Assembly (NCBI GenBank): GCA_964035575.1
Contig: OZ037934.1
Span: forward strand, 806,001-870,000
Direction of reading: 5' to 3'
DNA length: 64,000 nt
Source: Rhynchopus sp. YZ270_cl-10
Lineage: Eukaryota > Euglenozoa > Diplonemea > Diplonemida > Diplonemidae
In this document: piece by piece, positions 1 to 64,000 of the stretch
Numbering within the stretch: position 1 is the stretch's first letter
Layout: each line of letters begins with the position of its first letter
Notes under the pieces: model-generated
Told to the model about the DNA's origin: nothing
Database searches by the model: none
The model's input: only the letters and a program-made list of their open reading frames with translations
Translations under genes and position numbers: made by a program

Positions 1-1487
1 CATCTTCCCCCACAAGACTCGCAAGTTTTATTTTCTGTTCTTTTTTTTAAATATCAGGGCACATTCCATGATTGAGTGCACATCCAGTAGAATAGAAGTA
101 TAAATAATGTTACCAGATGTCACGACCCAAAAACGATAAGGGACTGCAAGGGGTCCACCCACGGTGCCAAAGGTACACTTTTTTCATGAGAGGACTGTTG
201 TATCTTCTCCCCTCCTTTGTTGTGTTTTTTTCATCTCGAAACGTGATATTAAGGTGACAATCATGTCCTGTTTCCCTCAAGCCTTACAACAAATTGCCAC
301 CCACGAGTAGCAATAACGCACAAAAAATAAAATAAAATCAAATGACTGATGAATAAACCAAAGAATAATCTAATCAGACTAAGCACAATCATCTTGTCAG
401 CTTTTTTTATACGCACACTACTTTTGCGGAAAGTGTCACGTCGTTTCACTCACCCCCCAACCGTGCTCCGCAACACCACCACCCAACAGGTGAGAATTAG
501 TGTATGTGGAAGCGTCAAAAACAGAAGGGGGTGAGAGAACGATACATGACACATTCTTTTTTCTTTTCTTTTTTGTGTATTATTGTCACAAAAAAATGCT
601 GTGTCCCCCCTTATTAGATGTGTTTTTGGGCAGACGCAGTGTGTGTCTCTACATCCACCGATTGGAACGGTGAGGCGTTTTTTTTTTTTTTTTGCTAGCT
701 CATCAACCTATTTTTTTTGTTGGACGCGGCAGTACTTTTGTTGTGCTTTCATCCGGGGCTGGCCTCAGTCGAGAGGTTCCTGTATCAATAACTCACATTT
801 TTTTTTTTTTCCGTTGTGTTTTTTGTGTGCATCATGTTGGCCAGATTGCTGTGATCCCTATTTAGATGTGAGTTTTGAAGCAATTTATGGCTATTTTTTT
901 TTACCCAGGATTGTGTTGTGTGTCTGACTATTAGGGGGGTAATTCTTGTGCAGAAACAAGGCCACAAGGTGTTTGTGTGTTTGTGCAATGAGTCACGTTT
1001 CATCTCTCCCTCTCTCTCTCTCCCCTTCTTCCCAACTCCTTGCCTCTTAGGGCAGGGTGGACACAAATGTGATCCTCAATCAGAACGAAAGCCTGAAGAA
1101 CCCCTCCCATTCCCCATGATTTTTTTGATACCTTCTGTAACTGTTTTCCTTTTGGTTCGTACAGTTTGCCTTAGAGGGTGGGCGGTGTCGCTGTATTGTT
1201 ATACAACACAACACAACACTGGCCACAACACACGCCACAAAGCACCACAACAATAGCATGGCAGCACAAGGCACACCCCCCTCCCTCCACATCACAGACA
1301 TGACCCCGCAGGGTCTTCGCAGGGTAACGTAGCTCTCCCTCCCCTCCACACCTTCAGGCCCAGATTCTGTGCAAGAGTTTCCCTCACAACACAACACGAC
1401 CTCTTCTCAGACCCCTTTCTCCACTCTTAATCAAACACAACACCAACACACCAAAAGACAACACAAAAAAAAAAAAAACACAACAAA
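1..1487. other. Intergenic, T-rich; no gene seen
   Basis: No reading frame here looks protein-like: the open frames are low-complexity translations of T-rich and CT-rich runs. Poly-T runs recur around 680-910. A diverged copy of a dispersed ~90-bp repeat lies at about 130-218. The last 300 bases are rich in CACAACAC and end in an A-run directly before the MOCS2A start, so this part is probably its 5' untranslated region. Confidence 0.5.
130..218 (+). repeat. Dispersed ~90-bp repeat, diverged copy
   Basis: It shows the order of short blocks found in the better copies at 18.5, 28.3, 31.9 and 56.0 kb: ACGA.., GGACTGCA, GGGGT, a GGTACAC block, ATGAGAGGA and a TTGTAT tail. The hairpin core is poorly kept. 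Called by similarity to the other copies only. Confidence 0.4.
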
Positions 1488-1766
1488 ATGGTCAACAAAA
1501 GCGACACAATGACGATCAGAATGCGTTTCTTCGCCGCTACTAAGGACCTCACCGGTGTGGCCGAGGCAGACCACGTCCTCCCCTCCACAAGCACCTCAGA
1601 CGACCTCATAGCATACCTGCAGAAGGCGTACCCGAAGCTGGCCGCCATGTCCGAACAGCTCCCCACCATCCTTGCTGTGAACCACACCTTCCTCCCTCTC
1701 GGCGAGGTCGCGGAGCTTAAGTGTGGTGACGAAGTCGCGCTGATCCCGCCGATCAGCGGGGGATAA
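1488..1766 (+). CDS. MOCS2A: Molybdopterin synthase small subunit (MoaD/MOCS2A-like)
   Basis: A 92-residue beta-grasp protein. It resembles MoaD/MOCS2A, which is thiocarboxylated on its C-terminal glycine and donates sulfur to precursor Z in molybdenum-cofactor synthesis with the large subunit MoaE/MOCS2B. Seen: an early RMRFFAATKDLTG segment typical of the family's first strand, a central LPTILAVNH segment, the DEVALIPPISGG ending, and the stop directly after the terminal Gly-Gly, as function requires. The length fits the family (about 80-90 residues). The first ATG (1488) follows an A-run; a second in-frame ATG at 1509 would give an 85-residue protein starting nearer the conserved strand. 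In animals MOCS2A and MOCS2B overlap on one mRNA; no MOCS2B frame is visible here. No intron. High confidence in family, lower in exact start. Confidence 0.88.
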   Translation: MVNKSDTMTIRMRFFAATKDLTGVAEADHVLPSTSTSDDLIAYLQKAYPKLAAMSEQLPTILAVNHTFLPLGEVAELKCGDEVALIPPISGG

Positions 1767-2598
1767 AATGAGATGTGAAAACTGTGTTGCAAAAAAAGCC
1801 TTCCCTGATGCTGTATCAAGGCTGTATCTAACCTCCAATATCATTCTTGCTTGGGACGGACCTGATGATCCGTGCGGGTGTTCTATCTTGTTGTGCGTGG
1901 GGGGGTGGGGTTGTGGGTCATCTTGGCTATCTGTTTGGAGTCAGTTTAGGTTCCTCTGAAAGCAGCTGTGTGGGTAACGCCTCAGAGCTGGACATTGCGC
2001 AAAAAGTGTGTTTGATAACTAATGGGGGGTAAATTCTCGCAGAATATAGCCCCATGAGAGTGTGTGTTTGCACTTTTTTTGTTAAAAGCTCAACAACACC
2101 CTCATAAATGCTTTCTGTTTTTTCCCCTCACATTGAAGTACCGTGTTCCGCAAAGATGTTTTTAAGGTGCGCTTTTTCCATCCTTTTTTTTTTCAAAGAC
2201 GAAGAGACAGCCCATCTTCAAACCCAGCGTGTGCCAGCGCGATAACGATAGTCGTAAAAAGAGGTGTGTGCGTGTGTGTGTGTGCACGAGAGGCACATTC
2301 ATTTGACAACTGTTCTTTAGGTACGTTGCCAGAGGGATTTGTCTTTCAAGTCACCTTTCTTATGTTATATGTTCGTGCTCCGTGTGGAATATTTCTCCTC
2401 CCTTTTTTTTGACATCCCTAGATAACCCCCTTTTGTGAGCAAAGCCACTTCAAAGAGTCTTGTTGTGCCTTACCCCACAACAGTACAGCCCATCGCGTCC
2501 TTATTCATCACAAACACCACACAAATGTGGGGGGTGTAGTCACGTAGATGCCACCACAGTCCCTCACCCTCCCCACTCACCCTTCCTCTCCAGGAACA
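1767..2598. other. Intergenic; CT-rich leader before gene F
   Basis: No supported gene. A short (GT)n stretch lies near 2268-2284. Positions 2320-2370 weakly resemble the 3' half of the dispersed ~90-bp repeat (AGAGGGATTTGTCTTTCAAG). The final 60 bases are a pyrimidine tract ending in CCAG shortly before the ATG of the next gene, which would suit a splice acceptor for a leader. Confidence 0.45.
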
Positions 2599-3555
2599 AT
2601 GTCGGCAGAAGATGCCGACTACCTCGTGGAAGAGGTCAGCACAGAGGACGACTTCTGGAAGGTGAGCAGCCTCCTGAGCGAGACGAGCGTCGCTGCCGGC
2701 GGTGTCGACGTGGTGCTGTCACGCGACGAGGTGCGGCACCAGGAGGGCGACGAAGGGTCTGTCTTTGTCATCACCCGTCGCCATGGCTGCGGCGGGGCCG
2801 TAGAATGGTCGAGAACCGACGACAACCGCTTGCGTTCCCTGAACAGCATCCGAGAACGCGGCGACCCACCCCTCACCCCCGAAGAGGAAGCGGAGGTGGC
2901 GGCCCTGCAGCCGCGCTTCGAAGCCTTCATCGCAAAGGGGACACAGGTGGACCTCTCGTTCTCGTCGTATGTTGCGTGGATGCCGTACTCCTTGGTGATG
3001 TCGGTCAACCCAGGGCTGCTCTCGAAGAAAGGGAGAAAGGCGTTAGAAACCTTAGCGACGTTGCCGATCTGTGGCCAAGCTGAGTCCTTGAATATGCCGG
3101 CAGTGTGGAAGCAGGCGTGTGTCATTCCGGTGGACAGAGTGTTGGGGATCCGCAAGGTTGGCAGTTTGCTTGCGACGAAGGCACTGAAGATACACTACAC
3201 GAAGGTGCTGGCGGAAGCGACACCGCATTTCTTGCAAGGGGACACTGCGGACTTTGATGTCGATAGTGTTGGGTTTGTGGTCCGCTCTGCCGAGGGTTGT
3301 CCGCTCAAGGAAGGCAGCATGGTGACCTCGCTCAACGAAGGTGCCGTGGAGAACAGCACCCTGCGGCATCTGAGGGAGCAAGGGGGGCGTGTGCAGGTCG
3401 ACGCACATCCACACGGTACCATCAGCGCTATCCAGCTCCTGCCCACCTCCGGAGGGTTCGCCGCCATGCTGAAAGCCTTCGAGGACGCGTCGTCGCCTTT
3501 CCTCAAACACAAAAAGGACTCCTCCTTTGTGGTGCGAAAAAGGGTGGAGCAGTGA
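2599..3555 (+). CDS. Unrecognised 318-aa protein ('gene F')
   Basis: I do not recognise the family. The start MSAEDADYLVEEV is chosen because the ATG lies five bases after a pyrimidine tract ending in AG; an upstream in-frame ATG at 2548 would add 17 residues translated from that tract. The protein is soluble-looking with no signal peptide or membrane segment. An acidic N-terminus (residues 1-60) is followed by a charged middle, a VDRVLGIRKVGS segment near residue 190, and a C-terminal part (about 220-318) with VGFVVRSAEGCPLKEG and a basic tail KKDSSFVVRKRVEQ. GC-rich, well-formed codon use supports a real gene. Notably, short pieces of this gene and its long 3' flank recur after the LRR genes at 6.9 and 12.6 kb, so it probably belongs to the same duplicating unit. 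Function unknown. Confidence 0.7.
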   Translation: MSAEDADYLVEEVSTEDDFWKVSSLLSETSVAAGGVDVVLSRDEVRHQEGDEGSVFVITRRHGCGGAVEWSRTDDNRLRSLNSIRERGDPPLTPEEEAEVAALQPRFEAFIAKGTQVDLSFSSYVAWMPYSLVMSVNPGLLSKKGRKALETLATLPICGQAESLNMPAVWKQACVIPVDRVLGIRKVGSLLATKALKIHYTKVLAEATPHFLQGDTADFDVDSVGFVVRSAEGCPLKEGSMVTSLNEGAVENSTLRHLREQGGRVQVDAHPHGTISAIQLLPTSGGFAAMLKAFEDASSPFLKHKKDSSFVVRKRVEQ

Positions 3556-3596
3556 ACGAAAAGGAACGTGGGTTCGCTCATCAGATCCCACAAAGG

Positions 3597-4067
3597 GTGT
3601 AGGTTCCTTTTGACAGCTGAAAGTGTATCTCGGGAGGGTTAGTCCTGAGAGTGGAACACACATTTGGCGTGTGTGTTGTGGGTCGGGAAGGGGGGGAGGG
3701 AGGAGGGAGGGTGAACGGTACATTTTTCGCTAGCTTCATACGAAAATAACAAATTCCAAAAAGCATCACCATAGCACCACTCCGCATCACGAAAACGGTG
3801 TGAGTACCAGGGTAAGGGGAGGAGGTTTTGAAAAGGTGGGCTTTCGGGTGAGGGTTATGGGGGGAGGGAAACTAAGGGACTAAAAGTGCCCCAGTTGAAT
3901 AGAGTGTGTATTGGTTATTTCTGTTCTGCGTTGTTTCTTTTGTGTGTGTTTGAAAGCAGTTTTGTGTGTGGATAGTTCCTAGATCGGGAGCTTTGCTCTG
4001 TGTTGTGTAAACGTTGATGTGGGGGTTTCTAAGAGGGGGGGGTATTTATTCCCCATTTTTTTGCTTT
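3597..4067 (+). repeat. 3' flank cassette of gene F, reference copy
   Basis: Downstream of gene F lies a block that recurs in whole or part at 6951-7205, 9754-9958, 10462-10740 and 12700-12800. Landmarks in order: AGGTTCCTTTTGACAGC, GAGAGTGGAACACACATTTG, a GGGAGGGAGG run, TTCGCTAGCTTCA, CCACTCCGCATCACG, GGTGTGAGTACCAGGGTAAG, then a GT-rich part ending near AGAGGGGGGG. It has no coding look and is probably 3' untranslated and downstream sequence carried along in duplication. Confidence 0.75.
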
Positions 4068-4115
4068 GTTACACTGTCACGAGAGGACTTTGTATTTCAA
4101 CTCTATTTTTGTTTT
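4068..4115 (+). repeat. Dispersed ~90-bp repeat, 3' half
   Basis: Only the right half is present: ACACTGTCACGAGAGGACTT followed by TGTATTTCAACTCTA and a T-run, matching the right ends of the copies at 18.5 and 56.0 kb. Confidence 0.6.
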
Positions 4116-5179
4116 CAAGGTTTTTTTCATAATGCTATTTGAAAGAAACCCATTCAAATCACCTCTGTTGCTTTGATCTTTTGCAGCTGACAGCAAAAAC
4201 AAGAAATGCTTTTTTCGGCAAAAAAAAAAAAAAAATACATACAACCAGAGCAAAAACAGAGAGAACCAACCATTTTCTCTTTTTAAACCCCCCACGCCCA
4301 GGGCGTTCGCCCCGGGGCGAAAAATATTTTTTTTCGTTAAAAAAATCTTTTCCTGAAAAAATGACATTTTATTTCGCCCCAGGGCTTCGCCCCACCGGGG
4401 CGAAACCCTGTATAAATAAATAAATAAATAAATAAAAAAAGGGGAAAAAAAAAAAAAAAAGAGAGAGAGAGATTTCTCCCCACCACCCTGTAGACCCCCC
4501 CGGAGGGGGGGTCGCAGAGGGGTGCATGTCCACTGTACTCAAAATCATCCGCAAACCCGCCTGCCGTGAGAGGAAGTTTCCCCAGCACTCCCGCTCGCTC
4601 CTCAATCCTGCAGTCTGCTGAAGGTGTACCGTACCCCCTGTTATAGAAGGTGTCACTGCTCGTGTCAACTCTACTTTCAACGGCAGAGAGTTGAAAATAA
4701 TCAAAATAAGGATGAAGTCTCATATGACAGATGCCTCTCTTGTACATCTGTTTGATTAAACAACAAAAAGAGACCCTCAGTGAGGGGGGATTGATGAAAT
4801 TCTCCATCGTTTTGCTGGTTTTAGTATCAGGAAAGTTCAGCTGTAATATCACTTGTGCTGGGGAAGGGATCACGCGCAAATAGCAAATTTTTTTTGACCA
4901 TTCAGTACCAGGGATTCACCCCACGAACTAACTTCTCTCCGGCGGGAAAAATTTTTTTGACCTATTTTAAGCACTAGTAAAAAAACGAAAATTTCGGGGT
5001 TTTTGGCATTTCGCCACGATCAGGAAAAAACGATGGCGATAGCGAACGCCCTGCCCACGCCCCCCTCTATTTTTTTCGATCAATTTCTTTCCCAATTTTT
5101 TCCCCGTCGCATTTTACGTGTCATCTGCACATAAATAACAAACAACAAAAAAAAGGTACCCACAAAAGCCCACCCACCC
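4116..5179. other. Non-coding; GGGGCGAA hairpins and homopolymers
   Basis: Positions 4135-4275 match 10785-10930 and, in part, 13370-13410, so this is another piece of the locus' shared flank. Around 4290-4410 there are hairpin-forming GGGCG/CGCCC and GGGGCGAA/TTCGCCCC segments separated by A- and T-runs, then a (TAAA)n stretch at 4411-4435 and a 16-base A-run. No coding frame is credible. Confidence 0.5.
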
Positions 5180-5467
5180 CCCCTTTTCTTTGTGCGATCT
5201 GGGGTGAACAGGAAGCGTCTGACACCTGAGCAGCCCATATAGATTTGGCTGCTGTACTCTTCTGCCACAATGCGAAGCATGTGCGCGCTCGTGTTCTTGG
5301 CCAAGCCACAGTACTTCGACCCCACAACGCACACTTCACCATTGTCCTAATGGTACCGAGGATGTGCTCTCGAGGTGCCAGGTGTGTGTGCAGAGCTGGT
5401 CAATAAAGAGTGGATAGGCTTTTGAATAGAGCATCACCACTCCCACAACAGAAAACACAAAACACCA
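5180..5467 (+). promoter_or_regulatory. Shared 5' cassette, copy preceding gene A
   Basis: A block of about 280 bp ends directly at the ATG of gene A. Landmarks: TTTGTGCGATCTGGGGTGAA, GACACCTGAGCAGCCC, CTTCTGCCACAATGCGAAGC, CTTGGCCAAGCCACAGTAC, ACTTCACCATTGTCCTAATG, TGGTCAATAAAGAGTGGATA and finally CACTCCCACAACAGAAAACA. Copies stand before genes B and C and before the NTPase-nuclease relic, and the last ~40 bases precede gene D. Conservation directly upstream of different coding sequences suggests it carries the expression signals (promoter, leader or splice acceptor; CCACAACAG is a plausible acceptor). That role is inferred. Confidence 0.6.
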
Positions 5468-6877
5468 ATGGAACTCAACATCGAGGGATTTGATGGTAGG
5501 ACGTACGTCGTCGATGTGGATGTGGATGACACAGCGAAGGACCTGCAGCGGAAGGTGGCAACTACAGCGGGGTTTTCTGAAGACAGCTTTGACATGTACG
5601 TCAGAGGGAACGGCAAAGGAGAGGACATCAACATCAAGGCGCTGAGTGCTGGCGGCACAGTCGTATTGAAGCAGTCGAAGAAACAAGAATCCGTTGCAGC
5701 TCTTCATGCATTGGGTGAGAGAGTCCTCACACCAGAGAGGCTTGCGCGTGTGAAAGAGCCCGAGGTAGCGCAGTTGTTTCTGCAGGCAGAAGTTGTAACT
5801 GCGATTCCTCGCAGGTTCCTCGCAAGCACTAATTTACGTAGCCTTGATCTGAGTGCCCCGTTGGCTGTCACTGCGATTGATGACCACTTCTTATCGCAGT
5901 GTTCATCATTGGAATCAATTAACCTGTCTGGGTTGCGCAACGTCACGACAATAGGTGCGTTCTTCCTGCGTGACTGCACGTCATTGCGCACTTTTGAGCC
6001 ATTCCACTTCGCAGGATTGAGCAACGTCACAAGCCTTGGTGACTACTTCTTATCAGGTTGCACGTCGTTAACCTCCATCGACCTTGCAGGATTGGGCAGG
6101 GTTACAAGCCTTGGGAGCTCCTTCTTATCAGGTTGCACGTCGTTAACTTCCATCAACTTCGCAGGATTGAGAAATGTTACAAGCCTTGATGACTACTTCT
6201 TATCAGATTGCACGTCGTTAACCTCCATCAACTTTGCAGGATTGGACAATGTCGCAAGGCTTGGGGACGACGTCTTCTCTCGTTGTACGTCGTTAACCTC
6301 CATCGACTTTGCAGGTTTGGGAAGGGTCACAAGCCTTGGGAACGAGTTCTTATCACATTGCACGTCGTTAACTTCCATCAACTTTGCAGGATTGGACAAT
6401 GTCGCAAGGCTTGGGAAGTACTTCTTATCAGGGTGCACGTCGTTAACCTCAATCAACTTTTCAGGATTGGACAATGTCACAAGCCTTGGTAACTTCTTCT
6501 TATCAGGGTGCATGTCGTTGACCTCAATCGACTTTGCAGGATTGGACAATGTCACAAGCCTTGGTGACCAGTTCTTATTTGAGTGCACGGCGTTGACCTC
6601 CATCAGCTTTGCAGGATTGGGAAGGGTCACAAGCCTTGAGAACTTCTTCTTATCAGGTTGCACGTCGTTAACCTCCATCGACTTTGCTGGATTGGCAAGT
6701 GTCACAAGCCTTGGTGACCTCTTCTTATGGGATTGCACGGCGCTAACCTCAATCGACTTTTCAGGATTGAGTGGTGTGACAGAAATTGGTCACAGCTTTA
6801 TTGATGATTGCGTTTGTTTAGCAACACGCGACCAGTGTATGGAGTGGTATGCATCAAGAAACAATGAGGTTGGATGA
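5468..6877 (+). CDS. Ubiquitin-like + BspA-type LRR protein, gene A
   Basis: 469 residues. Residues 1-75 look like a ubiquitin-fold header: MELNIEGFDGRTYVVDVDVD, then a KDLQRKVATTAG helix and an IKALSAGGTVVL strand. A helical linker with ALHALGERVLTPERL follows, then about 13 leucine-rich modules of 25 residues (75 bp) of the BspA/LRR_5 type, with core FLSGCTSLTSIDFAGL and a variable GLxxVTSLG step. The end caps with IGHSFIDDCVCLATRDQCMEW. There is no signal peptide, so the protein is probably cytosolic. BspA-type repeats usually bind proteins or surfaces; the partner is unknown. The start is fixed by identity with paralogues B, C and D. The repeats are nearly identical at DNA level, so the copy number is likely to change by unequal exchange. 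Confidence 0.85.
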   Translation: MELNIEGFDGRTYVVDVDVDDTAKDLQRKVATTAGFSEDSFDMYVRGNGKGEDINIKALSAGGTVVLKQSKKQESVAALHALGERVLTPERLARVKEPEVAQLFLQAEVVTAIPRRFLASTNLRSLDLSAPLAVTAIDDHFLSQCSSLESINLSGLRNVTTIGAFFLRDCTSLRTFEPFHFAGLSNVTSLGDYFLSGCTSLTSIDLAGLGRVTSLGSSFLSGCTSLTSINFAGLRNVTSLDDYFLSDCTSLTSINFAGLDNVARLGDDVFSRCTSLTSIDFAGLGRVTSLGNEFLSHCTSLTSINFAGLDNVARLGKYFLSGCTSLTSINFSGLDNVTSLGNFFLSGCMSLTSIDFAGLDNVTSLGDQFLFECTALTSISFAGLGRVTSLENFFLSGCTSLTSIDFAGLASVTSLGDLFLWDCTALTSIDFSGLSGVTEIGHSFIDDCVCLATRDQCMEWYASRNNEVG

Positions 6878-7205
6878 GCTGCACTGTACCGCCTTCACTT
6901 CGGTTTGAAGGGTGTGTTGTGGAAGGTGACCAGCCTCCTGGGTTTGTGGTCCGCTCTGCCGAGGGAACACACATTTGGCGTGTGTTGTGGGTCGGGAACG
7001 GGGGAAGGGAGGAGGGAGGGGAGCAAAACATGTTGCGAACGGTACGTTTTTCGCTAGCTTCACACGAAAAAGAAAAAAACAAAACAAAGCATCACCTTAG
7101 CACCACTCCGTATCACGAAAACGGTGTGAGTACCAGGGTAAGGGGAGGAGGTTTTGAAAAGGTGGGCATTCGGGTGAGGGTTATGGAGGGAGGGAAACTA
7201 AGGGT
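6878..7205 (+). repeat. Gene F remnants and 3' cassette after gene A
   Basis: Past the stop, TGTGGAAGGTGACCAGCCTC matches the 5' part of gene F (about 2655-2675). It joins directly to GGTTTGTGGTCCGCTCTGCC (gene F about 3271-3290), and then to the ACACACATTTGGCGTG block of the F 3' flank. A copy of gene F therefore once lay here and lost most of its body in two internal deletions. From about 6968 the sequence follows the 3' cassette with GCTAGCTTCACACG and GTGAGTACCAGGGTAAGG. Confidence 0.65.
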
Positions 7206-7292
7206 TGCATAGAATTTTTCTTACGCCCATTCTTTTGAAAATGTGTCAGTAGGGTAACCAGGGGGTGATTTTTTTGACCAATTTCTTTCCCG

Positions 7293-7494
7293 ATTTTTTG
7301 ATAAAACAACTTGTTGTCAATTCTAAAAAGATTGGAGGCAGCGCTGCAGGGCAAACAAAACGGATTGAAAAAACAGAAGCTTCCTTGTTTTCTTTGAGTA
7401 CTCAATTAACCACAACAACCGTACTTCAGTTTAACACATTTTTCACCTTTTTGTTTTCCCGGCTTTGAGCGCACAAACAAAAGACCCGATCTTT
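7293..7494 (+). repeat. Dispersed repeat shared with 34.55-34.66 kb
   Basis: The blocks GATAAAACAACTTGTTGTCA, ATTGGAGGCAGCGCTGC, AAAACGGATTGAAAAAA and AAAGACCCGATCT occur in the same order at 34,548-34,665, inside the second intron of the GET1-like gene. No coding potential; class unknown. Confidence 0.55.
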
Positions 7495-7759
7495 TTTTTC
7501 CCGTCGCATTTTACGTGTCATCTGCACACACACTGTACTCTTCTGCCACAATGCGAAGCATGTGCGCGCTCGTGTTCTTGGCCAAGCCACAGTACTTCGA
7601 CCCCACAACGCACACTTCACCATTGTCCTAATGGTACCGAGGATGTGCTCTCGAGGTGCCAGGTGTGCGTGCAGAGCTGGTCAATAAAGAGTGGATAGGC
7701 TTTTGAATAGAGCATCACCACTCCCACAACAGAAAACACACAAACCACACAAAACACCA
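7495..7759 (+). promoter_or_regulatory. Shared 5' cassette, copy preceding gene B
   Basis: It matches the block before gene A from about ACGTGTCATCTGCACA onward but lacks the middle part with GACACCTGAGCAGCCC. From CTTCTGCCACAATGCGAAGC to the ATG it is almost identical, with a small extra CACAAACCACA just before the start codon. Confidence 0.6.
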
Positions 7760-8704
7760 ATGGAACTCAACATCGAGGGATTTGATGGTCAGAAGTACGT
7801 CGTCGATGTGGATGTGGATGACACAGAGAAGGACCTGCAGCGGAAGGTGGCAACTACAGCGGGGTTTGCTGAAGACAGCTTTGATATGTACGTCAGAGGG
7901 AACGACGAAGGAGAGGACATCAACATCAAGGCGCTGAGTGCTGGCGGCACAGTCGTATTGACGCAGTCGAAGAAGCAAGAATCCGTTGCAGCTCTTCATG
8001 CATTGGGTGAGACAGACCTCACACCAGAGAGGCTGTGGAGTGTGAAAGACCCCGAGGTAGCGCAGTTGTTTCTGCAGGCAGAAGTTGTAACTGTGATTCC
8101 CCCCAGTTTCCTCTCACGCACGAATTTACGTAGCCTTGATCTGAGTGCCCCGTTGGCTGTCACTGCGATTGCTGACTACTTCTTATTTCAATGTTCATCA
8201 TTGGAATCAGTTAACCTGTCTGGGTTGCGCAACGTCACGACAATAGGTGCGCACTTCCTACGCGACTGCACGTCATTGCGCACTTTTGAGCCATTCAACT
8301 TCGCAGGATTGGGAAGTGTCAGAAAGCTTGGTGACTGCTTCTTATCAGGTTGCGAGTCGTTAACCTCCATCAACTTTGCAGGATTAGGCAGGGTCACAAG
8401 CCTTGGTGACTGTTTCTTATCAGGTTGCACGTCGTTAACCTCCATCGACTTTGCAGGATTGGGAAGTGTCACAAGCCTTCGTGACTACTTCTTATTAGAG
8501 TGCACGGCGTTAACCTCCATCAGCTTTGCAGGATTGGGAAGTGTAACAAGACTTGGGATCTACTTCTTATCAGATTGCACGTCGTTAACCACAATCGACT
8601 TTGCAGGATTGAGTGGTGTGACAGAAGTCGGGTACAGCTTTATTAAAGGTTGCATTTCTTTAGAAACACGCGACCAGTATATGGAGTGGTACAGGGGAGT
8701 TTAA
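7760..8704 (+). CDS. Ubiquitin-like + BspA-type LRR protein, gene B
   Basis: 314 residues, paralogue of gene A. The header (residues 1-75) differs only at a few sites (QKYVV for RTYVV, NDEGED for NGKGED). It has about seven 25-residue LRR modules against about thirteen in A, including degenerate steps such as VRKLGDCFLSGCESLTS. The C-terminus reads RDQYMEWYRGV then stop, where A and C continue MEWYASRNNEVG: the last four codons come from the left end of a transposon inserted here (8692-9720). The coding region is otherwise intact, so the protein probably still folds. The start is set by alignment to A, C and D; the frame is open further upstream but only through the shared leader. Confidence 0.85.
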   Translation: MELNIEGFDGQKYVVDVDVDDTEKDLQRKVATTAGFAEDSFDMYVRGNDEGEDINIKALSAGGTVVLTQSKKQESVAALHALGETDLTPERLWSVKDPEVAQLFLQAEVVTVIPPSFLSRTNLRSLDLSAPLAVTAIADYFLFQCSSLESVNLSGLRNVTTIGAHFLRDCTSLRTFEPFNFAGLGSVRKLGDCFLSGCESLTSINFAGLGRVTSLGDCFLSGCTSLTSIDFAGLGSVTSLRDYFLLECTALTSISFAGLGSVTRLGIYFLSDCTSLTTIDFAGLSGVTEVGYSFIKGCISLETRDQYMEWYRGV

Positions 8705-9720
8705 AATATCGGTTTACCGGTTTCAAAAACCGAAAAATTCGGTTTGAGGATTTTGAAAAAAAAAAAAAAAAAGCTATGGAAAATCTGGATTTTTGAAAAA
8801 AAAAATTTTTTCCTCGTAACAGGGTTTCTGGCCAGAAAAATCCTGTTTTTGCAGATAATGTGACCCCACCATTTGACGGACGGAGCTCGGAGAAGCCAAA
8901 CATGAGTGAGAGAGGAAGGGGAAGTGAGGCCCTGGGATAACCCCATCCCTCAAAAATTCCTTAACACTCTGTGTTAAGGTTTTTAAGGCTGCTTTTGCTA
9001 CGCACCCTGTACCTACACCCCCATACGGGGTCCACCAAAAATCGACATTTCACGCAGAGGCACCAAAGTGTAAGATTTTTTCGGCGTTGGAAAGATTTGG
9101 GCCAAAAAAATGAGGTATTTAGAATACAGTTTTCTGAGAGATTTGTTTTTAATTCCTATTTTCGTGTCGCGAGTTTACGTGGGAAACGCTTTAGAAACGT
9201 GCGTTCCTTAAGGCAAAACGGGCGTTTTTCACCGAAAACCACGAGTTTCAGCCCAAAACCCGGTTTTTTGGGCCCAGACCCGTGTATGTGGCGCCGGAAA
9301 CGCACTTGCGGGGTACCGAAGGTGGGCTGCGGTTTGTAACCACTCGTTGCGTTGCTTGGGTTCCGTTCGATGCATTCAGATCGGTTGCGTTGTGTTGGAT
9401 GCGTTCGTTGCGTTCTGTTCGTGGGTGCCTGTTCGTTTCTGTTCAGATCTTTGCGTACATCAACCACCATCAAGAGGGAGCGTTAATGATCAGCAAAACT
9501 AAATTCTTGCTATTTACAACCCGCCTCAAAAATTCACTTTTTGTAAGAAAATTTTTTAAAAAAGGAACAGAAATCGAAAAAAGTTGTTAAGGGATGAAGG
9601 GTGGGGGGTGGGGCCCGTGAGGGGGCGAGAAAGCTCGGAATTCGCTTTTTTTTTGCCCAAACCGATTTTTTACCTCAAACCGAGTTTTTTGAAAAAAATC
9701 CAAACTTTTAAACTCCCCTG
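8692..9720. mobile_element. Non-autonomous hAT-type DNA element in gene B
   Basis: The 1,029-bp element begins CAGGGGAGTTTAAAA and ends with its exact inverse TTTTAAACTCCCCTG. It is flanked on both sides by the 8-bp duplication GAGTGGTA (8684-8691 and 9721-9728). An 8-bp duplication with CAGGG-type ends is the hallmark of hAT transposons. Subterminal parts are also inverted (TCGGTTTGAGG near both ends). Inside there is no transposase frame, only A/T runs and a GC-richer middle near 9000-9450. The gene A sequence shows the uninterrupted site, TGGAGTGGTATGCATC. A decayed hAT transposase C-terminus lies elsewhere in the window (45.7 kb), but whether it ever mobilised this element is unknown. Confidence 0.85.
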
Positions 9721-10461
9721 GAGTGGTATGCATCAAGAAAAATTGAGTTGTAGGTTCCTTTTGACAGCAGGACGGTGGCCATGGAAGTCGGCATCCGATA
9801 ATGAGCACCGGGTGTGATGCTATGCTGAAAGTGTGGGAGGGTCAGTCCTGAGAGTGGAACACACATTTGTTGTGTGTGTTGTGGGTCGGGAAGGGGGAGG
9901 GAGGAGGGAGGGAGGGTGCAAGATACATTTTTTGCTAGCTTCACACGAAAAAACAAAAAAAAAGGGCAGCAGTCTTCGGACAGGTGCGTAGCGACACCTC
10001 CCTTGCGAGCTCACAGAAGCTAAGTCGTTCATAATTTTTGTGTTGACAGGTCTAGGTTTTAGTTTTTGAAAAGACAAGTAGTGGCCAAAGACTGTTTTGA
10101 TAATAGCAACAGTGGTTAAAACTCTTTACATCTCAGAGGGTCTTGCACTGACGATGTCCCCCTCTGATACTACCAATGTATGCAGTTAGGACTGAAACAT
10201 GATGTACTGAATTTCTAACCAACTACTTTATTTTCTCACGTGACCCCTTTAACCCACCCTATCCCCCAAACTTTGATGATGCAACTTTTGTGTATATTAC
10301 AGCACTTGAATGCATAAACAACAAATAAAAGCGACTTTCCAGAGTTGAGGACGACCTCCGTCTATATCTTTTAAGTACAATAGCCTTCGGGCGACATTGA
10401 GTACAGATCCTGCACTAGCAGGTGATTGTCGACACAACAAAAAAACAAAAACAAAACATCA
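9721..10461. other. Former gene B 3' end, 3' cassette piece, spacer
   Basis: 9721-9754 is the displaced end of gene B (TGGTATGCATCAAGAA). 9754-9958 is a shortened 3' cassette (AGGTTCCTTTTGACAGC, GAGAGTGGAACACACATTTG, TTGCTAGCTTCACACG). The remainder to 10,461 has no recognisable gene or repeat; short open frames there are not protein-like. Confidence 0.55.
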
Positions 10462-10740
10462 CCTTGGCACCACTCCGTATCACGAAAACGGTGTGCGTAC
10501 CAGGGTAAGGGGAGGAGGTTTTGAAAAGGTGGGCTTTCGGGTGAGGGTTATGGGGGGAGGGAAACTAAGGGACTAAAAGTGCCCCAGTTGAATAGAGTGT
10601 GTATTGGTTATTTCTGTTCTGCGTTGTTTCTTTTGTGTGTGTTTGAAAGCAGTTTTGTGTGTGGATAGTTCCTAGATCGGGAGCTTTGCTCTGTGTTGTG
10701 TAAACGTTGATGTGGGGGTTTCTAAGAGGGGGGGGTATTA
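10462..10740 (+). repeat. Distal part of the gene F 3' cassette, second copy
   Basis: Almost base-for-base the same as 3768-4052 (CACTCCGTATCACG, GTACCAGGGTAAGGGGAGG, TAGATCGGGAGCTTTGCTCT, AACGTTGATGTGGGGGTTTC). It is followed at 10,785-10,930 by the same segment that follows the first copy, so a contiguous stretch of at least 450 bp was duplicated. Confidence 0.8.
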
Positions 10741-11059
10741 TTCCCCATTTTCTTTCAAGGTTTTTTTTCATACTATTATTTGAAAGAAACCCATTCAAAT
10801 CACCTCTGTTGCTTTGATCTTTTGCAGCTGACAGCAAAAACAAGAAATGTTTTTTTCGGCAAAAAAGAAAATATACATACAACCAGAGCAAAAACAGAGA
10901 GAACCAACCATTTTCTCTTTTTAAACCCCCCACACCCCCTCTATTTTTTTCGACCAATTTCTTTCCCGATTTTTTTCCCCGTCGCATTTTACGTGTCATC
11001 TGCACAGAAATAACAAGAAAACTCACTAATACAACCAAGTTTTCAAAAAAGGTACACAC

Positions 11060-11278
11060 AAAAGCCCACCCACCCCCCTTTTCTTTGTGCGATCTGGAGT
11101 GAACAGGAAGCGTCTGACACCTGAGCAGCCCATATAGATTTGGCTGCTGTACTCTTCTGCCACAATGCGAAGCATGTGCGCGCTCGTGTTCTTGGCCAAG
11201 CCACAGTACTTCGACCCCACAACGCACACTTCACCATTGTAGAGGATCAACAGAAAACACAGAAAACACACAACACCA
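11060..11278 (+). promoter_or_regulatory. Shared 5' cassette, copy preceding gene C
   Basis: It matches the cassette before gene A up to ACGCACACTTCACCATTGT, then skips the section with TGGTCAATAAAGAGTGG and joins GAGGATCAACAGAAAACACA before the ATG. The missing ~110 bases show which part of the cassette is not universal. Role inferred, as for the gene A copy. Confidence 0.6.
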
Positions 11279-12596
11279 ATGGAACTTAACATTGAGGGAT
11301 TTGATGGTCGGACGTACGTCGTCGATGTGGATGTGGATGACACAGCGAAGGACCTGCAGCGGAAGGTGGCAACTACAGCGGGGTTTGCTGAAGACAGCTT
11401 TGACATGTACGTCAGAGGGAACGACGAAGGAGAGGACATCAACATCAAGGCGCTGAGTGCTGGCGGCACAGTCGTATTGAGGCAGTCGAAGAAGCAAGAA
11501 TCCGTTGCAGCTCTTCATGCATTGGGTGAGAGAGTCCTCACACCAGAGAGGCTTGCGCGTGTGAAAGACCCCGAGGTAGCGCAGTTGTTTCTGCAGGCAG
11601 AAGTACGCTTTCCTCGCAAGCACGGATTTACGTAGCCTTGATCTGAGTGCCCCGTTGGCTGTTGCTGCGATTGCTGACTACTTCTTGTTTCAGTGTTCAT
11701 CATTGGAATCAGTTAACCTGTCTGGGTTGCACAACGTCACGACAATAGGTGCGTTCTTCCTGCGCGACTGCACGTCATTGCGCACTTTTGAGCCATTCAA
11801 CTTCGCAGGATTGAGCAGTGTCACGAGTCTTAGGGGCAACTTCTTATCTGGTTGCACGTCGTTAACCTCCATCGACTTTGCAGGATTGGGAAATGTTACA
11901 AGCCTTGATGACTACTTCTTATCAGATTGCACGTCGTTAACCTCCATCAACTTTGCAGGATTGAGAAATGTCACAAGACTTGGGAACCGCTTCTTATCAG
12001 ATTGCACGAAGTTGACCTCAATTGACTTCGCAGGATTGGACAATGTCGCAAGCCTTGGGAGCTCCTTCTTATCAGGTTGCACGTCGTTAACCTCCATCAA
12101 CTTTGCAGGATTGGGCAGGGTTACAAGCCTTGAGAACTTCTTCTTATCAGATTGCACGAGGTTAACTTCCATCAACTTCGCAGGTTTGACAAATGTCACA
12201 AGCTTTGGGAGCTCTTTCTTATCACGTTGCACGTCGTTAACCTCCATCGACTTCGCAGGTTTGGGAAGGGTCACAAGCCTTGGGAACGGCTTCTTATCAG
12301 ATTGCAGGGCGTTGAGCTCCATCAACTTTTCAGGATTGGGCAGGGTGACAAGCCTGGGGAACCGCTTCTTATCAGATTGCACGAGGTTAACCTCAATCGA
12401 CTTCGCAGGTTTGACAAATGTCACAAGCCTTGGGAGCTCTTTCTTATCACGTTGCACGTCGTTAACGTCCATCGACTTTGCAGGATTGAATGGTGTGACA
12501 CGAGTTGGGCACAACTTTCTTGAAGGTTGCAGTTCTTTAGCAACACGCGACCAGTGTATGGAGTGGTATGCATCAAGAAACAATGAGGTTGGATGA
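11279..12596 (+). pseudogene. Ubiquitin-like + BspA-type LRR gene C, frameshifted
   Basis: The header (frame starting 11279) and about 12 LRR modules (frame continuing to 12596) are both well conserved but lie in different frames. Between GTAGCGCAGTTGTTTCTGCA and the codons for LRSLDLS, gene C is 17 bp shorter than gene A across the stretch corresponding to VVTAIPRRFLASTN. This shifts the frame, and the header frame stops at 11,635. Unless this is an assembly error or is spliced around, no full-length protein is made. The 3' end has the complete cap (RDQCMEWYASRNNEVG), as in A. The 75-bp modules are arranged differently from those in A, with paired SSFLSRC / GFLSDC types, consistent with exchange among repeats. 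Confidence 0.75.
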
Positions 12597-12800
12597 GCTG
12601 CACTGTACTGCCTTCACTTCGGGTTTGAGGGGTGTGTTGTGGAAGGCTGAGCGAGACGAGCGTCGCTGCCGGCGGTGTCTACGTGGTGCTGTCACGCCTG
12701 AGAGTGGAACACACATTTGGCGTGTGTGTTGTGGGCCGGGAAGGGGGAGGGAGGAGGGAGGGCGAACGGTACATTTTTTGCTAGCTTCATACGAAAAAAC
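12597..12800 (+). repeat. Gene F remnant and 3' cassette after gene C
   Basis: After the stop of gene C, the stretch GAGCGAGACGAGCGTCGCTG through GTGGTGCTGTCACGC matches gene F at about 2675-2722. It then joins the F 3' flank at CTGAGAGTGGAACACAC. A different piece of F survives here than behind gene A, so the two deletions were independent. Confidence 0.7.
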
Positions 12801-12833
12801 AATACAAAACAAAATATGTATGTCACCAGTGTG

Positions 12834-13063
12834 GAGTGCGACTCGGGTCGACTGCGAGAGATTTTGTTTATAGTGTGCGGGCACAGCCGACACGCAATCT
12901 CTGTTAGGACCGTGCGGTTTAGCGTATTATTGCCATGCTTTGAGCTTTGTATATTTTCCTGCGTGTTGTTTTGTCGCCAATGTGTCATCGGGAGCAGTGC
13001 GACTCGGGTCGACTGCGAAAGATTTTGTTTATAGTGTGCGGGCACAGCCGACACGCAATCTCT
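12834..13063 (+). repeat. Direct repeat pair, about 68 bp each
   Basis: Two copies (about 12,834-12,903 and 12,996-13,064) share AGTGCGACTCGGGTCGACTG, a GATTTTGTTTATAGTGTGCG block and CAGCCGACACGCAATCTCTG, with one or two differences. They are separated by about 95 bp of unrelated sequence. No function assigned. Confidence 0.75.
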
Positions 13064-13410
13064 GATGTGCGTCAAACATGTAGATGATCTTTTTATGTTT
13101 CTTCCGTGGGGATGTTTCGCTACCCCGGACACCTTTGAACTATTATTGCCTGAGCGTTATTTGTCTTTATTTTTGTTTAAAAAGTCCCATTTCCTGGTCG
13201 CGATAGTTTCGCGAACTTTCCTGCAGTCACCGCAAGGAAAGAACAATGAAAGATGTGATACAGGATATGGGTGGTTCAGTGGTTCCACAGAACCGACACC
13301 ATTCATATGTCTCAACCAAAACCAAATCAATTAAAAAAGAGTGTTTTTGAAGTAAGGAAAGAAAGCATAACGCTATTTGAAAGAAACCCATTCAAATCAC
13401 CTCTGTTGCC

Positions 13411-13679
13411 ACCCCCCCCTTTTCTTTGTGCGATCTGGGGTGAACAGGAAGCGTCTGACACCTGAGCAGCCCATATAGATTTGGCTGCTGTACTCTTCTG
13501 CCACAATGCGAAGCATGTGCGCGCTCGTGTTCTTGGCCAAGCCACAGTACTTCGACCCCACAACGCACACTTCACCATTGTCCTAATGGTACCGAGGATG
13601 TGCTCTTGAGGTGCCAGGTGTGTGCAGAGCTGGTCAATAAAGAGTGGATAGGCTTTTGAATAGAGCATCACCACTCCTT
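13411..13679 (+). promoter_or_regulatory. Shared 5' cassette, copy preceding the CR relic
   Basis: A nearly complete copy of the cassette found before gene A, from CCCCTTTTCTTTGTGCGATC to GAATAGAGCATCACCACTCC. It ends about 40 bases before the first ATG of the NTPase-nuclease relic. The usual CCACAACAG end is replaced by CTTCTATAATCCATCCCC. This ties the relic to the LRR genes by their upstream region, although the coding sequences are unrelated. Confidence 0.7.
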
Positions 13680-13721
13680 CTATAATCCATCCCCACTGCA
13701 GGTGCAGTCGCAGATATCAAT

Positions 13722-16171
13722 ATGCTAACAGGACGCGTCATGGCCGTGTTCCGACAAATGCGCACGGCAGTGGAGTTTGCAACTCTCAAGCAGAATGCCA
13801 GAAATTCCGGGGGTTGTCAGAAAAGTCGGGTATTCGCCCCCCCACCAAAGAGTCCACTTGGCACGAGTTTTGGTGTTGTCGCAATCAGGAACAAGGGCTT
13901 GAAGGAAAAGCCGGTGCCGAACGGCCTCGTTGCAGCCTCGGATATTGCACTCCGTGACATCGCGGCGATGAGTGCGCACAAAGCGGAGGACCAGCTCATC
14001 AATCGCGTGCCGTATGTCGTGCGTAGACAGGGCGCCGAAGCTCTTGCTGCACAAATCGAGTACCCAGACGATACTAGTGGTCGCTTCTCCCTGCCGTGCA
14101 ACACAGGCCCGAGAGGCTCGGGGAAGACTGTGCTCCAACGTCAGAACATGCTGCAGGTGGCGCGCGACTTCGGGTTCTTGGCGGTGGAGATTGAGTTCAA
14201 CGGGATTCAGTTTCTTGACCCGATCGAGGGGAACACAAAATTCCGCCGGCGTGTTGCCAATCGAATCTTGTGCTACCTTCCGAAGTACTGGGGCTTAGGG
14301 TGGTCGGCATGCTTGGACGCAATCGCAAAGGACTTCGAAGGGAAGGACGAGTCTCCACTGGACGGTATTAGGCAAGCAGTGGAGGAGCTGAAGAAGGCAC
14401 TGAACCACAAGGGCCCCGTGTTGCTCGCAGTAGACGAGCTGCTCATGGCCAAAGGCTCCACAGAGGACAACCTATCTTCACTATGTCTGACCATGGACGA
14501 GTCGCTGAGACTGTCCGCCGACAACGGGATCTTTGTTGCTGTGTCTGTGTACGACTTTGTGGACCTGGGGGCGCTCGCGAGCCGCAACCTGGTGCACCAG
14601 GTGCTGCCACCAATCCTGCCGGTGTTGCTGGACTCGGCTGTGTTGACTCGCTTGCCGGTCTGGCTGCAGGTGTTCTTTGACAAGAAGAAGCGTAAGGAGC
14701 TGAATCTGAAGTTGACGAGTGACATGGGAGGCGTCCCGAAGCTGCTGGCCGAGAGCGGGGGTCACCCGCGAAGGCTCGAAGCTCTGATCAAGGTAGTGGA
14801 GCAGAAGATCCTCCCTGATGTGAAGAATAATGCAAAGAACAAGGCGAACAATAAAAGGACGACCTTCGAAGAGTCTCAGGTGTTGCCGTCGCTACTGCAG
14901 TCAGTGAGTTCTCCCGACAGGCAGAAACAGTGCCTGGGTGAGATGGACGACAAGCTCGATCTTCGTGTCGTGGGGGAACAGCTTTCATCTTTCAGTAAGG
15001 CGTATCGTGGCACGGGTATATGGGCATGGATGAACTCACTTCTTGTGCTGCTGAAGTTGCGCCCGAATGAAATGGATAGTGTTTCGCTTGTGTTGCTGAA
15101 GTACTTGTTCGTGACGGTGAACATGGACGAGGCCGACGCAGAGATTCTACGGAACGCAACCGTCGAGCACTACCAGTTGGTGCCGCACGGTACAGGTCAC
15201 GTCGGGTACCTGCCGCTGCCCGCACTGCAGCAGTTCTGTGCGGAACAGCTGCTTGAGAGCAGCAACAATAAAGTCATTTCTTTTCTTGAACACGCGAAAG
15301 GTGTTGCGGACGCGAATCTTTCTGCCACCAGACTTACGAAGACGAATACGAAGGAGTGGAGCAAATACTTCGAGATGGGCATGTTCCACGCACTCTGTGG
15401 AGCGGTCCTCGCAGAGGAGCGTGTCACAGAGGGTATGTTTCGCCGTTCACCAGACAACCTGCCGCAGACTAGGTGCACAGAGATCGAGTGGGCTAAAGAC
15501 GTCAAGCTCTTCCCGAGTGCGGTGGAGAAGGGGACGACGCTTCGCGTGTGTGACGATGCGACGCTCCGTCGCGTCTCTCAAGTCGGTGCGTTCAACGCCC
15601 AGAAGGAGAAGTCGTTCAAAGGACTCGCGTTTGTTCCAACGGATGAGGGGAATACGTGCTGCGACTTTGTGTTGGTGCTGCCGACTGTGGATCGTCCGGG
15701 GCGTGCTGTGTTTGCTGTGCAGTGCAAGGATGTGGCTGCTCCTGGGGAAGGACTTCACCCTCTGGCACACTTCCGCTATGGGCGGCATTGCTTCGAAGCG
15801 GAGGATGTGTTCCTGGAGAAGAAGAAAAAGAACGACGCTCCCAAAAGGTATGTCCACCCGTGGGGGATTTCCGTGTCTCGGAATGTATTTTTTACAGCAT
15901 TGAAAATGAGTTTCGGAAGAAGTTCTGCGACATTGTCGATGAAGACAAGGACACGAGAGTGGTGTTTGTGCTGGCGACAGTGAACGAGCTGCCGCAGGTG
16001 CGTAAGAAGAGCGTGTTCACAGGGGTGAACCTTCCGGTCGAGGCGAAGTACAAGAACACCAAGCTGCTGGAGGACGAGGGGTCGATGGACCTGCAGCACA
16101 TGTGCGGTTGGTGCCCCACTGTGGGGTACGGTGCGTTGCTGGTGCAGAAGTTGCGGGAGGTGCCAATTTGA
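13722..16171 (+). pseudogene. CR/RHS-type NTPase-nuclease effector relic
   Basis: About 2.45 kb, nearly whole, but not readable as one continuous frame (about one break, unless spliced). Family: the Crinkler/RHS-type (CR) proteins, which combine a P-loop NTPase with a restriction-endonuclease-fold domain. Parts seen: a short N-terminal segment without the ubiquitin-like header found in many relatives; an NTPase region with Walker A GPRGSGKT, Walker B VLLAVDEL and the late GGVPKLLAESGGHPRRLE segment typical of the family; a helical middle; and a C-terminal nuclease-like region with a CDFVLVLP strand followed by AVFAVQCKD (PD-(D/E)XK pattern). Such proteins occur as secreted effectors in oomycetes and chytrids, and as RHS families in trypanosomes. 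Little decay elsewhere suggests a recent copy. Treated here as a fossil. Confidence 0.7.
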
Positions 16172-16980
16172 GGTGGATAAACTGTGGGTGGAGTTTTTGG
16201 GGCAAACAGAAGCTACAGATCTTGGAGCCCCTGGAAAAAGCAAAAATGCGTGAAAATAGTTCTCGGATTAAACGAAAATATACACGAGAATGACAAAGAT
16301 GATAGAAAAACGACAAACAGTGCACAGGGCTCATCCGCGGCTGAGGACCAGATCAGCGCAGAAATGGCACCACACACACGGGAGAAGTCGGGTAAGTCAA
16401 GAAAAGAAGAAAAAAGGGGAGAAAACGGGAAAAGTGAGGCGAATAACTCCGAGTCGAGCGAGGATGTAGGGACGGTGCTGCGTTTTAGAGGGCATTCTGT
16501 GCGTCTTTTTGTACAATGAAGTTAAAGAGTGAAAACCGGAAAGATCCGGCGAAATTTTGAACTGTCGGAACCGAGTACACGCGTACGTCAGCAAACAACC
16601 CGATGTCGTGTGTGTTGCCGTCGCTCGCGACGCACGCATTGCGCTTCATTGAGATCAGCAGAAGCAATGAGGTGTTTGTTGGAGGAGAAAGAGTTGAATA
16701 GTCAAAAGGGGAAGTCAACGAAGGGGTGGGGGAATCAAAAGGATCAACAAAGACTGTGTTTCTGTGAAGATGGTTGTTTTGCCATCACGCCCGAACTCTC
16801 CAGATGGAGGAGATGTGTGAGAAGTGCGGCCACCCCCGTCTTCATCACCCCGTTTGTGGAGGCTATTGTGAAGAAAGAAGAAGTAGTGCAAATCACGTCT
16901 TTTGCTTTGGATAATATGCGCGAAGACAGATGCAGAATAGAGCATAAAAGTGAGAATATAAATGATGAAAATGGAAAATA
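16172..16980. other. Intergenic after the CR relic
   Basis: A-rich sequence with short open frames (for example 16,529-17,002) that are charged but show no recognisable domain, and they run into the neighbouring inverted-repeat element. I see no supportable gene. Confidence 0.4.
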
Positions 16981-17159
16981 CACGGGTTGCCTACGATCGT
17001 AGTACGATCTCTTACGATCGTAGCTCTTTTTTGATCGCACTACGATCGTACTACGATCGTTTACGATCGTAGTACGATCGTAGTTGATCGTAGTACGATA
17101 TTTTACGATCGTTACGATCGTTTTTTGGTACGATCGTAAACGATCGTAGGCAACCCGTG
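16981..17159. mobile_element. 179-bp TIR element built from CGATCGTA units
   Basis: It starts CACGGGTTGCCTACGATCGT and ends with the exact inverse ACGATCGTAGGCAACCCGTG. The 6-bp duplication AAAATA flanks both sides. The interior is almost entirely the self-complementary TACGATCGTA motif in about a dozen partly overlapping copies, so the whole element can fold into one long hairpin. It looks like a miniature inverted-repeat transposon (MITE). A second end (GTCGTAGGCAACCCGTG) is seen at about 48,200. Superfamily not assigned. Confidence 0.75.
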
Positions 17160-17690
17160 AAAATATGATAAAACGTTGGTGAGAGGGATGCTAAGAAATC
17201 ATCATGTCTTGAGGATGAATGCTGTGCTACGACGACAATTGAAACAGTTTGAAATAACATTGTTTTGTGCTATTTGGCTGCCACTTTTAGGAGCCGTAAG
17301 TGAACTATTTTCTGACATCTGTAATCGGTCTTAAGGATGAACGCTGTGTGCGCTGACCGACACCTTTGTTTCTTCAAACCACAACAAAGACACACCACCC
17401 CAGACACCTTTTCCATTTTTTCATTTTCTCTATTCCCCCCAAGCCCTTCTCCTACCCCACACGAAAACACACCAGGTCGCTGCAGGGATGGTTTGTGGCT
17501 GAGGCCCAGCGAACGTGGTTTCGATCATGGATGGCGGGAGTAACTAATGACTTCTCTTAAGGTAGCCAAATGCCTCGTCTTCTCACGACGCGCGTGAAAG
17601 GACCCAATGAGATTCCTTTCTGTCCCTCAACCTACTCTTTTGCACAGCCCACTTCCCCCCTCAGATAACACATTCAACAACACTTAGACT
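17160..17690. other. Intergenic; pyrimidine-rich leader before exonuclease
   Basis: No gene seen. CT-rich stretches near 17,395-17,460 and 17,610-17,660 precede the next ATG. The last contains candidate AG acceptors (for example CCCCCCTCAG at 17,656-17,665). Confidence 0.45.
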
Positions 17691-18401
17691 ATGGTTCAAC
17701 CGTACACACATTATCTGGTGCTCGACTTCGAGGCGAGTGGTCACACCCGCGACAGCCAGACCTGGGAGATCGTGGAGTTCCCCTGCGTGATTGTGGATGC
17801 ACGAACCGGGGAGGGGGTGAGGGAGTTCCATCGGTATGTTCGTCCCACCGCGAATCCGATGTTGAGTGAGTTTTGCACTGCGCAGTGCGGGATCACCCAG
17901 GAGATGGTGGCGGGGGCGGGGACGATCGGGCAGACGTTATCTGACTTCATAGCGTGGGTGGACACTGCGGCGGTGGAGCTGCCTATGGCGTCCTTCGCTG
18001 TACTCACCTGTGGTGATTACGATCTGAAAACCGCACTACGCGCTGAAGCCGCGAACAAAGACCTTCCTGCCCTGCCCACATGGCTCCGCCGATGGGTCAA
18101 CGTCAAGAAAACCTTCGCCGAACGGTACCTCGGCACACAGCGGCCCAAAGGCATGGCAGGCATGCTGGCACACCTGCGTATCCCTTTAGAGGGGCGGCAT
18201 CACTCTGGGATAGACGACGTGAAGAACATTGTGAAGATCGTGCGCACCCTGTTGGACGGCAACGTGCCGCTCTGTGTCAACGGTGCGTACGGTGGTGCAG
18301 ACGTGGACGCGGCACTCCCGATGCCTCTTGGTTCAGACAGCAAATCGCCGCCACCACCTCAGACAGGGCCTGCAAGGAAAAAGAAGTCGCGTGTGCAGTA
18401 A
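17691..18401 (+). CDS. DEDDh 3'-5' exonuclease, ERI1/3'hExo-like
   Basis: 236 residues, intronless. Exo I: LVLDFEASG (residues 9-17) carries the catalytic Asp and Glu, followed by EIVEFPCVIVDARTG as in ERI1 (the family has EIIEFPVVL). Exo II: LTCGDYDLKTAL near residue 105 supplies the next Asp. Exo III: HHSGIDDVKNIVKIV near residue 165 has the DEDDh His and final Asp in the usual H-x4-D spacing. The GITQEMVAGAGT segment also matches the family. ERI1 relatives trim 3' ends of histone mRNA stem-loops, 5.8S rRNA and small RNAs. No SAP domain is present; the short C-terminal tail is basic and Pro-rich (PPPPQTGPARKKKSR). The exact RNA substrate cannot be told. The start is the first ATG after a pyrimidine tract. 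Confidence 0.88.
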   Translation: MVQPYTHYLVLDFEASGHTRDSQTWEIVEFPCVIVDARTGEGVREFHRYVRPTANPMLSEFCTAQCGITQEMVAGAGTIGQTLSDFIAWVDTAAVELPMASFAVLTCGDYDLKTALRAEAANKDLPALPTWLRRWVNVKKTFAERYLGTQRPKGMAGMLAHLRIPLEGRHHSGIDDVKNIVKIVRTLLDGNVPLCVNGAYGGADVDAALPMPLGSDSKSPPPPQTGPARKKKSRVQ

Positions 18402-18463
18402 GCTGTGTGTGGTGTATGGCCTAGTGAGGGTAATTCTTGCGCAGAATATGGTGATACTTCTGT

Positions 18464-18598
18464 GGTGTGTAGATGTAAACCACGAAATGGATTGTAGGAC
18501 TGCATGGTTGGGGTGTCCACCCCCCGGTACACCCGGTCATACCAAGGTACACTGTTCACGAGAGGGCTTTTGTATTTCAACTCTACCTTTTTTTTGTT
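18464..18598 (+). repeat. Dispersed ~90-bp repeat after exonuclease gene
   Basis: A good copy: ACGAAATGGATTGTAGGACT, GCATGGTTGGGGTGT, an expanded CCACCCCCCGGTACA, CCGGTCATACCAAGGTACAC, TCACGAGAGGGCTTTTGTAT, CAACTCTACC and a T-run. It lies just past the stop codon, probably in the 3' untranslated region. Confidence 0.75.
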
Positions 18599-19294
18599 GT
18601 TTTTGCTCCTTTCTTCCCTAAGATGTGTTGTGCATCGTATTGTGGCATAGCATAGTCATTCCGAGAGAAAGGCTTTTCTTCATTTTCCCTTCTTTTTGTC
18701 CCTTCCTTTGCGTTGTTCCGTACTAACCACTTTTTTGGACCCAGCGCTTTTCGGGCTGTTTTGTTTACTGCTTTGGCATGGTGTAGGACTATAAAAAAGT
18801 AGTGGAGCACACTCGAGGGGTGGCTACACTATTACAACCAAGTTTTCAAAAAAAAAAGAAATACGAGTCAGAACGTACCCCGATGTCTCAGATTTTGGCA
18901 GTAAAGTCTTTAAAGAATCCACACTAAAAAAACAACACCTTTTTTTGGTCCATATATTCCGCACCCAGGGACTTACCACACGGAGCAGACTCTAGGAAGT
19001 GCGGTGGTCCTCTCTGTGGCCAAACGTACGCCGAGCATCTGCGAGAGCTTCCTCCCTCCCTCCCTCCCTAACAGCTCCGCCGGATGATGACAAACCTTAA
19101 TAATTTGGCAATTTGCGTATGAGGCAACAGCTGCTGATTACAACATTAAGAAGACGAGACTGACTTTCCCATGCACGGCTGAAGGTAGTTGCCTGGCTGT
19201 TGGTCTGCATATTGCAAGCTTCCGTTTTTATCTCTTTGTTTCTTGCTTGTCCACACCTTCTCCACGATAAACGCCACAGCACAACACACAAAAA
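18599..19294. other. Intergenic between exonuclease and gene E
   Basis: No gene. At 18,832-18,857 ATTACAACCAAGTTTTCAAA recurs from about 11,030. Pyrimidine-rich runs (CTTCCTCCCTCCCTCCCT at about 19,049) and the CACAACACACAAAAA leader precede the ATG of gene E, similar in style to the leaders of A-D but not the same sequence. Confidence 0.45.
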
Positions 19295-20341
19295 ATGGAT
19301 CTCACGATAAAGGATTTTGATGAGAAGCAACATGTGGTGGAGGTGGGTGTGGATGATGCACTTGGACACCTGCGTCTGAAGGTGGCGTCTGCAGCAGGGT
19401 TGCAGGAAGACAGCTTTCAGATGACTTTCAGAGGGGAGGTGCTGCGTGACGAGGAGGGCATCAAGGAGCTGAGTGCTGGGGACACGATTAAGCTCATGAG
19501 GACAACGAAGTTTGCTGCCCTCGCAGCACTTCACGCATTGGGCGAGACAGACCTGACAAAAGAGAGGTTGCAGACTGTGGACGATCCGGAGGTTGCGCGT
19601 TTGCTTTTGGAGGCGGAGGTTGCGACGGAGACTCCAAATAACTTCTTGGAAGGCAGCGCGTTGACGCGACTTGACCTTAGTGCTGTGTCGGTGGTTACAG
19701 AAATACGGCGTGCCTTCCTGAACAGTTGCTCGGAGTTGACAGAGCTTGACCTCACAGGGTTGTGCAATGTGACTGTGATAGGAGGTTTCTTCTTGAACCA
19801 AGCCAAGCGATTGGAGAGCATCAACCTGTCGGGGTTCGGCAGGGTCACTGCAATAGGTGGAGCCTTTCTTGCCGGCTCTGCATTGCGAACGGTTGACCTC
19901 TCTGTGTTTCGCTGCGTGACTGTGATTGAGAGGGGTTTTCTTAGCTACTGCAGCCATTTGACGTCCGTGGACCTTTCGGGGTTGAGCAATGTCACTGAAA
20001 TAGGCGACTACTTTCTTGGCAGCTGCTCGGCGTTGAGGAGAGTTTGTCTTTCGGGGCTGAGGGGTGTCGTTACCATTGGACAGTACTTCTTTCAGGGTTG
20101 CTCGCTCTTGCAAGTCGTCGATGGCCTGTCTGCGTTGAGCGGGGTCAGGAGCATTGGGAAGGGCTTCTTCTACATCTGCCCAGAGTTAACAAGAATCGAT
20201 GCCTCAGGGTTGAGCAAGGACGCTCTGGCTGTGAGGAGGTTGCTTGCGAAACAACTGGGTTTGCCGAGAAACGCGATTCACGGGCTGAGGTGCGAGACTG
20301 ACAACGTGCCCGACCCCGCAACCGTGCAGAAAGAAGGGTGA
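19295..20341 (+). CDS. Divergent ubiquitin-like + BspA-type LRR protein, gene E
   Basis: 348 residues. It has the same architecture as genes A-D but only moderate identity: MDLTIKDFDEKQHVVEVGVD header, DALGHLRLKVASAAGLQ helix, IKELSAGDTIKLM strand, and the linker ALHALGETDLTKERL. About eight 25-residue LRR modules follow (for example AFLNSCSELTELDLTGL and RGFLSYCSHLTSVDLSGL), more varied than in A-D. The C-terminal region (about 300-348) is unique: LAVRRLLAKQLGLPRNAI. Its codons are GC-richer, its modules are not homogenised, and it lacks the 5' and 3' cassettes. It therefore looks like the older, single-copy member from which the array-type genes may have arisen. No signal peptide. Function unknown. 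Confidence 0.85.
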   Translation: MDLTIKDFDEKQHVVEVGVDDALGHLRLKVASAAGLQEDSFQMTFRGEVLRDEEGIKELSAGDTIKLMRTTKFAALAALHALGETDLTKERLQTVDDPEVARLLLEAEVATETPNNFLEGSALTRLDLSAVSVVTEIRRAFLNSCSELTELDLTGLCNVTVIGGFFLNQAKRLESINLSGFGRVTAIGGAFLAGSALRTVDLSVFRCVTVIERGFLSYCSHLTSVDLSGLSNVTEIGDYFLGSCSALRRVCLSGLRGVVTIGQYFFQGCSLLQVVDGLSALSGVRSIGKGFFYICPELTRIDASGLSKDALAVRRLLAKQLGLPRNAIHGLRCETDNVPDPATVQKEG

Positions 20342-20655
20342 GGCGGAAGCGTCTTCATGCAGACACAGAGCCCCGAAGGTGAGAGAATATTGCCTAAAAA
20401 ATAAAGCCCCGTTTTTTCGCCTTTTTGCCTCCTCCTCCTCCCCTCCCTTCCCTTCACTCTCTCTACCCAACACAGGCCACCTCTTTTGTTATTCACACTC
20501 TTTCTTCTTGGCTGAAGGGCTACCTTCATTCAGGCTTATCAAAAAATTCAGTAGAGTGCCTCCAATTAGCTTGACATTTTTTTTTTTGTGTGCGCAGAAC
20601 GATTTGAGGGGTGTTTTTTTTTTTTGTGGTTTTTTGACCCTTTTTTTTGATATGA
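20342..20655. other. Spacer with long pyrimidine tracts
   Basis: CT-rich (20,418-20,465) and T-runs (20,577-20,650), with GATATGAATGCAG directly before the next gene. Nothing else seen. The arrangement suits a splice acceptor. Confidence 0.5.
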
Positions 20656-23307
20656 ATGCAGTCCATGCAGCACCTCTGGCGAAGGAGAGGGGGGAAGGAA
20701 ACAAAGAAGAAATCCACAAAAAGCAAGTATTCCGTGAAGAGCCGCGTGCGTGAGGAGCTGGAACGAAGCTGTGGCGCCACAGAGCTCCCTGTCGACCATG
20801 TGGTCAGCAACTTTGTGCACACAAAGCGGCAGGAGCAGGGCCGCGCGGAGCGGCTTCTGAACAGACGTCTTGCGCAGCTCAGCAAAAACCCCAATTCCTA
20901 TTACGAAGGGAGAAGCCGGTGGGGAAGACAGAGCTGCATCCTTGCTGTGGGCGACCTCATTAAGACCCGCCGTTCTATTCGCGGGGCAACGTCCGAACGC
21001 ACCTTGGGTGTTCTCATGAACAGCACCCTCGAGGTCGCACGCAGTGGCCTAATCGAAGCAGAACAGCAGCGGGTGGAGCTGGGCCCTATGGGGCCGTCTG
21101 ATGCGGACCTTGAAGCACACTACCAGGCAGTGGCCTCCATTGAGGGGCTTGTTGCGAGGAGGAAGGCTGCTGTGGTGGAACCAACATCCCCTGTGAAGAG
21201 GACACGAAAGGTGATTGAAAAAGTATGCGTCAAGGCGTCAGGTGAAGACGGGACGACGTTGGAGGTCGTGGCACGCCCCCGGAGGAGGACCATGGTGTTT
21301 GCGGAGACTGAGTCGAGTTTCCTGGTGCGGCCGCATGTGGAGGGGACTTTAGAGGATGTGGCGTTCTGGGTGCGTGCGAAGATGGTGAGTCGCATGCATG
21401 AGGCCAAGGAGAGGAGGATGTTTGCGAAGTTTAACGGTGCGGTGCGGAGGTGCTCGGTGCGGATTTGGTTCCGTTCGTGGAGGGTGCAGCGTATAGCAAA
21501 GGTGCATAGACGTAATACACTGCTCCGTCAGGGCCTGACCCTTCTCGTGTGGAACGCAAACCAAAACTCCATGCGCGTCTTCGAAATCGTGCGCCACCTT
21601 GCCAAGGCGAAGGATCTCTTCTGTGCGCACCGCTGTCTCATGATGTGGAACCATCTAGCTGTCTTCCAGCGCAATGAAAGGGAGGGTGTCCAGCAGCCGC
21701 AGTGGCTGTTGGATCTGGGCTTGGTGCCGTTCACGCAGGAGGAGCACAGCATGCTCGAGGTGGTGTACTCTGTGTGGCTCAAGATGCATGTGTTCCGCAC
21801 CCTCAGGGTTGCGTGCATCGGGGCGCTGCGGGGCGGGGAGGAACCGCCCTCACAGAAGTTCCTGCGGAAGTCCTTTCGAAGATGGCTGCAGCGGCAGCGT
21901 GTGGAGAAGAGCTACGCAGACGCGCAGTTTCATCATCTGGGCTGCCACTTCGATGCGTGGGCGCAGCACGTCACCATGCTGCGCCATGCCACTCAACTGC
22001 AGGAACAGCAGACGCACGCCCGCCTTGCACGCACCTTTGCGAAATGGCAATGCAGGCAGGCCAAGCACGCTGCCGCAGCACACCGCAAAGGCCTGCTGAT
22101 GGAGACCAACAAAGGCGCCCTACGGAGCTACGTCTGCTTCATGCAGAGGAACCGCCTGGGTATTGTTCTCTGGAAGTGCTGGCGCAAGCTGAAGCTGCAC
22201 GCACGGTGGAACACCATGTGTGCGGAGTTCCGAACAATCCCTGTTCAGAACTTTGCTGGGCAGATCGATGAGCACGACGCGATGCTTGACTCTGTTGTGT
22301 TCTGTGACGTTGTGCGTGCCTCACCTGCACATATGTACCGCAGTGTACGCGCCCTGCAGCAGCTGGGCATTCCCTTCAAGACCGCACCATCCTTCACGTA
22401 CACCATGCTGCGCACAGTACGCCAGGAGGACCTCTGCACGCAGGCAGAGCTCTCAAGCGAGCTGACCACGATGCTCACGACACGCGAGGCACGTGCCCTA
22501 CGCTACGACTCTTACGTCATCGGCCTGCACATCAACAAACACAACGACAGCTTCACGATGCCCTTAAGCGATCGCCTCCCTGCGCCACGAACCTTCTCAC
22601 CACACAAACGCAAACGCAAACGGAAGGGCGCACAACGAAAGCGTGCAAAGCACCGCAACCAGGCGCCCCCTGTCCTCTCCCAGAAGGAAGTACATCTGAC
22701 GGACGCAGTCATCCGTGAGATCGTCGAGGAGGCCCACGCATCACACTCCCCAAAGCAGGACAGCACGGAGGTGCCCCTCAAGACCATGCAGAGCGTGGCA
22801 AGGAGGACAGAGTTCCTGCACGACAGCGACGCACAGCAGCACCCGCACAGTACACCACAGCTGCCGCCACGTGAGGTGGGGGCAGAGGCGCTGCCAAATA
22901 CAGATGTGGACGCACTGCTGCGGGCGGGAGAACAGGGCAGCAGCGACGAAGACGCGACGATCCTGGCGGAGGACAGCTTCATAGTGGGCGGGAAGGGGAA
23001 GGCGGTGTTCAGGGGGAACAGCTTTGCTGCGAGCAAGGGTGGTGAGGGTGTGCAGCACAGCAGCTTTGTCGGCAGCGTGCGCACCTCGTCTGACGGCTCC
23101 TCCGACGAGATGGAGGCAGCAGACATGAACAGCGCAAAGACCTCCGCCGCAAGCCTGCGGGCGAACAGCATCAGCCAGCGCCTCGCCTCGGCGATCGGCA
23201 ACGTGCGTCGCTCAATTGCAACAGGCAGGCGGCCAGGGGAGGGATCACGCAGAGTGCTTGTTCCCTCAAACCGCTCTTCGGTATGTACGGTGGTGTTGCA
23301 AATATGA
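20656..23307 (+). CDS. Sfi1-like centrin-binding-repeat protein
   Basis: 883 residues, intronless. The central part (about 255-530) contains repeated Trp/Phe-bearing helical units, such as WFRSWRVQRIAKVHRR, HRCLMMWNHLAVFQR, HFDAWAQHVTMLRH, TFAKWQCRQAKHA and LWKCWRKLKLHARW. These are like the LxxFxxWxx units of Sfi1, which form a long helix that binds centrins at basal bodies, centrosomes or flagellar rootlets. The N-terminal 200 residues are basic and charged. A nuclear-localisation-like basic block follows the repeats (HKRKRKRKGAQRKRAKH, about 655), and the last 180 residues are Ser/Asp-rich and probably disordered. Start: the first of two close ATGs (20,656; 20,665). Repeats are degenerate, so a general coiled-coil cytoskeletal protein is the alternative. 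Confidence 0.7.
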   Translation: MQSMQHLWRRRGGKETKKKSTKSKYSVKSRVREELERSCGATELPVDHVVSNFVHTKRQEQGRAERLLNRRLAQLSKNPNSYYEGRSRWGRQSCILAVGDLIKTRRSIRGATSERTLGVLMNSTLEVARSGLIEAEQQRVELGPMGPSDADLEAHYQAVASIEGLVARRKAAVVEPTSPVKRTRKVIEKVCVKASGEDGTTLEVVARPRRRTMVFAETESSFLVRPHVEGTLEDVAFWVRAKMVSRMHEAKERRMFAKFNGAVRRCSVRIWFRSWRVQRIAKVHRRNTLLRQGLTLLVWNANQNSMRVFEIVRHLAKAKDLFCAHRCLMMWNHLAVFQRNEREGVQQPQWLLDLGLVPFTQEEHSMLEVVYSVWLKMHVFRTLRVACIGALRGGEEPPSQKFLRKSFRRWLQRQRVEKSYADAQFHHLGCHFDAWAQHVTMLRHATQLQEQQTHARLARTFAKWQCRQAKHAAAAHRKGLLMETNKGALRSYVCFMQRNRLGIVLWKCWRKLKLHARWNTMCAEFRTIPVQNFAGQIDEHDAMLDSVVFCDVVRASPAHMYRSVRALQQLGIPFKTAPSFTYTMLRTVRQEDLCTQAELSSELTTMLTTREARALRYDSYVIGLHINKHNDSFTMPLSDRLPAPRTFSPHKRKRKRKGAQRKRAKHRNQAPPVLSQKEVHLTDAVIREIVEEAHASHSPKQDSTEVPLKTMQSVARRTEFLHDSDAQQHPHSTPQLPPREVGAEALPNTDVDALLRAGEQGSSDEDATILAEDSFIVGGKGKAVFRGNSFAASKGGEGVQHSSFVGSVRTSSDGSSDEMEAADMNSAKTSAASLRANSISQRLASAIGNVRRSIATGRRPGEGSRRVLVPSNRSSVCTVVLQI

Positions 23308-23939
23308 TATCTTTTGATCTGTGTATGTGAGGCAACCCATCTTATGTTTCCTCTTATTGAGTCCTCTGTTTCGGCTGATCTGTGTCCTGTCATGCAGTCC
23401 ACCATTGGATGGATGGGATTCACGCCGGGAGCTTCCCACCTTGGGAGCTCGCCCACTGGCGAAGTGTCGGGAAGTCTTCCTCCTCGTCGTTGTCCTCCGC
23501 GGAAGTGCCGTCTCCACCTCCCTCCCTCGGCCGCTGCAGTGTCGGAGTCCCAGACACAGAGGGGGTGGGACTCCTCGAGCATCACAGCGCTTTCAGCAGG
23601 GTGTATGTGTTGTGTTGCTGTGGAGTGTCTGTGAGATGGGTACAAAGGGGTTCAAGGAGAAAAGAGGGGAAACGTTCCATTTCCCCTCTAAGGGGCTTTA
23701 TAAGGGGAAAAAGTCCTAAAACGCACTTCTCTGCCCAAAAAATGAATATCGATTTTTCCTTAGCGTTCTTATAGCCGTGATTTTTCAGTTTTTTTTCGCA
23801 AAGGGAAAAAAAAAAAATCACCCAAAATAGTGGGTCCCTTGGGTGACCAAAAATGCAAAAAAAACGCAAAATTTTGATGTTTTGGCCACCTGTGACCACC
23901 TAAAACGTACTTCTCTGGCCAAAAAATGAATACCGATTT
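23308..23939. other. Spacer with a ~50-bp direct repeat
   Basis: 23,716-23,766 and 23,900-23,950 share CCTAAAACG(C/T)ACTTCTCTG, then CCAAAAAATGAATA and CGATTTTTCCTTAG. No coding frame is convincing, although 23,382-23,640 has coding-like base composition and could be 3' untranslated sequence of the preceding gene. Confidence 0.45.
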
Positions 23940-24219
23940 TTCCTTAGGGTAGGCACAATTTTTTTTGTGTTTAATGCTCGGTCGGGTCCCAAAAAGTTCC
24001 GCGCGCGCGCGCAGAAAAAAACACACAAAGAAAAAAAAACACACACACACAGAGACACAGCAAAAATAAAACATCGAAGCCAGGCTGTCCTCTAATTCTG
24101 GAAATTTTCCGGAAAATCCCGACGTCCGGAAGCAATTTTTTTCCTTGAAAAAAACAGTGGGTTTTCAGCCCAAACATGCCGCGATTGGCATTTCCAGAAT
24201 CCGCTCGTTCTGTGGTGGG

Positions 24220-24500
24220 GGATGTACAGAAAAACAGACAAAATTTTAGTGGCTTAAATTTCCACAAAATATGAACCCATCCTCATAAACAAGGGTCATT
24301 TTCAGGTCGGAAAATCCAAATTCGGATAAAATTGTGGCGTTTTTGACTGGGAACAGGTAGCGCCGCAGGCGCACGGTACCCAACTTTTGTCTTTTTCTTT
24401 TCCCCTTTTCTCTGCTTTCTTTTGATGCGCGAGCCGATTGCTCTCCACGGTGGGGTCACATGATAGAATTATATCATGTGACCCACTCGTATATGGAGGA
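24220..24500. repeat. Dispersed ~260-bp repeat, copy 1
   Basis: It matches 48,595-48,840 in the same orientation: ACAAAATTTTAGTG, CACAAAATATGAACCCA, TTTTTGACTGGGAAC, GGTAGCGCCGCAGG, GATTGCTCTCCACGGTGGGG. It ends at a perfect hairpin (24,453-24,484) with stem GGGTCACATGATA and loop GAATTA that copy 2 lacks. Confidence 0.75.
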
Positions 24501-24584
24501 TTCTGTGTTCGAAGATATTTGGTTGATTTTTCCCGTGGAGGAAGACGGGAGGGAAAGTCAAGGTAACCTGTTGACGTAAGGCAA

Positions 24585-25372
24585 TGTTTTCAACTTACCT
24601 TCCTTCACCCCCCTGTAAGGGCAACCGTAGGTGAAGTAAGGTATAGTATTGAAATCGATGTGGGGGGGGAGTAAAGGGTCAATTTTACAAAACCAGATTT
24701 TGAGGAAAATTTTAGCCGAAAATGGGCCCCACGTATAAGGAACCGGGCTCATATTTCTCAAAATTTAAGTGGTCAAAAAATTGTCCAATTTTCGAGATTG
24801 ACCCCACCACTGCACGGGCGGAGCCCAAAAATGCAAATAAGGACCCTTTTTCAACTTACCTTCCTTCACCCCCCTGTAAGGGCAACCGTAGGTGAAGTAA
24901 GGTATAGTATTGAAATCGATGTGGGGGGGGAGTAAAGGGTCAATTTTACAAAACCAGATTTTGAGGAAAATTTTAGCCGAAAATGGGCCCCACGTATAAG
25001 GAACCGGGCTCATATTTCTCAAAATTTAAGTGGTCAAAAAATTGTCCAATTTTCGAGATTGACCCCACCACTGCACGGGCGGATCCCAAAAATGCAAATA
25101 AGGACCCTTTTTCAACTTACCTTCCTTCACCCCCCTGTAAGGGCAACCGTAGGTGAAGTAAGGTATAGTATTGAAATCGATGTGGGGGGGGAGTAAAGGG
25201 TCAATTTTACAAAACCAGATTTTGAGGAAAATTTTAGCCGAAAATGGGCCCCACGTATAAGGAACCGGGCTCATATTTCTCAAAATTTAAGTGGTCAAAA
25301 AATTGTCCAATTTTCGAGATTGACCCCACCACTGCACGGGCGGATCCCAAAAATGCAAATAAGGACCCTTTT
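24585..25372. repeat. Three tandem 261-bp units
   Basis: Each unit runs from CAACTTACCTTCCTTCACCC through GGGCAACCGTAGGTGAAG, TAGCCGAAAATGGGCCCCAC, AATTTAAGTGGTCAAAAAAT and GACCCCACCACTGCACGGGC to AATAAGGACCCTTTTT. The units are virtually identical; the clearest difference is GGAGCCC against GGATCCC. A diverged inverse copy lies at about 45,310-45,560 inside the 11-kb element. Not protein-coding. Confidence 0.9.
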
Positions 25373-25479
25373 TAATTTGTTCTCTTGAAATGTGTAATTT
25401 CAAGTTTTCGCGAAAAAAAATAAGAACTGATCCTACAAGGGTTGAAGGAAGGTGGTTGAAAATTACAATAACAACAAGA

Positions 25480-25910
25480 ACAAGTAATTGCTAAGAAAAA
25501 AACGGGGTGTGCTGTGGAAAACCCCGCGTGATTTCGAAAGCACCGTAGCATCCAAACGATTTGCTGGAGGTGCTGATGTGCCTGGTGTGATCGACGTGTT
25601 GTCGTTTGTGCATTCTGTGCTTCTTCCGCACTGCTCCAACGACGACGACACTGCGTGGGACCCTGTGGACAAAAACGAGCTGAAACACGCCGAGCCTGCC
25701 GAGACTACGTCCAACAACGCTCTCGATCAGATGGTGCTGGATGAAGAGGACAGCCCCCCTTCTTGAACATTTCAGATGCAGGCGTCCCAGTGGGTACGAA
25801 GAGCGTTATCATACCTGCAGAAGAGCAGAGTGCTGGGTGTGTTGTAGGTTACTTCTACAGGGTGGAGTTCCACAGCACACGCCGTTTTTTTTCCGATAGC
25901 AATTACTTGT
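25480..25910. mobile_element. 431-bp TIR element carrying a coding-like segment
   Basis: The ends are inverted copies of ACAAGTAATTGCTA followed by an A-run and GGTGTGCTGTGGAA (left 25,480-25,520; right about 25,868-25,910), with a few mismatches. Inside, a + strand frame to 25,766 reads RDFESTVASKRFAGGADVPG and continues acidic to a stop after LDEEDSPPS. It has no upstream ATG, yet its codon pattern is that of the GC-rich host genes. It looks like a host exon fragment carried between transposon ends. The source gene was not found in the window. No clear target duplication. Confidence 0.6.
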
Positions 25911-26000
25911 TTTTTCTTTCATGTTTTTTTTTTTTGGAATCTCAAAATTTTCCGCGCGCGCGAGCATTAAACAAAATAAAAAGTGTGCCTACCCTTAGGC

Positions 26001-26851
26001 AAATTCCTTCACAAATTTACCGTATTTTTTGAGTTTTTTTTCAAAAAAAAAATCCAATTTAAAGTTGTAAGTACATGTCTGTGGCCTCCAAGGACCCCCG
26101 CATGTCATCTTGCCACTTCATGGGGGGTGTAACCCACCATGTTTGGGGGAAAGTACGTCGAGGGATGCGCCCCAAAATCCACTAGAGCAACTCACACATT
26201 CATCACGCCTCGCAGTGAGCCAGGGGCCAGAAAAGCTCCCAAAGCCACATATTTTCACCCCAGAACCTATCCCGAGGGGTACCCAGGTGGTTTTGGGGTG
26301 TTTAGAGGGACTTGGTGACCTCAGCCGAGTCGAGCAGAGAATACAAAGTCCACGAAAAACCTGAGATGTCAGCAGTGGTCTCTGGCAGAAAGAGCAGTAC
26401 CATCGAAGTGTTGGGTTCCCTTTAGTAGTTATCAAATGCAATCTACTTCCCAACAGGTTTTTGGTGGTTTAAAAGTAACCACTGGTCACTAGGAGTTTGT
26501 AAAAGGCTTCTGTTTTTATTTTGCTCGAATAGTCCATACAAAACACTGTACAGGGGTTTTGTTAGAAACAAACATAGTGCCGTACAGCTTTGTCGGCGTA
26601 GCAAGGATCTGCGCAACCGCATTGTTGTTGCAGTCTTTGCCTCTCTTGTTTTGTCTCCGTTTTAGTTTTCAAACTCCTCCTTCCTCAGTTTTCCTTGTCC
26701 TCGATCGTTTCCCCTCTTTCGCCATGTTTTTGCGTATATTTATTTCCCAAACAGCATCCAGTTGGGAAGCAAGCTGAGTCTCTAAGTAGCACTCCAAAAC
26801 CAATTTGCCACAAGGCTCCACCCATATATTTTTTGTTTTTTTTTGAAACAG
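26001..26851. other. Spacer; no confident gene
   Basis: A/T-run-rich to 26,060, then mixed sequence. 26,559-26,780 includes a hydrophobic frame (FVGVARICATALLLQSLPLL) that could be an upstream exon of the following segment, but no matching splice sites were convincing. Confidence 0.35.
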
Positions 26852-27112
26852 GTGAACTTCGTAACTGACGGCGCAGCGAACGAAGACCAGCGCAACGCTG
26901 TCACGAAGTTCTTTGGTGTGCACGCAGTGCGTGGCGGCAGGCCACACACCTCCACCGACACTATTGTGGGCCAGACACATGCAGACGACGACGCTGACAC
27001 GGCGCAGGCGCAGGCGTCCTTTGCACAGGGCTCGCAAGCAGGGTCTTTACGGAGCTCCCGCTCGTCATCCTTCCGCCTGCCTTTGGGGCATTTACACTTA
27101 CAACATTCCTAA
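26852..27112 (+). CDS. Probable 3'-terminal exon of an unrecognised gene
   Basis: A T-run ending GAAACAG is followed by an open frame of 86 codons starting VNFVTDGAANEDQRNAVTKF, with an Asp/Gln/Ala-rich middle and a Ser/Arg-rich tail, stopping at 27,112. It has no suitable ATG and an apparent acceptor at its left edge, so I read it as a last exon. GC-rich codon use supports coding. The family is not recognised and the 5' part of the gene was not located. Confidence 0.4.
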   Translation: MNFVTDGAANEDQRNAVTKFFGVHAVRGGRPHTSTDTIVGQTHADDDADTAQAQASFAQGSQAGSLRSSRSSSFRLPLGHLHLQHS

Positions 27113-27288
27113 CCCCTTTTCTTTTGCCATTTCTTTTGCCTAACATTTACATAAAAAAGCCTTTTTGGTGTGAGCAGAACCCAAATTCTATGATTCTCCC
27201 GTACTTCTACTCCCCGTACTTTTCTTTATCTGGTTTTCACTTTTAAGGTCAACCCACTCCAACACAGAAACGAAACACAAACGTAAAA

Positions 27289-28107
27289 ATGCCTAAGCTT
27301 CTTGTCTTTGGGGGTACGGGGCTGGTGGGGAGCCAGGTGTGCAGGGCTGCAGTGCAGGCGGGGCATGAGGTAGTGTCGCTGTCGAGGAGGGGCGAGCCTA
27401 CTGAGGAGTCTGAGGCGTATGGCTTGGAAGGTGTGGAGTGGCGCAAGGCGGACGCGACGGTGCCGAAGGACATCATCCTTCTTGTACGCGAGGTGAAGCC
27501 CGACGCAATTGTACACTGCATTGGGGTGCTCTTCGACTGCAACAGCCTGCTCTACAGCTACAACCAAACCATGAGTGGCTGCGGGAGTGTGCCCGACCCT
27601 GTCAAGGGGACGTACCAGAAAGTCATCGCAGACACTGCAATGAACGCCTTCCACGCGATTGTGGTGCTCAACGCAAGAGACCTCCCTTTTGTGTTCATCT
27701 CGACCTGCGAGGTTGGGTGGAACACAGGGGAGAACGGAATTCTTGGGAGCATTGCAGGATTCTTCGCAAGGCTGGTCCCTTCCATGCACGAATACCTGAC
27801 AAAGAAGAAGGAGATTGAGGATGCGATGATCCACGGTATTGGTGTCCCGGAGATTTGCAAAAAACGGTCGTACGCGGCTCGCCCGATTGTCTTCAGGCCG
27901 TCGATGGTCACAACGGAGAAACACCCCAGGTCGTTCCTCGCGTCTTTGATGTCGCTGTCGCCGTTCTCAGACAGACCTGTGTCGGGGACAGACCTTGCTG
28001 CCTCTGTGCTTGCGGCGATAGAGGATAAGAGTGCAAGAGGGGTCTTCAGACGCAACGACATCGTATACCTTGCAGGGAAGCATGTGGCGCAGGTGAAGGA
28101 CAGCTGA
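27289..28107 (+). CDS. COQ11: NAD(P)-binding Coq11-like / atypical SDR protein
   Basis: 272 residues, a single exon. MPKLLVFGGTGLVGSQVCRA is a Rossmann first strand and glycine loop (GGTGLVG) directly at the N-terminus; VSLSRRGEP follows as the adenine-binding turn, and CIGVLFD lies near residue 80. Overall order and length resemble yeast Coq11 (YLR290C) and other extended atypical SDR proteins of the NDUFA9 group, which act at the mitochondrial inner membrane in coenzyme Q metabolism. The classical YxxxK pair is not evident (the region reads FISTCEVGWNT), as in atypical members that bind nucleotide without a clear dehydrogenase activity. The start follows an A-rich leader with a pyrimidine tract ending in AG upstream. 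The Coq11 assignment over other NDUFA9-like proteins is moderate. Confidence 0.75.
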   Translation: MPKLLVFGGTGLVGSQVCRAAVQAGHEVVSLSRRGEPTEESEAYGLEGVEWRKADATVPKDIILLVREVKPDAIVHCIGVLFDCNSLLYSYNQTMSGCGSVPDPVKGTYQKVIADTAMNAFHAIVVLNARDLPFVFISTCEVGWNTGENGILGSIAGFFARLVPSMHEYLTKKKEIEDAMIHGIGVPEICKKRSYAARPIVFRPSMVTTEKHPRSFLASLMSLSPFSDRPVSGTDLAASVLAAIEDKSARGVFRRNDIVYLAGKHVAQVKDS

Positions 28108-28248
28108 AAAAAAAAAGTACTCTCCATTTCTTAAGATGTGTAGCGCATATTTGTGGGTCGGGGTTTTGAGGTACATCTTTCATCTGGTACCAAGGTGAAC
28201 TAAGCGTGGCGGTTCATCACCTTTTTCTTTCTTCTTTTTTTGTCTTTT

Positions 28249-28347
28249 GTATCAGATGTAACGAAATGGATGTAGGACTGACCCGGTACAGCCGGTCATT
28301 GGTACACATGCCACGAGCTTTGTATTTCAAGTCAACTTTTTTTTAAC
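28249..28347 (+). repeat. Dispersed ~90-bp repeat after the COQ11-like gene
   Basis: TGTAACGAAATGGATGTAGG, ACTGACCCGGTACAGCCGGT, TTGGTACACATGCCACGAG and TTTGTATTTCAAGTCAAC with a T-run. It is a shortened copy lacking the GCATGGTTGGGGTG block. The CCGGTACAGCCGG hairpin is kept. Confidence 0.75.
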
Positions 28348-28516
28348 TCACGATTCTGATTTTTCGTTCAACGCATCGAAATCCCATCTCATGGGCTGTA
28401 TTGTGGTCTGGTTGGACGGTGTGTATTTTTTTTTTTTTTGTATTCTGAATGTATTTCTGAAAGGGGGGGTGTCGAAAAATGCGGTTCATTGTTTCCCACC
28501 CCACCCCCCCCCCCCC

Positions 28517-29707
28517 TAGGTGGGGGCAAAACCCCTATTTTTTTGAGGCATTTTGACTTTTTTGGACTTCCGCGCAAAGTACGTACAAACCACCCCTCAT
28601 ACCCACCCAGAAATGGGTCAGAAACACCCTGTGACCCGAAAATCCATGCTAAGGGCGACTCAGAATATGAAAAAATGCAAAAAAATAGTGAAAAAGTGGC
28701 CTTTTGACGGTTTTGGCCATGTTGGGTAAAATGGCCATTTTTGGACAAAAAAATCAAAAAAACAGCAAAATTTCGACGTCATGACAGCTGCTTGGGCACA
28801 AACCTACCCCAGGGAGGTCCTGTGAGTCCATTCCGACCTGTTTTGGACACTTTAGGTACTTTTTTTGGCCGTTTTTTGGTGTTTTTAGGTCAAAAAATAC
28901 CCTGGACTTTACCCTGGACGTCCCTGGGCCGCGACTTGCGCCCTGCTTTTGGACCCACTCTGGGCCAAAAAATGGGTGAAAACCCCCGAAAAAGCACTCC
29001 GGGAACCCAGATAGTTCCAAATATCCACCAGAAACCCACCCAAACACCTCAAAAACATGCCAGAAAAATATTTTTAAAAACACACTTTTTCAAATAAGTC
29101 ATTATGGAACCTGCCCAGATGAACTTTTTGAAAAAAGTGTGTTTTTGAAAATATTTTTCTGGCATGTTTTTGAGGTGTTTGGGTGGGTTTCTGGTGGATA
29201 TTTGGAACTATCTGGGTTCCCGGAGTGCTTTTTCGGGGGTTTTCACCCATTTTTTGGCCCAGAGTGGGTCCAAAAGCAGGGCGCAAGTCGCGGCCCAGGG
29301 ACGTCCAGGGTAAAGTCCAGGGTATTTTTTGACCTAAAAACACCAAAAAACGGCCAAAAAAAGTACCTAAAGTGTCCAAAACAGGTCGGAATGGACTCAC
29401 AGGACCTCCCTGGGGTAGGTTTGTGCCCAAGCAGCTGTCATGACGTCGAAATTTTGCTGTTTTTTTGATTTTTTTGTCCAAAAATGGCCATTTTACCCAA
29501 CATGGCCAAAACCGTCAAAAGGCCACTTTTTCACTATTTTTTTGCATTTTTTCATATTCTGAGTCGCCCTTAGCATGGATTTTCGGGTCACAGGGTGTTT
29601 CTGACCCATTTCTGGGTGGGTATGAGGGGTGGTTTGTGGGTACTTTGCGCGGAAGTCCAAAAAAGTCAAAATGCCTCACCCGTCCTGAAGGTTTTGCCCC
29701 CACCTAC
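28517..29707. mobile_element. Foldback element, near-perfect ~580-bp inverted arms
   Basis: Left arm 28,517-29,093 and right arm 29,126-29,707 are inverse copies with few differences (identical 109-codon open frames arise on opposite strands). They are separated by about 32 bp (CATTATGGAACCTGCCCAGA). Outer edges carry C-runs next to TAGGTGGGGGCAAAACC. Just inside the edge the arms differ for about 15 bases (CCCTATTTTTTTG against TTCAGGACGGGT). There is no transposase; the open frames are symmetry artefacts. The unit would transcribe into a 580-bp double-stranded RNA hairpin. The near-identity of the arms indicates recent formation or gene conversion. Confidence 0.85.
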
Positions 29708-30451
29708 CCCCCCCCCCCCCCTTAGTGACCCCCCCTATACCAGGGTTGGATGCAGACGTGCAGATGCAGACGTCTGCAGGCGTCTGCCAGCCATCACTGC
29801 CCTATACTGTTTTGTCTGTTGTGTCTAGCCCATAACACTCGTATGGAATTGATATTCATATGTCCGGGATTTCTTAAGAAGCTTTACAAATAACAAAAAG
29901 CAAAAAGGCAACACTTTCGCTCCCCTTTTTTTGTCACCACATGAAATGAAGGGGGAAATAGAAACAAAGCATTTTGAACACACTTTTGCGGTTCTGGGAA
30001 CGAAACCACGCTGCAGAGCCACTCCTTCGTCGAGGTGTGTGCGTTTCACCACAACCCCTCCTCTCCCATGGGTTTTATCGTGTGATGAAGTGTTTAGTTT
30101 CTATTTCGCCACCTTTTTTATCATATTTTTCACGGCAGACTACACCCAATCCTGGTCAAGAAGGTTTCCCGTTGCGGACAGAAACCCTCGCTTTTTTTCT
30201 CTGGGAGCTGGCTTATTTTCACCCTGCCTTGTAGTGGGGGAACAGGGCGATCCACTCCACTGGGTTCACACAGGAAGGTACTTCCAGACCAGGATTTGTG
30301 GTGTCAGTGTTTTCAGGAGCTGGTAGGTTGTTCTTCTTCGTCAACATCGCTCTCATACCACAGATCTACGCGACACACCCCCCGGGCCACCTAACTAACC
30401 CCTTTTTTTTGCCATTTGCCCTTTGAGGCAAAAACCCTAGAAAAAAACACA
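29708..30451. other. Spacer with a GCAGACGTCTGC hairpin cluster
   Basis: 29,750-29,790 has several GCAGACG/CGTCTGC inverse copies in tandem. The rest shows no gene. The last ~60 bases form the A-rich leader of the next gene. Confidence 0.45.
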
Positions 30452-31198
30452 ATGTCGTACCCATATCAGCAGCCAGGGGATGATCAGAGGGTTGCGAGCC
30501 GGCCTGTGAAGGGTATGGGCGGGGCGTACCCTCCGCAGCAGGTGTCCCCGCAGGAGTCTCCGGGGAACTCCCCGAGGAAGTCTGTAGCCTTTGTGGACTC
30601 CCCGCCGAGGGGGCCTGTCTCGCCGTCGACAGTGTCGCCGTCAAGCCCGGGGTCGTTCCGTCCAGAGCGTCTCCCTACCAAATACCCTCCGCAGCACCTC
30701 TCAAACTCCCCGGTGTACCAAAGCGCGGTGCCCTCGAGGAGGAGCCCTGGTCGCAGCAGCTCTCGGCGGACGGTGTCTCCAAGGGGGTACGGCGGGGGGT
30801 ATGGGTATGACGGGTCTGGCTCGCCGCCACGGAGCTACTATGTCGAGGAAAGGGTGCATTCCCCTGCAGTGGTGCGGGCCTCCCCGGTGCCTTCGGGGCT
30901 GCCGTCGCGTCGTATGTCACATTCCCCGTCTGTACAGTACAGAACGTCGCCCACAGTGTCATATGCATCTCGTGTCGCGGAGGTGCCCCCGCAGTGGACA
31001 GATTCAGGGCGTACCTTAGCCCTGCATGAACCGCGTGAAGCGTATTATTATGGAAATGGGACTCCACCAGTGTATGTGCACGATAAAGGGTCGGAGAATT
31101 GGTTTCCGCGTGATAGGGAGTTATATGGGAGGCTAGTGGATGTGTGTCACGACGCGAACCGGCCGGAAGTGGTGCGTGAAGAACGTTATTATGAGTGA
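30452..31198 (+). CDS. Pro/Ser/Tyr-rich protein of unknown function
   Basis: 248 residues. The start MSYPYQQPGDDQRV at an ATG after an A-run is preferred over an upstream in-frame ATG (30,416) that would add leader-like residues. Residues 1-190 are low complexity: many SPR/SP pairs (PQQVSPQESPGNSPRKS, RRSPGRSSSRRTVSPRG) with a Gly/Tyr patch. They are probably disordered and proline-directed-kinase targets. The last 60 residues are more ordered: ALHEPREAYYYGNGTPPVYV, then RDRELYGRLVDVCHDANRPE. No membrane segment. Base composition is GC-rich, like the other host genes. I do not recognise the family; a cytoskeleton-associated protein is one possibility only. Confidence 0.65.
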   Translation: MSYPYQQPGDDQRVASRPVKGMGGAYPPQQVSPQESPGNSPRKSVAFVDSPPRGPVSPSTVSPSSPGSFRPERLPTKYPPQHLSNSPVYQSAVPSRRSPGRSSSRRTVSPRGYGGGYGYDGSGSPPRSYYVEERVHSPAVVRASPVPSGLPSRRMSHSPSVQYRTSPTVSYASRVAEVPPQWTDSGRTLALHEPREAYYYGNGTPPVYVHDKGSENWFPRDRELYGRLVDVCHDANRPEVVREERYYE

Positions 31199-31607
31199 GT
31201 TTGTAGTTTTTCTTATTTGTTTGGTAGTAGGAGAAGGGGGAAGAGCTGTGTTCTAGCCTTTTGAAAAGGTGGATGACCTTTTTTTTTTTCCAGTGTTTTT
31301 TTTTGATGATTGAGTTCGTCAAAAAGAAAAAATCAATCAAAATACACACAGCTACGACTTTAGAAGTGTTTTTTTGTTCTGTTTTTTGTGTCGAACGCCA
31401 TTGATGGCGTGCGAATCTCGCCTTCTTTCTCAAACCATTTCTTTTTTTGTCTCCTCTCCCTCCCTTAAAAACCCTTGTCACTTGTCTTTTTTTTTGTTTT
31501 TGTTTTTTTGTACGAAAATAAAAATGCCCCACTTCTCATCGACTTTCCCCTCTCCCCCTTTCCCTCAAATCCCATCAACATTATTCAAGGAAGGGGGGCA
31601 AGGCAAC

Positions 31608-32341
31608 ATGCAAAGGGCACTTCTGAGGGGTGTCTCGAATGCTCGGGTGCACCGTGCAGGGTGTGCGGCACCGGCAGGCAGCTCAAGCATAGCGCGCGTG
31701 GCAGGGGTCGGGGCGGGGGTTGGACAGCAGAGGAGAACGTACTACTGGTGGGACTCATACGACAACCTGGACATCTTCAAGGCACGTCTGGCGTACATCT
31801 TGCGTTCTGAAGGTGTTGAAAACCCGGTATGTCCTCATTCACTTACCCTCTACACACTTTTGGGGTTTGCACATATAACGAAATGTAGGACTGCATGGTT
31901 GGGGTGTACCGGTACAGCCGGTCATACCAAGGTACATTGCTCACGAGAGGGCTTTGTATTTCAAAGTCAACTTTTGAATTACCCAGCAACTGATTTTGCG
32001 ACCTTATTATTTATTACAATGTTAGCGTTTTTTTTTGCGTCAAAACTGCACAAAAAAAAACGATTGCAAACAATTTCTTCCCAAAACAGGACTCAACCGC
32101 GGAGAGGCTGGTCAAGAGCAGAAAGGTGCACTCCCTGAGGGACTTTGTGCAACATGGTCTGCCGTCCATGAAGTACTACATCCGCCCGTCACACATAATA
32201 ACTAGGGTGTACAGACGGGTGCAGCGTGAGGTGGGTAACGAGGTGTCGTCGACGAACGGACGCATGGGGACAGACAGGGACGACGCGACAGAGGCAGACG
32301 ACAGCCGCCTGGGGGAGGTCGGGTTCTATGTATGTGGGTGA
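31608..32341 (+). CDS. Small two-exon protein, probably mitochondrial
   Basis: Exon 1 is 31,608-31,826 and exon 2 is 32,090-32,341. The 263-nt intron starts GTATGT and ends ACAG, and both exons are in phase 0, giving 155 residues. The start is the ATG after a pyrimidine tract ending in TCAAG; an ATG at 31,524 lies inside that tract and is less likely. The N-terminus MQRALLRGVSNARVHRAG is Arg-rich, amphipathic and without acids, like a mitochondrial presequence. Then TYYWWDSYDNLDIFKARLAY and, across the junction, a basic segment with MKYYIRPSHIITRVYRRVQR. The tail is acidic. Size and character suit a small organellar complex subunit, but the family is not recognised. The intron carries a copy of the dispersed ~90-bp repeat. 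Confidence 0.7.
31871..31977 (+). repeat. Dispersed ~90-bp repeat inside an intron, best copy
   Basis: ACGAAATGTAGGACTGCATG, GTTGGGGTGTACCGGTACAG, CCGGTCATACCAAGGTACAT, GCTCACGAGAGGGCTTTGTA, TTTCAAAGTCAAC. It includes the hairpin ACCGG-TACAG-CCGGT. It lies about 45 bases past the intron's GTATGT. Confidence 0.8.
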
Positions 32342-33269
32342 AGAAATCCCCGCTTTTCCCCCCCCTCTCCCGGTTTTTTTTCTCCAGTAAGTGCGAGTCC
32401 CTTTTCGACGTCATCCTCGAAAAAATGGATGTAGGACTGCCATTGCCCCCCCTGTCTGGCCTTCGCCAAAAATTCCCGACCTTCATCGTTGCACTGCTGT
32501 TCTTATCATACTCTGACTTGCTAAGAAGGGGAAGTGGGCTGAGAACCGATGACGCGGGAGAAGGGGGTGCATTAGTTGTTTGTTTAGGGTGTTCGCCTTC
32601 TCCTGCTCAGCCCGCATAGGAGCACACTCCGCAGCCCTCCTGCAGCTTCACACAATGGCTGGGTCGGAAGTAGGGGTAACCGAGAGCCTGCGTCTCAACC
32701 TTTGTCCTTCACGTCACGAAGTTTTGCGACCCAGTACTTTCCATTTTTTGCTTCTCAGCAAGTGAGAATCGCTCCACTACGAGTGAACGGAGGGAGAGAT
32801 GTCGTGCGTTCACCAAAATTTTGACCTGTCATACATTCGACATTCCCGTTCTGCGTTGCATCTGCTGTTCTTATCATACTCATGCTCACAGGGAAGTGCG
32901 CTGTTTAGCTACGAAGCTTAGCTTTGAATCAGACCACTCAGAGCTCCAAAGCACACTGTCACGAGAGAAGCCTTTTTTTTTTTACCTTTTTTTTGTGAAG
33001 TTTTCTCCCCAACAAAAACACCCCCTCACAGATGCACCAAAAGGGCGTGACCGACCCGCGAGTATTACGTTACGAAGGACCAAAGAGTTCGAACTATAAA
33101 ACAACGCAGGAAACTGGGTTCCTGTGAAAAAAGCTATTATTTGGCGTTCACTTTCTCTTTTCTTTTCTCTGTTTTTTTTTGCTAAAGAATGAAAAGAAAA
33201 AACCCTCGCACACATTTACCTTACAATCCCCCCGACACACTGAATTGCACCCCCCCCTCCAGGTAATAT
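32342..33269. other. Spacer with small duplications; no gene
   Basis: A fragment of the dispersed repeat (ATGGATGTAGGACTGCC) is at 32,423. CTGCTGTTCTTATCATACTC occurs twice (about 32,497 and 32,863), followed by similar context (GAAGTG.GCTG), a partial duplication. 32,958 has CACTGTCACGAGAGAAGCCT, a 3' end of the dispersed repeat. A CT-rich tract ending CCAG precedes the next gene. Confidence 0.45.
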
Positions 33270-33728
33270 ATGCCACTTCTTAACAGATGTCGAAGCACAA
33301 AAGACTATTTGGATCATGAAGCGAAGAGTACATACTTCAAAACGAGCCATGAGAGGGTAAAGCGACGCCTTGCGGACGCATCGTTACCGCTGCCAACGTT
33401 TGTCAGGAACGGTGACGAAGGGTGTCCTCCGTGGCCGTCTGAATACGAACGGAATAAGGAGTCTTACTCTACACGCTATGGGTTCGACCAGAGCTCGCTG
33501 AGCCCACCGGTTTCAGCTTCGAAAAGCAAGTCGCCCAGTCCAAAGAAGACGGACGACTACATGCCGCCACTGTCCCCACCTGCATTGCCACCACGTGTGG
33601 TGCGTCTGCCAAGCGGCAGAGAGGTCAGCATACAGCCCTACCACTCATATGTCTCCACACATGAAGCGCCAGCGAAGCAAAGCAACACAGTGCTGCCCCC
33701 TCCCCCATTGTACACATTTGAGGATTAG
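33270..33728 (+). CDS. Pro/Ser-rich 152-aa protein of unknown function
   Basis: The frame opens with MPLLNRCRSTKDYLDHEAKS and closes with LPPPPLYTFED. The N-terminal half is basic and helical-looking (HERVKRRLADASLPLP). The middle has SKSKSPSPKKTDDYMPPLSP and PPALPPRVVRLPSGREV, proline-rich and likely disordered with SH3/WW-type or kinase sites. The ATG sits between two AG dinucleotides (CCCTCCAG before it and TTAACAG within codons 5-6), so the start is uncertain. If the second AG is the acceptor, coding would need an upstream exon that I did not find. GC-rich codons support a real gene. No family recognised. Confidence 0.55.
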   Translation: MPLLNRCRSTKDYLDHEAKSTYFKTSHERVKRRLADASLPLPTFVRNGDEGCPPWPSEYERNKESYSTRYGFDQSSLSPPVSASKSKSPSPKKTDDYMPPLSPPALPPRVVRLPSGREVSIQPYHSYVSTHEAPAKQSNTVLPPPPLYTFED

Positions 33729-33841
33729 TTAGAATCTGATTTCTTTTGCAACTTTTGTTTTTATCGCAAAGGGGAGTACGAGAGACGGACAAAACCCTAA
33801 CAAAAGCAGGGAAAAAAAAATCCCCCAAAAACACAAATAAA

Positions 33842-35118
33842 ATGGATCTAGAAATGAAGGGAACTGTTGGAGTGATTGGGGCAGGGGTTGTGGGGTACGC
33901 GGTGGATCACTTCTGGTGCCGGAATTCGGGGAAGGTATGCATACATGGTGGGGAAGTCGGGGGCGCAAAATACCACACCCCAAATCGTACTTTTTTGGCC
34001 TCAAAGAGATTTCCTCTTCACGGCCAGGTAGTGGAAAATATCATCACAGAATATTTGTTGTTCGTTGTACCCGTTCTCGAACCACTCCATCGAGCAGCGT
34101 TGGTGTTCGTGCAGGAGGCCGACCACCCCGAGCCGACTTTACGCGTTTCTAGACAGCTCCTCAAATGACCTCAAATTTTCCTTGACAAATGCCATTTTTT
34201 CTTTGACATTTTTTGTCAATGAAAAAATGGATTTGTCAACAAATCGAATCTTTCAAAAAAAAAATTGTTGACAAAATACCTTGACAAATGGGTGTCAAGG
34301 GTATTTTCCAGGTCGAAATCGAACTTTTCTCCAGAATATTTATTACACACTTTACGCACAAAACAAACAGATTCTGTTCCCAAGATTGCAATCACTGAGG
34401 CGAGAGTTAGCGGTGCTGCTTTCCGAGGCGGATAAGTTGAACACCACAGAGTATGTTCTTTGCTTTTGACTTACCATCTTCTCCGTCTCTCTGGACGGCA
34501 CCCATGAAGACACTTTGTTCGTCTCTCGAGTCTCACTCTTCGGGCTCCCGATAAAACAACTTGTTGTCAATTCTAAAAAAAAAATTGGAGGCAGCGCTGC
34601 GGGCAAAACGGATTGAAAAAAGACAGAAGCTTGTTTGTTTTGATCGCACAAAGACCCGATCTGACGGTACGGGTAAGTCTACTTAGGTTTCCTTTGACTC
34701 TCTCTATGAACGGGGAGAGATTTTTTCACTACTAGCTCTCACAGCCTGTTGCGTGTCTCATGGAGATGATCATTGATCACCTAATTTTCCTTCGTACAAT
34801 TTAACAATACAATTTACTAACAGCAACTTCGCAAAATCGTCGCTCTTGAAACGCAAGGCAGCTGTCAAGGAAATGGACATCGAGCGCACACGACAGGCCA
34901 CCTCCCCCGCTCTGCTTTGGGTCCCAGCAGTGGTCTCCTTTGTACTGAGGTACTTGCTGGTGATGTTCGCTGTGGTTGTCGCTGGCGACGCAGTTGTGCC
35001 CCTCGTGGCCGAGGATCTCCAGTTCCCAGGCTTCAGCGAGTATGCGACTGAGATTCGCCTGCACACACTAGCCATTTTTCTCATAATTTTTCTCAACGGG
35101 TTGTCCAAATGCATCTAG
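33842..35118 (+). CDS. GET1: GET1/WRB-like tail-anchored protein receptor, three exons
   Basis: Exons: 33,842-33,934, 34,335-34,450 and 34,824-35,118. The introns start GTATGC and GTATGT and end in CAG; phases 0 and 2 fit, giving 167 residues. A hydrophobic start (GVIGAGVVGYAVDHFW) serves as first membrane segment. A short coiled coil follows (LQSLRRELAVLLSEADKLN) and runs over the second junction into FAKSSLLKRKAAVKEMD. That is the place where Get1/WRB carry the conserved aspartate plus (Y/F)AKxxKxxRK pattern. Two further membrane segments follow (VSFVLRYLLVMFAVVVAGDA and LHTLAIFLIIFLN). Get1/WRB with Get2/CAML receives tail-anchored proteins from Get3 at the ER. The family is short and poorly conserved, so the call rests on topology and the FAK..KRK motif. 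An acceptor at 34,370 would also keep frame. The 3' exon is duplicated at 36.8 kb. Confidence 0.6.
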
Positions 35119-35240
35119 CCTACTACCCCTAACCTTCGCAGTGTCCTGTGTGGTTTCTGAAAAGTTTACTGAATAAGACCCACACCCTTCATGTTTCAAC
35201 ACCCACACTTTGGGGCCATATTCTGCAAGAATTACCCCTA

Positions 35241-35747
35241 TGGTGTGGCTGAAACCAGCAAATTTCACTGCTAAAGAACTGCTAACAAACTGCTAAATAA
35301 TACCCTTTTTTTAGGGGTGGTGTATAAAAACATTTTTTTACCTTGGTTTTTCCACTCCCCCTGTTGGCGCGCCTCCACTCTTGCATACCCATGTGTGACC
35401 CCACCGTTGAACGCAATCGACTCGCTGAATCAAAAGAACGCACAGAACGGGGCTGGAAAAAATCACGAAAAACGCGTACCGTGCGCCTGCGGCGCCCACA
35501 AAGTGAGTTTTCCCCCTGAGTATGCTGTGTATACTGTGTATACTGCGGAAATTGACCAAAAACGAGAACTTGTCCATTTCGGCGAATTGACCCCACCACT
35601 GGCCGGATGGATTCCGGAAATGCAAATGCCGGCGTTAAAAAGCTCACCAACGAAAAAAAAATTTTTTTTTCCAACACCCGTGGGGAAAATTTTTTTTATA
35701 CACCACCCCCCCCAAAAATGCACCCTTTTTGGGTTTCAGCCACACCA
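35241..35747. mobile_element. 507-bp TIR element with 5-bp target duplication
   Basis: It begins TGGTGTGGCTGAAACC and ends with the exact inverse GGTTTCAGCCACACCA (16 bp). CCCTA flanks both sides. A second inner inverted pair, GGGGTGGTGTATAAAAA, lies about 70 bp in from the left end and about 40 bp in from the right. There is no transposase frame. The interior shares GACCCCACCACTG and the GTGCGCCTGCGGCGC hairpin with other repeats here, so it may itself be a mosaic. Copy 2 of the segmental duplication lacks it. Confidence 0.7.
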
Positions 35748-36640
35748 CCCTATTCATCAAACACACACCTTCCCCTTCCCCTTCACCTTCACTTTCATCA
35801 AACAGCCCTTTGTGCACCTTACAACATGTTGCAGAGTTTTGTCGAAGCTCTTTTGTTTTCTATTATTTCGGACGTTAGCTCCAGGCCGAGAAAGAGCAGC
35901 AAGCGAGGGCAACAAGCATCAACAGGTAGAGACGAGGCAGAACGAGCAGCACTCGCAGCAGTGGCAGTCGCAGTCGCAGTCGCAGCAGCAGAATGGAGCT
36001 GCTCCACCGAAGGTGAAGGAGGAGACGCTCAACAACAACAAGGCTTGGCACAGCAGGAGCGGATTGCGCAGGCTGGGGGTGACCGTACCAGGGAGGAAGC
36101 TGCGCCACTGCAGACGGAGCAAGAGGAAAGAGCTTACCTGCCTCCTCTCTACGTCGCGTGAAGGGTTGCGATCGGACACCTCTCTCCTCTGCCTTCTCTC
36201 TTCTCTTGGTCAGTTTCTGAGACTCTCGCCCTTCTGTTTTCGCTCAATTCTGTTGTATGCTCAATGTTAGTGTTTCAAACGTGTAGGGAGACGCGCCTTG
36301 GTTGTTTTGTTTATTTCACTCAATCCCATCCACAGTTGTTGATGCAGCAAAAGTGGATGCAATTCATGCCTGTGGTATCCTACAGGACCCTGGTTTCTGC
36401 TGGGTATTGTTATTGTTGTCCTTTGCATATGTTTAAGCTTTCGAGTCACAGTGAAAAGTGTTTTTCCGTATAAATAACGTCCTCGCGCTGCTAGTGTATC
36501 TGCAGCACGTGGGTACTGTTTTCCTTTTCCTTTTCCTTTTCCTTTCTTTTTCCAGTGAAGCCGCTTTAGAGTATTCTAGTAGGCATTCTTTACTAACCAA
36601 CGTCGTGTACCACTACTTTGCAATTTCCCCCCCCCCCGTG
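35748..36640. other. Duplicated sequence with GCAGTCGCA array; no supported gene
   Basis: A frame over 35,825-36,161 reads Gln/Ala/Val repeats from a CAGTCG array followed by GEGGDAQQQQGLAQQERIAQ and ends at a stop. In copy 2 the same part stays open over a different repeat length. Conservation of the non-repeat end (QEERAYLPPLYVA) in both copies could mean a real exon, but splice context is unclear. Confidence 0.35.
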
Positions 36641-36800
36641 GCATAAGTTCTCCCAACATTCTAACACAAATCTGGTTTGAAACATCCACCCTTTTCCTCC
36701 ACCACCACATCCATGTTTAAATGTTTCAAACTACCATCTGCACGTACTAAAAGGGGGGGCCATGTTTTTTTTGGAAGCGGGAGTAGCACATATCAGATGA

Positions 36801-37039
36801 TCGAGCGCACACGACAGGCCACCTCCCCCTCTCTGCTTTGGGTCCCAGCAGTGGTCTCCTTTGTACTGAGGTACTTGCTGGTGATGTTCGCTGTGGTTGT
36901 CGCTGGCGACGCAGTTGTGCCCCTCGTGGCCGAGGATCTCCAGTTCCCAGGCTTCAGCGAGTATGCGACTGAGATTCGCCTGCACACACTAGCCATTTTT
37001 CTCATAATTTTTCTCAACGGGTTGTCCAAATGCATCTAG
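36801..37039 (+). pseudogene. Duplicate of GET1-like exon 3
   Basis: From ERTRQATSP to LNGLSKCI and the stop, it is almost identical to exon 3 at 34,887-35,118 (one visible replacement, SPALL to SPSLL). The first two exons, the acceptor and the coiled-coil codons are absent; unrelated sequence (GGGGGGCCATG...) lies upstream. Alone it would encode only the last two membrane segments, so it is probably non-functional. Confidence 0.8.
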
Positions 37040-37298
37040 CCTACTACCCCTAACCTTCGCAGTGTCCTGTGTGGTTTCTGAAAAGTTTACTGAATAAGAC
37101 CCACACCCTTCATGTTTCAACACCCACACTTTGGGGCCATATTCTGCAAGAATTCACTTTCATCAAACAGCCCTTTGTACACCCAATCATGTTGCAGAGT
37201 TTTTTCGAAGCTTTGTCGATTTCTATTATTCAGGACATTACCCCCAGTCCGAGAGAGAGCAGCAAGCAACAGCAACAAGCAACAACGAGCAGCACTCG

Positions 37299-37364
37299 CA
37301 GTGGCAGTGGCAGTGGCAGTGGCAGTGGCAGTGGCAGTGGCAGTGGCAGTGGCAGTGGCAGTGG
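37299..37364 (+). repeat. (GGCAGT)n array, about 11 units
   Basis: A perfect hexamer run that expands the shorter, imperfect CAGTCGCAG run in copy 1 of the segmental duplication (about 35,955-35,990). Confidence 0.9.
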
Positions 37365-38988
37365 AACAGAGATGCGCCGCCGGAGGTGAAGGAGGAGACG
37401 CTCAACAACAACAAGGCTTGGCACAGCAGGAGCGGATTGCGCAGGCTGGGGGTGACCGTACCAGGGAGGAAGCTGCGCCACTGCAGACGGAGCAAGAGGA
37501 AAGAGCTTACCTGCCTCCTCTCTACGTCGCGTGAAGGGTTGCGATCGGACACCTCTCTCCTCTGCCTTCTCTCTTCTCTTGGTCAGTTTCTGAGACTCTC
37601 GCCCTTCTGTTTTCGCTCAATTCTGTTGTATGCTCAATGTAAGTGTTTCAAACGTGTAGGGAGACGCGCCCTGGTTTTGTTCATTTCACTCAATCCCATC
37701 CACAGTTGTTGATGCAGCAAAAGTGGATGCAATTCATGCCTGTGGTATCCTACAGGACCCTGGGTATTGTTATTGTTGACTCTCTTTTCAAAGTTCTTTT
37801 CATCTTTCCATCACTGTACTTGTCCTTTGCAAATGTTTACTGGGGGGGAGCTAATACAAGTACCGGGTACTTGTATTGAGCGGGTAAAACTAATAGATCC
37901 GGGTTTTTCAAAAATAAAAAAGGTGATGGGGGTACTTGTATTAAAAACTTTTTCCCTGTACATTTTGTATGGGGGTAAAATAATTTTTTTTGTATGGGGG
38001 GTATGTAACTTTGTGTATTAGTGTGTAAAATTTGACCGGCCCTTTGGGTGAAAAAAAAAAGAGTGAGGGGAGTTGGGTCCAGTCATAGGGGGTATAGCAT
38101 ATTTTTTGGAAAATTCTTCAAAAAAGCAAGGATTTTTGCTGGGCACAATGAAATTTTCAGAAAATCCCGATTTTCGGCCAAATTTGGAGCAAATTATGAC
38201 CCACCCACCCCGATTTTGGGTCAAAAACCGACTTCATTTTTGCACAGGAGTGCTTACGATTTCGTAAACCAGGGGTCCTCTGGATGCATGCATTGATAAA
38301 CACAACACTGGAAATTGCAAGGAACGGGTCTGCATGCGTGTTCTCTAGCCACTACAGTCACAGGGTATTGCGGCTGAATTTTGACTTGCGAAATTTTTTC
38401 GCGAACATCTATTTCTGAGGTTTTCTTTGGATTCTTTGGGCCATTTTATGACCTACCACGCCCGATTTTGGGCGATAAAACAAAATTTTGTCAGGTCAAA
38501 CTCCGTACTTGTGAAAAGAATTGCTAAGGAAATGTGTAATATGCGTGTTTTTGTACACGAAATGTGGGCCCCTGTAGTAATGCATAAGGTGCATAATGCA
38601 TATGGTTTACACCCAGATCGTCAAAACACCCGATTTTTGCGTTTTTTTGCACTTTTTGGTGCCCAAAAACCCAACTCAGGGGTCGAAATTTTCCCGAAAA
38701 AAAAAATTTTTTTTTTTTTGAGATTTTTTGATTTTTTGACAAGGCGCTGGCCCATACAAAATGCACTGGTGGTACAGAAAATGACTGGGGAATTAACTCT
38801 AGATGCTCAAAACAGCCCAATTCTTGCTTTTTTTGACTTTTTGGTCCCAGAAGGGTGCCTAGGGTGTAGTGAGCAGGCCTCAAAAACAGGGGTGGAGGTG
38901 CGTCTACTGACCCGGTTTCAAAACCGGGTCAAAAAAAAAAAATGGGATTTTGGCGAAAAACCCGCACGGTGCAGTCTGTCCTGGAAAT

Positions 38989-39235
38989 GTCGGACCCCCT
39001 GAGTCCGACAGTCGGACCCCCTGAGTCCGACAGTCGGACTCAGGGGTCCGACTGTCGGACTCACAGTCGGACCCCTGAGTCCGACTGCCGGACCCTGGGG
39101 TCCGACAGGCACACCCAGGTGCCCAGGTACCCAGGTACCCAGGTACCCAGGTACCCAGGTGCCCAGGTACCCAGGTACCCAGGTACCCAGGTACCCAGGT
39201 ACCCAGGTGCCCAGGTACCCAGGTCCAGGTCCAGG
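38989..39235. repeat. TCCGACAGTCGGA palindromes plus CCCAGGTA tandem array
   Basis: 38,989-39,105 holds about seven copies of the self-complementary block TCCGACAGTCGGA or TCCGACTGTCGGA spaced by CCCCTGAG-type linkers. 39,112-39,235 is an array of CCCAGGTA/CCCAGGTG units (about 15). A related palindrome cluster near the other end (47,205-47,338) makes the arrangement roughly symmetrical in the 11-kb element. Confidence 0.85.
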
Positions 39236-40704
39236 AACAGGTACCCAGGAACAGGAAAAAAGTCGTGAAAGAGCAACCACAGCTCCACATGACAAACACA
39301 AAAGTGTCCAGTCACGTGGGGCATTCATGCCCTGAGGAGATAATGATCCAACAATTTACAAGAAAGATTACTTAACCTACTGCTGGAAATTGCCAGGTCG
39401 TAGTAACACACAAAGTGTGCCTCCGTTCGGGAAGACCGGATATTCTAGAGACCAGAAAGGCCTCAAGAATATCTTCCGGTAGTCAAGGTAGAACCGAGTG
39501 AACGGCCCAAGACCCCCGTGGAGAAGTTAAATGTTGTAATGCTATCAGGTAGAAACTGCGAACACTGTCTTACCCTCCTCAATGCATGGTGGTTGATGTC
39601 TTCCACAACAAATTTCCTGTACCCAGGTACCCAAATTCCCAGACCCACGCAGTGGCACATGACCGCCAAGTGTGAGTGACCCACACATGAGGGAATGCGA
39701 CACTACGCAAAATTTACCACCAGACCCTGTCTTCGTGCACCTGAAGTACAACGCCGCAGACAGGCCAAACATGCGTTGGACTCAGAGGAATGCCCGCTGT
39801 GCAGGTATCAAACATGAGAACCAACTCCCAGCAACAAGGGGCGCCTTTTGGCGGGCGTTGTTGAGGGTGTTTGGGGTGCAAAGTTTTCCACAATTTTGAT
39901 GCGCGGGTACAGAAGTGTTGTCTTGTTCTTTCATCTCTAGGAATGTAAATGTCAATCGCGTTTAACTACCACGAGGGCTTGTTTAGTGAACCCACGAGGG
40001 GTCGAAGGGGGTTGGTTATCCCATATCTATCAAAGGTTGTGTCGACCAGGCGAATCCACTATGTTACGCTGTACGTTGTTAAATCCGAAGAAATAACGCT
40101 TTAGCAGCCGCAGGAAGTTTGTTAAAAAGAGTGCCTCACGCTACACAAACCACCACCCGCGATTGACTTAGATGTTATAACAAAGAGAATTCAGAACAAA
40201 ACAACACCCTGCCCCATACACACTAAATTGTCATGCTTCAAGAGCATGCCTGGGCCAAAATTACTGTGACAAAAAGGCAACAAAACCACCCACAAGGAGT
40301 GTGAATTGTGCACTGGTTTTCTGGGGGAACGCAATATTTTCTTGTGCCTCGTCCTCCGCAAGCAGAGGACAGACTTTCCGGAAGGTTTCCAAAGTCGAAT
40401 TTCTTGCACTAGCTATGCTCCCTGGGTTAAATGGCAATAGCAGTGACTGACAAAGTGTACCCATCCCCCTTCCACCCCAGATCTTAGTCCGCAAACTCAG
40501 AATGGATTGATGCGGGTGATACTCTTTGGATTTTGAGTTGCTGAATGTCGGAGACGCGGCGAGGCTTCTCATCACAATCGCAGATGCAGTTCAGATTTCA
40601 CGATCCTGTGATGAGTGTAAATGTGGAGTGTGATTAATGAATGAAATGTATGGTGTAGAAACGCAGTTATCGGGAAAGGTGAGGTTAATGTGGTAAAAAA
40701 AGGG

Positions 40705-41564
40705 GATAAAACTCGTGTAATTTTGTGAATTCCCACAAAGGTGGGTGATAATGTGCCCTTTGTCACTCAATTGTAACCGAGAATGTATGGGAGAATGAAA
40801 TATTATTTCCCAACCCAACAACAACGATAAAGCGTGAAGACAATAAATGAAATCAAAGCGGAATAAATTTGAGGTTTTGTGAGGCACTCAACGAGTGTGC
40901 CGGCTCTGTGGCGTCACGGAGCCACCAACACTCCCCAGTCATTTTTCCTGCGCTTCCAGGAAAACTCGCGTTTGCGACCAGGCCGAAACGAAAAAATTTA
41001 ATTCACAGCAAACAGGTGTGAGGGAGAAGAAAAGAAAGTGAACAAAAACGAAAAAACAATGTTTTTCTGAAATGTGATGTTGTTGGGGTGGGGAGAATAA
41101 AACAGTTCCAGAAAAGCTCCTGCGTCGGTTTTCTTTTGGTTAAAAAAATCACTCAGTAAAAAAAAGAACTTTTTCATCACTCCCCTCAAACACTGCCAAA
41201 ACGAAGAAGGACAGGATGTATGACACTTACGGATACCAAGTCTCAGCGGGTATGAGAAGCAAGGAGGTGTACAAGAAGAAATGGGACGAGTTCTTGCGGT
41301 TTTCAAACCTCGAGCGACTTGGTCCGCTTTGTATTGACACGGACCTCGACACCCCGACATGTACTGGCTTTTGAGAAAGGCAGTCGGTTCCTCGGTAGAT
41401 TGCGTGCAAGTGAGGGAATATCCATCTGCTTGGAAGACGTCAACACACCAAACATAGTATTTCGCGACATAAAGGGCAGATCAAATACTCACTGCCTTAC
41501 ATTCTCGGTTACAATTGAGTGACACAAAGGGCATATAATCTGCAAAATTACACGAGTTTTATTT
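40705..41564. repeat. Inner inverted-repeat pair around a short ORF
   Basis: ATAAAACTCGTGTAATTTTG...TGCCCTTTGTCACTC...GTAACCGAGAAT (40,705-40,785) is the inverse of 41,500-41,564 (ATTCTCGGTTACAATTGAGT, AAAATTACACGAGTTTTAT). It encloses about 710 bp with the ORF at 41,216. It may be a small element in its own right. Confidence 0.6.
41216..41374 (+). CDS. Short ORF with YKKKWDEFLRF motif
   Basis: 52 codons: MYDTYGYQVSAGMRSKEVYK, then KKWDEFLRFSNLERLGPLCI, then a stop. It is too short to judge alone, but a second ORF 730 bp away on the other strand shares the pattern Y(R/K)KxWD(E/D)FLRF. That conserved core, despite different DNA, suggests remnants of one protein family. The helix resembles the core-binding domain of tyrosine recombinases; this is only a hint. 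Probably a decayed element gene. Confidence 0.3.
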   Translation: MYDTYGYQVSAGMRSKEVYKKKWDEFLRFSNLERLGPLCIDTDLDTPTCTGF

Positions 41565-42430
41565 CACTGAGTTAGATAATTATTATCTCATGAAATAAAG
41601 TGAACATTATTTCACGAGGTGGTGGGTGACTCAAACTGGGGCTCAACTTCACGAAGCGAGTGGAGTTCAGCATTTTGATTTCATGAGTGAAGTGAGTGTA
41701 ATCATAAAAGTGATGTCACGAGCGATAGCGAGTGGGTATCACGTATTCCAGTTTGTGAATCACCCATCAGTTAAATAATGTTCACTTTAGTTTTCGATAC
41801 GTAATTTTATACCACGCGTGAAAAACGTAAACAGGTGAAAAAGTGAGTGAAATAAGATTCGTTTTATTTCACGTTTTATTTCACGCAAATCGTGAAGGAT
41901 TGGGTGGGGGAGTGAAATAAAAGATCACGGAGTGATCTGAAGGACACGACGTGTTCTTCCCTGGGCTCGTTCGCTCCTGAAAGTCTGTTGAAACGGAGGA
42001 AATCGTCCCATGTTTTCCTGTACTGCACACCACTGTTCATGTCGTCGAACAAGTTGTCATATGCATCCTCCATCTCCGCAAACTTGCGCGTGGGTTTAGG
42101 CATGTGTGTAAGAGGCAATAAATAATCTGTAATTTGAAGTGTGGTGGTGTGAGGGGTGGAGCGTGGGCTCAACGTTCCACTGTTTACACCTATAAATACG
42201 TTTTTCACTTGTGGAATAAAATTACATATTGAGTGAAATAAGAACATTTTCTTGCACTTGCCACTAGAAAGGCACCCTCGTGACTCTCACTCTTATTCCC
42301 CTCGCTTCGCTCGGGAAATAACGCACTCGGGCACCTTTTTAGTGGCGCGTGAAATAAAATAGTTCTTATTTCACTCGAATAAATAGTTATTATCTCACGG
42401 GCAATAATGTTGTGCTGCGTTTTCGAAATT
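41565..42430. repeat. Region dense in TTATTTCAC / GTGAAATAA
   Basis: The nonamer or its complement, in small variants, appears more than ten times, in both orientations, often near TTATCTCA and GAATAAATA. It overlaps the minus-strand ORF. It may be a set of transposon end motifs or binding sites for an element protein. Confidence 0.5.
41876..42103 (-). CDS. Short ORF with YRKTWDDFLRF motif
   Basis: 75 codons on the minus strand: MPKPTRKFAEMEDAYDNLFD, a segment with QYRKTWDDFLRFNRLSG, and EHVVSFRSLRDLLFH. It is related to the ORF at 41,216 over about 30 residues. The frame is open further upstream with leader-like residues. Product unknown; possible fragment of a recombinase-type protein. Confidence 0.35.
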   Translation of the reverse strand: MPKPTRKFAEMEDAYDNLFDDMNSGVQYRKTWDDFLRFNRLSGANEPREEHVVSFRSLRDLLFHSPTQSFTICVK

Positions 42431-43100
42431 CCTACAGTATATTTGACAAATGATGTATGACCACCTAGTACGGGGCGTCAAGGTTGGGTATGGTGAACAG
42501 TTCCTCGAAGTCCTATGACTGCAACCCTTTTGGTTGCATGCGCAGATCTCCTCCACATTGCTTTTGCGCCTACTCTCGGCATGGGTTTTGTTTTGTTCTT
42601 TGTGTGCGGAGATAATGTCTACTGTATTTTGTGTAATCTCCAGGAAGGAATTTCGAAAACGCGGCTAAACATTATTACACAAGTGAGATAAAAAATTGTT
42701 GGCTCTCTCTCTGTTGTTTTGGCTTTTGTTTTTTTGTCTATTTGTGACGAGGCCTGGAACACCTGAACATAGGCATATCTGGAAAATCTATCTGAGGTGT
42801 GGCAAATTAAATATATTCAAGCGTGTGGTTGAGGCGCACCTAAACATAAGTAAGTGCCAAGTCTGAACATTTATTTTCAGAGGCCTTAGTGAGGCTGTTT
42901 CGGCCTCGTTGCATTGTATCATGATGTAATAAGGTTCACATACTTTCGATTCAAAGAAGAGAAAGCACACAAGAAAATAAAATGCTGCAAACCACTGGGT
43001 GTGTTGTTTGCATCTACACAAGTAACTGAAAGTTAAACATTTACATACCTTGTCTTCCCCGTAGCCTCCGCCTTCGCTGCTGTCAAGCTGCCTTCTCTTG
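42431..43100. other. Interior of the 11-kb element, no feature recognised
   Basis: Mixed-composition sequence without a convincing reading frame or a repeat matched elsewhere in the window. Confidence 0.4.
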
Positions 43101-43234
43101 GTACCCAGTACCCAGTACCCAGTACCCAGTACCCAGTACCCAGTACCCAGTACCCAGTACCCAGTACCCAGTACCCAGTACCCAGTACCCAGTACCCAGT
43201 ACCCAGTACCCAGTACCCAGTACCCAGTACCCAA
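43101..43234. repeat. (GTACCCA)n tandem array, about 19 units
   Basis: An essentially perfect heptamer array, readable as GTACCCAGTACCCA. Apparent proteins in it (GYWVLGT) are artefacts. Related to the CCCAGGTA array at 39.1 kb by the shared CCCAG/GTAC core. Confidence 0.95.
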
Positions 43235-43394
43235 ATTGGTCGCCCCCTGGTTGGTCGAGAACCTAAAAATGCAAAAAAACGCAAAATTCATGTGTTTTGA
43301 CCATGTCTGGGTACACCAAATACACACCTCTGAACAAGCCTATACCCAGTAGTAGGCAACAAGCGCTATTTTTTGACCAAGAAAAAAAAAATCC

Positions 43395-43470
43395 CCCAAA
43401 AATTGGGTGTAGTAGGTCATAAAATGGCCCAAAAAATTCAAAGAAAACCTCAGATTGACCAAACAATGAA
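43395..43470 (-). repeat. Inverse copy of 38,405-38,480
   Basis: GTAGGTCATAAAATGGCCCA and TTCAAAGAAAACCTCAGA are the inverse of TCTGAGGTTTTCTTTGGATT and GGCCATTTTATGACCTACCA on the left side. It adds to the symmetry of the 11-kb element. Confidence 0.65.
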
Positions 43471-43595
43471 AAAAATTTTCAAGTCAAATTTTCAGCCAAA
43501 ATACGGCTATTTTGGTAAAACCATGTGTACTGTAGTGGCTATACAAGGCGATTTTCGGCCAAAAAAATTTTTTTGGCCAAAAAACATAGGGTGAA

Positions 43596-43800
43596 AACGA
43601 TCGTTTTTTTTTTTTTTTTTTTTTTTTACGAATCTGGGAAAAAGTGATCGGTCTTTTTTTTTTTTTTTTTTTTCACGATCGTGAAGAAAAAAAAAACGAT
43701 CGTTTTTTTTTTTTTTTTTTCTTCACGATCGTGAAAAAAAAGCACCTTTTTCTTCACGATCGTGAAGGAAAAAAAAAACGATCGTTTTTTTTTTCCCATA
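43596..43800. repeat. CACGATCGTG palindromes separated by T- and A-runs
   Basis: At least six CGATCG sites, most within CACGATCGTG or ACGATCGT, are linked by T-runs or A-runs of about 9 to 30 bases. The cluster at 47,040-47,145 has the complementary A-run form, again a left-right symmetry. The same CGATCGT motif builds the 179-bp element at 17.0 kb. Confidence 0.8.
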
Positions 43801-45309
43801 TTATGTCGTTGATCGCTGGCCCACACCAGGGAGGGAGCCCCCACAGGTGCCCACAACCCCCCTGAAATCGGCCGAGAGTAACTTTTAGCGGTGTTTTGAC
43901 GTAAAATGTCACCTTTTTTGCCATTTTTGGGGTGTACTTTTCTGGAACAAAATTCGCAAAACCCGAAATACGAATCGTAAAAAATCGCGACATTCTATGA
44001 CATGCGTATACCATGAAGCAGCACGTCACGGCATGGCATGTAACATGCACATGTAATATCGCCAAAAACCTAGTCGTAGTAACATCATCACTGTGCAAAC
44101 CCCTGTCCATCCAATACAATTCACACTCTTTGTGGGTGGTCTTGCTGCCTTTTTGCCACAGTAATTTTTGGCCCGGCAGGCATGCTCTTGAAGCATGGCA
44201 ATTTAGTGTGTATGGGGCAGGGTGTTGTTTTGTTCTGAATTCCCTTTGTTACAATATCTATCCAATCGCGAGTGGTTGTATGTGTATCGTGAGACACTCT
44301 TTTTAACCCTTTACGGACCAAGAGGACATTTATGCCCATTGTGGCGGGGGATGCGGCGTTCAACACCAGGCCAAGTTGGCCAAAAGCCCAACTTTTGTAC
44401 TGTCCAACCTCTGTACAATTACGGTATATTTCGTTGGCTGGTGGTCTGAAGAGTGATCTGACCATATTCTCCAGGTATAACAAATGCCCAAATAATGCAT
44501 TGGCGAAGGAATTTTGCACTTTTGACCATCACACATTACTTGTATTTTTACCGGTTTTTTAATGAGTACAACCTATGTCAGAGCACGCTGTCCCACAGAT
44601 TTTAGAATTTGGGGGGGTCACGCAACAGGGATTACGCAGCTCCCCATACTTATCGCTAAATATGCCGTTTTCCCCGAAAAATTTTAGAATTCCACGCCCA
44701 ATTTCTTTCTTTTTGGCAAAAAAAAATTTTTCGCGCTTCGCGCGAAAAAGGTCCTCAGAAGCTCAATTCCGGAAACAAATACGGGGGGAGCGACGTTTTC
44801 CAACTCCTCCGCCATCAGCAGGAACACCTCCGTTTTCTCTTGAATCTGGGACGCTTGTTGCTGAGAAACAGGGCAACAGCGCGTTCAAGCATATTCCCCA
44901 TCTTTTCAGTGTTAAACTCGTGGCGAAGCCACGGTACGCAACATTTCTAAAAATTGCGCTTAAAATTGCCTACTATGTCGCGGGAAGGGTGGGTTGAAAG
45001 CTCGCGCCGCAGTGCATCTTCCTTTTCCGGTAAAATAGAAGAAAATTGTCTTCTAAAAATAGAATTCTGTGGGGGGTAGGTGAGAGGTGGGCGGAGCCCC
45101 CACTCCTCCACCCCAGCCTCAATCCAAAACCCTGTATTTTTTTTTTTTGGTATTTTTTGAGCTGAGATTTTCAAAAAATACCAAAAATACCAGGGTCAAC
45201 CGCTGTGATGCTCATTGTTTAGAACACAGGGCTATTTCTAAATATGGGGTCCGGAGTCCAAAATCCAATCCGGGACACAATTTTGGCAGATTTATTTTGG
45301 GCCAAAAAC

Positions 45310-45560
45310 GTCTTTATTTACATTTTTGGGATTCGCCCGTGCAGTGGTGGGGTCAATCTCGAAAATTGGATTTTTTGACCACTTAAATTTTGAGAAATAT
45401 GAGCCCGGTCACTTATACGTGGGCCCATTTTCGGCTAAAATTTTCCTCAAAATCCGGGTTTGTAAAATTGACCCTTCTGTGAAGGAAGGTTGTGGAAAAG
45501 GGTCCTTATTTGCATTTTTGGAAGCCGCCCGTGCAGTGGTGGGGTCAATTTGCAGAATTG
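45310..45560 (-). repeat. Inverse diverged copy of the 261-bp unit
   Basis: CCCGTGCAGTGGTGGGGTCA, TTTTTTGACCACTTAAATTT, TACGTGGGCCCATTTTCGGC and GGGTCCTTATTTGCATTTTT correspond to the inverse of the units at 24.6-25.4 kb. The GTGCAGTGGTGGGGTCAAT block occurs twice, so a piece of a second unit follows. Confidence 0.7.
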
Positions 45561-45679
45561 GGCAAGTTCTTGCAAGACAACGGGTAATGTTTGTTAGCTC
45601 TAAGGAGGGAAGGGGAGCGTTTGTAGCTCACACAGCACCCCAAACCCTGGCCTCTCTGTCCACAGCACACAGCTCTTCC

Positions 45680-45980
45680 CCTGAGTTCCATTTGTGCCTC
45701 AACATGCTGAGCGCATCTTCAGTACGATGGGTGGATGAGCGAGAAGAGGCGCAACTGGCTAGTTGCACCAAAGCTGCACAAGCTTGTGGTCGTAGCACGC
45801 AGTTTGCGCGAGAGCAAGCCGCCACAAGAGAATGGTTGGTGGGATGAGGAGAAGCTGGTGCAGGAGGAGAAGGAGCGTGCGGGAGCTATATTGACTGCGA
45901 CGCGACAGCTGAGGACCCCAAGGTTGATGATGATGCTGAGCATCACGACTCTGACATCAGTGAAGGCTCTTGGGACTAAA
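45680..45980 (+). pseudogene. hAT transposase C-terminal remnant
   Basis: The segment encodes AERIFSTMGG and, in the neighbouring frame, KRRNWLVAPKLHKLVVVARS. Together these match the dimerisation motif at the end of hAT transposases (family pattern: ERxFSxxGxIxxxKRNRLxxxKxxxLxxxRxNL). An in-frame stop after MGG separates the halves, and nothing upstream continues the DDE/RNaseH-like domain, so only the tail survives. An acidic end follows (DEEKLVQEEKERAG in the second frame). It shows that hAT enzymes once existed in this genome, in line with the hAT-type element at 8.7 kb. Confidence 0.55.
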
Positions 45981-46114
45981 CGCATACAGTCTTGTCCGTA
46001 CCCATTTCTCCCACACAAGTCACCACCCCCTTGTGACTTGCCTGTAACAGTGGAAACGTTTCCCTCCCAGCCGCAAACCCGTTCAGTGTATCGTGAGCCA
46101 CTGCAGTGACCCAC

Positions 46115-47039
46115 TCACGCTCGACCCTGTCCCTCCTTGTAAACAGTTCGCCTTCTCCTACGTTGTGCTAAGGAAAACCAAAAAACATGCTCAAAAATGA
46201 TGGGCACGGGGGTCAGACTCCACTTCTGACCACTTAAAATTAGGTCATACACGTGTTATACCCCAAACTGACCAAGAAATTTTCCCAGTGTTCGATGGTG
46301 ATCGAATTAAATCGGTGGTAAAAAGTGAAAAATGGGGCATGCCAGGCCCACGTCAATCAGCCTAAAAATGTTGCAACTTTAAACGCGCGTCTCTCCCGTA
46401 CACCAATATACACTTTTTAACACATACAGTACAGCAAGGGAAAACCAAGGGATTTTACCCTGTGTTCTCCTTGTTACGGCTGCACTAACCTAATCATCAA
46501 AACTGCTCGATTTTGGCTTTATCTAAAAGATCGACATCAATTCTTACGAAATATAATTTATTTTACGATTTTGAGTAGAATTCTGTTTGCAGGGCGAAGT
46601 CACGAGGCAGGGGGTGATTTTGGGGGTGAGCGCCAAAAAAAGTCCTTTTCCTAGGGTTGACCCACCTCCCTCCAGCATCCAACGATATGACATTTTCACG
46701 AAAGTTGTCGATTCTTGCCTTATTATTGTCACACAGAAAAAAAATGTTTTTACGAAAATGAGTAGAACCCCATTACCCCTACCAACGTGTGGCATTCGTG
46801 CGCCACTATAGTGGCACTTGCCATGGGTAAAAACGGTTTTCTGGTTTTAGTGCCTCGCTGGCGACATCCGTTGGGGGGGATTCTGGTGTGAGAATGTTCT
46901 CGATTTTTGCTTTATTTGAAAGATTCGCCACAAAATCGTTTCAAGGAAAAGAGTCGGTCAAAAATTCCAAGTAGAACCCAGAAACTCTCCCTTGCCACCC
47001 ATTTCACGCCCATGCCCCTTGTACTACTAGGGGAAAAAA
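46115..47039. other. Interior of the 11-kb element, low-information sequence
   Basis: No gene. TCGATTTTTGCTTTATTTGA-like and CGATTCTTGCCTTATTATTG-like lines recur loosely (about 46,505, 46,706, 46,897), each followed by a run with ACGAAA; this may be a degenerate repeat. Confidence 0.35.
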
Positions 47040-47340
47040 AAAAAAACGATCGTGAAAAAAAAAAAACGATCGTGAAAAAAAAAAAAAAAATGTCAAGATC
47101 TTGAAAAAAAGTTCAAGATCTTGAAAAAAACCGTCACGATCGTTCTCACACTATGAAAAAAAAAATTTTTTTTTTTCGGCCCAAAAAAAAAAAAAATTTT
47201 TTTTTTGGGTCCGACTGTCGGACCCCAGAGTCCGACAGTCGGACTCCAGAGTCCGTCTGTCGGACTCCAGAGTCCGACAGACGGACCCCTGAGTCCGTCT
47301 GTCGGACTCAGGGGGTCCGACTGTCGGACTCAGGGGGTAA
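47040..47340. repeat. CGATCGT, CAAGATCTTG and TCCGAC palindrome clusters
   Basis: 47,040-47,145: CGATCGTGA between A-runs, then two TCAAGATCTTGA palindromes. 47,205-47,338: about eight TCCGACAGTCGGA / TCCGTCTGTCGGA blocks with CCCAGAG or CTCCAGAG linkers. It then passes into GACCGCACCGTGCGG. It mirrors the clusters at 43.6 kb and 39.0 kb. Confidence 0.8.
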
Positions 47341-48220
47341 GTCCGTTATTTACACACTCCAAGCACGACAGACCGCACCGTGCGGTTTGGAAAAAAAAAA
47401 AAAAATGGGATTTGGAATTTTGGGAGAAAATCGATTTTTTTTGGTACCTCACACGAGCCTCTGAGAGTGACCAGAAATGGCCTCATGAACAAAGTGACCC
47501 CGTCACAGCCAGAACGCGACTCAATTAGTCAAACGCCGAAGGAAAAGGAAGCATGCAGCATGGCGAAATAATAAAAGTAGCGTACCGTGCGCCTGCGGCG
47601 CAAGATTGCAAGCTTGCAACCCACCCCAAAATGTACAATTTTAAGCGCATTTTTTTTGAAATGTTGCGTACCGTGGCTTCGCCAGGAACCTTTGGGGCCA
47701 TGACCGCCGAGAAATCCACTTTTGCCGAGTGCGTGAAGTTCGGTGTGCTGCACAAAGGGGGAACATGGACCCTACTCCCCTTCATCAAGGCACAAACGCT
47801 GTTGCGCAAGTTCCCCGCCAAAGAAGTGTAATAACCAGGTCGCACATGCAGTGTCATTTTCGCGCGCAGCGCGAAAATTTTTTTTTTTGACCCCAAAAAG
47901 CTCAGACCGGGTCAAACCGGGTCTTTTTTGAAAATCCCAAATCTATCTCCATCTCTGCTCAAAAACACTTGTGAAAAAAAAATTTTGGGATTTTTTTTTT
48001 GGAGATTTTTTCAAAAATCGACTTGTTTTTGGTAAAAATCACGAAATTTTGGGTTCGCGGAACCGCGTTTTAGACCCCCTAGATGCTCAAAAGTGCCAAA
48101 TTTTGCTTTTAATGGCCTCAAATCGTCGAAATTAGCCCAATATAGGGGCAAAAAAAAAAATTCGAGGGTCTAGGTATGGAGAGCGAGCACCTTAGAAGCG
48201 TCGTAGGCAACCCGTGTTTT

Positions 48221-48315
48221 TTGTGTATAAATAGTACCCGGTCAAAATGCCGGTCAAAATGGGGTGCCGGTCAAATTACATACCCTATTTTGACCGGGTA
48301 CTATTTGTACACAAA
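48221..48315. repeat. Hairpin with TAGTACCCGGTCAAAAT arms
   Basis: TTTGTGTATAAATAGTACCC..GGTCAAAAT is followed about 35 bases later by the inverse ATTTTGACCGGGTACTATTT..TGTACACAAA. CCGGTCAAA also recurs at 48,262 and 48,373. It is a subterminal feature of the 11-kb element. Confidence 0.7.
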
Positions 48316-48594
48316 AATACCCGATTTTTTCGGGAATTTTTGACAACACACTGGTTGAGTTACCGGTCAGAACCGGTCAAATTACATACCCCCCTATGGG
48401 ACAACGCCTTAGCAAAAATCCGAAAAATCGAGAAAAGAGAAAAGGTGTGAAGCAGGCTTCGCGCTAACTTTTGGAAAAAATCTGAAAAATCATGTTTCGG
48501 GCCCAAAAAAACGCACCTCAAATAGTTGCGACGGGTAACGTCTGGGGTGAAAAAACAGTGTTTTGTGGCATTTCTGAGACAATCCCGCGCTGTG

Positions 48595-48840
48595 GTGGGG
48601 CATATTCGGGAAAATGGACAAAATTTTAGTGACTTAAATTTTCACAAAATATGAACCCAGACTCCTAAACAAGGGGCATTTTCAGTCTGAAAACCCAATT
48701 TCAGATGAAATTGTGGTGTTTTTGACTGGGAACGGTAGCGCCGCAGGTGCACGGTACCCAACTTTTTTCGTTTTTTTTCTTTTCTCTGGTTTCTTTTGAT
48801 TGCGAGAGCTGATTGCTCTCCACGGTGGGGTCACATGTGG
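48595..48840. repeat. Dispersed ~260-bp repeat, copy 2
   Basis: Same order of blocks as 24,220-24,460, ending in GATTGCTCTCCACGGTGGGG; the terminal hairpin found in copy 1 is not present. Confidence 0.75.
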
Positions 48841-49193
48841 GTACAAAAACACTCTAAAGTACCCTTACTATGAAATATGAGATTCTCTGGTTTTGGTAAA
48901 GAACCCCGGTTTGCAAAAAACGCACCACAAAAATATCCAAAAATCCCGGGCCAAGGGCCAACAATTAGCGCAAAGCCTGGCACCGAAATAGAAAAAAAAA
49001 ATTCTCGATTTTTGTGGTAAAAATTGCTGGGAAAATTTTTTTGGCACCACCTGCTAAGAAAAACGTACACAAAAGTGGGGGGTACTTGTATTAAAAATAT
49101 AAATTAATTTAAATCGAAAAACCCGGGGGGTACTTGTATTTGCAGGGGTACTTGTATTACCCGGGGGTACTTGTATTAGCCCCCCCCCCCCAG

Positions 49194-49388
49194 TAAGCTT
49201 TCGAGTCACAGTGAAAAGTGTTTTTCTGTATAAATAACGTCCTCGCGTTGCTAGTGTAATCTGCAGCCCGTGGGTACTGTTTTCCTTTTCCTTCTTTTTC
49301 CAGTGGCACAAAGTGTTTGAAGCCGCTTTAGAGTATTCTAGTAGGCATTCTTTACTAACCAACGTCGTGTACCACAACTTTGCAATTT
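49194..49388 (+). repeat. Resumed target of the 11-kb insertion
   Basis: TAAGCTTTCGAGTCACAGTG through CGTCCTCGCGTTGCTAGTGT to ACCAACGTCGTGTACCAC matches 36,434-36,625. It is the right part of segmental-duplication copy 2, separated from its left part (ending 37,839) by the element. Confidence 0.85.
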
Positions 49389-49770
49389 TTTTTTCCTACG
49401 TAAGAGAAAACCGAATGGAGTAGGAACGTTAGTGAGAGCGCAGCGGAAACGATAGTGGGAACGCAACGAGCTTTTTTCATAATGTTTTATTCTTCCCCAC
49501 AAAATATCACGCGCAGAGAAGCACTCGTTTTTTCACACAGCGCGTCCGTTGTTTGTTTTTTCTCAACGACATCTTTTTTCAAAAACTTTCCCACCCTCCG
49601 CACCCAGAGATTTATAAACCAGCAGTAGAACTGAGGCTGAACCTCACTTTTGAAAAAAAAAAAATAATTTTTGCATATTTTGGTGTGGCTGAAGGGGGGT
49701 GATTCGCACTTTTTCCGCACTTATTCGCACTTTTACCATGTAGGCTTGCTGACTGTGTCTGTGACAGGTA

Positions 49771-49940
49771 CCCGTACACAGGTACACAGGTACACAGGTA
49801 CACAGATACACAGATACACAGGTACACAGGTACACAGGTACACAGGTACACAGGTACACAGGTACACAGGTACACAGGTACACAGGTACACAGGTACACA
49901 GGTACACAGGTACACAGGTACACAGGTACACAGGTACACA
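49771..49940. repeat. (ACAGGTAC)n array, about 20 units
   Basis: Octamer array with two ACAGATAC variants near the left side. Open frames in it are artefacts. It lies just upstream of gene D. Confidence 0.95.
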
Positions 49941-50109
49941 AAAACTTACCCCACCACCAGTACACAAAACCGGTGTAAGTTGGCCTGTGCATCAGTCCGA
50001 TCTTCTCCATTCTTCCCTCCCTACACCACCCAGTTAGTTAAGAGATGGATGGACAATCAATGACTGTGTCTTTGCACCACTCCCACAACAGAAAACACAC
50101 AAAACACCA

Positions 50110-51054
50110 ATGGAACTCAACATCGAGGGATTTGATGGTCAGAAGTACGTCGTCGATGTGGATGTGGATGACACAGAGAAGGACCTGCGGCGGAAGGTGG
50201 CAACTACAGCGGGGTTTGCTGAAGACAGCTTTGACATGTACGTCAGAGGGAACGAAGGAGAGGACATCAACATCAAGGCGCTGAGTGCCGGCGGCACAGT
50301 CGTATTGACGCAGTCGAAGAAACAAGAATCCGTTGCAGCTCTTCATGCATTGGGTGAGACAGACCTCACACCAGAGAGGTATTGGAGTTTAGAAGACCCC
50401 GAGGTAGCGCAGTTGTTTGTGCAGGCAGAAGTTTTAACTGCGATTCCTCACAGTTTCCTCGCATTCACCAATATACGTAGCCTTGATCTGAGCTCCCCGT
50501 TGGCTGTCACTGCGATTGATGACCACTTCTTATTTCAGTGTTCATCATTGGAATCAATTAACCTGTCTGGGTTGCACAACGTCACGACAATAGGTGCGTT
50601 CTTCCTGCGCGACTGCACGTCATTGCGCACTTTTGAGCCATTCAACTTTGCAGGATTGAGCAATGTCACAAGCCTTGGTGACTACTTCTTATCAGGTTGC
50701 ACGTCGTTAACCTCCATCGACTTTGCAGGATTGGGCCGAGTCACAAGCCTTGGGAACGGCTTCTTATCAGATTGCACGTCGTTAACCTCAATCGACTTTG
50801 CAGGATTGAGCAACGTCACAAGCCTTGGGGGCTACTTCTTATCAGATTGCACGTCGTTAACCTCCATCGACTTTGCAGGATTGGGCCGAGTCACACTTCT
50901 TCGGAAGAACTTCTTATCAGGTTGCACGTCGTTAACCTCCATCGAGTTTGCAGGATTGCGCAGTGTCACATGGCTTGGTGACAACTTCTTATCAGAATGC
51001 CCGGTGTTATCCTCAATCGACTTTTCAGCCACCCTTCCCCTCCGTGTAAGTTAA
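50110..51054 (+). CDS. Ubiquitin-like + BspA-type LRR protein, gene D
   Basis: 314 residues, the fourth member of the A-type family, about 37 kb away from A-C. The header is intact but one codon shorter in the acidic loop (RGNEGEDINIK). The linker has ERYWSLEDPEVAQL, then about seven 25-residue modules (two near-identical GLGRVTSLG / GLSNVTSLG pairs). The C-terminal cap (GVTEIGHSF..DQCMEW) is missing: after SECPVLSSIDFS the frame runs into unrelated sequence (ATLPLRVS) and stops. Only about 40 bases of the shared 5' cassette remain (CACTCCCACAACAGAAAACA). A truncated, transposed copy; it might still be expressed. Confidence 0.8.
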   Translation: MELNIEGFDGQKYVVDVDVDDTEKDLRRKVATTAGFAEDSFDMYVRGNEGEDINIKALSAGGTVVLTQSKKQESVAALHALGETDLTPERYWSLEDPEVAQLFVQAEVLTAIPHSFLAFTNIRSLDLSSPLAVTAIDDHFLFQCSSLESINLSGLHNVTTIGAFFLRDCTSLRTFEPFNFAGLSNVTSLGDYFLSGCTSLTSIDFAGLGRVTSLGNGFLSDCTSLTSIDFAGLSNVTSLGGYFLSDCTSLTSIDFAGLGRVTLLRKNFLSGCTSLTSIEFAGLRSVTWLGDNFLSECPVLSSIDFSATLPLRVS

Positions 51055-51708
51055 GTGACGCAATTTCAATTTTTTGTGTTTTCGAGTGGCATGTTTTCAT
51101 CAGTCACCCGCCTCCATTTTCACCCCCAAAGTAAATAACAGTGGCTGTCGCGAAATGTGGTAATTTCAATATTTTTGAGTAAAAATTGGTGTTACCGAAC
51201 ACCTGTCGAGGACATGTCAAGGACCTGTCAATATGGGCCCTTTCGGGAACACCAAAAATGACTAAATTTTTGACTTTTTCACAGTGTCATTTTATAATCT
51301 AGTGTGGCTGAAAGGGGCGCGGAAAAAGTGCGAATCAGCCCTCATATTTTTTCCCCCCCGCCTTGTAAAAATTTAACACTGTGTACTGCTACTATGTACA
51401 GTGTATACTGTGCAAAATTATACCACAAATTCGACAGTCTTGATAAGGTAATGTTTTCCCCCGGTCCCCTTCCATACTGTGTACTGCTACTATGTACAGT
51501 GTATACTGTGCAAAATTATACCACAAATTCGACAGTCTTGATAAGGTAGTGTTTTCCCCCGGTCCCCTTCCAAACCCCTTTACCGAAGAGTAAATGGTAG
51601 AAAAAAAAGAAACAAATAGTCCTTTTGGAATACAAAAAAAAATAGAAAACGACTTCACGAAGACCCACCACTCAGATTCCCTCCCTCTTCCCCCCCCTCC
51701 TCCTCCCA
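51055..51708. other. Spacer with a 98-bp-period direct duplication
   Basis: 51,379-51,472 and 51,477-51,570 are near-identical (TGTACTGCTACTATGTACAG, ACCACAAATTCGACAGTCTT, CCCCCGGTCCCCTTCCA). GTGTGGCTGAAAGGGGCGCG at 51,302 shares the first bases of the TIR of the 507-bp element. A CT-rich run with CCCCCCCTCCTCCTCCCA leads into the next ATG. Confidence 0.6.
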
Positions 51709-52992
51709 ATGGACATCAACATCCGCCTACTCGGAAGCGAGCTCTCTGTGGAGGTGGCCAGCGACGGGAGTGTCGGGATGTTGCGTGGCGTGGTGGCTGA
51801 CGAGGCAGGGGTGGACGTGCGCCACATGCGTCTGCGTGCGGACGGCACGCTTTTAGCTGACGACGAGGCACGCCTCTGCGACGTGCTGCTTGATGCGGGC
51901 AGCGTTGTTGAGGGGGACTGCTGGAAGGAGGACTCTGTCCTGGCACGCGACGTTCTCCTTCATGAGCACGGCATCGATGTTGCCGCCCCACTGCCTGCGT
52001 TCACATATCCGCCAAACCCATTTGACTACTATCTGGAACGCATCCTCGACAACGACAACCCAGACCAGCTTGACCTGCTCCTCCGCAGCAATCTGGATGT
52101 GGGCGAAGGGGTGACCCTGCGGATGGCAGTACAATTCGGAGCACACCGTTGCGTGGATGTGATGCTCGATAGGTTTGAATTTTCTCCACGCGAGATTACT
52201 GATGCGTTATCTACGTACAGTGATACGACAGGAGGACAGGTTCTATGTGTGCTTCGTCTTTTGAGGCACTGCAGAGAGCAGGGTGTAGTGGTGGACCAGA
52301 CCGATTGCGTGCAAACAACGTTTAAGGATTTGATATCACGCAGCCCTGCGCACCCAGAGCTCTGCCAACTTCTTATGAGACTGGGTGCGGTGATCACCCT
52401 TGATGTCATTTGCGGTGCGCACGCCAATTACAAAACACTTCTTCAGTCCTGCGACGTATCGCCAGATATCTTCCTCAGGAGAGGCCGTTACATGGGTGTT
52501 GACTGGGCGACATTCAGGAACCTTGACTTTGTGCGAAGCCTTCATGCGTCTTGGTACGAACGTGCTCACCCTGACGGAGACAAGGATGTGCATTGGTTCA
52601 GAATGATGTCGTACGCGCCGGCCACTGGTGGCTGTTCTGATGAGCGCATTGTGGAACGCATCTTCAACCTTGGAGTGCAGCTGCACGCACGAAGGCAGCG
52701 TATGTTTGTGACGCGCCATAAAGTGCAACGCGATTCTGTGATCGGTGCAAGCCGTGTGAACAGTGTCTTCCATAGAAACAGCGAAGGGCCGCTATGCGAG
52801 GAACCCTGCGACCCAGGTTGCCGCTGCATCACCTGTTTGGATGAGGAGAGGTATACTGGGAGAAGGTTCTGTCTGGGTGGTGGTGGTGGTGGTGGGTGGC
52901 GCAAGGTACCCGCAGTGGTCCGTGCACAGCGCAAGGCACGCATAGCACAGCAAATGAGCAGAGCTGCGCAGAGGTGCAGAAGGCAGCGGTAG
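51709..52992 (+). CDS. Ubiquitin-like header + ankyrin-like repeat protein
   Basis: 427 residues, a single exon. Residues 1-70 resemble a ubiquitin fold (MDINIRLLGSELSVEVASDG, then MRLRADGTLLADDEARLCDV) and parallel the headers of genes A-E in position and pattern. The middle (about 90-300) looks like degenerate ankyrin repeats: PDQLDLLLRSNLDVGEGVTL followed by RMAVQFGAHRCVDVMLDRFE, and AHPELCQLLMRLGAVITLDV. A Cys-rich stretch CEEPCDPGCRCITC (near 365-380) could bind zinc. A Gly run and a basic Arg/Gln-rich tail end the protein. No signal peptide. The start is at the ATG after a pyrimidine tract. The combination suggests an adaptor or ubiquitin-system protein; function unknown. Confidence 0.7.
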   Translation: MDINIRLLGSELSVEVASDGSVGMLRGVVADEAGVDVRHMRLRADGTLLADDEARLCDVLLDAGSVVEGDCWKEDSVLARDVLLHEHGIDVAAPLPAFTYPPNPFDYYLERILDNDNPDQLDLLLRSNLDVGEGVTLRMAVQFGAHRCVDVMLDRFEFSPREITDALSTYSDTTGGQVLCVLRLLRHCREQGVVVDQTDCVQTTFKDLISRSPAHPELCQLLMRLGAVITLDVICGAHANYKTLLQSCDVSPDIFLRRGRYMGVDWATFRNLDFVRSLHASWYERAHPDGDKDVHWFRMMSYAPATGGCSDERIVERIFNLGVQLHARRQRMFVTRHKVQRDSVIGASRVNSVFHRNSEGPLCEEPCDPGCRCITCLDEERYTGRRFCLGGGGGGGWRKVPAVVRAQRKARIAQQMSRAAQRCRRQR

Positions 52993-53706
52993 AGTGCCTC
53001 CCATCAGTGTCTTATTTGTCCTTTGTCCCCTTTTTTAGATTCAGCAAAGTGTGTAATTTACGCACGTTGCGCACAATGCCAATGCACGCTCTATCCTGCC
53101 CACACCTTGTTCAGTTGGCAGCATATGCGAGACACACATTGTTGTGTTCTGCAGCATCCTGTTGACTTTGCCTTGGTGTCTGCCGGCTCCCTCTTGCTAA
53201 CCTGAGCCGCAGAATAGAAATGTTGCGTTCTTCTTGTGCCTGCTCTTGTTTCAGTGGATGTGTGCACGATACGGCACATTCATGTTTCAGCTGTTCTCTC
53301 CTTCTTTTCTAACGGTGTTGTTGTGTGGTAGCCTTTCTTATCTTCTGCAAGTTTTGCTTTTCCCTCTTTGCTTTCTGCGACACTTCACCACACCCCATCG
53401 TCAAGTGTGTGCAGTAGTGCACATTTCTTTTCGAAGCTTTGGAGATGACTACCAGCTTGCCGACCTTTTAAAATATTTGTTTCAGTGCAACTCAAACACG
53501 CTTCTGTTGAAAGACACCTTCAATTGTTCAGTCTTGCGAAAAACGGAAACTCAGTCCCTCCCCATTGTAATTGTGCACCCGACACATGCCCACCCCCTTA
53601 AGCACAGGAACGACCCCTCGGGTCGTCTGCCAACCTACAACCCCAGCACCCACCTATGTTTCATTCCACAAACAGGACAACACAACCCTTATATCCCCCC
53701 TCAAGC
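52993..53706. other. Intergenic; 5' leader of the coiled-coil gene
   Basis: No gene seen. 53,632-53,680 (CCAACCTACAACCCCAGCAC, CACCTATGTTTCATTCCACA, AACAGGACAACACAACC) recurs before the second copy at 55,538-55,590, so this is conserved leader. AACAGGAC contains a candidate acceptor. Confidence 0.5.
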
Positions 53707-55179
53707 ATGTCTGGCGTTGATCCCTCTGAACTCTTGAAGATAGTGAGGGAACGCCAGAAAAACGTGACGACACTGCATGAGCAGATTTTGCATGTGGAAA
53801 AGTTCAAGGCGGGTGTCCCCGAAACAACAATTACTGTTCTACGGGCTGCCCGTATTTTTGACGTCACTGACATTGATACGGCTGACGCGAAACTGGTCGA
53901 TCTCAAGCAGGACCTGTACGTATGTCGTTTGCTTTGCACGCCTATTTTTATTTTATATTTCTCTCACCCATTCGCAACATGTGTGTTGGGGTTGCAACTG
54001 TCGGCACTGTGCTGCACAATGTGGGACACCTTCGTCGTTATGTCTATCCATGACTGTCCCACAGGTTAAATTATAGTTGGTGTCCGTGACGTAAAGCCTA
54101 GATTATGTCGCGCGTTTTAACGGGCAAATCCGCAAAATGCGAAGAGAGTTTATATCACTCGTGACATAAACTCTCTACCAAACATGATTCGGCCCCCCCA
54201 GTAGGCTGATTTTGGCTGATTTCACACACAAACAGAGCGCGATGGCTCAGCTGGAGACAGCGACCGTTGATTTGTCGACGGCGGTCAGCAATATGGCGGC
54301 TGCCCAGGAGCGGGAAGCTCAAGACTTCGAAGACATGGTTCAGGCTGCGGTTGGCAGGTTGGTATGGTCTTTTAGCTTTGCCTCAACCACACATATTGTT
54401 TCTCTCAGAGCTCATCGGGGAACACACCTGACAGTCCTACATCAAGTGGTGCAGGGTTAACAGCTGTGTTGTTGAACGTGCAGGACCATGCCTATCGGCG
54501 AATGTATCCAGAGTATTCACCAGTTACACAGTGGCTGTGTAGCTGATATGTAACTTGCGGGTTCAGTTTGTGGGTTTGATTATTAAGTGCACTTCGGAAG
54601 GATAAAAAGTCGGGTTTTCTAGTGCAGTGCTATGTCAATAAAGTTCGCGAAAAATGTTGTAACTATTTTTAAAGTGGAAGTCTGTTGTGGGCAATGATGT
54701 GCTGCAGAAGCAAGTGTGGGACCAAGGTTGTGATCAAACGTTAGGTATTGCTGCATATGTTCTAAACTCACGCACACTTGTGCTCCTGTTCCGAAGGCAG
54801 ACGCCAGTTCACAGAGACAAAATATAAGATACCTTTTCTCGAGAAATGAAAATCCCCATTTCCCAACCCTTTCTTATAATTGAGCAAGAATTAGTCATTT
54901 TCATTGACGCGCAATTATTGACGAGTCACGGAATCCTGTTCCAGGCATGCACTGTGCAACAGCTATGAGACCAAGAACTGCAGCTGCTTCCTGATGCTGA
55001 ACCTCAACAAGAAGGAGAGACGAATGACAGCACCTTTGTGCAGCAACCTTGAGCCTGACGAGTTCAGCAGTGTGTTAGGAGGACTTCCACGATACAACTT
55101 CGTCATGATTGACAACCAACCTGTTGTTCCTGAACTTAAGAATCGAAGGAAGTTTGCTGATATTGTATTTCCAGGCTGA
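53707..55179 (+). CDS. Intron-containing coiled-coil protein, copy 1
   Basis: Proposed exons: 53,707-53,919, 54,236-54,357 and 54,945-55,179, giving 189 residues with matching phases (0, then 2). Exon 1 encodes MSGVDPSELLKIVRERQKNV and a helix ending in ADAKLVDLKQDLY; its donor is GTATGT. Exon 2 (SAMAQLETATVDLSTAVSNM..) continues the coiled coil, with donor GTTGGT. Exon 3 (YETKNCSCFLMLNLNKKERR ... RRKFADIVFPG) is compact and ends at a stop. No domain recognised. Two further copies and a fragment follow within 4 kb, one of them directly repeated and the others inverted, so this is an expanding family. Exon 3 could splice onward (TTTCCAG lies at its end), so the C-terminus is tentative. Confidence 0.55.
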
Positions 55180-55635
55180 TTAGAGAAAAGACATGTCTGA
55201 GAAATCAATGAAGAAACATGCCTTCAATCAAGGCAAGAGACCTCAGTTCAGGTGGAAGTGTTGTGAGCAAGATCGTCGACCACCACCACGCATGACGTGG
55301 TGCCGGACTTCACGCACCATGTTTTCTGTCACAGTGAGGAGCGTGTACGCGACGACAACGAGGAGGAGGAGGAGACCACACTCGGCAGCCGGTCCTCCAC
55401 TGGGAGCGAAGGTGTCAGCGACTCCTTGGGGTTGGAGTCCACGGGGAAAGAACCGACTGGCGAGGGGGAATGTTTGTTGGAAGTTTGAAATGAAAACAAG
55501 CCCAGTCAATTACCCTCACGTTTCTCTCTTTGCCGACCCACAACCTACAACCCCAGCACCCACCTATGTTTCATTCCACAAACAGGACAACACAACCTTC
55601 CCTTTCCCTCGTATCCCCACCCTATCCCTTCACGT

Positions 55636-56726
55636 ATGTCTGGTAGCGATGCTCACGTTGATGACTCTGCTGCAGCAGATAAAGAGCAGAAAAACGTGAC
55701 GACACTGCGTGAGCAGCTTTTGCTTGTGGAAATGTTCAAGGCGGGTGTCCCCGAAACCACTATCGATGTTCTACGGGCTGCCCGTATTTTTAACGTCACT
55801 GATATTGATACGGCTGACGCGAAAATTGTCGATCTCAAGCAGGACCTGAAGGTATGTCGTTTGCTTTGCACGCCTATTTTTATTTTATCTTTCTCTCACC
55901 CATTCGCAACATGTGTTGGAGTTGCAACTGTCGGCACTGCGATGCGCAATGGGACACCTTCGTTGCTTTGCATGGAGTAGCACACATCAGATATAAACGA
56001 ATGGTTGGGTGTCCACCCGTACATCTGGTCATTGTATCAGATACACTGTCACGAGAGGGGCTTGTATTTCAACTCTACTTTATTTCGCACCCAAACAGAG
56101 CGCAACGGTGCAGCTGGAGACGACGCGCGAGGATTTGAAGACCTGCAGGCTAGCTAAGAAGTGAGATGCTTTCAGTGCACTACCGCAACAAGCTCGGGGG
56201 ATACAAGCCGTGCGAGGTGTACGCCATCATCGAGAACATGGGTGCCTTCAGGATGGAGATGACTGCAGATAATGGTATGCACTTATTGCTTTTTTTGTAT
56301 CAACAATGACTCTACCCTACGAGTGGAAATCTGTCACCGTGTCGACCGAAGCCTTTGTGCTTCAAAAAGGTTTAGACGCAGGTTGTTTCTTTAAAAGCTT
56401 TTATTACTTCACAGGGTTCACTTCAGTTCAAGAGTGAAGATTATTTTTATACCCATTGTTTCAACAGGTCGGATACACTCCAAGGCACGCACTGGAAGTT
56501 GGCAAGGAGTACGGAATCAGTCTGCTGACCCCGATGAACAGAGACTTGTTCGTACGTACGATGGTGTTCGCCTATTCTGCCGCTACGTTTCTTTGATTCA
56601 GGGATTTTGGACAACAATGAAATCAGTCTTATTCCAATGGGAGGCCAACGAACGATCTGGTACCTCCTAATTCTCGAAACTGCGGAGTGGAACACCCAAC
56701 TGGTGCGAAGCAATGCCGCAGGTTAG
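55636..56726 (+). CDS. Intron-containing coiled-coil protein, copy 2
   Basis: Exon 1 is 55,636-55,851 (MSGSDAHVDDSAAADKEQKN ... DLKQDLK, donor GTATGT), about 85% alike to copy 1 after the first 15 residues. The intron holds a dispersed ~90-bp repeat. Exon 2 from about 56,097 begins SATVQLETT but is internally shorter than copy 1 and meets a stop, so this copy may be damaged or spliced differently. Further coding-like stretches: 56,176-56,274 (HYRNKLGGYKPCEVYAIIEN, donor GTATGC), 56,468-56,555 (GYTPRHALEVGKEYGISLLT) and 56,602-56,726 (ILDNNEISLIPMGGQRTIWY, then stop); the last two join in phase. They show that the full gene has more exons than copy 1 displays. Exact boundaries are uncertain. 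Confidence 0.45.
55981..56085 (+). repeat. Dispersed ~90-bp repeat inside intron of copy 2
   Basis: CAGATATAAACGAATGGTTG, GGTGTCCACCCGTACATCTG, GTCATTGTATCAGATACACT, GTCACGAGAGGGGCTTGTAT, TTCAACTCTAC and TTTA. An inverse left-half copy lies at 57,310-57,375. Confidence 0.75.
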
Positions 56727-57084
56727 TGCCTACAAAAAGCAAAGAAAAGCAAAAGTTGGGCATGCCACGAAAGTAGGCGCAGGGCGCAACGCCCTGAGGC
56801 TGTAAACCCCCTCTGGAAGAAAAGAAAAGAAAAAGTGCAACCAACAGAAGCGATCTCTAGCAGAACCATCACGCTCTGTTTCAGTGTTTGTGTGCGAAAT
56901 AAAGTTGAAAGCAGGCTGCCGAAGTAAATATCCAACACAAGAAGAAATAACATAACAACGAAGGTGTCCCACATTGCGCATCACAGTGCCGACAGTTGCA
57001 ACCCAAACAGGGTGAGAGAAAGATGAAATAAAAATAGGCGTGAAAGCAAATGGCCTATTCAGCAAACCCGCAAACCCATTCAGG

Positions 57085-57290
57085 TCCTGCTTGAGATCGA
57101 CGATTTTCGCGTCAGCCGTATCAATATCAGTGACGTTAAAAATACGGACAGTCCGTAGAACATCGATAGTGGTTTCGGGGACACCCGCCTTGAACATTTC
57201 CACATGCAAAAGCTGCTCATGCAGTGTCGTTACTTTTTTCTGGTGTTCCCCCACTATCTTCGAGAGCTCAGAGGGATCAACGCCAGACAT
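57085..57290 (-). pseudogene. Inverted copy of coiled-coil gene exon 1
   Basis: On the minus strand MSGVDPSELSKIVGEHQKKV ... ADAKIVDLKQDL repeats exon 1 of copy 1. Where the other copies have the GTATGT donor, this copy reads AATGGGTTTGCGGG, so the normal splice site is lost. The downstream intron sequence (TATTTTTATTTCATCTTTCT) is still recognisable to about 56,950. Upstream (57,300-57,375) is an inverse piece of the dispersed ~90-bp repeat. Confidence 0.65.
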
Positions 57291-57513
57291 GCTTGAGGGG
57301 GATAAGGGTTCTTGTCCAATGACCAGATGTACGGGTGGACACCCATCCATTTCGTTTACATCTGCTGTGTGCTACTCCATGCAAAGCAACGAAGGTGTCC
57401 CACATTGCGCATCACAGTGCCGACAGTTGCAACCCCAACACACATGTTGCGAATGGGTGAGAGAAAGATAAAATAAAAATAGGCGTGCAAAGCAAATGAC
57501 ATACCTTCAGGTC

Positions 57514-57612
57514 CTGCTTGAGATCGACAATTTTCGCGTCAGCCGTATCAATGTCAGTGACGTCAAAAATACGGGCAGCCCGTAGAACATCGATAGTGGT
57601 TTCGGGGACAGG
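57514..57612 (-). pseudogene. Inverted fragment of coiled-coil gene exon 1
   Basis: It encodes VPETTIDVLRAARIFDVTDI ... LKQDLK on the minus strand, with an intact GTATGT donor and ~100 bases of intron. The exon's 5' two thirds are missing; unrelated sequence begins at CAGGTTACCTCTCC. A truncated duplicate next to the other inverted copy. Confidence 0.7.
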
Positions 57613-57836
57613 TTACCTCTCCTGTGATGGATTGCCCTTGGGACCGATCCGGAGGAGGAATAACTAGGTACAGTGGCACCTTGTCCTAAGGTTTTTTTCC
57701 TGAGGCCAAAAGTTACTAATGATCGGTGAGCAGACGAACAACAACACCTGAATGCCCAAGGAATATGAGGGCCGTTAGCTTCGACGACGTGGTAGTTTTG
57801 AATTGTCAAGTTCATTTTCTTTTCAAGTTGATACAA

Positions 57837-59147
57837 GATTTTTGATTTTAAGTTGGTTCAGCGTCGCGTCAGCCCCATTGGCGCTTTCGCTCTGAACCCA
57901 AAAGTTTTCCTTTTCTGTTTCTGAAATATGCTGTTTCATTGATTTAGTTATATCATATACTTGTTTTTTCCTTTTTTTGTCTTTTTTCTTCTATCTAAAA
58001 GACAGTGTACGATATAATGCTTTACAATCTTTGAAACAGCAGACACCGTCAGCCCAAGAGAACGGTTTACCTTTATTTTGCTACACACTTGGGGAAAGGT
58101 GTACAGGCTGTACCCCAATAGGCTTCTCACCACCCCCTTCTATCCTTTCGGAAAAAAAAAAACTTTTTACATAAACGAGTCCCCGTTGTTTTCATTAAAA
58201 AAAAAACTTTTTTATTTGTTTATATACTTTCAATTCTATGAATTGAAAGTATATGAATATATATGTTTTAGCTCCCCCTTGAGGAGTTAAAAACATAAAG
58301 CTAAAACCACCAAAAAAAAGAAAGGGTGCATGTGTTGACCCTCTCACATACTTTCAATTCTGTGAACTGAAAGTATATGAATCTAACTTTTTCTGGCTTT
58401 TGCCAACAAACATTCCCCTCACCAAAGTTCTGTAAGTTTAAGGCTAAATTGTTTAAGTCAAATTGACAACGAAATTGTGACGCAAGGCAAGACAGTGAAA
58501 ACTCCAGCTTTCCATACTTACGAGGAAAGGGAGAAAACAAATACATAAGTGCACATCAATTTTGGAAAGGGAACTTAGGAAGTAGGTTACAAGAAAGACT
58601 ACACCTTGGAGAAGGCCACAAGAACAAAGATCAAAAAAGAGAAAAAACAAAGTCATAGTATGATACCGTTTTATTACCATTGAAGTATACCGCAACTAGC
58701 TAAAGTTGCATCCTCGGCACGTCTGCATCTCCTATTTCCATTTGATTAAAGATTGGGCCAATCACCTTATTATGTCCATTTTCTTCCAGGAACAACAGGG
58801 GGTGGAGAGCACATTGTGGCCCACACCGCCGCGGCGTCGCTGGGATATCAAAAAAGATCTCCCCTGAGCGATGTCGTTCATGTATTGCTGAGTGAAGGAG
58901 CGTGAGAGGTGGACCTGAATCATGTGCAAGACGAAGAAGTAGTCCAGACTCCTGCTGGACGAGAAAATCGGCGGCCGAACTTTTTGCTGAAAACTGAAAA
59001 TCCACCCTTGTAAGTCCGATTATGCAGAATAGAGCTCCAATTCCCATACACACACCCAAATCTGCTACAGAACGTCGGGGGGGAAACATACAGGAAGTAC
59101 AACCCCTTCTCTCTCACATCCCTATTCCTGACCCATTCCCGTTAAGT
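57837..59147. other. AT-rich spacer with inverted TTTCAATTC pairs
   Basis: 58,229-58,256 (ATACTTTCAATTCTATGAAT and its inverse TTGAAAGTAT) and 58,350-58,378 (ATACTTTCAATTCTGTGAAC, TGAAAGTAT) are two similar short hairpins 120 bp apart, each followed by ATGAAT. At 58,788-58,903 a short open stretch after TTTCTTCCAG reads GTTGGGEHIVAHTAAASLGY and could be an exon, but nothing joins it. No other gene. Confidence 0.4.
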
Positions 59148-59261
59148 ATGTCTGACACTACCATCGATGTGTCACTTGAGGATGAATATGCAAGTGCCAA
59201 AGCGCACGTGGCGCATGTGCACGCACCATCGGCAGGTGGCGCTCTTTTCGGAGATCACTGA
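59148..59261 (+). CDS. Short ORF, possible first exon
   Basis: The ATG follows a CCCGTTAAGT leader: MSDTTIDVSLEDEYASAKAH ... GALFGDH and stop. The start (MSDTTIDV) and leader are in the style of the coiled-coil genes upstream. The bases after the stop, in another frame, read ATSKLVRRVRELDGDLVATL, which looks coding, so a splice or a shift between them is likely (GTAAGT is present at 59,271). Weak evidence only. Confidence 0.25.
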   Translation: MSDTTIDVSLEDEYASAKAHVAHVHAPSAGGALFGDH

Positions 59262-59423
59262 CGCAACAAGTAAGTTAGTTCGTCGTGTTCGTGAACTTGA
59301 TGGCGACTTGGTAGCGACACTGAGGATGTTGAGGAGGCTGTTGAGGACGCTGAGTTGGGTCTGTATTTTGGAGACGATCGCGAAGCCAAGATGTACCGTG
59401 CCCAAATCACCGAGTTCATTTGG

Positions 59424-59588
59424 GGGTTCATTTTTTTTTACAGGGGTTCATTTTTTTTTACAGGGGTTCATTTTTTTTTACAGGGGTTCATTTTTTTTTA
59501 CAGGGGTTCATTTTTTTTTACAGGGGTTCATTTTTTTTTACACAGGGGTTCATTTTTTTTTACACAGGGGTTCATTTTTTTTTACACA
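59424..59588. repeat. 20-22-bp tandem array (GGGTTCATTTTTTTTTACA)
   Basis: Eight to nine units of AGGGGTTCATTTTTTTTTAC; the last three are two bases longer (CACAGG). Each unit ends in T9-ACAG, so each looks like a splice-acceptor site, which is curious in a short intergenic stretch. Confidence 0.9.
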
Positions 59589-59741
59589 AAAAACTATGTT
59601 AAGACGAAATCCTACCGATGTGCCTACATGGGGCGTCCCCCGTCAGTAGTGCGCCAGATGAGGGGCACGAAGCGAAATGCGGTGAAAGGTGCAGGCCTGT
59701 TTTGCAGCAGGTCTGGAGAGTTGTGGCAACTCGTCTGCTGA

Positions 59742-60520
59742 GCGTGTGAAGTATCAAGGCAGAGGTTCGCTGTTCAAGTAAAACCTACCCTGGTCATCCT
59801 CTGCCTGTCTTGGTTTCTGTCGTGATTGTTTGTGTTTGTGGGCGGGATCAGATGGGTGGAGGGTGTTTACTTTGTGTTTAGCTCGGAGAAGTGGCTTACC
59901 CGCCCACTCTCTGTTATTTATTCAGTGTCATTTTTTCATTCATCCCCAAAGTTTGTAGACAGAGTCAAGACCACCTTGGCCAAAAGGGTTTTTTCACCAC
60001 ACTTTTCTTTTGCTTCCATTCGTGGAAGCGTTTGCTTTTCTTCTGTTCCTGGCCTGACGTGTGTTCAACAGGTGTGCTATTTTTACCAAGTGGAATCCAT
60101 TTTTCTTTTTCCAGGGGAGGCACTAAAACAAACCATTCTGCAGACAACAAAGCAAAGGCAATGTGTTTTTTATTCTCCCTTCCCTTCTTTTAAGTAAGGA
60201 GGATTAGGTCTTCTTTTTTTCCTTTTTTTGCCCCAGAAGTGTGACGCCTGTGTATTCAAATTGATCAAAAAGAATAAAAAACAAACACATAATGCAGTTT
60301 CTTGTTTTGTATAAAACTCTGTTGGCTCTACCGTACTCTTCGCCCGCCTTTTATACAAAACTTGAAACACCGACCATTTTTGGTCATCATTTTTTCCTTT
60401 TCATTTTTCCATTTCCTTTTTCCTTTTCCATTTCCTGTTCATTTTATTGTCTTTATTGTCTTCTCCATTTCTTCCTTTTTCCTTTCTATTCTCATAAAAA
60501 ACTAGTCCAAGTACAAAAAA
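59742..60520. other. Spacer; T-rich, one short inverted pair
   Basis: TTTGTATAAAAC at 60,306 and its near-inverse TTTTATACAAAAC at 60,350 flank 40 bases. The rest is pyrimidine-rich without a gene. Confidence 0.4.
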
Positions 60521-60550
60521 GAGAAAAAAAAAAAAAAAAAAAAAAAAAAA

Positions 60551-60708
60551 ACCCGCAAACCCGCAAACCCGCAAACCCGCAAACCCGCAAACCCGCAAAC
60601 CCGCAAACCCGCAAACCCGCAAACCCGCAAACCCGCAAACCCGCAAACCCGCAAACCCGCAAACCCGCAAACCCGCAAACCCGCAAACCCGCAAACCCGC
60701 AAACCCGC
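60551..60708. repeat. (ACCCGCAA)n array, about 19 units
   Basis: A perfect octamer array directly after an A-run of about 30. Open frames on both strands are artefacts. Confidence 0.95.
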
Positions 60709-61502
60709 ACAAGAAGAAAGCTCGCTAAAATGTAGGAGGCTGGTGTGGTTGTGAACAGAACTTATTTTTTATTGTCTGAAGGTTTTGCATTTTTACAAAT
60801 GTGAATGCCGAAAAAATTGAATAGAAAAATGAATTAAACTTGGCTCACCCCTCATTTACAGAACTCTTGTCCTTTGAGTTCCTTTTTTCACTCCTTTAGT
60901 TTTTCATTTTTACCTTGTGAAGGTCAATTTCAATTTTTCATTTTTCAAAACCACCACAGGTAAGCACGAGACCCACCATTGTTGTTGTTGATTTTGTTGT
61001 GCGTTATTGTTGTTTTCCCCTTTGGGTGTCAGTCAGTCGGGTCAGGTCACACTTACTGAAGTTCTCAAAATTTTTCACCAAAAAGAAAACTACTAAAAAG
61101 ATTATGGAACTTCCTTTTTATTTGTTTGTGTGTTACAGAGGAAACGGCTCACTCAATCCCCTCCTTCTCCTCCCCTCCCCTCCCCAAGACAAAGCAAAAT
61201 AAAACTACACCGGTAGACAGAGCAACCCTCCCGTCCCATCCCCTCCCCTTTTCCTTTTGGGAAAAATTGCACTCACATACTACCCTTTTGCTTATTTGCA
61301 GGGAAGTGTTGGTTGTAGTTGTCCCACATGCTTTCTATTTTAGTGCCACTAACTGTGTTTTCAGGCACTGTCTTGCCAGTACAATAGTAAAGTGCCCTTG
61401 TCTGGACATCTAGCTGTTTACATACTCGCTTGACTAGTAAGTACCCCCTCTGTCACTGGATGTAGATAAAAAAAGCGAGCCTAGGGCTAAGTTGAACAAC
61501 AC

Positions 61503-61548
<46 letters not shown>

Positions 61549-61620
61549 CCTCATTTCTCTTTTGTGTGAGCACTTTTGTACTCACACACCAAAAACAGGT
61601 GAACTATTTCTCAAAAAACT
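60709..61620. other. Intergenic before the two-exon gene; A43 run
   Basis: No gene. 61,504-61,546 is an uninterrupted A-run of about 43, flanked by AACACC and CCCCTCATTTC. CT-rich tracts at 61,160-61,190 and 61,230-61,258. TTACAG at 61,133 and other AGs are possible acceptors. The leader CACACACCAAAAACAGGTG precedes the next gene. Confidence 0.45.
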
Positions 61621-62185
61621 ATGAACACCATGAAGATTAAGCGGAAGCCAGTGCCCTTTGTGCAGAAGAAAGATGCACCAAGCATGTTGGCGGTGTTCAA
61701 TGTGCAGGATCAAGCTCCTCATGAGAATGAGGAATTGCCACCAATTCCAGTGTGCTCCCAGAAGAAGGAGACAGTACTAACGAAGGTACAGGAGCAAGGC
61801 GTTAAAACAGAGGAGCAAACTCAGAAGGACTCTGTGCTTCCGTCAGAACAGGCCGCAGCATTGGAAATTCCTGTTTCTGCAGAAAGCTTTTCCTCAGTGA
61901 CTGAAGAGCTGAAAGAGGTGAAACAGACTGTCTCAGATCTCAAGAAACAGCTGAACGAAGTGTTCCTTCTGTGTCAGGACATGAAAAAGGTATGTATCAA
62001 CTTTTCAAGTATCACTTTCAACAACTCAAACTCAACAGGAGCTAGACAGAAAGAGAAAGCGCGAAGCAGCAGAAGACGAAAAAATGGAAAAGACGTGTTA
62101 TGCTCACGAATGCTCTAGTACTTGGAGGGGAAGGGAATTTCAACACAAAGGTGCTCTTTTCCAGCACAATAAAGCACATCATTAG
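61621..62185 (+). CDS. Two-exon coiled-coil protein with Cys/His tail
   Basis: Exon 1 is 61,621-61,989 and exon 2 is 62,039-62,185, split by a 49-nt intron (GTATGT...CAACAG), phase 0, 171 residues. Residues 1-75 are Lys/Gln/Glu-rich and probably disordered (MNTMKIKRKPVPFVQKKDAP); 90-123 form a coiled coil (VTEELKEVKQTVSDLKKQLN). Exon 2 gives a basic stretch ELDRKRKREAAEDEKMEKTC followed by a degenerate zinc-finger-like end with Cys at two sites and several His (HKGALFQHNKAHH). If the intron is retained, the frame instead ends with CSRML. The zinc-finger reading is weak but echoes the finger gene downstream. AT-richer codons than genes left of 53 kb. Function unknown. Confidence 0.65.
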
Positions 62186-62513
62186 AGAATAATTTTTTTT
62201 TTTTCGTTTGGGGGTATTTCTTATCGCAGAGAATGTGCAAATTACTTCTTCCTGCGCAAAAATATGGGTTCCCCTTTTTTTAATGCACATGCAGATTGGT
62301 TTTAATTTTTGTCAAAATTTTCAAGATCATTTTTTAATTATTTTTTTTTGAAAACTTAGTTGTGAGACTTTTTTATTTTCCTTCTTGAAAACTCAAAACT
62401 TTCTCCCACCCACCATTTTATATTTTCTACAATACAATTTCTAGCAATTTATCACAACTATTCAAAACTAACATAACAGTGGTCTGGGTACTTTACTTTT
62501 TGCAAAAAAAAAA
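62186..62513. other. AT-rich intergenic spacer
   Basis: T-runs and A-runs; no gene or repeat identified. Confidence 0.5.
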
Positions 62514-62605
62514 ATGAAAAGACAACGAAAGCGAGGAAAGATCTGATGATGGGCACACTAATAAGAAGGCTAATACAAAGACAACATAAGCTGAAGAGGG
62601 AAACA
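62514..62605 (+). pseudogene. Decayed duplicate of the zinc-finger gene's start
   Basis: ATGAAAAGACAACGAAAGCG, GATCTGATGATGGGC, AATAAGAAGGCTAATACAAAG and ACAACATAAGCTGAAGAGG follow the first ~85 bases of the gene at 62,718 (ATGAAAAGGCAACGTAGTGA, TCTGCGGATGGGC) with many changes and early stops. It is a broken tandem copy about 200 bp upstream. Confidence 0.6.
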
Positions 62606-62717
62606 CTTCCCCAAAACGAAAGAGAGTTTAATGAGAATTAATATTTCTATTCACATTGTTTCCCAGATTCCTTCTTTCTTCACATACATTAGCATAGGAA
62701 CACATGGCATAAATAAT

Positions 62718-64000
62718 ATGAAAAGGCAACGTAGTGAGAGCGGGTCTGCGGATGGGCGTGCTGACAAAAAGCCTAAGACAACAAAAGAAGCAACACAGGA
62801 GGCAGAAGAAGATGATACAGAAGCTTTTCAAAAACAGACTGGAGAGGATGATGAAGAAAAGGAAAAAACAGAAGATGAGCGCAATGAACCTACAACAGTA
62901 GAATGCAGTACAAAACGGAAGAGGGGAGATGATGAACCAAGAAGTGCGCAGGAGCAGAAACCTTTCATTTGTGAAAACTGTGGTGCCAGCTTTGCAGTAG
63001 ATAAACAGCTCAAAGCACACAAAAAAGGCTCAAAAAAATGCAAAAAAACGTGTCCAAAGTGCAGAATTACGTTTTCTAATTTCCTTGAGAGGCACAATCA
63101 TCAGAAGGGCTGCACAGGTGGGTTTCAGGAAGCACCTTCTACTCCTTCTCCTCAGGAAGCACCTTCTACTCCTGATGTGCCACCCCCCAAGAAGCAAAAA
63201 CTGGATAAGACTTCAGACGGCCGTTTCAAATGTCCTAATTGCGATGCTACATACAAACGTATTCACAAATTGACGGAGCATCTGAAAAAATGTCAACCTG
63301 CCTGTACTCTTTGTAGGCGCAGTTTTTCATCACCTCTGCAGGCACAGAAGGAAAATCATGCGTGCTTAGGAAAACTTTGCTGTGAGCACTGTGGGGAAGA
63401 ATTCACCGAGGTTAAAAACATGAAATCACATGCAGCAACCTGCGAAAAAACATGTCCGTACTGCTATGCACAGTTTGCAGAGGTAAATATTCTACTGAAA
63501 CACATCACACAATACTGCCTGAGGTTCAAAACTCTCAATTGCAAAATGGACTATCTTTCATACATTTTGCTTGGACAGGATGAGAGAGAGTTACAAAAGG
63601 AGAATGTGAGTGCTATAACACCTGCACTGTCTGCTAGTGTTGCAGCAGTTTTGTGTTTGGCAGCCATAGAACTTCCCCAGTACTTTGACTTCAACGATTA
63701 CACACCGCCGTTATTTTCCTGGCTGTTCCATTCAGCTGAAGTATTTCGCATTTCGGCGTTAAGGACTTCTTCAAGGCCATACTATGCCACACAGGATAAT
63801 CTGCTAAGGTTCCAAAAAGTGCTGCTGTGGTCACACATAAATGTTCCCTTGATTAAGGACAACAAACCAAAATCTCACACCTTCAACGACTGTGTGGTCG
63901 ACATCATGCAAAAAAAATGGGATCTCAGAAAGCTAAAGTCACTTGAAACAAAAAGGCAGCAGACGTATACCAAACTTGATGAGCTTGAGGAGGTTAAAGC
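62718..64000 (+). CDS. Six-zinc-finger protein, 5' part (runs off window)
   Basis: The frame from ATG 62,718 stays open for 427 codons to the window edge. Residues 1-80 are charged and acidic with two basic patches (DKKPKTT, TKRKRGDDEPR) that may be nuclear signals. Then come six C2H2/C2HC-type fingers: CENCGASFAVDKQLKAH, CPKCRITFSNFLERH, CPNCDATYKRIHKLTEH, CTLCRRSFSSPLQ, CEHCGEEFTEVKNMKSH and CPYCYAQFAEVNILLKH, most with Cys rather than His as last ligand. A Pro/Ser linker (QEAPSTPSPQEAPSTPDVPP) separates fingers 2 and 3. After residue 280 comes an unrecognised region (MDYLSYILLGQDERELQKEN, LPQYFDFNDYTPPLFSWLFH). Multi-finger N-termini occur in transcription factors and in several transposon ORFs, including R2-type LINEs; the missing 3' part would decide. 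AT-rich codon use differs from genes left of 53 kb. Confidence 0.7.
   Translation, partial: MKRQRSESGSADGRADKKPKTTKEATQEAEEDDTEAFQKQTGEDDEEKEKTEDERNEPTTVECSTKRKRGDDEPRSAQEQKPFICENCGASFAVDKQLKAHKKGSKKCKKTCPKCRITFSNFLERHNHQKGCTGGFQEAPSTPSPQEAPSTPDVPPPKKQKLDKTSDGRFKCPNCDATYKRIHKLTEHLKKCQPACTLCRRSFSSPLQAQKENHACLGKLCCEHCGEEFTEVKNMKSHAATCEKTCPYCYAQFAEVNILLKHITQYCLRFKTLNCKMDYLSYILLGQDERELQKENVSAITPALSASVAAVLCLAAIELPQYFDFNDYTPPLFSWLFHSAEVFRISALRTSSRPYYATQDNLLRFQKVLLWSHINVPLIKDNKPKSHTFNDCVVDIMQKKWDLRKLKSLETKRQQTYTKLDELEEVK

Follow-up and report, generated by a model that had tools for sequence, protein, structure and literature searches.

Architecture of the locus

The window, the whole stretch of DNA that was analysed, comprises 64,000 nucleotides of contig OZ037934.1 of Rhynchopus sp. 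YZ270_cl-10, and positions below refer to it, without strand unless one is given. At 37840..49193 it contains an 11,354-bp unit with inverted ends and TA at both borders (37,838-37,839 and 49,194-49,195). On the left, TTTA is followed at 37,840 by CTGGGGGGGAGCTAATACAAGTACC; on the right, GTATTAGCC leads to a terminal CCAG at 49,193, followed by TAAG. When joined, the flanks align with a paralogous empty site at 36421..36625, where a single TA is present. Over 36.23-36.63 kb, 369 of 443 columns are identical, with 53 gap positions, so this duplicate, earlier called recent, is not very young.

The sequence-only reading had proposed a single insertion of one giant TIR element, possibly from a giant non-autonomous family. 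The inverted ends, the TA borders and the empty site are real, and a single insertion with a preserved empty site holds for the outermost element, L0, with its TIRs and TA duplication, but not for the 11.35 kb as a unit. The complete unit occurs once among the genome copies scored, in all 35 other left-end copies scored the match extends no further than 37,998, and no scored copy with L0 ends was found to have the same long interior, those read being about 0.95 kb. Four inner insertions (L1, Lh, L2 and L3) each have their own ends, target-site duplication (TSD) and empty site, so the 11.35 kb is not one transposition unit. The locus is read here as a nest in which DNA transposons of different kinds form five layers, serially inserted, with a probability of about 0.96. 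L1 lies in L0, Lh in L1, L2 in Lh and L3 in L2; L0 entered the genome at TA, followed in this order by L1 (3-bp TSD), Lh (8 bp), L2 (2 bp) and L3 (6 bp).

An un-inserted target was found for all five layers, within the window for L0 and elsewhere in the genome for the other four. The exact un-inserted 24-mer was detected at 13 loci for L1, representing 9 distinct L0 places, and in 3 other places for L2 and 9 for L3; for Lh it was found in 6 places, and in L039 and L063 the Lh empty word is known as a word match alone, context aside. Assembly error at the junctions of the nest is conceivable, though independent copies match every one of them. Presumably no layer of this nest encodes an enzyme of its own, and each would have been mobilised in trans by a complete relative.

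The outer layers

The L0 element at 37840..49193 has about 0.95 kb of its own sequence (37840-37995 and 48395-49193), and positions 37,998 and 48,395 are contiguous in short L0 copies. Searching the genome with the ends, as had been proposed, gave further copies, so the refuting outcome named beforehand, the lack of any second copy with these ends, did not arise; these copies lack the long interior. At the left end, 109-179 bp are common to at least 35 other places with 96-100% identity, a lower bound given that 40 of 450 candidates were scored. The left flank was TTA in 10/10 distinct places read and the right flank TAA in 8/8, and the target is a TA duplication inside TTAA. The TA TSD is shared with Tc1/mariner and other TA-duplicating elements, whereas the target TTAA, found in all L0 places read, differs from Tc1/mariner. 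Since TA TSDs also occur in PHIS and ESTA elements (PMC12730594, in part), this TSD does not decide the class of L0.

With the L0 ends intact and the TA matching, the whole 11.35 kb might, besides being a nest, also be mobile as a composite through these ends. This is very improbable: among the scored copies, in lists judged by eye, no other L0 end pair lies about 11.35 kb apart, the widest spacing noted is about 3.6 kb (C62), and 0 of 37 other scored L2 places and 0 of 29 end-to-end L3 places adjoin L0 ends.

Within the nest, the second layer, L1, occupies 37996..48394, with about 1.33 kb of its own sequence, ends GGGGGGTATGTAA and TTACATACCCCCC and the 3-bp TSD TAT. The TSD was 3 bp in the 3/3 places with both ends read, and the element is defined by three full copies only; a 6-bp TSD, taken at one stage from the overlap, was cut to 3 bp after further copies were read. 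The exact L1 empty word is missing from L010, one of ten L0 places read. The G-rich ends are taken to be PIF/Harbinger-like. L1 also has the 3-bp TSD that is canonical for Harbinger (PMC12730594, in part), but differs from PIF/Harbinger in its duplicated triplets, TAT/AAT.

The third layer, Lh, at 38887..47957, has 653 bp of its own sequence, ends CAGGGGTGGAGGT and ATCTCCATCTCTG and the 8-bp TSD CTCAAAAA. Overlaps had suggested a Mutator-like element with a 9-10-bp TSD, which was discarded when the ends CAG..CTG gave exactly 8 bp in 4/4 places. These ends are presumably hAT-like. The usual hAT TSD is likewise 8 bp (PMC12730594, in part), and Lh is classified as a hAT-like element, although it is a 650-bp copy without coding capacity.

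The inner layers and their palindrome arrays

The fourth layer, L2, extends over 38965..47382 with 4,847 bp of its own sequence, ends CACGGTGCAGTCTGTC and GACAGACCGCACCGTG and the 2-bp TSD CG. The family end CACGGTGC occurs 94 + 97 times in the genome, in about 95 end pairs, with 0 occurrences of the reversed control. The termini are CA..TG (CACGGTG..CACCGTG), and the TSD was 2 bp in all 13 of the 13 places with both ends read. The copy in the window is defective. It carries, on the minus strand at 41879..42103, an N-terminal remnant of a tyrosine-recombinase-like gene, which over 58 residues is 44% identical to 357-aa frames; the one such frame read, L069, matches PF00589.

The innermost layer, L3, at 43585..47155, is 3,571 bp long, with ends CATAGGGTGAAAACGATCG and CGATCGTTCTCACACTATG and the 6-bp TSD AAAAAA. 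Its end occurs 66 + 67 times, with 0 for the control. A 6-bp TSD was found in 8/11 places, 4 of these 8 being homopolymers, and was absent at L029, L063 and L064. In three large L3-ended elements that were read, no transposase of their own was found: L039 has a 238-aa ORF with a sub-threshold match only (DUF7793, E 0.16), L063 has no ORF longer than 180 aa, and L064 contains an inserted 1,180-aa UCH/reverse-transcriptase-like ORF. The TSD length is that of IS3EU and other 6-bp-TSD superfamilies, but the ends are CATAG..CTATG and not TAYGG..CCRTA, as described for fungal IS3EU families in part of PMC12730594.

The palindrome arrays of the window are the subterminal regions of these two layers. 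GTCCGAC units form the left array of L2 (38989..39106), with its right counterpart at 47209..47329, and CGATCG palindromes form the left array of L3 (43598..43784), with right subterminal sites at 47047..47142. Contrary to the earlier claim, the arrays are not symmetrically placed within the 11.35-kb unit, their distances from its ends being 1,149 bp on the left and 1,864 bp on the right.

A transposase-like protein within L2 ends

L2 termini with 2-bp TSDs also delimit two larger elements, C8:177189-188558 and C4:1032526-1041361. Both contain a transposase-like gene, intact at C8 and frame-broken at C4, with a companion gene upstream on the same strand, and companions from two subfamilies are homologous (E 1e-11). 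L2 agrees with the C8 and C4 elements in TSD length and, with at most one mismatch, in the terminal 11 bp, which places them in one family under the Repbase rule (PMC4455052, in part). The transposase that moved L2 is probably an undescribed one, of which this genome still encodes an intact version; judged by the shared termini only, the C8 protein would be this mover. The earlier idea of an undescribed enzyme is retained, as one or more of the enzymes at work here look undescribed, though not as the mover of a giant element. The putative DDE-type enzyme, with an HTH-like N-terminus and C-terminal zinc fingers, would bind the CACGGTGC ends together with the subterminal palindrome arrays, excise the element and then join it across a 2-bp stagger, perhaps assisted by the companion protein.

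In this genome, 74 protein matches to the L2-type transposase-like protein were obtained. Among 5.8 billion proteins, with 7,998 candidates scored, two entries only were found, P0001, which is the protein itself (identical to the C97 copy and one residue off the C8 protein), and P0002. The N-terminal piece gave no match in protein searches, the two entries being matches to the rest of the protein, and viral contigs gave none. No Pfam transposase was matched, and a PDB profile search returned mainly zinc fingers and no transposase. The search with PF02992 gave no match, its control also being without a match anywhere. CACGGTG did not appear among the literature-search matches listed.

Possible relationship to the RAG1/Transib/CACTA clade

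Membership of the L2 transposase in the RAG1/Transib/CACTA (CMCT) clade is slightly favoured. Residues D103, D190, C211, H378, H382, E397 and E400 are invariant in 9/9 aligned relatives, and their arrangement resembles that of RAG1: D190-x17-C208-x2-C211 compares with D708-x18-C727-x2-C730, H378-x3-H382 with H937-x4-H942, and ExxExxN around E400 with E959-x2-E962-x2-N965, RAG1 residues whose catalytic roles are assumed here. A second D at LHDLKG (D258) was dropped for D190, because RAG1 D708 lies in GTGYD, 19 residues before CTLC. The DDE pattern in which C(2)C and H(3-4)H separate the second D from the last E is complete in P0001. However, C208 is Cys in 3/9 relatives only, and the loose motif is matched by 76/5000 shuffles of the L2-type protein.

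The CA..TG termini and the 2-bp TSD also fit what part of PMC12730594 describes for the clade, and 2 bp lies within its TSD range of 2 to 5 bp. The TSD differs from the 5 bp of Transib and RAG-like elements (PMC12730594 and PMC7204232, both in part) and, not being restricted to TA, from that of ESTA, for which TA only is given (PMC12730594, in part).

Profile evidence does not support the kinship: hhalign against one RAG1 core gave a probability of 0.1% and an E of 0.57 in the wrong region, and the Pfam and PDB searches above identified no transposase. Since the RAG1 comparison failed, kinship with RAG1 is a lead and not a result. This failure and the lack of homologues would suit a separate DDE lineage, or a non-DDE protein, with the residue order shared by chance or convergence, which is a substantial possibility though less than an even one; arguments against it are the CAC ends, the 2-bp TSD and the CMCT order of seven invariant residues (acidic, His or Cys). 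L2 and its relatives in this genome could, at somewhat under even odds, form a new deep RAG1/Transib/CACTA-type lineage diverged beyond the profiles used. Such a lineage would have CACGGTG ends, a free 2-bp TSD, a protein extended by HTH and zinc-finger parts and accompanied by a conserved companion protein, and subterminal palindrome arrays that would serve as binding sites.

Implications

The locus shows that a transposition unit is not defined by outer TIRs and an empty site. The nest serves as a relative clock: five insertions, each with an empty site that can still be read, put the activity of five families of one genome into sequence. If the residues of the L2 transposase lineage are a true guide to its identity, it would be an independent, probably recently active system outside the well-studied lineages, and would be useful for studying what sets the TSD length of RAG1/CACTA-type enzymes and how they recognise CAC ends.

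The outer element and its empty site

The sequence-only reading described a single giant TIR element at 37,840–49,193, and its inverted ends, TA borders and empty site were all found where it had put them. The left border at 37,840 reads TTTA/CTGGGGGGGAGCTAATACAAGTACC and the right border at 49,193 reads CCCCAG/TAAG. When aligned, the joined flanks matched 36.2–36.7 kb of the window, where a single TA is present. This duplicate had been called recent, but the alignment has 53 gap columns and only 369 identical ones out of 443, so the flank duplication is not extremely recent.

Although real and correctly placed, the observation had been assigned to the wrong unit. In the 152-Mb assembly (126 contigs), a search with 37,800–38,100 showed that other copies with the same ends exist: at least 35 other places share 109–179 bp of the left end at 96–100% identity (best 40 of 450 candidates scored), and all break off at or before 37,998. 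Four more places align only from 37,977 or 37,994 onward and are copies of a second element. At the right end, other copies match only to about the border (best 40 of 271 candidates scored), one further row being the empty site inside the window. Because the other copies stop by 37,998, and 37,998 abuts 48,395 directly in the retrieved loci, the outer element, L0, owns about 0.95 kb, and an insertion accounts for the intervening 10.4 kb. L0 is flanked by TTA on the left in 10/10 distinct places and by TAA on the right in 8/8.

Elements nested within L0

L1 (37,996–48,394; ends GGGGGGTATGTAA and TTACATACCCCCC) is flanked on both sides by TAT in the window and in locus L060 and by AAT in L059, with just one end visible in L061 and L062. 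Its exact un-inserted 24-mer is present in 13 retrieved L0 loci (9 distinct places) and absent from a tenth place, L010. The copy in L059 carries a ~0.7-kb insertion (949–1662), 83% similar to window 4299–5054.

Copies of L1 link about 38,888 to 47,958, and Lh lies inside L1 at 38,887–47,957. In the four copies read, Lh ends are CAGGGG..TCTCTG and the flanking duplications are exact and 8 bp long (CTCAAAAA in the window, GTACGTTG, AGTGGACG and TTCTCAAC elsewhere), the three other copies being 649–653 bp long. At least 39 other places match it at 94–99% (best 40 of 2,536 candidates scored), and its empty word was found in six loci, namely the L1 copies L059–L062 plus, as a word match, L039 and L063. 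The CAG start, which we take to be hAT-like, and the duplication length point to a hAT element.

L2 extends from 38,965 to 47,382, with ends CACGGTGCAGTCTGTC..GACAGACCGCACCGTG. In the genome, 94 forward and 97 reverse copies of the 16-base end were counted (backward control, 0). Most neighbours among the 100 listed places form inverted pairs about 3.8–18 kb apart, and miniature pairs of 121–143 bp occur on contigs C1, C20 and C37 (C1 and C37 read). The region 39,250–43,100 matches at least 37 other places end to end at 99–100% (best 38 of 2,887 candidates scored), and nine copies aligned with that of the window showed 0–6 mismatches over 3,851 bp. The target-site duplication is 2 bp in 13/13 places with both ends read (CG in the window; TA, CA, CA, CA, CA, TA, AA, TG, CA, CA and CA; TG in C8), L019, with a single visible end, being outside this count. 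The empty site AAAACCCGGTTTGG is present in three Lh copies. L2 behaves like a cut-and-paste, CAC-ended transposon. Within these near-identical elements, the (GTACCCA)n array (window 43,101–43,233) is a fast-changing repeat, several hundred bp longer in other copies (L019, L023).

L3 (43,585–47,155; 3,571 bp) lies inside L2. Its end occurs 66 + 67 times in the genome (control, 0), and the stretch 44,300–47,030 has 29 full-length matches elsewhere at 99–100%. Six-base duplications were found in 8/11 loci (AAAAAA in the window, TTTTTT, TTTCCT, AAAAAT, TTTTTT, TTATTA, ATTATT and AAAAAA) and none in L029, L063 and L064; L030 (one end), L035 (flanks as L034) and L037 (same as L028) were left out. 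The exact L3 empty site is kept in nine other L2 copies. About 190 bp are common to L2 and L3 (window 40,121–40,309 and 44,116–44,307, inverted, about 90% identical) and occur in the large L2-ended element of C4 too.

The palindrome arrays, previously thought symmetric in the 11.35-kb unit, are instead subterminal in L2 (GTCCGAC, 38,989–39,106 and 47,209–47,329, 24 and 53 bp inside its ends) and in L3 (CGATCG, near its ends). A role as binding sites is possible, as with the subterminal repeats of other transposons.

Recombinase remnant and large L3-ended elements

A 75-codon stretch of L2 (41,879–42,103, minus strand) shows 44% identity across 58 residues with frames of a uniform 357 aa in 54 places, and 42% with that of a 55th. 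The sole such frame read, in L069 (265–1338), matched Phage_integrase PF00589 at 3.3e-9, and its R..HxxR..H..Y residues were recognised by eye. A decayed tyrosine-recombinase gene thus sits within L2. Two 357-aa recombinase genes, mutually inverted, lie near both ends of the L3-ended element C11:96,159–102,539.

Other large L3-ended elements (L039 2936–3204, L063 1453–1719, L064 1884–2155) contain a segment present at window 24,674–25,372 as three copies, 261 bp apart. Window 9948–10,451 (~490 bp) recurs in L039 (4886–5385 and 7038–7523) as LTR-like direct repeats around 1.65 kb. A 1,180-aa ORF in L064 (5595–9134) contains UCH, a ubiquitin hydrolase domain (2e-14), and matches a reverse transcriptase weakly and under cut-off (RVT_1, 4e-4); the match of its UCH part to RAG1, also under cut-off (E 0.031), is probably due to chance.

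Candidate L2 transposase

Two large L2-ended elements carry a transposase-like gene, split over two frames in C4:1,032,526–1,041,361 (8,836 bp, TSD CA) and intact in C8:177,189–188,558 (11,370 bp, TSD TG), where the protein has 639 aa counted from its Met. A third copy of the gene, in C97, encodes exactly the database protein P0001, one residue away from the C8 protein. An N-terminal query gave 74 matches in the genome, many within open frames of about 500–750 aa. None of the matches listed pairs the 40.45–43.28 kb region of L2, which includes the 75-codon recombinase remnant, with any part of the C4 element.

A companion gene lies upstream on the same strand, directly in C6, C19 and C22, at about 0.75 kb in C4 and about 5 kb in C8. 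The companion proteins of C6 and C8 are homologous (24% over 212 columns, E 1e-11), and neither matched a Pfam family. The C4 element also contains an ORF of 649 aa in which SGYSNT motifs recur (L038 7057–9006). The ORFs listed for the C8 element include no such frame; by eye, the last part of the C4 ORF is similar to a 238-aa ORF of L039.

Alignment of P0001 with eight relatives showed D103, D190-H191, H206, C211, H223, H257-D258, H378, H382, D396-E397, E400 and R406-K407 to be invariant in 9/9. At the C-terminus, several of the nine have a zinc finger of C2H2 type (zf-Di19 in 5/9 at E up to 1), and weak HTH matches were obtained in one protein each for HTH_3 (E 0.041) and HTH_31 (0.3).

According to PMC12730594, the CMCT clade, which holds RAG1, Transib and CACTA, has a DDE enzyme with C(2)C and H(3-4)H between the second D and the last E, mostly CA..TG termini and TSDs of 2–5 bp. 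P0001 has D103, D190, C208-x2-C211 starting 18 residues after D190, H378-x3-H382, and E397 and E400 in DExxExxN. This is the residue order of RAG1 (D708, C727-x2-C730 19 residues on, H937-x4-H942, E959-x2-E962-x2-N965; full-length chain numbering of 9jpu), whose catalytic roles we take as known. It is therefore possible, but not established, that the L2 transposase is a CMCT member, since C208 is Cys in just 3/9 aligned proteins, the loose motif arises in 76/5000 shuffles, and hhalign of the nine-sequence profile against one RAG1 core gave a probability of 0.1% (E 0.57). L2-type proteins matched no transposase in Pfam, and a PDB profile search returned mainly zinc fingers and no transposase. 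The CACGGTG of the L2 ends resembles the heptamer of the RSS as well as one end of a Transib element. The L2 duplication is 2 bp, whereas those of Transib and RAG-like elements are given as 5 bp in PMC7204232.

Neighbourhood and significance

The window spans 806,001–870,000 of contig C102. A BspA-type leucine-rich-repeat gene lies at 50.1–51.1 kb of the window, and frames similar to it by eye at 5.4–12.6 kb. Together with the size of the assembly, these genes point to a eukaryote. Nested transposons are ordinary in kind; the nest at 37,840–49,193 is unusual in how completely it can be read, and a transposase lineage worth structural and biochemical testing was reached through it.
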